This document shows positions 1 through 36,409 of a stretch of 36,409 nt of DNA, one piece after another. The notes beneath the pieces are model-generated. The model saw only the letters and a program-made list of their open reading frames with translations. It did not search any database and was not told where the DNA came from. Origin of the DNA: Gammaproteobacteria bacterium (lineage in GTDB: Bacteria; Pseudomonadota; Gammaproteobacteria; Pseudomonadales; Halieaceae); the NCBI GenBank assembly GCA_003646405.1, contig QNFR01000016.1, forward strand, positions 1-36,409, written 5' to 3'. Position 1 is the first letter of the stretch, and each line of letters starts with the position of its first letter. The translations under genes were made by a program, and so were the position numbers.

Positions 1-3000
1 CAATGCCAGATCCTTCTTGCCGGTGCGCTTGCCCGCGGAGGAAAACTTGGCCACGGCGCCACGCGGGGTAGCCTTGGATGTCTGCCCGCCGGTATTGGAG
101 TAAACCTCTGTATCCAGCACCAGTAGATTTACATCCTCCCCTGAGGCCAGCACATGATCGAGGCCGCCGTAGCCAATATCGTAAGCCCACCCATCGCCGC
201 CCATAATCCACACGCTTTTGCGGCACAGGTTTTCGCTGAGGCTCAGCAAACTGCGGGCCTCATTCGAATCGAGGGAGGCCAGTGCCGTATCCAACTGTTT
301 TACGCGCTGCCGTTGGTCGTAAATACCCGCCTCATCGGATTCATCCGCATCCAGAATAGCCTCCACCAGGACGGTGTCCAATTCTGCGGACAGTTTGCCC
401 AGCAATTCGCGGGCCATCTCCCGTTGCTTGTCCACCGCGAGGCGCATACCAAGACCGAACTCGGCGTTGTCTTCAAACAGGGAGTTACACCAGGCCGGAC
501 CGCGCCCGTCGGGGGTTGTAGTCCAGGGCGTGGTGGGCAGGTTGCCACCGTAGATAGAGGAACAACCGGTGGCGTTGGCCACCAGCATACGGTCGCCGAA
601 CAATTGCGAGGCGAGTTTAACGTAGGGTGTCTCGCCGCAACCCACACAGGCGCCGGAGAATTCGAACAGAGGCTGCAACACCATGGAACCGGCGATGGTA
701 TTGATTTTGAGCTGGCTGCGATCAAACTCCGGCAAGGTGCTGAAGAAATCCCAGTTGGCGCGCTCCTGGGTACGCAGCGCCGGTTGCGGCGCCATGTTCA
801 GTGCTTTGCGGCTGACATTGGATTTGTCGCGGATCGGGCAGATATCCACACACAGGGTGCAGCCGGTACAGTCCTCCGGTGCCACCTGGTAGCTGATATG
901 GTAGCCCTCGGGGTAGCCCTTGGCCTTGACCGGCGTGGATTTGAAACTGGCGGGCGCACTCGCCAACTCTGACTCATGAAACACCTTGGAACGAATGGCG
1001 GTGTGCGGACAGACAAAGGGACACTTGCCGCACTGGGTGCAGAGTTCGGTCTCCCACACCGGGATTTCCAGCGCCAGGTTGCGTTTTTCATAGGCCGCGG
1101 TGCCCAGCGGAAAACTACCGTCCTCAGGCATCTGGCTGACCGGGATCATATCACCGCGCCCGGCGATGATTTCTGCCGTTACCTGTTGTACAAATTTCGA
1201 GGCCCTGGCGGTCAGGGCTACCTTTTCTTCGGGCGCCTTCACCGCCCCGCCACTCGCCACCTGATGCAGGCAGGCCAGGGTCTCGTCGATGGCTTTGAAG
1301 TTGAGTTCGATGATACGGCGCCCTTTGCGCCCGTAAGTTTTTTGCACTGCGTCCTTGATCGACGCAAGGGCCTCATCTTTAGGCAGTATGCCGGAAATGG
1401 CGAAGAAGCAGGTTTGCATAATGGTATTGATACGCTTGCCCATGCCGCTGCGCTGGGCCACGTCATAGGCATCGATGGTGTAAACGGTGATTTCCCGGTC
1501 GATGATCTCCTGCTGGAGAGAATGCGGCAGGGTATCCCACACCGCATCGGGCGCAGCGGGAGAGTTGAGCAGAAACACCGCGCCGCGTCTGGCGAAATCC
1601 AGCACATCGTATTTTTCCAGGAAGCCTGGCTGGTGACAGGCCACGAAGTTGGCATCACCGCTGGCAATCAGGTAACTGGATCGAATCTGGTTGGGACCGA
1701 AGCGCAGGTGGGACACGGTGACCGCGCCGGATTTCTTCGAGTCGTAGACAAAGTAGCCCTGGGCGTGCAAGTCCGTACTCTCACCGATGATCTTGATACT
1801 GTTTTTGTTGGCGCTCACGGTACCGTCGCTACCGAGGCCGTAAAACACCGCCTGGAAAGTTTCCTCGTGGGCCGAGGTGCGCAAACTGTCATCCCAATCA
1901 AGACTGGTGTAGCTGAGATCGTCGTGAATGCCAATAGTGAAGTGGTTTTTTGGCTGCTCTAGAGACAGCTGGTCGTAGACCGCCACAATCATACCCGGTG
2001 TAAACTCCTTGGAAGACAGGCCATAACGCCCGCCTATTACCAGGGGCATCGAACCAAAATGCCCGCCGCCGACACTGTCCTGGGCCAGAGCCGTGACTAT
2101 ATCCTTGTACAGGGGCTCACCATCAGAGCCCGGCTCCTTGGTGCGATCCAGCACTGCGACACGCCGAATGGTTGCGGGCAGTGCCTGCAGCATAAGCTGC
2201 GGGGCGAATGGGCGGTACAGTCGCACCTTCAGCACACCCACCTTCTGGCCCAGGGAATTGAGGTAATCCACAGTCTCGTGCACCGCCTCCGCACCGGAGC
2301 CCATGATAATGATAACGCGCTGAGCGTCGGCTGCACCCTCATACTGGAACAGCTGGTACTGGCGTCCGGTCAAGCCGGCAAACTGATCCATGGTGGCCTG
2401 CACGATGGTGGGCAGCTCGGTGTAATAAGGATTGACCGTCTCCCTGGCCTGAAAGTAGACATCGGGATTCTGAGAGCTGCCGCGCAACACCGGGTGGGCG
2501 GGCGACAGGGCCCGCTGGCGGTGCGCCTCCACCGCGCTGTCATCGATCATCGCCCGCACGGTGTCCACCGGCACTTCGACCAGCTTCGCCACCTCGTGGG
2601 AGGTGCGAAAACCATCAAAGAAGTGCAGGAAAGGTACCCGGCTCTGCAGGGTGACACTCTGGGCGATCAGGGCTAGGTCCATCACTTCCTGCGGACAGTT
2701 GGAACTGAGCATGCCGTAGCCGGTCTGGCGGGTGGCCATCACATCCGAGTGATCACCGAAAATAGAAAGTCCCTGACAGGCCAGCGAGCGCGCCGCGATA
2801 TGAAATACCGTGGGGGTGAGTTCACCAGCGATTTTGTACATATTGGGGATCATCAGCAGCAACCCCTGGGACGCGGTAAAAGTGGTTGCCAGGGCCCCGG
2901 CCTGTAAGGCGCCGTGGATGGCACCCGCGGCGCCACCCTCACTTTGCATCTCAATCACCCGCGGCACCGTACCCCACAGATTTTTCTGGCCCCTGGCCGA

Positions 3001-3132
3001 CCATTCATCGGCAAATTCACCCATATTGGACGAGGGGGTGATCGGGTAGATGGCGATTACTTCATTGGTGAGATGGGCTATTGTCGCAGCGGCCTGGTTG
3101 CCGTCGATAGTGATCGTGCCTTGTTGTTCCAT
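1..3132 (-). CDS. nifJ: Pyruvate:ferredoxin (flavodoxin) oxidoreductase, C-terminus missing
   Basis: Converts pyruvate and CoA to acetyl-CoA, CO2 and reduced ferredoxin or flavodoxin in the cytoplasm. The ATG at 3132 opens MEQQGTITIDGNQAA and the frame runs without a stop for 1044 codons to the window edge. Full-length members have about 1170-1200 residues, so roughly 140 are lost. The N-terminal domain has AIYPITPSSNMGEWADEW. Two 4Fe-4S ferredoxin motifs follow: CTQCGKCPFVCP (minus strand near 1040-1000) and CTGCTLCVDICP (near 870-840). The thiamine diphosphate part has GCGETPYVKL, then GDGWAYDIGYGGLDH and NTGGQ near the edge. All key motifs are present, so the enzyme looks intact apart from the edge. 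It could supply low-potential electrons in microaerobic conditions, but no partner ferredoxin is visible here. Confidence 0.95.
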   Translation of the reverse strand, partial: MEQQGTITIDGNQAAATIAHLTNEVIAIYPITPSSNMGEFADEWSARGQKNLWGTVPRVIEMQSEGGAAGAIHGALQAGALATTFTASQGLLLMIPNMYKIAGELTPTVFHIAARSLACQGLSIFGDHSDVMATRQTGYGMLSSNCPQEVMDLALIAQSVTLQSRVPFLHFFDGFRTSHEVAKLVEVPVDTVRAMIDDSAVEAHRQRALSPAHPVLRGSSQNPDVYFQARETVNPYYTELPTIVQATMDQFAGLTGRQYQLFQYEGAADAQRVIIIMGSGAEAVHETVDYLNSLGQKVGVLKVRLYRPFAPQLMLQALPATIRRVAVLDRTKEPGSDGEPLYKDIVTALAQDSVGGGHFGSMPLVIGGRYGLSSKEFTPGMIVAVYDQLSLEQPKNHFTIGIHDDLSYTSLDWDDSLRTSAHEETFQAVFYGLGSDGTVSANKNSIKIIGESTDLHAQGYFVYDSKKSGAVTVSHLRFGPNQIRSSYLIASGDANFVACHQPGFLEKYDVLDFARRGAVFLLNSPAAPDAVWDTLPHSLQQEIIDREITVYTIDAYDVAQRSGMGKRINTIMQTCFFAISGILPKDEALASIKDAVQKTYGRKGRRIIELNFKAIDETLACLHQVASGGAVKAPEEKVALTARASKFVQQVTAEIIAGRGDMIPVSQMPEDGSFPLGTAAYEKRNLALEIPVWETELCTQCGKCPFVCPHTAIRSKVFHESELASAPASFKSTPVKAKGYPEGYHISYQVAPEDCTGCTLCVDICPIRDKSNVSRKALNMAPQPALRTQERANWDFFSTLPEFDRSQLKINTIAGSMVLQPLFEFSGACVGCGETPYVKLASQLFGDRMLVANATGCSSIYGGNLPTTPWTTTPDGRGPAWCNSLFEDNAEFGLGMRLAVDKQREMARELLGKLSAELDTVLVEAILDADESDEAGIYDQRQRVKQLDTALASLDSNEARSLLSLSENLCRKSVWIMGGDGWAYDIGYGGLDHVLASGEDVNLLVLDTEVYSNTGGQTSKATPRGAVAKFSSAGKRTGKKDLAL

Positions 3133-3307
3133 GTACCATACCCTGCAATCTGTCAATACTCGCTGTGTAACTATAGTTCGAAATGGCTGCGAGCGTATTG
3201 ATCATAATCAGTCTTAGATGGTTGCAAGCAGAAAGCACCAGGGCAATCACTACCACCCTGACATCAGTTCGCGCAGGTTTTAGCGAACGTTAATGGTGGA
3301 TACCACA

Positions 3308-3601
3308 CTAGTGCTCCAAGCCCTCTACGCCCAGTATACGGGCGCTGCTACAGGCCTGACGTTGTGGCTCCAGTGCCTGGTAGGCATTACTGGCATAAAA
3401 GCCGGCCATGGCCGCCAGTGAGGGAAACTCGATTAAGATCAGGCGGTGTGGCTGATCATCGCCCTCAAACACCTGAAATTCTCCGCCCCTGGCAAGGTAG
3501 CGCGCATTGGCGGACTCTACCAGAGGCTTTATAGCCTCCTGGTACACAAGATACTTTTCAATATCAAAGACTTCCAGGTTAACAATTGCATAGGCAGACA
3601 C
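3308..3601 (-). CDS. DUF1330 family protein
   Basis: A 97-residue cytosolic protein of the DUF1330 family (dimeric alpha/beta ferredoxin-like fold, no established reaction). Visible family traits are the opening SAYAIVNLEVFDIEKY, the central GGEFQVFEG, the strand RLILIEFPS and the helix AMAGFYASNAYQAL. The GTG at 3601 is preferred over the upstream in-frame GTG at 3607. AGGGG at 3607-3611 then sits 5 nt upstream as a ribosome binding site, and the protein starts MSAY as relatives do. It stands alone between nifJ and the acyltransferase. Family assignment is fairly secure; function is unknown. Confidence 0.8.
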   Translation of the reverse strand: MSAYAIVNLEVFDIEKYLVYQEAIKPLVESANARYLARGGEFQVFEGDDQPHRLILIEFPSLAAMAGFYASNAYQALEPQRQACSSARILGVEGLEH

Positions 3602-3880
3602 ACACACCCCTACAAATTTTTCTTACAGGAGACAAACATACCTGACAGCGGGAAAATTGAATTGTCCTGCATCAATAAAACAGGAAAGCGCGCTACCTGT
3701 GCGACGTGGTCAGGAACTTCTCTGCGGTGGCCCGCTTGCTACCGATCGCCAGGATCTCCGCTGCCCAGGATTGCCCACGATATTCACCAAATCGATATCA
3801 TCGGCCAGGCACACCCTGCTTAGTGCTGGTTTACGGGGTTAGCGGGCGCTGCCAGGCTATGCCCCCCGCGCCCAAATCGT

Positions 3881-3886
3881 TATAAT
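3881..3886 (+). promoter_or_regulatory. Candidate -10 box for the acyltransferase gene
   Basis: A perfect TATAAT lies 31 bases before the ATG at 3918, in a G+C-rich surrounding. No good -35 hexamer sits 16-18 bases upstream, so the promoter call is tentative. Confidence 0.35.
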
Positions 3887-3917
3887 TTCCCGACCGCACT
3901 AACAGGCAGCGACGCGC

Positions 3918-4799
3918 ATGGCCCTATTCGACAAAGATAACCACCCCCTTGACGATAAAGAAGCCATCGCCCGGCATATCGAAAAAGCCCTGGCAGTGAA
4001 GACCCCCTCCGGTATGGAGTTGGACCTCAGTTACCAAATGGTCAAGCGCGTGTTCAACCCCATGGTACTGGGTGCGGAAAATATTCCCAATCGGCCCTGC
4101 CTGTTCGTGGGCAACCACTCCCTGTTCGCTCTGGACGGCATAGTGCTGGGACCGGTGTTCATCAAGGAATTGAACCGTTTCCCGCGTGGTCTGGGAGACA
4201 AATTCCTGTTCACAAATCAACGCATCGCGAATTACATATTGAAAAATGGCGCGGTAATGGGTCACCCGCAAGTATGCAGCGCAATGATGAAAGCTCGCCA
4301 GGACTTACTGGTTTTTCCCGGCGGTGCCGCAGAGGCAGTCAAGCCGGCCAGTAAGGTGTACGAACTGCAGTGGAAGGAACGCTATGGCTTTGTGAAGCTG
4401 GCGGCAGAGCACGGCTACACCATCATGCCGTTCGGGCTTATAGGGCCCGATGAATTCTACGGCCGTTATATGGAGGGCCAGGACCTGCCCGACTCCGCCT
4501 TCGGCCAACTGCTGAAACGATTCGGATTATTGACTGACAACTTCCGCTCCGACATTTTACCCCCTATTCCACTGGGTCTGTTAGGCACCCTGATCCCCAA
4601 ACCGCAGCGCTGTTACCTGGGTTTCGGCGAGCCGATCAAACTGGCCCGGTACAAGGACAAAACCCTGACCAAAAGGCGCCAGCAGATTATTCGCGGGGAA
4701 GTCGCCGAGCAAATCGAAACGCAACTGGCGCAATTACTGTTTGCACGAGAGCAGCATAAGGGGCAGGACAGTTTGCTGCGCCGGTTGCTCACTATATAA
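3918..4799 (+). CDS. Lysophospholipid/glycerol acyltransferase, MGAT-like
   Basis: Probably transfers an acyl chain to a glycerolipid at the inner membrane. The 293-residue protein has the acyltransferase block GNHSLFALDG with the catalytic-type His and Asp, but five residues separate them (H-x5-D) instead of the PlsC H-x4-D. The second block LLVFPGGAAEAVKP and the later VKLAAEHGYTIMPFGLIG match the TMEM68/MGAT-like branch of the LPLAT superfamily, which also shows the longer spacing. There is no signal peptide. It is monocistronic, followed by about 330 bases without a gene. Exact substrate (diacylglycerol, monoacylglycerol or lysophospholipid) cannot be read from the sequence. Confidence 0.85.
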   Translation: MALFDKDNHPLDDKEAIARHIEKALAVKTPSGMELDLSYQMVKRVFNPMVLGAENIPNRPCLFVGNHSLFALDGIVLGPVFIKELNRFPRGLGDKFLFTNQRIANYILKNGAVMGHPQVCSAMMKARQDLLVFPGGAAEAVKPASKVYELQWKERYGFVKLAAEHGYTIMPFGLIGPDEFYGRYMEGQDLPDSAFGQLLKRFGLLTDNFRSDILPPIPLGLLGTLIPKPQRCYLGFGEPIKLARYKDKTLTKRRQQIIRGEVAEQIETQLAQLLFAREQHKGQDSLLRRLLTI

Positions 4800-5127
4800 A
4801 CGATATGTCCGGTTAAAACCGGACCTACAGAATTCGCGACCTACTCAAGCATTACCGGGGCCAGCCGTTCAGGATGGCGGCATGTACCACGCAGTTACGG
4901 TTTGCCATTTTTGTCATTCCACCCTGCCATTAGCGACAATATACTGACGCCACTGACTTTAGATATCTTACTTGGGGTCGATTAAAAATATATTTAATTT
5001 ATATTTTTCAAGATGTTAGAAAATTCATCGCCTTTTTTTTGTAATTGGCACGCAACCTGCTATAGCCCTGATAGCGTTAACAAAGACGTCATTGGATTGG
5101 TTTCAAACGAATTATTGGAAGGCGTTA
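4800..5127. other. Intergenic gap with one inverted repeat and an AT-rich stretch
   Basis: No credible gene is seen. 4807-4824 holds an inverted repeat (GTCCGGTT, AA, AACCGGAC) without a T tract. 4980-5040 is strongly AT-rich, ends in eight T residues and could contain the promoter of the DUF2970 gene, though no convincing -35/-10 pair was found. Confidence 0.5.
4807..4824. repeat. Perfect 8-bp inverted repeat
   Basis: GTCCGGTT and AACCGGAC are separated by AA, directly after the acyltransferase stop. With no T run, it is either a non-canonical terminator, a REP-like element or an mRNA-stabilising hairpin. Only this copy was noticed in the window. Confidence 0.5.
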
Positions 5128-5358
5128 ATGAATCAGGTGATAACACGCACAAACAGCGCGACTGGCGCCGACCAGAGAGAACCGACCCTTCTTCAGGTCA
5201 TGGGCAGTGTGTGCGCAGCAAGTTTTGGCGTGCAATCCAAAGAGAACAAAACTCGGGATTTCAAGCGTGGTAAGCCAGCTCATTTCATTATCGCAGGCCT
5301 GGCTTTCACCGTCATGTTTCTAGTGACTTTGGTAACAGTGGTCAACCTGATCGTGTAA
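5128..5358 (+). CDS. DUF2970 family small membrane protein
   Basis: A 76-residue protein with the family pattern REPTLLQVMGSVCAASFGVQSKENKTRDF followed by the C-terminal membrane helix HFIIAGLAFTVMFLVTLVTVVNLIV; here the two parts adjoin through RGKPA. No function is established for the family. The ATG at 5128 was chosen over the in-frame ATG at 5092 because GGAAGG lies 7 bases upstream and relatives have about 65-75 residues. A strong intrinsic terminator follows at 5414, so it is probably a single-gene transcript. Confidence 0.8.
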   Translation: MNQVITRTNSATGADQREPTLLQVMGSVCAASFGVQSKENKTRDFKRGKPAHFIIAGLAFTVMFLVTLVTVVNLIV

Positions 5359-5413
5359 AAGTTTATGGCTTGCCAGGGAAGGCGGGCCCTCAATACCCCA
5401 TGTAGGTCCTTGT

Positions 5414-5441
5414 GCTGCCCCACCCCCGGGCAGCTTTTTTT
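5414..5441 (+). terminator. Intrinsic terminator after the DUF2970 gene
   Basis: Seven-base stem GCTGCCC (5414-5420) and GGGCAGC (5428-5434), a 7-base loop, then seven T residues (5435-5441). It lies between the DUF2970 gene and the convergent M28 peptidase gene. Confidence 0.9.
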
Positions 5442-5491
5442 GCCTGCGTGGTGGAGAACAAAATCGCCCCCATCACAGGCTCCCAACTGCC

Positions 5492-6568
5492 CTAGCGAAA
5501 ATCCGCTTCAATTTCGGCTGCCAGGTAAAGTAATACCGCATATGCCGCGATCTTCTGGTCAAGGGCATCGGAAGCGATTTTGTCCTGCGTATCATCGGGT
5601 GTACGGTGCAGGTCAAAGTAGTCCCAGCCATTTTGCTTAAGGCCGACCACCGGCACCCCCGCCTCCCTCAGATACTTGATATCGGGTCCACCGGTCGCGG
5701 TGTTGGTTCCCGGTTCTATACCCAATGGTCGTAACAGTTCACCTATAGCCCCGGCCAGCGGCACCTTGTCATCGGCCACGCCGGTGTCGAAGCGCCAGAT
5801 ATTTCCGGCACCAAAGTCCGATTCAGTGGCGATGACATGGTTTTGCAACTCCCCGGCATGCTGTTCGGCATAAGCCTGGGCGCCTACCAGGCCCACCTCT
5901 TCCGAACCGAACAGGACGATGCGAATAGTGCGTCTGGGACCGTTTGGCAGGAAGTCCAACAACAACTTGGTGGCACCAATGACAATGCCGATTCCCGCTC
6001 CGTCATCAATCGCACCGGTCCCCAGATCCCAGGAATCAAGGTGCGCCCCGACCAAAACGATCTCTTCTGGCGCGGCGCTGCCGGGAATTTCGGCGATAAC
6101 ATTGCCCGACTCCGTCGCTGGCAACAATTGCGGTGTAATCACCAGTTTCACGATAACCGGCTCACCACGACTGAGCGTCCGCCCCAGTTGATCCGCGCCG
6201 GGCGCGGCCCCCAGCGCAGTTATGGTCAAAGGCTGGGGGAAAGGGGAGGTAATCTCCGCACGCTCGATCCCTCGCAGCCACAGCGGCACCATAAAGGGCT
6301 CCACCCGCACATTGTGAAAGCCCAGTTCGCGGAACTTGCTAAGCGCCCATTGCCGCGCCCTGCCCTCCGCTTCCGTACCGGCGAGTCTCGGCCCCACTTC
6401 CGTGGTCAGGGACTCGACAATCGCATAGCCGGTGTTATGCAGACCCGCCTGCTGCGTTAACTTTCGGGCTGTGGCGACCATTGCGGGTGTTACAGCATCT
6501 GGCGGGATGCCAGCCACAGCATTGGGTGTCCACAGCGCAACCACGGCTATCAGCAGGCAAATTCTCAT
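5492..6568 (-). CDS. Secreted M28 zinc peptidase, carboxypeptidase Q-like, without PA-domain core
   Basis: A co-catalytic zinc exopeptidase, probably periplasmic: MRICLLIAVVALWTPNAVAG is a clear signal peptide. Metal and catalytic residues are all visible: H176 in GAHLDSWD, bridging D188 in AIDDGAG, E223/E224 in GSEEVGL, D251 in ESDFGAG and H321 in DLHRTPDD. Bacterial relatives have about 450-470 residues, this one 358. The shortfall is internal: ITALG (116-120) is followed after a short stretch by TLSRGEPVIVKL, where relatives carry about 100 more residues of protease-associated (PA) domain. The flanks remain in frame, so this looks like a clean domain excision, not a frameshift. Its start lies 155 bases from the divergent WYL regulator gene. 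Confidence 0.88.
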   Translation of the reverse strand: MRICLLIAVVALWTPNAVAGIPPDAVTPAMVATARKLTQQAGLHNTGYAIVESLTTEVGPRLAGTEAEGRARQWALSKFRELGFHNVRVEPFMVPLWLRGIERAEITSPFPQPLTITALGAAPGADQLGRTLSRGEPVIVKLVITPQLLPATESGNVIAEIPGSAAPEEIVLVGAHLDSWDLGTGAIDDGAGIGIVIGATKLLLDFLPNGPRRTIRIVLFGSEEVGLVGAQAYAEQHAGELQNHVIATESDFGAGNIWRFDTGVADDKVPLAGAIGELLRPLGIEPGTNTATGGPDIKYLREAGVPVVGLKQNGWDYFDLHRTPDDTQDKIASDALDQKIAAYAVLLYLAAEIEADFR

Positions 6569-6662
6569 GAATTATTTCTCTGGGGAAATGTGGAATGTTA
6601 GCGACTGCCTGATGACGGGGCAATGCGTCACAGCACAAAAACTTGCCGCCTGTAACGACATG

Positions 6663-6691
6663 TACACAAATGGTACGCGTACAATTATACT
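6663..6691 (+). promoter_or_regulatory. Promoter with embedded palindrome upstream of the WYL regulator
   Basis: A -10 box TATACT (6686-6691) sits 17 bases after the -35-like TACACA (6663-6668). The spacer contains the perfect 10-base palindrome GTACGCGTAC (6673-6682), and TGTAC at 6661-6665 gives a further half-site. A repressor bound there would block RNA polymerase, which fits autorepression as known for BrxR/CapW proteins. The link to this regulator is inference. Confidence 0.55.
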
Positions 6692-6723
6692 GGATCGGCA
6701 AATCGGCCTCACAGGAACGAACT

Positions 6724-7599
6724 ATGGCTCTCCGTACGAACAAGAAATGGCCCTTTCGCTGGGAGCTTCTTTTACGCTATCGCTTTATCGAAACAATCGC
6801 CCTGTGGGAGGGCCGCCTGACAACCCGACACCTGTGCGACACCTTCGGTATCGGCCGGCAGCAGGCCAGCAAGGATATCAACAACTACATTCGCGAGGTC
6901 GGGCCGGGCAACCTGGAATACGACAAATTCCTGAAGGGTTACAAACCGACTGACGATTTCCAGCCACAGGTAACCCAGGGCCTGGCTGACGAGTACCTGC
7001 ACCTGATGGCGCGCAATAACGAACTGATGCACGTGTTTGAGTCGCTGTCACTCAATATGGCCAATATTGAAGTGCTCTCAGTGCCGGTACGCGACGTAAA
7101 ACCCGAGGTGTTACGCCCCATCATGCAGGCGGCTCGCCAGCAAAAGCGCCTGGATGTGGACTACGTCTCCATCAATAATCCAGATCGTGAAGGGCGCATC
7201 ATCGTGCCCCACACCCTGGTCTACACCGGTCTGCGCTGGCATGTGCGCGCATGGTGCGAAAAGAACCAGGAATACCGCGACTTTGTGTTGAGCCGGTTTC
7301 GGGACATCCCGGAAATCATGGATGATTCCGTGCACGGGATAAGGGGTGATACACAGTGGAATACCACGATCACCATTCGCATCACCCCCGACCCACGTTT
7401 AAATCCCGATCAGCGGGAGGTCGTGGAAGTTGACTACGGCATGGACAATGGCGCACTGAAAGTAACTACCCGCGCTAAGTTGGTACCCTATGCCTTGAAA
7501 TTGCTACATGTAGATCCCAGTGAAGAATTAGAAGATCCTATGGCGCAACAAATCATTGTTGAAAACCGGGATGAGTTGAGTCCCTGGCTATTCGGGTAA
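6724..7599 (+). CDS. WYL-domain transcriptional regulator, CapW/BrxR type
   Basis: A 291-residue DNA-binding protein with three parts. An N-terminal winged helix-turn-helix (about 15-75) includes WELLLRYRFIETIALWEGRL and FGIGRQQASKDINNY. A central WYL domain (about 125-210) carries PHTLVYTGLRWHVRAWCE and DFVLSRF, where WHV replaces the literal WYL. A C-terminal WCX-like domain follows. This arrangement matches CapW/BrxR, dimeric repressors often found by phage-defence systems that may sense nucleic acid or nucleotide ligands. The ATG at 6724 follows AGGAA and is preferred over an in-frame ATG at 6643, which would place the promoter inside the gene. The DUF1232 gene begins only 7 bases after its stop, so the two are probably co-transcribed. 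No BREX, CBASS or restriction genes are seen. Confidence 0.88.
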   Translation: MALRTNKKWPFRWELLLRYRFIETIALWEGRLTTRHLCDTFGIGRQQASKDINNYIREVGPGNLEYDKFLKGYKPTDDFQPQVTQGLADEYLHLMARNNELMHVFESLSLNMANIEVLSVPVRDVKPEVLRPIMQAARQQKRLDVDYVSINNPDREGRIIVPHTLVYTGLRWHVRAWCEKNQEYRDFVLSRFRDIPEIMDDSVHGIRGDTQWNTTITIRITPDPRLNPDQREVVEVDYGMDNGALKVTTRAKLVPYALKLLHVDPSEELEDPMAQQIIVENRDELSPWLFG

Positions 7600-7606
7600 A
7601 TACATT

Positions 7607-8038
7607 ATGGCAGACCACAACGAATTTGAAGACGCATTTTCAGAGCAGGGCTTCTGGACCAAGCTGAAGCACTACGCTAAATCCGCCGGCATGGAAGTGG
7701 TGGAGAAAGCCTTGTTGCTCTATTACGCCGCACAGGAGGAGAAAGCGCCCGCCTGGGCCAAGGCGACCATCGCAGCTGCCCTGGGTTACTTCATTGTACC
7801 CCTGGATGCCATAGCCGACCTGACACCCGCGGTCGGCTATGCTGACGACCTCGGCGTACTGGTGCTGGCTATCGCCGCGGTGGCCACCTACATCAACGAC
7901 GATGTACGAAAAAAATCCGCGGCTAAAATCAAAGACTGGTTTGGAGAAGATAGCCCCGCGCTAGACACCGCCACGTCTATAAAATCACCGGCAGTACAGG
8001 CCCCTGACGCTTCAACCGGTGCAAATTATAGGCCATAG
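7607..8038 (+). CDS. DUF1232 (YkvA-like) membrane protein
   Basis: A 143-residue protein with the DUF1232 core at about 45-95: AKATIAAALGYFIVPLDAIADLTP followed by GYADDLGVLVLAIAAVATYI. The P-x-D-x-I-x-D-x-x-P and DD signatures are typical. Two short hydrophobic helices suggest membrane association. The N-terminus (FWTKLKHYAKSAGMEVVEKALLLYYAAQ) is a helical extension, and the last 35 residues are low complexity. Family function is unknown. The gene starts 7 bases after the WYL regulator stop, without an obvious strong ribosome binding site, suggesting translational coupling. Confidence 0.85.
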   Translation: MADHNEFEDAFSEQGFWTKLKHYAKSAGMEVVEKALLLYYAAQEEKAPAWAKATIAAALGYFIVPLDAIADLTPAVGYADDLGVLVLAIAAVATYINDDVRKKSAAKIKDWFGEDSPALDTATSIKSPAVQAPDASTGANYRP

Positions 8039-8077
8039 TATATACCCTGAAATCGGCCTTTTACGGAGAACGACACC

Positions 8078-9235
8078 ATGCTGCTGGCACTGACCGAAGA
8101 ACAACAGATGATACAAGACATCGCCCGCCAATTTGCCGAGAGCGAGTTGGCGCCCCACGCCGCCGCGCTGGACGAACACGAGAATCGCGATACCTTGCTC
8201 GTCAACCTGAAGAAACTGGCCGAGTTGGGCTTTATGGGTCTGAATGTACAGGCCCGGTACGGCGGCACCGAGGCCGGGGTCATCGCCTTCAGTACGGCTA
8301 TCACTGAATTGGCCCGGGGTTGCGCCGCCACCGCCGTCACGGTTTCCGTGACCAATATGGTGGCCGAGGTGATTCAGGCGGTGGGCAGTGAGGAGCAAAG
8401 AACCACGTACCTGCCGCGCATCTGCGGTGGCGAATATTTCGCGGCCGGCTTTTGCCTGACCGAAACCGGCGCCGGCTCTGACCCGGCGGCCATGCGCACC
8501 CGGGCGGTGCGCGATGGAGATGAGTGGGTTTTGAATGGCAGCAAAATCTTCATCAGTAGCGCCGAATACGCCGGCTGTTTCGTGGTCTGGGCGGTCACCG
8601 ATGTCGAGGCGCACAAAGGCAAGGGCATCTCCTGTTTTATCGTGGATAACGGCCTGCCCGGCATCGACATCAGCAAGGCGGAAGACAAGATGGGCCAACG
8701 CGGCTCCACTACCAACGTGGTCACCTTTACCGATTGCCGGATTCCCGCCTCAGCCCTGATGGGCAGGGAGGGTAAAGGCTTCAAGGTGGCCGTTGGCGAA
8801 CTCGCCGGGGGGCGTATCGGGGTTGGTTCATTGGCATTGGGTATTGGTCTGGCAGCCATGGACTATGCCCGGGACTATCTCGGCGAACGGGAGCAGTTCG
8901 ACGCCAAAATCGGCACCTTCCAGGGCTTGCAGTGGATGCTGGCAGATCGCTACACCGAATTGGAAGCGGCTCGTTTACTACTGATGCAGGCTGCCTGGAA
9001 CAAGGAGCAGGGCCTTGATTTTGGCACCTCTGCCGCGATGGCCAAGGTCTTCGCCAGCGAGAAGGCCAACGACGCCTGCTACAGTGCATTGCAAATGATG
9101 GGTGGCGCCGGCTATATCCGCGAGTATCCCCTGGAACGCCTGGCGCGGGATGTGCGCATTACCACGATTTACGAGGGCACCAGTGAAATTCAGCGGGTGA
9201 TCATTGCCAGGGATTTATTGAAAAACGTGCTGTAG
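8078..9235 (+). CDS. Acyl-CoA dehydrogenase
   Basis: An FAD enzyme that makes a trans-2 double bond in an acyl-CoA and passes electrons to electron transfer flavoprotein. At 385 residues it has normal length for the short/branched-chain group. The N-terminal helical domain begins LTEEQQMIQDIARQFAESEL. The FAD/substrate signature FCLTETGAGSD and the SSAEYAG block are intact. The catalytic base is E366 in YEGTSEIQR, the position used by the short- and medium-chain enzymes. GGAG lies upstream of the ATG at 8078. It is followed by the convergent slipin gene. Acyl chain specificity is not readable; no thiolase or hydratase gene is close by. Confidence 0.93.
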   Translation: MLLALTEEQQMIQDIARQFAESELAPHAAALDEHENRDTLLVNLKKLAELGFMGLNVQARYGGTEAGVIAFSTAITELARGCAATAVTVSVTNMVAEVIQAVGSEEQRTTYLPRICGGEYFAAGFCLTETGAGSDPAAMRTRAVRDGDEWVLNGSKIFISSAEYAGCFVVWAVTDVEAHKGKGISCFIVDNGLPGIDISKAEDKMGQRGSTTNVVTFTDCRIPASALMGREGKGFKVAVGELAGGRIGVGSLALGIGLAAMDYARDYLGEREQFDAKIGTFQGLQWMLADRYTELEAARLLLMQAAWNKEQGLDFGTSAAMAKVFASEKANDACYSALQMMGGAGYIREYPLERLARDVRITTIYEGTSEIQRVIIARDLLKNVL

Positions 9236-9267
9236 CGAGCCCGCTGCGGCAGCCTATTAGGACGCCC

Positions 9268-10014
9268 TCAGAATTTCAGTTTTCCCATCAAATCTATCGG
9301 CACCGGGAACACCAGGGTGGAGCTCTTGTCGCCGGCAATCTCTACCAGAGTTTGCAGGTAACGCAGCTGAATGGCCTGATCCTGGCTGGCCAGGACATGG
9401 GCGGCTTCCGCCAGTTTTTCAGCTGCTTCGGCCTCGCCCAAGGCGTGTATCACCTTGGCGCGCCGCTCACGTTCCGCCTCGGCCTGTTTGGCCAGGGCAC
9501 GCACCATGGTTTCGTTCAGGTCCACGTGCTTGATTTCCACATTGGCTACCTTGATACCCCAGGCAGAGGTCTGCTTGTCGAGGATTTTCTGCACGTCGGC
9601 ATTGAGCCCTTCCCGCTCGGCCAGCATATCGTCCAGTTCGTGCTGGCCCAGAACAGAACGCAACGTGGTCTGGGATAACTGACTGGTCGCTTCCAGGAAG
9701 TTTTCCACCTGAATGATGGCGCGCTCCGGATCGATAACCCGAAAATAGATCACGGCATTGACCTGCACCGATACATTGTCCCGGGAGATCACATCCTGGG
9801 TGGGTACGTCCATTACCACCGTGCGCAAATCCACCCGCACCATCTGTTGCAGTACAGGGATGACGATGATCAACCCCGGGCCTTTCACCTTGTAAAAGCG
9901 CCCCAACATAAAAATTACGCCCCGGTCGTATTCCCGCAGCACACGAAACATGGAGAACGCCAGACCAACCACCAGAAACAGGATGACTCCCCCGAAATAT
10001 TGCATATCAAACAT
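9268..10014 (-). CDS. Slipin (stomatin-like SPFH/Band 7 protein)
   Basis: A 248-residue membrane scaffold protein. One N-terminal membrane helix ([16 protein letters not shown], about 8-23) precedes the Band 7 domain with [29 protein letters not shown]-type strands and [18 protein letters not shown]. An Ala/Glu-rich helix ([23 protein letters not shown]) mediates oligomerisation in relatives. It starts within the stop of nfeD (TAATG, one shared base) behind GGGAGGAA. NfeD and slipin genes are a conserved pair; in archaea the NfeD protease cleaves the stomatin partner. The pair probably acts in membrane quality control or microdomain organisation. Confidence 0.92.
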
Positions 10015-11366
10015 TATGTATTCCTCCCGTCTTTGCTCACTTGCAAGACCAAATCATCGATTGTATTCACCGTCACTGTATCATCTGGCGCCAGCGAATC
10101 CTCGCAGGCCACTTCCCATAACTCACCGTCCAGTCGCACCCAGGCCACACCACCAGTGACAGATTCCACTGGCACCTGCACTCCAAACAAATGATCCAGG
10201 CCGGTGACTACCGCCCTGCGCCGCCCGCGCATGATCATCCCCAGAGCAAATACCAGCACGCCGACACTGAACACCGCAAAAGCCACAATCATCGGCAGGG
10301 CGATCTGGTAGCCCGGCAGTTCCGTGTCCATCAGCATGATGGAGCCCACCACAAAGGCCACAATCCCCCCCAGGCCCAGGATCCCGAAACTGGGGGCAAA
10401 CGCCTCTGCCGTCATCAGGGCGATCCCCAGCAGGATAAGACCGAGACCGGCGTAACTGATGGGCAGCACCTGGAGAGCGTACAACGCCAGCAGCAGACAC
10501 ACCGCGCCAACCACACCGGGCACACCAAAGCCGGGATTGTAAAATTCAATGATGAGACCGTAAATGCCCACCAGCATAAGCACGTAGGCGATATTGGGAT
10601 CGGTAATCACCGCCAGGAATTCACTGCGCCAGTCCACCGGATGGTGATAGACGACCAAGTCCTCATTATCAAGGGTCTGGACAGCATTACCCAGTTCCAA
10701 CTCGAGCCCGTGTGTTTGCGTCAATAACTCGTTTACGGAATTGGCCACGATGTCGATAACATTCATTTCCAATGCATCTACCGCCGAGAGACTGGCGCCC
10801 TCACGCACGGCCTGCTCCGCCCACTGAGCATTGCGTCCGCGCAATTGGGCCAGGCTCTGGATATAGGCCACCGCATCGTTGACGATCTTGCGCTCCATGG
10901 GGGTGCCAGGTAAAGGAGCGCTCCCCCCCTCCCCCTCCTCTTGTTTCGGTTTAGCGTCGGGCAGTTGTGGCAGGCCAGGCGAACCGAGCTGTACCGGCGT
11001 CGCCGCGCCCAAATTAGTTCCGGGGGCCATGGCGGCGATGTGTGTGGCGTAGAGAAGATAAGTCCCGGCACTGGCTGCGCGGGCACCACTGGGCGCGACA
11101 TAGCCGATAATCGGGATTGGTGAAGCGAGAACAGCCTTGATCATCTGGCGCATGGAGGTATCCAGACCGCCGGGGGTATCGATACGTAGAATCACCAGCT
11201 CGGCACCCGCTTCCTGCGCCTGCTCCAGGCCCCGCACCATATGATCGGCAACGGCTGGCCCGATGGCGCCCTCCACGTCGATCAGCCACGCATCGGCGCG
11301 GCTGTTGGCCGAGAGCAGCGCCAAGCCACATAGCAGCAGGCTACTGAGCAATTTACTGTATGACAT
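10014..11366 (-). CDS. NfeD-family membrane serine protease
   Basis: A 450-residue protein with a signal peptide ([20 protein letters not shown]), a ClpP-like serine protease domain, four to five membrane helices (about 255-375) and a C-terminal NfeD OB-fold domain. The Ser-Lys dyad is visible as S99 in GARAASAGT and K160 in MERKIVND, equivalent to the dyad of archaeal 1510-N proteases. A Pro/Glu/Gly-rich linker (about 133-155) lies between them. The protease domain probably faces the periplasm. It is the first gene of a two-gene operon with the slipin, which it may process. The weak ribosome binding site at 11366 leaves the exact start a little uncertain. Confidence 0.92.
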
Positions 11367-11561
11367 CTGACATCCATCTAATTACAGTACGATACAGTAT
11401 GGGCTACACTAGCCTGCCTGGCGCCCGAATTCATTGCGCTGCATCAAGAGAAACCCGGGCACACAACAGGCCATACTCTGAGGCTCCTTTGAGATAAATC
11501 ATTAGAGTAGCGCGAGTAATCCGGTTATGCTTTGCGCTGTCACAATGGAGGTGGCCACGCC

Positions 11562-12119
11562 ATGCATCGTTTTATAGCTCTATCACTAATTATCGCCAGT
11601 GGCACTGGCGCATCGGCCAGTGAGCCGGAAAATGTCTCGCTGGAGCCGGAAGCGCAACAGCTGGCGCAACAGTTTGTCGGGGAACTCAAACCGCAGCTAA
11701 AAAAAGCCATGACCGAGGGCGGGGCCACGCAAGCCATTGAAGTCTGCGCCCATGTCGCGCCCAGGATAGCCGACGCGCTGACTGCGGAGTCCGGGTGGCT
11801 GACAAAACGGGTCAGCCTTAAGTCCCGTAACGCCAGCCGCGCCCAACCGGATAAGTGGGAGCAGGCAGTCCTGCAGCAGTTCGACAAACGCCAGGCAGCG
11901 GGAGAAGCTGCCGCTGACATCCACTACGGCGAAACTGTCAGCGGGCAGTACCGCTATATGCAGGCCCAGGGCGTGGAGGCGATTTGCCTGACGTGCCACG
12001 GGCAAAATTTGTCGGACCCGGTGCGCACCACCCTGGAAAAATACTACCCCGACGATTGGGCTACAGGTTACAGCCTGGGACAGGTACGGGGCGCGATCAG
12101 CCTTTCCAAAAGTCTATAG
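11562..12119 (+). CDS. DUF3365 (Tll0287-like) haem-binding protein
   Basis: A 185-residue exported protein. The signal peptide is MHRFIALSLIIASGTGASAS. The mature part matches the DUF3365 / c-type haem family: LAQQFVGELKPQLKKAMTEG, AIEVCAHVAPRIAD, VSLKSRNASRAQPDKWE and a single haem c motif CLTCHG near 150. The end VRGAISLSKSL is also typical. The protein probably serves as a periplasmic redox or gas sensor-like haem domain standing alone. The ATG at 11562 is chosen because GGAGGTGG lies just upstream and the signal peptide then begins correctly. The gene is divergent from nfeD. Confidence 0.85.
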   Translation: MHRFIALSLIIASGTGASASEPENVSLEPEAQQLAQQFVGELKPQLKKAMTEGGATQAIEVCAHVAPRIADALTAESGWLTKRVSLKSRNASRAQPDKWEQAVLQQFDKRQAAGEAAADIHYGETVSGQYRYMQAQGVEAICLTCHGQNLSDPVRTTLEKYYPDDWATGYSLGQVRGAISLSKSL

Positions 12120-12241
12120 CTATGAGTATTCCCCAGATGCTCAAAGACTGCCTGTAACCCAGCCAGTGCACCGACAGCAATCACCTGTCTACTGAGCGCC
12201 TGCGCGCTACGATGAATACCGATGTGGCCAGGGAAGCGGGC

Positions 12242-12976
12242 CTATCCTGACTGGACAGAAGCGGCCACCCGTCGCCGACTGAATGTGAGGAAGATCGCTG
12301 TGGATATGCCCGCCGACGCAAAAATCATACACATGACCATAATCTGGTAGCGTGCCGCTATCAGTGGTGATACGCCAGACAGTATCTGGCCGGTCATCAT
12401 ACCCGGCAGTGACACCAGGCCCACCGCGAACAGTGAGTTGATCACTGGAATCATAGCCGCCTGATAGGCCGTCAGCCTGGCCTCCTCCCAACGCAGACCA
12501 TGACCCAGTTCTGCATACAAGCGCTCCGCGGCGAGGCTCACAGCGGTCATGGCGTTGGCAAATACCATCCCGGCCAGGGGGATCATATAACGCGGCAGGT
12601 ACCAGGGCTCCATTTGCAATACCAACTGGGTGATAAGCGCCAATGTCACGCCGCCACCGACGGTAATCGAACCCAGGGATGCGCCGAGCAACGCCCAGCG
12701 ATGCTCTTTAACGGTCCCCATGGCGATCCAGCTGGACGCGATTAACATGACCGCCAGCACCAGCAGGATCAATAAGCCGTTATCCGCGCCGAACAACCAG
12801 GCCAGCACATAGCCAATCAGCAGCAATTGCACCAGCATCCGCCCCAGGGCGTAGAGCACGGTGCCGGTACCGAACGACCAGCGCAGTAGTATAAGCAGGG
12901 TGATGGCGACGGGTACAAAGGCCAATGCCAACTGCGCCAGAGACAGGGTGATAACCGGGTTTTCCATGCTGCGCAT
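12242..12976 (-). CDS. FetB/UPF0014-type ABC transporter permease
   Basis: A 244-residue inner-membrane protein with about seven hydrophobic helices. The conserved C-terminal half reads NSLFAVGLVSLPGMMTGQ then ILSGVSPLIAARYQIMVM, the hallmark of the FetB (YbbM) family; E. coli FetAB exports iron. The middle part MIPLAGMVFANAMTAVSLAAERL also fits. No ATPase (FetA-type) gene is adjacent on either side, which is unusual. The start at 12976 has an in-frame alternative at 12967 (MENPV). The substrate is unproven and could be iron or another metal. Confidence 0.85.
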   Translation of the reverse strand: MRSMENPVITLSLAQLALAFVPVAITLLILLRWSFGTGTVLYALGRMLVQLLLIGYVLAWLFGADNGLLILLVLAVMLIASSWIAMGTVKEHRWALLGASLGSITVGGGVTLALITQLVLQMEPWYLPRYMIPLAGMVFANAMTAVSLAAERLYAELGHGLRWEEARLTAYQAAMIPVINSLFAVGLVSLPGMMTGQILSGVSPLIAARYQIMVMCMIFASAGISTAIFLTFSRRRVAASVQSG

Positions 12977-13209
12977 CCATTACGCGGAAGGTGGTACGAT
13001 GCTACAGGCTGCGGGCAAAGGCGTCGATTACATGACGGGATAAAACCCGCACTTGTGCTGCCGGCAAAGGGCATACGCAGTGCTGGCCGAATGCCTGTGG
13101 TCAAACATATCTGACGGATGAAGTCGCCCTAGAGGCGCTGCTCGAATGCACTCGGCACTATACTCCCTCCATACTCCATATAGAATATACTTTATATATA
13201 TCATGCATC

Positions 13210-13232
13210 ATATTGTTTTATATAAACAATAT
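13210..13232. repeat. AT-only perfect inverted repeat in an AT-rich island
   Basis: ATATTGTTT (13210-13218) and AAACAATAT (13224-13232) flank TATAT. One arm abuts the stop of the small membrane gene, and 13140-13235 is far richer in AT than its surroundings. It may be an operator for fetB, an AU hairpin at the 3' end of the small gene, or an insertion scar. Confidence 0.6.
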
Positions 13233-13448
13233 TTAATCTACAATACCGAGTGCCAGCACCGTACTGGCAGCCACAAGCACCCACAATAACTCCTGCACAT
13301 AGCTGCCCATTAACACCACTGCGACAGTTGTAGCGGCGATTTTGATGATTCGATTAGCAATCCGCGCATTCACCGGCTCGTTTACTCTCCCGCGCCGGCG
13401 GAGCAATTGCTGAGTAATCCGGTATTCCATCGATTTTGCTGCAGTCAT
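13233..13448 (-). CDS. Small membrane protein, unrecognised
   Basis: A 71-residue candidate gene. The N-terminal half is basic (YRITQQLLRRRGRVNEPVNARIANRIIK), and the C-terminal half forms one or two membrane helices (AATTVAVVLMGSY, LLWVLVAASTVLALGIV). This positive-inside layout argues for a real inner-membrane protein. The ATG at 13448 follows GGGGAA by 7 bases; the in-frame ATG at 13463 is possible. No family is recognised. It lies upstream of fetB on the same strand, but 256 bases separate them. Confidence 0.45.
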   Translation of the reverse strand: MTAAKSMEYRITQQLLRRRGRVNEPVNARIANRIIKIAATTVAVVLMGSYVQELLWVLVAASTVLALGIVD

Positions 13449-13697
13449 GACGTGATTCCCCATTGCATGTTCTTACGCCGCCATGATCCCTTGCGCTGCC
13501 CCTGCGCACCATCTGTCCACTTTTCAAACCCGATTGAAAAGGCGACAGGTAGCGGCCACATGACTGGAGACGGAGCCGCCGGTCCTGTTAGAACCGTAGT
13601 GAGTGATTAATGGACTGTCGTTGTAGACGTTGTCCGCATCGGCGGTCTCTGCGGGAATATCGCGTGCCGATAGCGGGAGCCCAGGTTCCGGAAATTC

Positions 13698-14138
13698 TTA
13701 TACACTATCCTTGAATCTTAATTCACCATTTTCGGCAAAGGCAAACATTGGCCCCCAAGCCACCTCCCAGTAGTAACCATCAGGATCAGCAAAGTAGCCA
13801 CCAAAACCACCCCAAAAAGTTTCTTGCGGCTCTTTTACGATATTTGCACCCGCCACTCGTGCGCGATCAATAACCGCAATGACCTCGTCCTTACTGCCTG
13901 CATTATAAGCAAGTGTGATTCCGCCAAAGCCCTCGCAGCACCTTGGAACGTCAGGTGCTATATCCTTCGCCAGTTTTTCAAGTGGATAGAGAGAAATCCA
14001 GGTTCCCGGAAGCTCAATAAAAACCACACCATCAAAAGACATGTTTGGTGCAGTATTGAGTACGGTTTCATAGAACTTCACTGCAGTATCCAAATTACCT
14101 ACACCAAGTGTAAGCTGACTCAGTCTTGGAATTTTCAT
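13698..14138 (-). CDS. VOC-superfamily (glyoxalase/dioxygenase-like) protein
   Basis: A 146-residue protein with two beta-alpha-beta-beta-beta modules. The first runs from SQLTLGVGNLDTAVKFYETVL; the second ends FGGYFADPDGYYWEVAWGP, with the C-terminal metal-ligand-type Glu in WEVAW. The family includes glyoxalases, fosfomycin and bleomycin resistance proteins and extradiol dioxygenases, so the reaction is not known. Base composition is clearly lower in GC than most neighbours (23 G+C of 60 at 14041-14100), which suggests recent transfer. The gene stands alone. Confidence 0.82.
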   Translation of the reverse strand: MKIPRLSQLTLGVGNLDTAVKFYETVLNTAPNMSFDGVVFIELPGTWISLYPLEKLAKDIAPDVPRCCEGFGGITLAYNAGSKDEVIAVIDRARVAGANIVKEPQETFWGGFGGYFADPDGYYWEVAWGPMFAFAENGELRFKDSV

Positions 14139-14220
14139 GATTTGTCCCCCGCATGGTGAAGAGCCCGATTGCCGGGCCGTTACATCGATCTAAGATCGGT
14201 CTAAGCTTCACTAGGCTTGC

Positions 14221-14234
14221 CAGGCTTCGGCCTG
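14221..14234. repeat. Hairpin with TTCG tetraloop
   Basis: CAGGC-TTCG-GCCTG is a perfect 5-bp stem with a very stable tetraloop in the gap between the VOC gene and the Lon-like gene. No T tract follows on either strand, so it is not a standard terminator. Confidence 0.5.
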
Positions 14235-14369
14235 CCCCGATTATCATTGCACCTTGTCGTGACCGCAAGTTTGTGCATCCCTTTATCAAACTGTTGATCT
14301 GCCATATGATCATCCACCACTCACTAGTCTATGCTTGAGTGGGCAGGCCTACAGATGAGAATACGCGAT

Positions 14370-16778
14370 ATGACAGATCAATGCCCTGAACTCAAACCAG
14401 CACAGCGCCATAGCGCGCTACCTGTGGCACGTCTTTATAGCCACTGCGACCCGGCGGAACTACCCTTTCACAGCACAGATGAACTGGAGCCCCTGGGTGA
14501 ACACCTGGGACAGGATCGCGCTGTAGAGGCGCTGCAGTTCGGCCTGCAAATACCTCACGATGGCTACAACATTTTCATGCTTGGCAGTACCGGGGTGGGC
14601 AAAAGGGAGCTGCTGGCCAAGCTGCTGAACAAGGAATCCGCGGTGCCACAGGGCGAAGTGTCCGACTGGTGTTACGTGAACAATTTCAAGTCACCGGACA
14701 AGCCCGTTGCCCTGCGACTACCCAGAGGCATGGGTCGCCAATTGCGCGATGATATGACGCAAACGCTGGAAGACCTGCTGGGTATAATGCCCGCCACTTT
14801 CCAGAGTGACGAATACCAGGCCAGGGTGCAGGAATTGGCCGAACAATACCAAAGCAGGGAAAAAGAAGCGTTTAGCGTACTGGCGGAAAAAGCCAAAGAG
14901 AAGCAGATCGCCATGATCCAGACCCCCAGCGGCTACACCCTGGCGCCCGTGAAAGACGGGGAAATCATCAAACCCCAGGATTTCGAGGCACTGCCAGAGA
15001 AACAGAGATTACAATCCATGGAAGTTATAGAGGGCCTCAAGGAGGAACTGAAGGTGATCGTACGCCAGCTTCCAAGCTGGAAGAAAGAGAGCCGTGACCT
15101 GTTCAAAGAGTTAAACAAGGAATTCAGCCAACTGGCAATCGACCCGGTAATGAACGAGCTGAAAGAAAAGTACAAGAACTACCCCGATGTACTGGTGCAC
15201 CTGGACGCGGTGCACAGCAGCGTGATGGATGAGGCGGAGGCTTTCACCCAGGTACCGGAGGAATCCGCTATCCCGGATAACCTGAAGCAGAGAGTGCGGG
15301 AGTTCCCTCAATACAGCGTCAACGTATTGGTAGATAATCAGGACTTGCCCGCCGCCCCGGTCATCCATGAGGACAATCCCGGCTTTGCGAACCTGATCGG
15401 CCGCGTGGAATATGTATCGCAAATGGGGACCCTGACCACCGACTTTACCCTGATAAAACCCGGCGCCCTGCACCGCGCCAACAGTGGCTACCTGATACTG
15501 GAAGCCGACAAAGTGCTTACCAGCCCCTACGCATGGATGACCCTCAAGCGCGCCCTGAAGGCACAGGAAATCCGCATCCAATCCCTGGAACAGATCTTCA
15601 GTTTCATGAGTACTGTACAGCTACAGCCAGAGCCCATACCCCTGAATGTGAAAGTCGTCCTTGCCGGCGACCGCTACATCTACTACATACTGCAACAGTA
15701 CGACCCGGAGTTTTCGACCCTGTTCAAAGTGGCCGCGGATATGTCGGAAGATGTCTCACGCTCGCCTGAGAGTTCCGCTCTGTTCGCCCGTATGATAAAA
15801 ACCCTGCAGGATCGCGATAAGTTACTGCCGCTGGACAGCGGCGCCGTGGCCAGGGTTATCGAATACGCCGCCAGGCGCATGGAAGACAGTGAAAAACTCA
15901 GCCTGCACCAGGGTCGACTGAGTAATCTGTTGACTGAAAGCGACTTCCGCGCACGTCAGGCCGGCGCCGACATAATCGATGCGGACCATGTAAACGGCGC
16001 AGCCGAGGCCGCTACGCACCGCATGGACCAATTCCGGGAAAAGTCCCACGAGGGCATATTGCGCGACATCATGCTGGTGGATACCGCCGGTTCTGCGGTG
16101 GGTCAGATTAATGGCCTGGCGGTCTACCTGCTCGGTGACTACGCCTTTGGCAAACCCTCGCGCATTACGGCTACCGCCCGGCTGGGGCCCGGTAAAGTGC
16201 TGGATATAGAGCGCGAGGTGGATCTGGGCGGTAAAATTCACTCCAAGGCGGTGATGATCATAAGCGCCCTGCTGGCCAACCGCTACGCTCGCAGCCAACC
16301 CCTGCCCCTGTCCGCCAGCCTGGTGTTTGAGCAATCCTACGGGGGTATAGAGGGGGACAGCGCCTCGGTGGCGGAATTGGTGGCGTTGATATCCGCCATC
16401 GCCGGGATTCCGATACGGCAGGACCTGGCCGTGACTGGCTCACTGAACCAACACGGGCAGGTACAGGCCATCGGTGGCGTCAATGAAAAAATCGAGGGGT
16501 TTTTCGATATCTGCTTTTCACGCGGCCTCAGTGGCACTCAAGGTGTGGTGATACCACAGGCTAACGAGGTGCATTTGATGCTGCGCCAGGATGTGCTGGA
16601 CGCGGTCGCAGCAAGCCAGTTCCATATTTACTGCGCGGACAGCATCGACCGGGCCCTGGAACTGCTCACCGGATACAGCGCCGCTTCCATTGACAACTGT
16701 GTTCTGGCCCGGGTAGAGGAACTCCAAAAACTGGCCAAGGAGTATAACAACAAGGGGGATGACAAGGACGATGACTGA
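14370..16778 (+). CDS. Lon-like ATP-dependent protease (AsrA/LonB-like, S16)
   Basis: An 802-residue protein. The N-terminus has the family block LEPLGEHLGQDRAVEALQFGL and a P-loop GSTGVGKR (72-79). The last position is Arg where Ser/Thr is usual, so nucleotide handling may differ from classical Lon. A coiled-coil region lies at about 150-290. The C-terminal S16 domain keeps the Ser-Lys dyad: S664 in EGDSAS and K707 in NEKIEG, 43 residues apart as in E. coli Lon. The layout matches AsrA of Pseudomonas, a protease linked to aminoglycoside and heat stress. In-frame ATGs at 14331 and 14355 are alternatives; 14370 is chosen because relatives begin shortly before the conserved block. Its end overlaps the next gene by 8 bases. 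Confidence 0.9.
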   Translation: MTDQCPELKPAQRHSALPVARLYSHCDPAELPFHSTDELEPLGEHLGQDRAVEALQFGLQIPHDGYNIFMLGSTGVGKRELLAKLLNKESAVPQGEVSDWCYVNNFKSPDKPVALRLPRGMGRQLRDDMTQTLEDLLGIMPATFQSDEYQARVQELAEQYQSREKEAFSVLAEKAKEKQIAMIQTPSGYTLAPVKDGEIIKPQDFEALPEKQRLQSMEVIEGLKEELKVIVRQLPSWKKESRDLFKELNKEFSQLAIDPVMNELKEKYKNYPDVLVHLDAVHSSVMDEAEAFTQVPEESAIPDNLKQRVREFPQYSVNVLVDNQDLPAAPVIHEDNPGFANLIGRVEYVSQMGTLTTDFTLIKPGALHRANSGYLILEADKVLTSPYAWMTLKRALKAQEIRIQSLEQIFSFMSTVQLQPEPIPLNVKVVLAGDRYIYYILQQYDPEFSTLFKVAADMSEDVSRSPESSALFARMIKTLQDRDKLLPLDSGAVARVIEYAARRMEDSEKLSLHQGRLSNLLTESDFRARQAGADIIDADHVNGAAEAATHRMDQFREKSHEGILRDIMLVDTAGSAVGQINGLAVYLLGDYAFGKPSRITATARLGPGKVLDIEREVDLGGKIHSKAVMIISALLANRYARSQPLPLSASLVFEQSYGGIEGDSASVAELVALISAIAGIPIRQDLAVTGSLNQHGQVQAIGGVNEKIEGFFDICFSRGLSGTQGVVIPQANEVHLMLRQDVLDAVAASQFHIYCADSIDRALELLTGYSAASIDNCVLARVEELQKLAKEYNNKGDDKDDD

Positions 16779-17538
16779 GTCCAGCCGTCACCAGACTATC
16801 CTGGTCCCCATCGATCTGCACGGTATCAATCGCAGCACCCTGGAAACCCTGATACAAATCGCCAGGCAGTTGGACCGCGCAGTACTGGGTTTGCTACTGG
16901 AGGATGTGCGCCTGCAACAGGTGGCCGACCTGCCCTTCACTTCCGAGATCACCCTCAGCAGCGGTCATGAAAGAAGCCTGCTGCGCGACCATCTTTCCCA
17001 GCGTCACAGCCTGGTTGGCACAGACACCCGCCGCCTGCTAAATGAGTTGGCTGAGCGCAACCAGGTGGAACTCTCTTTCGAGGACGCCTCTGGCGCACGC
17101 TGGCACACGGTACTGGAACGGGACGGCCATCTGGACATATTTTTCCCCGCGCGCCAACGTTGGCGCCTGCCGGAAAGCGGCCACCCCGGCAGAAGCGGGA
17201 TTATCAAGTGCATGGGTATGGTACTGCCGCAAAACCAGCCCTGCGCTCGTGTCATCGATACCGCCGGGGCACTGATAAAAGCCGGGCTGGTGGGTGATAT
17301 CTATGTTTTATCCAATCGACCACCGCTGCCGGAGCAATTGCATAATCTATATCGGCCAGGCCACCAGGTGCGCCTGCAGACCAACTTTTCCTGCGATGCC
17401 GCGAACCTCACAACACTGATCCACCAGTCACCCTACGACCTGCTGCTGTTACCCAGGGATTGCCTGCAGGACATCGCCCCGGATGTGCTGGAGGGCGCAC
17501 TGGACAAGTCCGGTGGCCAGGTGCTGATCATCAACTAA
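16771..17538 (+). CDS. Universal stress protein-like protein coupled to the Lon-like protease
   Basis: A 255-residue cytosolic protein. The opening QTILVPIDLHGINRSTLETLIQIARQLDRAVLGLLLEDV is a Usp-type first strand and helix. A second alpha/beta half runs to the end (LLLLPRDCLQDI, SGGQVLIIN). The ATP-binding G-2x-G-9x-G(S/T) motif of classical Usp proteins is not evident, so it may not bind nucleotide. The ATG at 16771 overlaps the protease stop by 8 bases; ATG 16759 is an in-frame alternative with poorer spacing. Tight overlap suggests a shared role, for example as adaptor or regulator of the protease. That role is inference. Confidence 0.7.
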   Translation: MTESSRHQTILVPIDLHGINRSTLETLIQIARQLDRAVLGLLLEDVRLQQVADLPFTSEITLSSGHERSLLRDHLSQRHSLVGTDTRRLLNELAERNQVELSFEDASGARWHTVLERDGHLDIFFPARQRWRLPESGHPGRSGIIKCMGMVLPQNQPCARVIDTAGALIKAGLVGDIYVLSNRPPLPEQLHNLYRPGHQVRLQTNFSCDAANLTTLIHQSPYDLLLLPRDCLQDIAPDVLEGALDKSGGQVLIIN

Positions 17539-17555
17539 GACCCCGCGTATTGAGT

Positions 17556-17572
17556 GGTGCGCGGTGCGCACC
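17556..17572. repeat. Short GC-rich inverted repeat between convergent genes
   Basis: GGTGCGC and GCGCACC flank GGT in the 35 bases separating two convergent genes. It lacks T tracts on either side but may still help to stop or pause transcription in both directions. Confidence 0.45.
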
Positions 17573-17573
17573 T

Positions 17574-18479
17574 TCAGGGAATCTTGCCGGAAAACGTATC
17601 ACAGGCGGCAATATCACCCGACTCGAAGCCGGCCTTGAACCACTTCACCCGTTGCGCCGAAGTCCCGTGGGTAAAACTGTCGGGAACGACCTGGCGCCCG
17701 GCTTCCTGCTGCAGGCGGTCGTCGCCGATAGCCGTCGCCGCTTGCAGGGCCTCTTCGAGATCACCCGGGTCAAGTAGCTTGCGGTCGATATTGGCCGCAT
17801 GCGCCCACAAACCGGCAAAACAGTCCGCCTGCAGTTCCTGACGTACTGACAAAGCGTTAACCTGGGCTTTGCTCTTACCCCTGCCGACTGACTGCACCTG
17901 CTGGCTTATCCCCAGCAAAGTCTGCACATGGTGGCCGACCTCGTGGGCGATAACGTAGGCCTGGGCGAAATCCCCCGGGGCGCCATGCCGCACTTTCAGG
18001 TCGTGGAAAAAAGAGAGATCGATATAGAGCTGCTGGTCACCCGGGCAGTAGAACGGGCCAACAGCGGCGGTAGCCATGCCACAGGCGGAATTGACACGAC
18101 CGGTAAACAGTACCAGGGTGGGTTCCCGGTAGGCCTTACCCTGCTGCCGGAAGATGCCGTGCCAGGTATCCTCGGTGTCCGCCAGCACCACAGAGACAAA
18201 TTCCGCCATCTGTTGTTCCTGCTCGCTGAGTTGCCGCGTTGGCTGGGTGGCGCCGCCACCCGCACCCCCCATAAACAGGGACAAAACATCCACACCCAGC
18301 ATACGACCGCCGAAAATCACCACCACCCCGACAATCAGTACGGTTCGACCAATTTTAGTTCGTATCAGGGCCGGCAGGAATCGCAGGACTAACGGCGCCG
18401 CCCCTGCTGCACTGTAGCCCGGACTCTCCCCGCGCCGGTCCTCTACGTTGCTGCTGCGTCTGCCACTTTTCCAGCGCAT
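17574..18479 (-). CDS. Neutral zinc metallopeptidase, YpfJ family
   Basis: A 301-residue membrane-anchored protein. A basic N-terminus (MRWKSGRRSSNVEDRRGE) is followed by one membrane helix (TVLIVGVVVIFGGRMLGV, about 47-65) and a Gly-rich linker. The zinc motif HEVGHHVQ, preceded by DFAQAYVIA, sits at about residue 180, and the family segments VNSACGMATAAVGPFYCPGD and LQADCFAGLWAH (with a likely third ligand Glu/Asp) are intact. The family length of about 290-300 residues matches. Substrates are unknown. It converges on the Lon-like/Usp operon. Confidence 0.92.
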   Translation of the reverse strand: MRWKSGRRSSNVEDRRGESPGYSAAGAAPLVLRFLPALIRTKIGRTVLIVGVVVIFGGRMLGVDVLSLFMGGAGGGATQPTRQLSEQEQQMAEFVSVVLADTEDTWHGIFRQQGKAYREPTLVLFTGRVNSACGMATAAVGPFYCPGDQQLYIDLSFFHDLKVRHGAPGDFAQAYVIAHEVGHHVQTLLGISQQVQSVGRGKSKAQVNALSVRQELQADCFAGLWAHAANIDRKLLDPGDLEEALQAATAIGDDRLQQEAGRQVVPDSFTHGTSAQRVKWFKAGFESGDIAACDTFSGKIP

Positions 18480-18666
18480 GGAATATTCCCGTCGATGCTG
18501 TTATTCAGCTTGACTACACTCTGCAGCAAAACGACAAGGCAGTCCATACACAATCCACACATGGCAGGAAAGCAACATCATGACCGACAGTATTCTTATC
18601 GGCGATATTTCCAACTGCACGATCACATCCCGTTCATCCAGCGGCGGCCGCAAAGGCTGGCTGACC

Positions 18667-19605
18667 TCAGGTCCCTCGCAGGCGCCGCCAGAGACTGACA
18701 GCCCCCAACACCACGGCACCAGCGACCATCCCAATCAGCACGCTGGCCAGGGTCGGAGTAATCGCCGCCAGTACCGGACCCACTGCGGCAACGGCTTCCA
18801 ACTGAGTCGCCAGTATCCCGATCCAGACACTCAGGGCATGTATCCCATGAACCAGGATTCCGCCGCCCACCATAAACATCGCGATAGTACCCACCACCGC
18901 CAGCGCCTTCATCAGCCAGGGGGCGAAGCTCAACAAGCGAGCGCCAAACCAGCGCTGTGATCTCCGCCAGGCGCCCTCTCCCTCCCGCTGCATGAGGTAC
19001 AGGCCGGCATCGTCCAACTTCACAATACCGGCTACCAGGCCATAGACGCCTATTGTCATAATGATGGCGATACCGCACAGTACCAACACCTGTGCGGTGA
19101 AGTCCATATCGGCGACGATACCGAGGGTAAGTACAATAATTTCCGCGGAGAGAATAAAGTCCGTGCGCACAGCGCCCACAATCTTGGATTTTTCATATTC
19201 CACAAGGTCGACGGCAGGATCCGCCAGGTGCTCCACCAGGTCTTTATGCTCAACGGCCTCTTCCGCGCTATACAGGAATTTGTGAGCGACTTTTTCAAAA
19301 CCCTCATAGCACAGGTACAATCCGCCGAGCATCAGCAACGGCGTAATCAACCAGGGGGCCACAACAGATATAGCCAGTGCCGCCGGCACCAGGATACATT
19401 TGTTGCGAAAAGAGCCCTTGGCGACCGCCCAGACAACAGGCAACTCCCGGTCAGCTCGTACGCCGGTCACTTTTTCCGCATTGACCGCCAGGTCATCACC
19501 CAGCACCCCGGCAGTCTTCTTCGCCGCTACCTTGGTCATCAGCGCCACATCGTCCAAAACCGCTGCGTTATCGTCTAGCAATAACAGTAAGCTGCTGCCC
19601 GCCAT
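18667..19605 (-). CDS. DUF808 (YedI-like) membrane protein
   Basis: A 312-residue inner-membrane protein. It opens MAGSSLLLLLDDNAAVLDDVAL, the typical DUF808 start, then KKTAGVLGDDLAVNAEKVTG and five to seven membrane helices. The block GGLYLCYEGFEKVAHKF and the acidic loop VEYEKSKIVGAVRTDFILSAEIIV are also typical. Function is unknown. The ATG at 19605 follows GGAGCCAGG; the frame is open to an ATG at 19656, but family members begin with MAGSS. It is divergent from trhP. Confidence 0.9.
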   Translation of the reverse strand: MAGSSLLLLLDDNAAVLDDVALMTKVAAKKTAGVLGDDLAVNAEKVTGVRADRELPVVWAVAKGSFRNKCILVPAALAISVVAPWLITPLLMLGGLYLCYEGFEKVAHKFLYSAEEAVEHKDLVEHLADPAVDLVEYEKSKIVGAVRTDFILSAEIIVLTLGIVADMDFTAQVLVLCGIAIIMTIGVYGLVAGIVKLDDAGLYLMQREGEGAWRRSQRWFGARLLSFAPWLMKALAVVGTIAMFMVGGGILVHGIHALSVWIGILATQLEAVAAVGPVLAAITPTLASVLIGMVAGAVVLGAVSLWRRLRGT

Positions 19606-19747
19606 AATGCCTGGCTCCAATAAATACTTGTTCTTAAGGGGCATTTTGCCCTTCATTAACCTGAAACACTAGCTGGCTATTGCGTATATGGGTAGAATGC
19701 GCGCCACATTTTGATCAAAAACCCTACAAACAGCCACGACCACCATC

Positions 19748-21091
19748 ATGTCTACAGGCCCGTCTACAGCTATGTCTACAATAACGGCACCGGAGTTGCT
19801 TTCCCCGGCCGGTACCTTGAAGGCCATGCGCTACGCATTCGCCTACGGTGCCGACGCGGTGTATGCGGGCCAGCCCCGTTACAGCCTGCGGGTGCGTAAC
19901 AATGAGTTCAACAAGCTGGAGAACCTTGCGGCGGCGATCGAGGAGGCCCACGGCCTGGGCAAGCAGTTTTACCTCGCCTCCAACATTTCGCCACACAACG
20001 ACAAAGTGCGCTCTTATATCCGCGATCTGGAGCCGGTCATCGAGATGGGCCCGAATGCCCTGATCATGTCGGACCCGGGCCTGATCATGCTGGTAAAGGA
20101 GCGCTGGCCCGAGCAGGAGATTCACCTGTCGGTGCAGGCCAATGCCGTGAACTGGGCGACAGTAAAGTTCTGGCACAGGCAGGGCATCAGCCGGGTGATT
20201 CTGTCGCGAGAGCTGGGCCTGGGGGAAATCGAGGAAATCCGCCAACAGTGTCCGGAGATGGAACTGGAGGTATTCGTGCACGGAGCCCTGTGCATCGCCT
20301 ACTCAGGCCGTTGTCTGTTGTCCGGCTACATGACCCACCGGGATTCCAACCAGGGCGCCTGCACCAACTCCTGCCGTTGGGAATACAATGCCCACGAAGC
20401 CGAGCAGACGGACACCGGCGACATCATCGCCACAGAGCAGGTCGCAGGATATCCCGGGGCAGACCAACCTGTACTGCTGCAGGAAAAGAATCGTCCCGGT
20501 GAGTACATGCCCGCCTATGAGGACGAGCACGGCACCTACATCATGAATTCAAAGGACCTGCGCGCCGTGCAGCACGTAGAGCAACTGGTGAAGATGGGCA
20601 TCCACTCGTTGAAGATAGAGGGCCGCACCAAGAGCCACTATTACGTGGCGCGCACCGCTCAGGTCTACCGCCGGGCCATAGACAACGCCGTGGCCGGCAG
20701 GCCCTTCGACATGGGGCTGATGACGGAGCTGGAACACCTGGCCAATCGCGGTTACACAGAAGGATTTTACCGCCGCCATGTGCCCAGTGAGTACCAGAAC
20801 TATGAGGCGGGCCACTCCGGCAATCCCAACCAGCAGTTCGTGGGAGAGGCGCTGGCCTGTGACGGAGAGCGCATGACGGTGGATGTGAAGAACTACTTTC
20901 AGGTGGGCGACACCCTGGAACTGATCAGTCCCGCAGGCAATCAACGCTTCACTCTGGAACAAATCACCAACCGCAGCGGCGAGGCCGTGGAAGAAGCACC
21001 GGGGTCAGGCCATGTGGTGACCATCCCCCTGCCCCAGGGGCATGGCGTTACCGGGGATGGTGGCAACGCCCTCCTGATGCGCTACCTCTGA
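19748..21091 (+). CDS. trhP: tRNA hydroxylation protein TrhP (U32 family, YegQ)
   Basis: A 447-residue member of the U32 'peptidase' family and a close match in layout to E. coli YegQ/TrhP, which takes part in hydroxylation of wobble uridine in tRNA (ho5U) with a prephenate-dependent route. Visible blocks are PELLSPAGTLKAMRYAFAYGADAVYAG, FVHGALCIAYSGRCLLS, the Cys-rich NQGACTNSCRWEY and MNSKDLRAVQHVEQLVKMG followed by SLKIEGRTKS. The conserved cysteines may carry an Fe-S cluster. The start is uncertain between 19748 and 19772, since TCTACA is repeated three times there and neither ATG has a strong ribosome binding site. The gene ends 3 bases before the convergent VOC gene. Confidence 0.93.
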   Translation: MSTGPSTAMSTITAPELLSPAGTLKAMRYAFAYGADAVYAGQPRYSLRVRNNEFNKLENLAAAIEEAHGLGKQFYLASNISPHNDKVRSYIRDLEPVIEMGPNALIMSDPGLIMLVKERWPEQEIHLSVQANAVNWATVKFWHRQGISRVILSRELGLGEIEEIRQQCPEMELEVFVHGALCIAYSGRCLLSGYMTHRDSNQGACTNSCRWEYNAHEAEQTDTGDIIATEQVAGYPGADQPVLLQEKNRPGEYMPAYEDEHGTYIMNSKDLRAVQHVEQLVKMGIHSLKIEGRTKSHYYVARTAQVYRRAIDNAVAGRPFDMGLMTELEHLANRGYTEGFYRRHVPSEYQNYEAGHSGNPNQQFVGEALACDGERMTVDVKNYFQVGDTLELISPAGNQRFTLEQITNRSGEAVEEAPGSGHVVTIPLPQGHGVTGDGGNALLMRYL

Positions 21092-21094
21092 CTA

Positions 21095-21460
21095 TTACCC
21101 CATATGGAAGAAGCATATTTTATTGCCATCGGGGTCGCGGAAATAGGCCCCGTAGAAACCGTCCATACGCTGACCCGGCTCGCCTTCGTCGGTACCGCCC
21201 AGCTCCAGCGCCTTAGCGTAGAGCTTATCGACCATTTCCTTTGAGCCCGGCGGAATAGCGACCATATTGCCGTTGCCGGGATCAGGCGCCTCTTTGTTGA
21301 ACGGTATACAAACCGCCAGCATCGGGCCTCCGGGAGAGCCAATTGCCGCAAAGCGACCCATATCCATCAGAACAGAGGCGCCCAGGTCCTCTAGTAAAGC
21401 GACATAGAAGGCCTTGGCTTTTTCAACATCCGCCGTACCTATAGTGACATAACCGATCAT
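21095..21460 (-). CDS. VOC-superfamily protein
   Basis: A 121-residue glyoxalase/bleomycin-resistance-fold protein: MIGYVTIGTADVEKAKAFYVALLEDLGA at the start and FYGAYFRDPDGNKICFFHMG at the end. In place of the usual C-terminal metal-ligand Glu there is KICFFH, so metal binding is doubtful. The ATG at 21460 follows GGAG and removes an unlikely 41-residue extension. It has normal GC for the region, unlike the other VOC gene at 13698. It follows ppk1 on the same strand at a distance of 149 bases. Confidence 0.85.
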   Translation of the reverse strand: MIGYVTIGTADVEKAKAFYVALLEDLGASVLMDMGRFAAIGSPGGPMLAVCIPFNKEAPDPGNGNMVAIPPGSKEMVDKLYAKALELGGTDEGEPGQRMDGFYGAYFRDPDGNKICFFHMG

Positions 21461-21608
21461 TTGTTTTCTCCGTTTGAATAATCCTGTGAACCAGGCGATG
21501 ACGAGTATCAGACAGCTGTCTGGCCGGCGAGTGTACACCACTACCTGCCATCTGCAACACACGTACGATCCCAATCCTCTCAATCATTGTAGTAAGTCTT
21601 CACCATTG

Positions 21609-23750
21609 TCATTTCAGATTGCGCCTGCGTCTGGTCGGCTGATTCATGCGAGATTTCGGGTAGCGCGGCAACTTGCCGGTATCAAGGTAGCGATGAATGG
21701 TTTCCTGGGAGCGAATCCTGGTGGACTTTTTCTTGTTATGCACATAAGCATTGGTCTGATTCTGGTCCAGCACGCGTGCCCGTACGTTGTCGTGCCATTG
21801 TTGATCCAGTGTGTCCTGCAGTATCCGCTGTGCATCCTCATCGAAGACAGGGCACAACACCTCCACCCGGCAGTCCAGGTTGCGCGTCATCAGATCTGCC
21901 GAGCCAATCAGGTAGCGCGGGTTGCCGCGGTTATAAAATACATAGACCCTGGGGTGCTCCAGATAGCGATCGACGATACTGATAGCCTGAATATTTTCCG
22001 AGATACCCTTTACCCCTGGCAGTAGCGAACACATGCCACGCACATTCAGTTTGATCTCTACGCCGGCCTGGCTGGCCTCATAGAGTTTCATCACCATCTC
22101 TTTATCTACCAGGTTATTACACTTGAGGGTCATGGACGCGCGATAACCCGCGTGGGCGTTGGTGATTTCCTGCTCTACCAATTCCATCAGACCGGAACGT
22201 GCGGTGTGGGGAGATACCAACAGCACACGGTATTTGGGACGCCGGTAGTTGTACCGCAGAAAATCAAAGACATTGTAGACATCCTTGCCCACATTCTGGT
22301 CGTAGGTAATCAGGGTGAAATCTGTATACAGGCGCGCGGTTTTCTCATTGAAATTACCTGTACCGATATGACTGTAGTAGCGGGTGGCATTGCCCTCGCG
22401 ACGCTCAATCAGCAACAGCTTACTGTGCACCTTGAGCCCGGGAATACCGAAAATTACGTTGATGCCGCTCTCGGTCAAGCGCTGTGCCCAGTTGATATTG
22501 GCCTCTTCATCAAAGCGCGCCGCCAACTCCACTACCGCCAACACCTGCTTGCCATTGTGCACGGCATTCACCAGCGCATCGATAACCTGTGAATCTCTGG
22601 CCACCCGGTAAAGGCAAATTTTAATCCTGGTCACGTGCGGATCCAGAGCCGCGGTTTTTAGCAAGTCCACCACGTAACTGTATGGATGGTAGGGATAATA
22701 GAGAAAAATATCCTTTTCCCGAATCGCGTCAAAAATGTTGCCCTGTTCATCCAGGCGGGCAATACGCACCGGCGGCAAGGGCTTGAACGCCAGGTATTTT
22801 GGCCCGACATTGGGGAAACTTATAAAATCTTTGGAGTTATGGTAGCGGCCACCGGCAATCAAGCTGTCGTATTTGCCAAAGCCGAAGCGTGTGCACAGGT
22901 ATTCCACCAAACGCTCAGGCATTTTCCCGTCATAGACCATGCGTACCGCATCCGCTTTGCGGCGTTGTTTCAAGCTCACAGCCATCTTGTCAATCAGGCT
23001 CTGGCTGATGCCGGTATCGATTTCCAGTTCCGCGTCCCTGGAGAACTTGAAGCAGTAGGCTCGAGCCTGGTCGATGGGAATAACGCCGCGAAACATCTGT
23101 TCCAGGCAGGCACGCATAATATTGTCCAGCACGATAAAGACCTTGCCACCCCTGCCTCTCCTGCGGGGTATTTCAATAAAACGATCCAGTCGGTCAGTAG
23201 GCACCTCTACCACAGCATAGTGGTAGTCTTCCCTTGATCTGATATCAACCGCCAGGTAAATCGACTCATCGTTCAGTGTCGGTATGGCCTGCGCCTCCCT
23301 GAGCATGATCGGCTCCAGTTCGGGTAGCACCCTGCTGGTAAAATACGATTGCACAAAAGCGGCCTGCCCGGAGTCCAGCTGGTTTTCGTTGATCAGGTAA
23401 ATTTTACGCGTCGCCAGCCCCTCCATTATCTCTATATAGATCCTGTCGAATTCCTTCTGCAGGTCAACCACGCGCTTTTGAATCGCTGCCAACAGGGCCT
23501 TGGACTGCTGCCTGTTATCGCCCCCGGACATGGCAATCAGTCGCCGGACTTCCGCCACACGCACCCGGAAAAACTCATCCGAGTTGTTGGAAAATATACC
23601 CAGATAGCGCAGGCGCTCGATGATGGGGACGGAATCATCCGCCGCCTCCTGTAATACGCGCGCGTTAAAGGAAAGCCAACTCAACTCCCGCGGCATAAAC
23701 AGGTCGTGGTCCAGAAGGTCTGCCAGGCGTTTCTTGATCGGGCTGGCCAT
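21609..23750 (-). CDS. ppk1: Polyphosphate kinase 1
   Basis: Makes polyphosphate from ATP through a phosphohistidine. The 713-residue protein has the N domain (LFMPRELSWLSFNARVLQEA, FSNNSDEFFRVRVAEVRRL), the H domain and the two PLD-like catalytic domains. The autophosphorylated His lies in GLKVHSKLLLI, and the second catalytic His in YLEHPRVYVFYN. The block YSHIGTGNFNEKTARLYTDF is also intact. The ATG at 23750 follows GGAG by 6 bases and gives the usual start; an upstream ATG at 23825 adds an unlikely Cys-rich stretch. No ppx is next to it. Two minus-strand terminators (23903-24048) insulate it from the upstream gene, so it should have its own promoter. Confidence 0.96.
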   Translation of the reverse strand: MASPIKKRLADLLDHDLFMPRELSWLSFNARVLQEAADDSVPIIERLRYLGIFSNNSDEFFRVRVAEVRRLIAMSGGDNRQQSKALLAAIQKRVVDLQKEFDRIYIEIMEGLATRKIYLINENQLDSGQAAFVQSYFTSRVLPELEPIMLREAQAIPTLNDESIYLAVDIRSREDYHYAVVEVPTDRLDRFIEIPRRRGRGGKVFIVLDNIMRACLEQMFRGVIPIDQARAYCFKFSRDAELEIDTGISQSLIDKMAVSLKQRRKADAVRMVYDGKMPERLVEYLCTRFGFGKYDSLIAGGRYHNSKDFISFPNVGPKYLAFKPLPPVRIARLDEQGNIFDAIREKDIFLYYPYHPYSYVVDLLKTAALDPHVTRIKICLYRVARDSQVIDALVNAVHNGKQVLAVVELAARFDEEANINWAQRLTESGINVIFGIPGLKVHSKLLLIERREGNATRYYSHIGTGNFNEKTARLYTDFTLITYDQNVGKDVYNVFDFLRYNYRRPKYRVLLVSPHTARSGLMELVEQEITNAHAGYRASMTLKCNNLVDKEMVMKLYEASQAGVEIKLNVRGMCSLLPGVKGISENIQAISIVDRYLEHPRVYVFYNRGNPRYLIGSADLMTRNLDCRVEVLCPVFDEDAQRILQDTLDQQWHDNVRARVLDQNQTNAYVHNKKKSTRIRSQETIHRYLDTGKLPRYPKSRMNQPTRRRRNLK

Positions 23751-23902
23751 AACATCTCCAATCGCTAAAAAAATGATAAAACACCAAAACTCGCGCGTTC
23801 TACAACACGCGACAGGAACAACCAATTTAATACACTTCGAGGTGGAACTGTAGCCTCACCCGACGATAAATGACCGCCTATTGGGAGAGGATGATCTCAG
23901 TC

Positions 23903-23928
23903 AAAAAAAGCCTGGCATAAAGCCGGGC
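23903..23928 (-). terminator. Intrinsic terminator, distal copy
   Basis: On the minus strand GCCCGGC, TTTAT and GCCAGGC form a 7-bp stem with one G-T wobble, followed by seven T residues. Confidence 0.85.
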
Positions 23929-24005
23929 AAAGTAGGGATTTCCTACAGGGGGATTACTCGTTGATCGCCAGCCAGAGCTGCCACAAGCTTGTTCAGGGGC
24001 TCCCT

Positions 24006-24048
24006 AAAAAAAGCCCGGTAATTCCCCCAATACAACCAGGGGCCGGGC
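24006..24048 (-). terminator. Intrinsic terminator, proximal copy
   Basis: On the minus strand GCCCGG continuing into CCCC pairs with GGGG and CCGGGC across a small bulge, then seven T residues. It lies 33 bases past the stop of the small gene at 24081. Confidence 0.85.
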
Positions 24049-24080
24049 AAGGTAGGGAACTGTGCTCCCGCCAGAGCATT

Positions 24081-24485
24081 TCAGGCTGCCATTTCGTCGA
24101 AGGCACCCGGATACGCCGCGCGTACCGCGTTAAAACTATAGTCTTCCATGCCCAGCTGTTTCAGTACGGGCAGGACGTCCTCGCTATCGCTAGATTTCAT
24201 CCGCTTAAGCAGCGCCGGCAGCACACCATGTCGATTCACCAGTTGCCAGGTGCCCGTCGCGCGGGTGCGCTTACCTTTGTTAAAACTGAGGGCCTCTTCG
24301 TAGGCATAGATAGCGCGCACCGCTTTGTGCTCAACGTCGGACCCGGTTTCGTGAGACTCGGCGCGCAGATCCACCGCGCGGCGGTAAGCTTGCAAGGCGA
24401 GCTCATGGTGCCCCCTGCGCCGGGCATTCTTCGCAAATACATAGCACAACTCGGGCTCCTTGATCCTCAGTACCAGTTCGTGCAT
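24081..24485 (-). CDS. Small helical protein of unknown function, possible TPR-like repeat
   Basis: A 134-residue soluble protein with no signal peptide or membrane segment. The helix pair around YVFAKNARRRGHHELALQAYRRAVDLRA resembles a tetratricopeptide repeat. A basic stretch SFNKGKRTRATGTW follows, and then LPALLKRMKSSDSEDVLPVLKQLGM. AAGGGA lies 7 bases before the ATG at 24485, and a terminator follows the stop, so it is an independent transcript. I do not recognise the family. It lies between a tandem universal stress gene and ppk1, which hints at a stress role without proving it. Confidence 0.75.
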   Translation of the reverse strand: MHELVLRIKEPELCYVFAKNARRRGHHELALQAYRRAVDLRAESHETGSDVEHKAVRAIYAYEEALSFNKGKRTRATGTWQLVNRHGVLPALLKRMKSSDSEDVLPVLKQLGMEDYSFNAVRAAYPGAFDEMAA

Positions 24486-24833
24486 GTCTTATCCCTTCTC
24501 AATTTACGGGGTGGATATCACCGCGTTCGCTCATCGTGGGAGAGATAATATGGGAGCAATGCTGTTTTCTACATGGCTGAACGCGACAACGGCATGACCA
24601 TTTGCGACACGGGCCATTCCAGACCTAGAAATAACTTTAAAATACTGTTTTTTCTGCTTGATTTTTATCAATAAAAAAGCCCGACAATCACAGAATGATC
24701 GCGGGCCAAACAGCCGTTGTTTCGGGGCAGAAACGTCGGCCAGGGGACGTTAGCACGTGCAGGGAATGCAACGTGCTGTATTGAAGATAGTCGATTTCAA
24801 GGAAATAGCAAACTTATGCATAAAAAAGTATTC
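24486..24833. other. Intergenic gap with one terminator
   Basis: No gene is supported. 24673-24706 holds the terminator of the universal stress gene on the minus strand. The AT-rich part at 24630-24680 probably includes the promoter of the small gene that starts at 24485, but no clear -35/-10 pair was identified. Confidence 0.5.
24673..24706 (-). terminator. Intrinsic terminator after the universal stress gene
   Basis: Minus-strand stem GCCCG and CGGGC with an inner ATCA/TGAT pairing, followed by six T residues (TTTTTTAT). Confidence 0.8.
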
Positions 24834-25703
24834 TCAGGGCTTTATTGCCATCACATCTGTCTTCATGTGACGCAGTACTCTCTCTGCGGTGTTACCCAGT
24901 AGCCTGGCCCTGACGCCCTTGCGCGCGACAGTGCCCATTACCACGATTTGGGCTCGCACCTTGGCCGCACGGCTGGTAATGACCTTTTCCACAGGGCCGC
25001 GCTTGCAATGAAACGCGCTCTCGGGGATGTCATGGGCGGCGGCCAACTTGCGGATCTGGGATTTCATATCCTCTTTCGCCTCCTTGACAAAAGCGATGGG
25101 ATCAACCAAATCCAGGTCTGACAACAATGTGGGGATTTCTATGGCTGTAATGATTTCCAGTTCAACATCCAGAGCCCCAGCCAGCCCTTTGGCAATGCCC
25201 AGTACTTTGTCATTTAGCGCGCGTTTACTCACCATCGAACTGGACAAATCGAGCGTCACCAACACCGGTCTGGCGCGGTGCCACTTCTTTTCGGCGACCA
25301 GCAGCACCGGCGCGGGGCACTCTCGCAGTAATTGCCAATCCGTAGAAGTATGGACCAGAGAGTCAGAGCGGTTACCGGTCTTGACCACTCCCAAATATTT
25401 TTTGGTCGCACAGCGCTTGCTAACCCAGCGGTCGATATCCTTTGCCCACACCACTTCCAGGCACACCTTTTGGCCCGGTTGCCTGAATTTGTTGATACGC
25501 GCCTGAACATCCCGCTCGCGTTCGGCCAACAGGCGCTTACGAATATCCGCCTGCTCAGTTGTCTTGACCTTTAATTGCTTGAGGGGAGCGTAAGTAAACG
25601 CCACCACATCCGTGTCCTGCCCCAGCTTTGCAGCGAGCTGCAGCCCCCTGGGGATGGCGTAACACTTGTCTTTAATATCGGCAATTATCAGTATTTTACT
25701 CAT
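24834..25703 (-). CDS. Tandem universal stress protein, UspE-like
   Basis: A 289-residue cytosolic protein with two Usp domains (about 1-140 and 145-289). The second ends in VVMGTVARKGVRARLLGNTAERVL, the G-2x-G-9x-G-(S/N)T nucleotide-binding pattern, and VMAIKP. The first half is degenerate (LGVVKTGNRSDSLVHTSTDWQLL). UspE proteins are induced by starvation and growth arrest. AGGGG lies about 9 bases before the ATG at 25703, and a terminator follows. It is a single-gene unit. Confidence 0.88.
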   Translation of the reverse strand: MSKILIIADIKDKCYAIPRGLQLAAKLGQDTDVVAFTYAPLKQLKVKTTEQADIRKRLLAERERDVQARINKFRQPGQKVCLEVVWAKDIDRWVSKRCATKKYLGVVKTGNRSDSLVHTSTDWQLLRECPAPVLLVAEKKWHRARPVLVTLDLSSSMVSKRALNDKVLGIAKGLAGALDVELEIITAIEIPTLLSDLDLVDPIAFVKEAKEDMKSQIRKLAAAHDIPESAFHCKRGPVEKVITSRAAKVRAQIVVMGTVARKGVRARLLGNTAERVLRHMKTDVMAIKP

Positions 25704-25920
25704 GTTGAAACCCCTGATTGTTTTAGCAAACCAGGAGGATTATAGAGCCTGGAAGGAAACTGGGAAGTGGCCTGGATCAATTCCTGTGAAATTAAACTGC
25801 GATTTCCAGGTTTAACCGGGCCCAATACAGCGCGGCATTCATCAATCGGACTTTTATACCGGCGACAAATCATCAGTACAACCGTGAGGCGGCCGGTAGA
25901 AGTAATACTAGCGGCAGTGG

Positions 25921-26946
25921 CTAATGACCCTCAGATGTATCGCGAAATTCTGCCGGGGCCACCCCGGTCCACCGTTTGAACGCGCGGGAAAAAGTGCTGG
26001 GCTCGGAAAACCCCAACAGATAGGAGGTCTCCACGACTGAGCGACTGGGCTGGCGCAGATATTTGCGGGCCAGTTGCAGCCGGGTATCCTGTAACAAGCC
26101 CATAAAACTGGTGCCCTCCTCCTTGAGTTTCCGCTGCAGGGTGCGGTTGCTGACATGCAAAGCATCGGCAATTTGCTGCTGATTGGGTGGGCCGTCCGGC
26201 AGTTTCTCGACAATTTGGCCCACCACCTCACGCGCTGTAGTATGTGCCAGAAAACTGTCCAGGTAAGCCCGGGTCTGCTCATCGTTGACCCGCGCCAGCG
26301 CAGGGTCACCGGTTATCAGTGGCTCCATGATGTCGGCGCGGGACCAGGTAATGCGAGTGGTAGCGCAATCGAATTCCATCCGGCTGGATAACATGTACTC
26401 CCAGCGCTGGGGGTTCTCTGGCCGTGGCCGCTCGACTTGAATGAGAACCGGGGCCAGGAACTCTCCCACGGTAAGGCGACACATACGGGTGATCATACCC
26501 ACCCCGTAGTCGCAACCAGCCGCAACAAAGTTATCCACCTCCAGATGACGCCCCAGGTAAACATGGATCAGATCGCTCTCTTCTTCGAGTCTCAAGTCGG
26601 CGCTTGTGCTGATCAATTTGCCAAACCGGACCATTCGCAGCAGGCCGTCGTAGACCGAGTCACTGGCCAGCCAGGCCAGGCCCAGGCCATGTAATATCTG
26701 CGGCTGCAGTTGTTCCGCGGCCATCAGACCAAAAGCCTCATCCCCGGTCAGTTTTACGCAGCGCTCCAACAAGGCATGAAAAACTTCATGGGACACCCGC
26801 CAGTCCGGGTTGGCTGCCTTGGCCATGTCGATCCCCATATCCTCCAGCACCGCCATGGCATCAATACCCTGCATACGCAGGGCCTGCGCCACGGGCAGGA
26901 CAAAGGTCGCGAGCATGGAGTGCTCAAGTGGGGAAACGTCATTCAT
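25921..26946 (-). CDS. AraC-family transcriptional regulator
   Basis: A 341-residue regulator. The N-terminal ligand-binding region resembles the OruR/ArgR-type 'arabinose-binding' domain (LPVAQALRMQGIDAMAVLEDMGID, HEVFHALLERCVKLTGDEAFGL). The C-terminal double helix-turn-helix (about 255-335) contains QQIADALHVSNRTLQRKLKEE and SVVETSYLLGFSEPSTFSRAFKRW. It precedes the nucleoside-recognition gene on the plus-strand map but both are on the minus strand, with this gene downstream (48 bases from the other's stop). Target genes are unknown; the ligand may be an amino acid or a fatty acid. Confidence 0.9.
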   Translation of the reverse strand: MNDVSPLEHSMLATFVLPVAQALRMQGIDAMAVLEDMGIDMAKAANPDWRVSHEVFHALLERCVKLTGDEAFGLMAAEQLQPQILHGLGLAWLASDSVYDGLLRMVRFGKLISTSADLRLEEESDLIHVYLGRHLEVDNFVAAGCDYGVGMITRMCRLTVGEFLAPVLIQVERPRPENPQRWEYMLSSRMEFDCATTRITWSRADIMEPLITGDPALARVNDEQTRAYLDSFLAHTTAREVVGQIVEKLPDGPPNQQQIADALHVSNRTLQRKLKEEGTSFMGLLQDTRLQLARKYLRQPSRSVVETSYLLGFSEPSTFSRAFKRWTGVAPAEFRDTSEGH

Positions 26947-26993
26947 GGTGGAGATTACCTGTGCGGATTAATGGATGAATATACCACTTAACT

Positions 26994-28223
26994 TTAACCG
27001 TAGAACCAATAAGCCACCGTTATGGCAGCCGTGATGCCAGCTGCATCTGCAGCAAGCCCGCAGGCCAGTGCATGGCGCGCGTGACGAATCCCCACCGCAC
27101 CAAAGTACACCGCCAACACGTAAAAAGTAGTCTCAGTAGAACCTTGCATGGTGGCCGCCAGACGCCCCTGGAAAGAATCTACCCCAAAACTGTTCATGGT
27201 GTCGATCATCATGGCCCTGGCGCCTGATCCTGACAGCGGCTTCATCAGCGCTGTGGGCATGGCGTCTATCCAGCGCGCATCCCAACCACCGAGAGCGACC
27301 AGGTCCCGGGCTGCACCCAACAGCACATCAAGCGCACCGCTGGCGCGAAATATGCCAATGGCCACCAGCATCGCCAGCAAGTACGGAATGATGCCAATCG
27401 CGGTCTCAAAGCCCTGCTTGGCCCCCTCGATAAACGTTTCGTAAACATTCACGGCGCGCCGGTGGGCCGTCACCAGAAACACCATGATAAGACTGACAAT
27501 CAGCAAATTACTGATCAGGCTGGACTGCTGCTGCAGTTGCGTGGCACTGAGGGTGGCAAACCATCCGATCAGGGCGAGCAACAGGGCAAAACCGCCCAAC
27601 ACAAAGGACAAAACCACCGTATCCCACAATTTGATACGCTGCACCCAGGCCGTCACCAGCAAACCCGCCAGGGTGGAGCAACTGGTAGCGATCAGGATGG
27701 GTATAAAAACCGCCGCCGGGTCCGGCGCACCCAACTGGGCCCGGTACAGCAGAATTGTCACCGGAAACAGGGTGACCGCGGAGGTATTGAGCACCAGGAA
27801 CAGGATCTGGGCATTGCTCGCCGTATCGGGGTTGGTATTGAGGGTTTGCAGGTCTTTCATCGCCTTGATACCCAGCGGAGTGGCGGCATTGTCCAGGCCC
27901 AGGATATTGGCGGACAGGTTCAGGGTCATGGAGGAAATGGCCGGGTGCCCGGCAGGCACTTCCGGCATCAGGCGGGTAAACAGGGGCGACAACGCTCGTG
28001 CCAGCTTGTCGATCAGGCCGCTGGCCTCCCCCACCGCTACAATACCAAGCCAAAAGGCCATCAAGCCGATCAGGCCGATAGCCAACTCCACCGACAGCCC
28101 GGCCATCTCAAACAGGGCCGATACCATACGCTGGAACACCTGGGCATCACCCAACCCCAACCACTGGTAGAACGCGCTGGCGAATGCGACGAGAAAGAAA
28201 CCCAACCAGATACGATGCAGCAT
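26994..28223 (-). CDS. Nucleoside-recognition (SpmA-SpmB-like) membrane protein
   Basis: A 409-residue inner-membrane protein with about ten hydrophobic helices and two Gate/nucleoside-recognition domains, equal to a fusion of SpmA and SpmB. Conserved stretches are MTLNLSANILGLDNAATPLGIKAM, FLVLNTSAVTLFPVTI and, in the second half, GIIPYLLAMLVAIGIFRASG and QGSTETTFYVLAVYFGAVG. Non-spore-forming bacteria often carry this fusion; transport of a small metabolite has been proposed but not shown. The ATG at 28223 has GGAG upstream. Confidence 0.9.
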   Translation of the reverse strand: MLHRIWLGFFLVAFASAFYQWLGLGDAQVFQRMVSALFEMAGLSVELAIGLIGLMAFWLGIVAVGEASGLIDKLARALSPLFTRLMPEVPAGHPAISSMTLNLSANILGLDNAATPLGIKAMKDLQTLNTNPDTASNAQILFLVLNTSAVTLFPVTILLYRAQLGAPDPAAVFIPILIATSCSTLAGLLVTAWVQRIKLWDTVVLSFVLGGFALLLALIGWFATLSATQLQQQSSLISNLLIVSLIMVFLVTAHRRAVNVYETFIEGAKQGFETAIGIIPYLLAMLVAIGIFRASGALDVLLGAARDLVALGGWDARWIDAMPTALMKPLSGSGARAMMIDTMNSFGVDSFQGRLAATMQGSTETTFYVLAVYFGAVGIRHARHALACGLAADAAGITAAITVAYWFYG

Positions 28224-28384
28224 CAATCGCTCCGCCTGGTGTACTGTGGCGCAGGCAAATTTGAATTACTCGAAAAGTCTTGCAATTATATCGCGGGGGC
28301 GACTCAAGAAGGCCCCCTGGGGTAAAACAGGTAGCGCCAGCGGCATACCGGGCGGCGGCATGTAAAGTTCCTGATGCGACATCA

Positions 28385-29251
28385 CTACAGCCCCCCGAGA
28401 AATTGATCAATCGCTGTCCGGCTCTGTGGCTCGTCCAGGGTGGGTGGATGCCCGCATCGGGGAACTTCCACCGACTGTAAGTCCGCTTTTCTCAAGTGCA
28501 TTTGTGCCATACATTCGGGTGCCAGAATGTCCGAAATTGCACCTCGTATCACCAGCATGGGAGTGCCGGCACACGCCTCAAAAACAGGCCACAAATCTGG
28601 CGGGGCTGCACCCGGCTCTGCAGAGCCCATAGGCTGGGCTATTGCAGGATCATAGGCCAGTACGGGAACTCCATCCACATCTTTGTACAAAGCGCGAGCA
28701 AAATCGGACCACTGTTGATCATTGAAATCTGGACACGTGGCCTCGTTTATGGTCCTGGCCTGAGCAACTGCCTCCGCCCAGGTCGTAACGGGTTCGGCAT
28801 TACCAACAAAGGACTTAATTCTATTCAGGCCCACAGGGTCCACTTCTGGGCCTATATCATTTATGACCATTGCACTTATCCGTTGAGGTTGCTTGGCACA
28901 CATGAAAAACGACATTAATCCACCCATGGATGTACCGATCAGGATAACCCGCTCCAGTTCCAGTGTGTCCAGCAAAGTGAACATATCCCGCACATAGGTC
29001 ATTGGCTTGTAGTTGGCAATAACACTATCGTATTCAGAGTTGCCCCGACCCCTTTGGTCTACACTGATAACCCTGTGGGAGTTGCTCAAGTGTTGCGCCA
29101 GACTGGAAAAATCAGCCGAATTTCTGGTAAGACCATGCATGCACAGTATGGGCGTACCGGGGATATCTATCGGGTCACGGCAAGAATAGTCCCTGGCGTA
29201 AAGACGAAGGCCGTCGCTACTTTGATACCAAATATCTTCATAGGTTTTCAT
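28385..29251 (-). CDS. Alpha/beta hydrolase
   Basis: A 288-residue cytosolic hydrolase. The oxyanion block ILCMHGLTRNSADF, SVDQRGRGNSEY, the nucleophile elbow GTSMGG (Ser of the triad), ISDILAPE (candidate acidic residue) and RCGHPPTLDEP (catalytic His) are all present in the usual order. Relatives hydrolyse esters, lactones or C-C bonds, so the substrate is open. AGGAC lies before the ATG at 29251. It is a single gene, separated from the GFA gene by about 316 bases. Confidence 0.9.
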   Translation of the reverse strand: MKTYEDIWYQSSDGLRLYARDYSCRDPIDIPGTPILCMHGLTRNSADFSSLAQHLSNSHRVISVDQRGRGNSEYDSVIANYKPMTYVRDMFTLLDTLELERVILIGTSMGGLMSFFMCAKQPQRISAMVINDIGPEVDPVGLNRIKSFVGNAEPVTTWAEAVAQARTINEATCPDFNDQQWSDFARALYKDVDGVPVLAYDPAIAQPMGSAEPGAAPPDLWPVFEACAGTPMLVIRGAISDILAPECMAQMHLRKADLQSVEVPRCGHPPTLDEPQSRTAIDQFLGGL

Positions 29252-29567
29252 ATAAGTCCTCGCAAATCATCCTTTATTGAGCTGTCCAGGCACCATCAAA
29301 GGGATAACCTCTTGCATCGGATGAAAGGCGACACTGAGGTTGGTTGATGGCGATAATATCATTCCATTCGACTACTGGAAAGATTCCATCGCGAACCTTG
29401 ATTTGCGAGAACCGACCAACATCATCAGGCGCGGCCACAGTGCAGCCACCAACACGTAAAACTACCGCCAGGAGGAATAGATTGGGGAATATCCCCCTGT
29501 GGTAGCATAGATGTCGCTTCTGCTTGAAGCGTTAAGCATAAAGTCGAGTTAAACACGGAGTTAATAA
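29252..29567. other. Intergenic gap with two hairpins
   Basis: No gene is credible. Two small perfect hairpins are seen before the GFA gene: GGGGA-ATA-TCCCC (29484-29496) and CGCTTC-TGCTT-GAAGCG (29515-29531). No T tract follows. No -35/-10 pair was convincing. Confidence 0.45.
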
Positions 29568-29987
29568 ATGACAGTAAGAAACGGTAGTTGTGGTTGCAGG
29601 GCTTTAAAATATTCTGTCGAAGGCGAAGCCATCAATTCGGTGTTTTGTTATTGCAAAGATTGTCAGGTTCACACTGGTTCAGATAAATGGTTTGGAGCAT
29701 GGTTTTCCGTAGATAATCTTAAAATTGTTAGTGGTAATCCAACAGTATTTACCCGCAAGGGTGATTCAGGAAAAAACATGAATTATATGTTTTGCGAAAA
29801 ATGCGGGACAACAATATGCGTTGAAGTGACGCTCGGTAACTTTTACTCGGTGGCAGTATCTACCCTCGATAATACAGATAATTTTGCGCCCTCAATGGCA
29901 ATTTATACTGCTTCTGCTCCAAATTGGGCGGTATTTCCTGAGGGAGTTCCCAAGTTTGAGATGTTACCCCCAAATTTAGACGGTTAA
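29568..29987 (+). CDS. GFA-family (Gfa-like/CENP-V) zinc protein
   Basis: A 139-residue zinc-binding protein with the characteristic cysteine pattern: C8 and C10 (GSCGC), C27, C29 and C32 (CYCKDC), and a CEKCG pair near 80. The family was named for glutathione-dependent formaldehyde activation, but most members have no proven activity. GGAG lies 8 bases before the ATG. It is the most AT-rich gene of the window (22 G+C of 60 at 29701-29760), which points to acquisition from another lineage. It converges on pxpC. Confidence 0.88.
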   Translation: MTVRNGSCGCRALKYSVEGEAINSVFCYCKDCQVHTGSDKWFGAWFSVDNLKIVSGNPTVFTRKGDSGKNMNYMFCEKCGTTICVEVTLGNFYSVAVSTLDNTDNFAPSMAIYTASAPNWAVFPEGVPKFEMLPPNLDG

Positions 29988-30053
29988 CTAGGCCGGGCAC
30001 CACCACCCACTTCGTGGGCTTGATCTCCAAACCGCTGCGTGGTTCTGTGCGAT

Positions 30054-31046
30054 TCAGGGTTGGGTTTTCGGCTCCTGCCTGAGTTCTTTTCTAATTATTT
30101 CCAGCATTTGTTTCCTTTCAGCCCGGGCTGAATTTGCGCCTGCCATGTCGATTTTCTCAAATTTCACAGGGGCGTGGGGCTGCAACTGGCCGATGAAATC
30201 CATGTCAGCGGAAATGACCGCTCCAAGAGTAAAGTACCCGCCCCCTGAAACCGCATCGCGATGCAGCACAATGGGCTCTTTCCCGCCGGGCACTTGAATT
30301 GATCCATAGCAATAGCAACCGTCAACAATGTTCGAAGGGTCTGCTCCTGCGCCAAACGGCTGTTCACGATCCACAAACTCCAAGGGTCGCCCACCTTTGA
30401 AACGGTAACCCATGCGATCCGCTTCCGGTGCCACACTCCATTCATCAGAGAAAAAGTTGTTACCCGATGCCTCGGTCAGCCGGTGCCAGTAAAGCCCCGG
30501 TAAAACCCGCAAGCGGGCCGGAGTATCCGGCAGTCGTCGAAGTTTTTCGTCAACGCTTAAGCCTGCTTTGCTATTTGAAGAGTCTCCTACAGGCAACTCA
30601 TCACCCGTTTGAACGTTGCGGCCATCCACACCCCCCAACGCCCCAATCGGGTAGGTCGAGCGGCTACCAAGCGCTGTTGGCGTGTCAATTCCGCCGCTTA
30701 TTGCGATATAGGCTCGCGCACCTGCTTGCAGAAACTCAAAGCTTAGAACCTGACCCGCTTTAACTTCAAATGAGCTCCAGGTGTCTCTGGGTTCGCCATC
30801 AACCAAAATCGGCAATTCAGCGCCGGTGACGGCAACGATTACTGATTTGGTAAATTCGATTTTTGGCCCTAGAAACACCACTTCCAGACAAGCGACGTCT
30901 TCCGGATTACCCACAAGCATATTTGCTACCCGAAGCGAGAAACGATCCATTGCTCCACCCATGGGAATGCCCAAATGAAAATACCCTGGACGACCGAGAT
31001 CCTGAATGGAGGTGGATAAACCATGACTGATTATTTTAAGCGTCAT
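30054..31046 (-). CDS. pxpC: PxpC / KipA-type carboxyltransferase-like subunit
   Basis: A 330-residue protein of the biotin-dependent carboxyltransferase/allophanate hydrolase subunit 2 family. Family blocks are DLGRPGYFHLGIPMGGAMD, RVANMLVGNPEDVACLEV, AYIAISGGI and the late GGYFTLGAVISADMDFIGQL. PxpC joins PxpB to form one half of the ATP-dependent 5-oxoprolinase, and the PxpB-PxpC pair resembles the carboxyltransferase domain of urea carboxylase. It is the last gene of the five-gene operon and overlaps pxpB by 11 bases, behind GGAGG. Confidence 0.93.
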   Translation of the reverse strand: MTLKIISHGLSTSIQDLGRPGYFHLGIPMGGAMDRFSLRVANMLVGNPEDVACLEVVFLGPKIEFTKSVIVAVTGAELPILVDGEPRDTWSSFEVKAGQVLSFEFLQAGARAYIAISGGIDTPTALGSRSTYPIGALGGVDGRNVQTGDELPVGDSSNSKAGLSVDEKLRRLPDTPARLRVLPGLYWHRLTEASGNNFFSDEWSVAPEADRMGYRFKGGRPLEFVDREQPFGAGADPSNIVDGCYCYGSIQVPGGKEPIVLHRDAVSGGGYFTLGAVISADMDFIGQLQPHAPVKFEKIDMAGANSARAERKQMLEIIRKELRQEPKTQP

Positions 31047-31911
31047 TCAGGGCCTCCATGAGTTTAGCGTTGGTTCCAGTCATATCCGCATTGAATTTTT
31101 CCAGATCAAATTCGACCTCGGCCATACGTGGTTGATATGTGCCCGCCTCCACCGCCGCGCTGATTTCATCGTATTCGGCCCGGTCAACAGGCTTCCATTT
31201 CACGATGTCGCCCGGCCGGAAAAACACCATGAAATCTTCCAGATAGGATATCTTTTGCTCAGGGTCATAAATCGGCATCGGTGTGATACCAAACATTTGG
31301 TAACCACCCGCCCCACGCACGGAATAGATGCAGGAAAAACAACCGCCGTGGCCGACCGTGAGCTTCGGCGTATCGGTGCGCGGGCTTAGATATTTGGGCA
31401 CCTGAAGCTGCTTTTCACGTTCTACAAGCTGGTAGAGGAACGGCAGGCCGGCAACAAAACCAACCATCGAAACAAACCACGGTTGTGCATGGTGTGCCGT
31501 AATAAAATCTTCCGCGGTATCATACCCGTTGATACGCGCTGCATAATCCAGATCTGTACCGGATGGGTCTTGATGACGTTCACGAAAACGCATGAGCGTC
31601 TCGTGGGTCCAGGGATCCTGGTAGAACACAGGGATTTCAATGATCCGCGTGTTTAGGCGCTTGTCAGTTTGGTCGGCCTGCGCCTCGAGTTTCTTGACCC
31701 GGCTCATCATCTCTTCGGGATCGATGACCTCAGGGTCAAAACGGACCTGAAATGAAGCGTTAGCCGGACATATTTCCGTGACACCATCAATTTCGGCATC
31801 CCGAACAGCCTTACTCATCGACAGTGATTTGAAGAATGCATCAAGAGACATTTCATCGTCAATTTCGACATAAATGTGCTCATCTCCACCGTGCGTGTAT
31901 CTCGTTTTCAC
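31036..31911 (-). CDS. pxpB: PxpB / KipI-type carboxyltransferase-like subunit
   Basis: A 291-residue protein of the allophanate hydrolase subunit 1 (KipI) family. The core is at about 120-250: VSMVGFVAGLPFLYQL, GHGGCFSCIYSVRGAGGYQMF and FFRPGDIVKWKPVDRAEYD. An N-terminal region of about 80-100 residues makes it longer than the 215-240 residues of standalone PxpB, as in forms related to urea carboxylase. It begins with GTG at 31911; GTGA overlaps the biotin carboxylase stop by 4 bases, a sign of tight coupling. It should pair with PxpC. Confidence 0.92.
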   Translation of the reverse strand: MKTRYTHGGDEHIYVEIDDEMSLDAFFKSLSMSKAVRDAEIDGVTEICPANASFQVRFDPEVIDPEEMMSRVKKLEAQADQTDKRLNTRIIEIPVFYQDPWTHETLMRFRERHQDPSGTDLDYAARINGYDTAEDFITAHHAQPWFVSMVGFVAGLPFLYQLVEREKQLQVPKYLSPRTDTPKLTVGHGGCFSCIYSVRGAGGYQMFGITPMPIYDPEQKISYLEDFMVFFRPGDIVKWKPVDRAEYDEISAAVEAGTYQPRMAEVEFDLEKFNADMTGTNAKLMEALNDA

Positions 31912-33281
31912 GACGCCGCTCCCTTTGTTAGACTCTCCGCATCAAGCCACGGCTCCAACCATTGGGTATGGAATGCGCCGGTTTGGACGCACGCGTCATT
32001 AGCCAAAGCTAAATGAAGAGGAATAGTCGTTTTCAGCCCTTCGATCTCGAGATCCGCCAGGGCGAGTGCAAGCTTGCGAATTGCATCAGCACGGTCTTCG
32101 CCGTGGACAATAAGTTTCCCGATCAGTGAGTCATAGAACGGTGGGATCTGGTATCCCTCGTAAAGAAAGTGGTCAAAGCGCACGCCATTGCCCCGCGGAA
32201 CCTTCAACTTCGTAACTATCCCCGGGAAAGGAAGAAACTGCATATGCGGATCTTCGGCATTGATCCGAACCTCAATGGCATGGCCTGTTTTTTTGATTTC
32301 TTTTTGGGAAACACTCAGCTCGCCCCCCCCGGCTACAAGTAGCATCTCCTGCACCAGATCGGTATCGGTAATCATTTCGGATACGGGATGCTCAACCTGA
32401 ATACGGGTGTTCATCTCGATGAAGTAGAACTCCTTGCTGGCGTCATCATAGAGGTATTCCACCGTGCCGGCGCCGCGATATTGAACCGCTTCTGCCAGAG
32501 CCACGGCTGTGTCACACAGGTGTTCACGCGTTGCCGTATCCAGACATTCAGCCCCGGCCTCTTCCCAAACTTTTTGACGACGACGTTGCAGAGAGCACTC
32601 GCGTTCAAAGAAATGAACAGCACGGGTCCCGTCCCCGACAATTTGCACCTCTATATGGCGAGGAGACTGGATTGAGCGCTCCAGATAAAGTCCGCCGTCC
32701 CCAAACGCTGCCGCGGCTTCGCTTTGGGCTTGCGGTGCCATAGTGCGCAGGTCTTCCTCATTATTCGCAATGCGAATGCCGCGACCTCCGCCTCCTGCCG
32801 AGGCTTTGATCATGACCGGATAACCGATTTCAGCAGCAACAACCGCAGCTTCGTCTATTGCATCAATCCGCCCTTTGGAGCCCGGTACGATTGGGACACC
32901 CGCTGCTGCAGCTGCCTGACGCGCGGAAACCTTGTCGCCCATCCGCTCAATTGTATCGGCAGATGGCCCCACAAAGATCTTTCCCGCATCAATTACCGCT
33001 CGCACAAATTCAGCGCTCTCAGCCAGAAAACCATACCCTGGATGCACTGCATCGGCGGCCTTCTCAATAGCGGCCCCAACGACATTTTCAATGTTCAAAT
33101 AGGAGTCTTTTGCGTGCGGCCCACCAATGCAAATGGATTCATCAGCCAGGTTCACAGCCAGCATCTCTTTGTCAGCTTCCGAATAAACCTGGATCGTTGT
33201 TATACCCAGCTCTTTAGCTGCTCGAATTATCCGGACAGCAATTTCACCGCGGTTGGCAATTAAAAGACGTTGTATAGCCAT
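31908..33281 (-). CDS. Biotin carboxylase subunit
   Basis: A 457-residue ATP-grasp enzyme that carboxylates the biotin on a BCCP. N-terminal block LLIANRGEIAVRIIRAAKELG; glycine-rich ATP loop KASAGGGGRGIRIA; catalytic block EMNTRIQVEHPVSEMI intact. Length matches AccC (about 450). One motif departs from AccC: RRRQKVWEEAG where AccC-type enzymes have RRHQKV.EEAP. Its neighbours are a BCCP and PxpB/PxpC instead of AccA/AccD, so it is probably not the fatty-acid enzyme but part of a dedicated carboxylase. It begins 2 bases after the BCCP stop. Confidence 0.93.
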   Translation of the reverse strand: MAIQRLLIANRGEIAVRIIRAAKELGITTIQVYSEADKEMLAVNLADESICIGGPHAKDSYLNIENVVGAAIEKAADAVHPGYGFLAESAEFVRAVIDAGKIFVGPSADTIERMGDKVSARQAAAAAGVPIVPGSKGRIDAIDEAAVVAAEIGYPVMIKASAGGGGRGIRIANNEEDLRTMAPQAQSEAAAAFGDGGLYLERSIQSPRHIEVQIVGDGTRAVHFFERECSLQRRRQKVWEEAGAECLDTATREHLCDTAVALAEAVQYRGAGTVEYLYDDASKEFYFIEMNTRIQVEHPVSEMITDTDLVQEMLLVAGGGELSVSQKEIKKTGHAIEVRINAEDPHMQFLPFPGIVTKLKVPRGNGVRFDHFLYEGYQIPPFYDSLIGKLIVHGEDRADAIRKLALALADLEIEGLKTTIPLHLALANDACVQTGAFHTQWLEPWLDAESLTKGAAS

Positions 33282-33283
33282 GT

Positions 33284-33520
33284 TCAGCCTTCCAGTTCTG
33301 CCAGGTTCTGCCCCGCTGTGACAGGCTCAGTATCTTTGGCAGAATATTCCACGAAAGTGCCATCAACCTCAGCCTTGATTTCGATGAATGTTTTCATTAC
33401 CTCAACAAGGCCGATAGTGTCTCCTACGGAAACCGCATCGCCCGCCTTTTTGAAAGGTTCAGATTCAGGGTTGACACGAATGTAAAAGGTGCCCGGCAGT
33501 GGTGATAGGATTGTTGTCAT
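33284..33520 (-). CDS. Biotin carboxyl carrier protein
   Basis: A 78-residue biotinyl domain only. The biotinylated Lys is K43 in VEVMKTF; the segment NPESEPFKKAGD (17-28) matches the 'thumb' of AccB-type carriers. There is no long Ala/Pro-rich N-terminal part as in AccB, so it is a minimal carrier. The ATG at 33520 lies 19 bases after the pxpA stop; the frame is open further upstream but within pxpA. It needs a biotin ligase encoded elsewhere. Confidence 0.92.
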   Translation of the reverse strand: MTTILSPLPGTFYIRVNPESEPFKKAGDAVSVGDTIGLVEVMKTFIEIKAEVDGTFVEYSAKDTEPVTAGQNLAELEG

Positions 33521-33539
33521 GTTATCTATCCAGTCGAGT

Positions 33540-34319
33540 TTATTGTTGAGCGAGGACGGTTGCCGCCGGTGCAATGGTAACACCTGCATCGGTCAATGCG
33601 CTTCGAATGGCTTTGCCATTTTCGAGGGCTCCTGGCGTATCTGAGTGGAAACAAATCGATTCAAATTCGATTTTGATCTCGTCACCCTCAATGGTTTTGA
33701 CAATGCCTTCTTTGCAAGCGCGCACACATTTTTTCGCGATTTCCTCGGGGTCAGGGCGGGTCACCCGGCGGGCGAAAACGATAGATCCACTGTTGTCATA
33801 GTCTCTGTCCGCATAGAATTCACGCACCACCCCAAAGCCGCTTTCCCTGGCGACTTCATAGGTCTTGGAAATACCCATGCAAAAAATGCTGGTGTTGCTG
33901 CATGTCTTGAGCAGAGTATCTATCAACTGTTGCGACAGTTCTTTGTTTGCCGCGGCCTCCATATAAAGCGCTCCATGCAACTTAACATGCTGGAGCGGTA
34001 CACCGTGGCGACGCCCGAATTCGCGTAGGGCTCCGACCTGATAAACGACATCATTCACCAGTTCTTCGTGACTGGCATTGATTTTGCGGCGCCCGAAACC
34101 CTGCAGGTCGTTATAACCGGGATGCGCCCCAATCGCAACGCCATGGGTTTGCGCCAATTTGACAACACGGTCCATTGAATTGGGGTCACCAGCATGAAAA
34201 CCAGCGGCAATATTTGCGGAACTGATGATCGACATGATGTCTTCATCAGGCGCTTCGCCCAGCACCCAATGGCCAAACCCTTCACCCATGTCACAATTCA
34301 AATCAACAATTTCTCGCAT
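33540..34319 (-). CDS. pxpA: PxpA / LamB-YcsF amidohydrolase-like subunit
   Basis: A 259-residue protein of the LamB/YcsF family, the A subunit of 5-oxoprolinase. It opens REIVDLNCDMGEGFGHW and continues ISSANIAAGFHAGDP and GAHPGYNDLQGFGRR, then HVKLHGALY and the late ICFHSDTPGA. These carry the conserved Asp and His residues of the family's active-site region. AAGGA lies 8 bases before the ATG at 34319, which is preferred over 34364. It is the first gene of the operon with BCCP, biotin carboxylase, PxpB and PxpC. Confidence 0.94.
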   Translation of the reverse strand: MREIVDLNCDMGEGFGHWVLGEAPDEDIMSIISSANIAAGFHAGDPNSMDRVVKLAQTHGVAIGAHPGYNDLQGFGRRKINASHEELVNDVVYQVGALREFGRRHGVPLQHVKLHGALYMEAAANKELSQQLIDTLLKTCSNTSIFCMGISKTYEVARESGFGVVREFYADRDYDNSGSIVFARRVTRPDPEEIAKKCVRACKEGIVKTIEGDEIKIEFESICFHSDTPGALENGKAIRSALTDAGVTIAPAATVLAQQ

Positions 34320-34384
34320 GTATTCATCCTTAGATTCTGCTGAATAAAGGTAACTTACGTGCATTGAAATAGATAACTCTACTA

Positions 34385-34416
34385 TTTGTCATTACATTAT
34401 TGACAAAATCGACAAA
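34385..34416. promoter_or_regulatory. Operator-like inverted repeat before the pxpA operon
   Basis: TTTGTCA (34385-34391) and TGACAAA (34401-34407) form a perfect 7-bp inverted repeat with a 9-base spacer, and a third half-site GACAAA follows at 34411-34416. It is in the AT-rich 183-base gap between the aminotransferase stop and pxpA. The layout is typical of a dimeric repressor or activator site; the regulator is not in the window. Confidence 0.6.
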
Positions 34417-34502
34417 TAAAGAAACAAGCAACCAAGATATAATGTTGGTCTATCGTGCGTGCGCGTTTTGATGCACGGCCCGGTCGTTACAAGACGCATT
34501 TA

Positions 34503-35855
34503 TCAACGGCACTGTAATAATTGCTTGTCAGCGACATATTGCAGCGTCGTATCCAGGGCGCGGCCCAGTTTGTCCACCAACTCATCGACCTGCGCCTCAT
34601 TGATAATCAGCGGCGGGCAGATGGCCATGCTGTTGCCGCCCAGCGCGCGCAGGATGAGGCCATTATCTTCGCAGGTTTTCTGGCAGAAGCCCGCTACGGC
34701 GTTACCCTCAAAAGCCTGTTTTGTCTGCTTGTCGGCCACCAGTTCCAGTGCGCCGACCATGCCCATACCGCGCACCTCGCCCACCAGCGGGTGATCCTTG
34801 AATACGGCCAGGCGCGCCTGCAGGTACTCACCCATCACGCGTGCGTGATCGAACACTCTGTCCCGCTGGTATATATTCAACACCTTGGACGCCACGGCGC
34901 AGGCTACCGGATGTCCACTGTAGGTGTAGCCGTGGCCAAATGCACCGACCTCGGCACTGGGCTGGACCATAGCCTGGTATATCTCGCCGGTAACAACCGC
35001 CGCACTGATCGGCATATAAGCGGAAGAAAGACCTTTTGCCAACGACATCATCTGCGGCTTCAGGCCCAGTTTGGTCGCGCCAAAATCCTCACCGAGGCGC
35101 CCGAAACCGCAGATGACTTCATCGTCCCACAACAAAATATCGTACTTATCGAGCACCGCCTGGATTTTTTGAAAATAACCCACCGGCGGTACAATCACCC
35201 CGCCTGCACCATTAACCGGTTCGGCAATCATTGCAGCGATAGTTTCAGGGCCTTCAGCCAGTATCAGTTCCTCCAGCTCTCGGGCGCGGCGGGCGGCGAA
35301 TTCTTCCTCGCTCTCCCCCTCAAGCCCGTCCCGGTAAAAGTGGGGCGAGCCTGTGCGTAATATCCCCAGAGCGGCAAAAGGCAAGCTGAAATGCGCGTGG
35401 TTGACAGGCAGGCCGGTGAGAGCTGCGGCCGCCACGGTCACTCCGTGGTAAGCGCGCTCCCGGGAGATGATTTTGTATTTCTCCGGCTTGCCGATAGCAT
35501 TGAAATAATAGCGCAACAGTTTGATCTGTGTGTCGTTGGCGTCGGAACCCGAACTGCCGAAGAATACCCGCCCGTCGTTGATCGGCACCATGGCAGACAA
35601 CTTGTCGGCCAACTCCATGGCGGCCGGGTGAGTTTTTCCCCCGAACGTATGGCTGTAGGTCAACTTGCGCATCTGCTCGGCGGCGGTCTCGATAATCTCT
35701 TCATTACCATAGCCCAACGCGGTACACCACAGGCCGGCAAGACCATCAAGGTACTGTTTGCCATTACTGTCGTAGACGTACACCCCCTCCCCACGCTCGA
35801 TAATCATTTGTTCAGTGGCGGTCAGGTTGGTGGTCGGATAAATCATCTGTGTCAT
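34503..35855 (-). CDS. Class III omega-amino acid/diamine aminotransferase
   Basis: A 450-residue PLP enzyme. Recognisable blocks are YLDGLAGLWCTALGYGN, FFGSSGSDANDTQIKLLRYY, AYHGVTVAAAALTG, WDDEVICGFGRLG and SLAKGLSSAYMPISAAV with the PLP lysine K274. HGYTYSGHPVACAVA is also typical. The pattern best fits omega-amino acid or putrescine:pyruvate transaminases. GAGGAAC precedes the ATG at 35855. It is immediately upstream of, and on the same strand as, the pxpA-led operon, so it may act on the product of that system; this is inference. Confidence 0.92.
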   Translation of the reverse strand: MTQMIYPTTNLTATEQMIIERGEGVYVYDSNGKQYLDGLAGLWCTALGYGNEEIIETAAEQMRKLTYSHTFGGKTHPAAMELADKLSAMVPINDGRVFFGSSGSDANDTQIKLLRYYFNAIGKPEKYKIISRERAYHGVTVAAAALTGLPVNHAHFSLPFAALGILRTGSPHFYRDGLEGESEEEFAARRARELEELILAEGPETIAAMIAEPVNGAGGVIVPPVGYFQKIQAVLDKYDILLWDDEVICGFGRLGEDFGATKLGLKPQMMSLAKGLSSAYMPISAAVVTGEIYQAMVQPSAEVGAFGHGYTYSGHPVACAVASKVLNIYQRDRVFDHARVMGEYLQARLAVFKDHPLVGEVRGMGMVGALELVADKQTKQAFEGNAVAGFCQKTCEDNGLILRALGGNSMAICPPLIINEAQVDELVDKLGRALDTTLQYVADKQLLQCR

Positions 35856-36073
35856 GTTCAGTTCCTCGCTTACACAATTATTCCGGTGATGTGGCAATCG
35901 CCTTGCCCGGATACTGTGTCGATACGCTGCCATCCATATCCCGGGCAGGGCGCGGTCCCTCAGGCATCACTTCCGTACCGATACCATCGCCGAGGGATAC
36001 TACCAGAGGATGGGCCTGAGTGTCCTCCCTTGACCTGGCGGATATTGATATTCAAGATCGGCGCCTACAAGCC

Positions 36074-36079
36074 TATAAT
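36074..36079 (+). promoter_or_regulatory. Candidate -10 box before the FdhD-like gene
   Basis: A perfect TATAAT overlaps the possible ATG at 36078. The -35 match 17 bases upstream (TTCAAG) is poor. If real, transcription would start near 36086 and translation at 36120. Confidence 0.35.
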
Positions 36080-36119
36080 GAGCATAAACCCATTCCACTC
36101 CACAGGCCAATGGGCCGTC

Positions 36120-36409
36120 ATGGGAGTCCCTGCATTGAAAAAAGGCGTGGTATGCGTAGATGCACTGTTCATACCCTCAACTGATGCCGACTCGGAGGCA
36201 TTCCAGTGCCGGGTGGTGGAAGAGGATGCTCTGACGCTCAATGTGCAGGGTGTCGGCTACTATACCCTGATGTGGACGCCCACCGCGCACGATACCACGA
36301 CCCAGGGTTATACCCTGGAAGATGGGCTGTTGGGTGACGAAGAACAACCGGAAGGCCTGTGCCTGGCCATGGGTTTTGCCCTGTCGGAGGGGCTGATCGA
36401 AAGCCTGGC
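36120..36409 (+). CDS. FdhD-like formate dehydrogenase sulfurtransferase, N-terminus only
   Basis: FdhD passes sulfur from IscS to the molybdenum cofactor of formate dehydrogenase. Only about 96 residues are in the window. The match is VVEEDALTLNVQGVGYYTLMWTP followed later by LCLAMGFALSEGLIES, the same order as the FdhD blocks EE-P-x-ALVYNG and FALGFSLSEGII. An extra stretch (HDTTTQGYTLEDGLLGDEEQ) separates them, absent from E. coli FdhD. The CxxC sulfur-transfer motif would be past the edge. The start may also be ATG 36078; a -10-like TATAAT there favours 36120. Reading continues in frame to the window end. Confidence 0.6.
   Translation, partial: MGVPALKKGVVCVDALFIPSTDADSEAFQCRVVEEDALTLNVQGVGYYTLMWTPTAHDTTTQGYTLEDGLLGDEEQPEGLCLAMGFALSEGLIESL

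Follow-up and report, generated by a model that had tools for sequence, protein, structure and literature searches.

The window, by which we mean the whole 36,409-nucleotide stretch of DNA analysed here (contig C16 of a 2.9 Mb draft genome), carries a regulator whose family is known but whose setting is new: it appears to be a core gene, it lies away from defence genes and it has a clade-specific partner. BrxR/CapW regulators have so far been described mainly as controllers of phage defence. Our preferred reading, to which we give a probability of about 0.5, is that the gene encodes an autoregulated core repressor of the BrxR family and that the DUF1232 gene behind it is a clade-specific addition, co-transcribed with the regulator. 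The argument turns on the following features.

6657-6681, no strand assigned: operator-like 25-bp imperfect inverted repeat, GACATGTACA-CAAAT-GGTACGCGTA, with a GTA-N9-TAC skeleton; left arm conserved, right arm degenerate.
6663-6668, + strand: weak -35-like hexamer TACACA within the operator-like element; its distance to the -10 is preserved in relatives.
6673-6682, no strand assigned: palindrome GTACGCGTAC, exact, overlapping the right arm of the operator-like element; not conserved.
6686-6691, + strand: -10-like hexamer TATACT, recurring in relatives.
6724-7599, + strand: BrxR/CapW-family wHTH-WYL regulator, ATG start, 291 aa, PF13280.
7607-8038, + strand: DUF1232 (YkvA-type) small protein, probably membrane-associated, 143 aa, PF06803.

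The two genes are separated by 7 bp (ATACATT). Around them lie genes for an M28 peptidase, an acyl-CoA dehydrogenase, SPFH and NfeD, with a polyphosphate kinase farther off. A LonB/LonC-type AAA protease at 14331-16778 gave weak PADLOC matches to BrxL and mad8; it is most likely an ordinary Lon-like protease.

Judged from its alignments, which cover almost all of the protein, the regulator is a genuine relative of BrxR and CapW, and on this point the sequence-only reading was right. Its match to the Pfam profile PF13280 (E 9e-15) is the sole one in the source genome, where the gene is single copy. The best match to a solved structure was BrxR 7t8k (E 1.2e-59, regulator residues 12-290 aligned), and the CapW PDB chains matched nearly full length with E about 1e-38 to 1e-40. 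Of the eight pocket residues that the excerpted text of PMC9122588 gives for CapW, seven are present when residues are mapped from CapW through the structure-match alignment: Y147, S149, R171, H173, R185, F187 and R191. This WYL pocket (Y, S, R, H, R, F, R, with His replacing Tyr) is conserved across the family: among the family rows with an aligned residue (93-94 of 104), its residues are invariant apart from single-row exceptions at S149 and R171. The remaining rows are probably truncated translations. The equivalent of CapW W156 is R158, an Arg in 93/93 aligned family rows. As for the three DNA-contact positions tested in CapW (S/Q/S), S42 is replaced by G44 (Gly in 92/92 rows), Q47 is Gln in 92/92, and S49 is Ser in 77 and Asn in 15 of the 92.

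At E<=1e-20, the regulator was matched in 116 of 140 genomes of its family, which the titles of related records give as the Halieaceae, including 73 of the 78 of high quality. Once three remote paralogues (G041, G138 and G139; 32-34% identity) and one fragment (G008) are dropped, it is present in about 112 of the 140, with identities of at least 49%. In a tree, 102 of the 105 family rows stood apart from the order-level rows (support 97, by a quick method); the three exceptional rows, all of genus g2, clustered with the latter. The regulator is apparently inherited vertically throughout the family. All together, its family-wide presence, the tree, the housekeeping neighbours and the lack of any other convincing PADLOC match among the 24 window proteins scanned make it look like a near-universal core chromosomal gene of the Halieaceae.

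The sequence-only reading had also pointed to a perfect palindrome in the promoter, GTACGCGTAC. The palindrome is indeed there, exact at 6673-6682 between the -35 TACACA and the -10 TATACT. However, the window contains 44 perfect 10-bp palindromes, so that GTACGCGTAC taken alone is no more than chance would give; the scanned region held one promoter-like site, against 1.5 expected by chance. Among 133 loci, GTACGCGTAC was found only in the window's own copies, and it is absent from the same-genus relative, a sister species (L003). We put GTACGCGTAC down to chance. What holds is an operator-like element at the promoter: the overlapping 25-bp element at 6657-6681 is conserved.

This better element, GACATGTA-N9-TACATATA, spans the -35 box and is overlapped by GTACGCGTAC at its degenerate right arm. 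BrxR/CapW regulators are expected to have an imperfect palindrome, some 20-25 bp long, at their own promoter; the window copy has one, with a poor right arm (6 of 12 half positions self-complementary). The upstream regions of the nearest relatives keep CGACATGTACAC, followed by 17-18 bases and then TATACT. Of 143 homologues, 19 have the GTA-N9-TAC skeleton in their upstream region (13 of 103 in the family, 6 of 40 at order level), compared with a mean of 3.8 and a maximum of 12 over 200 shuffles of the upstream sequences. Other spacings from 3 to 21 occurred in 1-8 regions each, except N3 with 12, an excess due to a repeated motif in genus g9 and its kin. With the longer TGTA-N9-TACA, 20 of 110 upstream regions score 7 or 8 of 8, as against about 3.5% of shuffles. 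The ACAT ahead of GTA, which is outside the selected core, is kept in 15-17 of 17 sites per position; this 17-site table omits L070 and L108, chance-like by position or by letters, at least two of the 19 being of that kind. The element was seen upstream of homologues as low as 47% identity, and near-perfect copies lie outside the family, before L164, L179, L180, L184 and L190. Many family members are without such an element. In g21, a large genus, the regulator sits close behind another gene and probably lacks its own promoter. Because the element precedes homologues both with and without DUF1232, it appears to belong to the regulator and, as far as the sequences tell, is probably older than the pairing. 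At one further locus (L269, G315 C29:9468), a second operator-like copy lies about 1.4 kb upstream of the WYL gene; the genes that follow this copy are presumably a toxin-antitoxin pair (RHH and ParE-like).

The source genome yielded no clear distant regulon. The half-site CGACATGTAC was searched in ten genomes: it had 13 sites in the source genome (G000) against 4 for the reversed control, and no overall excess over the control in the others. Ten of the 12 non-WYL sites in G000 fall within ORFs, one lies in an intergenic repeat and one precedes a trpE-like gene; with no excess elsewhere and most sites inside ORFs, we rejected them as evidence of a regulon. The half-site of the last case (L236, G000 C66:1297) lies 162 bp upstream of a gene that we take to be trpE. 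The repeat (L238, G000 C93, 708-805) is made of intergenic direct and inverted repeats, GTACGGTA(C/A)GTCGC and related units, and mimics the operator half-site. A strict full-operator pattern returned 9 distinct places in 245 genomes (11 rows, against 7 for the reversed control); five of these places precede WYL homologues, from whose promoters the pattern had itself been derived. A relaxed 31-bp pattern (<=3 mismatches) returned 30 distinct places in the 245 genomes (32 rows; control 17), 13 of them before WYL homologues; about seven of the 13 had not been used in writing the pattern, though they had been seen earlier. In G225, which also carries a 59% WYL homologue, the only strict match (L248, C15, near 1501-1523) lies about 80 bp before genes that we take to be sbcD and then sbcC. 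The sbcD of G225 is a possible DNA-repair target. As a conserved target it was rejected: the G225 SbcD was matched in 8 of 140 family genomes, and the full element was seen by eye in 0 of the 8 upstream regions.

The partner's assignment to DUF1232 held up, with a PF06803 match of 42.8 bits (E 4e-11; gathering cut-off 23) that covers all 37 profile positions and is the only one in the source genome. Residues P65, D67, D71, P74, G77, D80 and D81 are invariant in 13 aligned sequences. The predicted structure is all helical, at low confidence (pLDDT 64.8, pTM 0.52), and the protein is probably membrane-associated. In the open-licence literature, we found neither a functional study of DUF1232/YkvA nor a paper on the WYL-DUF1232 pair; in one paper that mentions YkvA, the name is a bare gene label.

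Orthologues of the DUF1232 protein (query P0002, E<=1e-20) were found in 42 of the 140 family genomes, or 45 at 1e-5. The gene follows the regulator on the same strand at 4-97 bp in 26 of the 140, mostly at 4-18 bp, and at 451-520 bp in three more (G009, G044 and G051). Thirteen of the 42 are located elsewhere, a count that includes G119, whose placement is obscured by a contig end; in G036, G133 and G135, the gene sits about 3.7 kb downstream of the regulator. Spurious ORFs overlapping the WYL gene came up with an iterated DUF1232 profile, and only matches confirmed by tblastn and coordinates were counted. With such overlapping ORFs set aside, DUF1232 lies beside the regulator in 0 of 40 order-level loci. 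Both genes are present in 40 of the 140 genomes, the regulator only in 72, DUF1232 only in two (G138 and G139) and neither in 26. On the tree, adjacency is confined to one group of 51 rows and needs at least 5 or 6 label changes, several close relatives having DUF1232 lost or separated from the regulator. The ORF clusters that flank paired loci differ between genomes (approximately, as neighbour ORFs were picked by greedy length and not by a gene caller), and the pair thus outlasts its surroundings. The pairs are therefore not random, and the coupling that the sequence-only reading had drawn from the 7-bp gap stands to that extent; however, it is limited to a clade and is not obligate. A direct toxin-antitoxin reading of the pair was rejected, as each gene also occurs alone. 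Most likely, DUF1232 is a later addition to the regulator, co-transcribed with it.

Could the regulator be a core gene that controls itself or distant genes, with DUF1232 a neighbour by descent and no functional link between the two? The many genomes with the regulator and no DUF1232, the two with the reverse, the 13 orthologues located elsewhere and the operator-like elements in front of homologues without DUF1232, within and outside the family, would all fit such a passenger. Yet the pair persists, mostly with gaps of 4-18 bp, while the flanking clusters change, and the source genome offers no clear distant regulon to control, 10 of its 12 other CGACATGTAC sites being in ORFs. We hold this alternative to be possible, if somewhat doubtful. 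Markedly less probable is a minimal phage-defence or abortive-infection unit in which the regulator represses a membrane-harming DUF1232 effector until infection lifts the repression. It draws on the family's known role: 164 of 347 BrxR/CapW homologues have a known defence system downstream, and about half do not, according to the excerpted text of PMC9122601. Order-level homologues at 48-54% identity do precede defence genes, namely Cas3 (L192, L193 and L195) and Wadjet JetA (L173), while L165 precedes a weak JetD match and L184 a DUF429 protein matching a phage-defence-candidate model in PADLOC; the 10 downstream proteins scanned were picked from the 40 order-level loci where an ORF on the same strand lay close behind, and are not a random sample. 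The link to defence is thus real in the wider group, but it is not seen at the window locus. Here, in line with what had been remarked from the sequence, no convincing defence gene was found: among the 24 window proteins scanned with PADLOC, none besides the WYL protein gave a convincing match, and the DUF1232 protein (P0002) gave none at E<=1. Moreover, the regulator is distributed as a core gene across the family, some 72 genomes have it without DUF1232, and G138 and G139 have DUF1232 orthologues without a regulator orthologue. The first proposal for this locus, a minimal unit of phage defence with the membrane protein as its effector, is not supported.

Two other downstream associations were observed. 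Genes resembling DUF429 are found repeatedly behind WYL, on its strand, at L081, L086-L089, L091, L094, L097 and L098 (genera g4 and g21) and at the order-level L184; the source genome has no DUF429 match. In several genomes of the order-level family f18 (L185 and relatives), a large Exo_endo_phos protein is encoded immediately after the WYL homologue.

We return to the autoregulated core repressor with its added partner. The sequences themselves show the family membership, the conserved pocket, the conservation of the operator-like element and the clade-limited pairing; beyond that, we infer the following course. A dimer of the regulator would bind the 25-bp element at 6657-6681, covering the -35 box, and hold down its own promoter. 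Once a ligand occupied the WYL pocket (the most plausible candidate being a piece of nucleic acid, on the model of PafBC and DriD, which bind ssDNA), the regulator would release the operator and the promoter would fire. In the one clade where DUF1232 is lodged 4-97 bp downstream, and is probably co-transcribed with the regulator, the small, probably membrane-associated protein would rise along with it. A wider version, which we consider unlikely, would make the regulator a Halieaceae-wide core stress sensor of the nucleic-acid fragments produced by damage or infection, driving itself and clade-specific partners (DUF1232 in one branch) and so linking genome damage to the envelope. If this were true, the defence islands found elsewhere would use a sensor that also exists as a housekeeping one. 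The locus matters in practical terms as well. A whole family with a core chromosomal BrxR-type gene, and with a readable operator common to distant relatives, is a clean setting for finding the ligand, with no toxic defence system attached, and the pair gives a first point of entry to what a DUF1232 protein does.

BrxR and CapW are described, in the excerpted texts of PMC9122601, PMC9122588 and PMC9122589, as repressors that, as dimers, bind to imperfect palindromes in their own promoters. Our regulator resembles BrxR of Acinetobacter NEB394 (7t8k/7t8l; PMC9122589, as excerpted) by its near full-length homology. The two proteins share the RQQ of the DNA-reading motif, the first motif residue being S in BrxR and G here. 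The Acinetobacter operator, ATACCGTAAAAATAATTTACTGTAT, overlaps the -35 box and has in common with the window element this overlap, the GTA-N9-TAC skeleton and the 10-5-10 geometry; the letters otherwise differ, and overall identity (9-10 of 25) does not exceed that of shuffled sequence (mean 7.4, maximum 14). No BREX genes were found near the regulator here, which looks like a core chromosomal gene. With CapW of CBASS (7tb6, 7tb5, 9c5g; PMC9122588, as excerpted), the wHTH-WYL layout and seven of eight pocket residues are common, but CapW R32 and W156 are T34 and R158 here, CapW sites overlap the -10 whereas the window element overlaps the -35 and the spacer, and no CBASS genes were found at the window locus. 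The match of PafC to the regulator is weak (E 0.052) and confined to the WYL part, and DriD and PafBC are reported, in the excerpted literature, as activators, unlike the repressor proposed here. Nevertheless, these are WYL regulators of chromosomal DNA-damage responses that bind ssDNA in the WYL domain, which makes nucleic-acid sensing a plausible ligand mode for the regulator described here.
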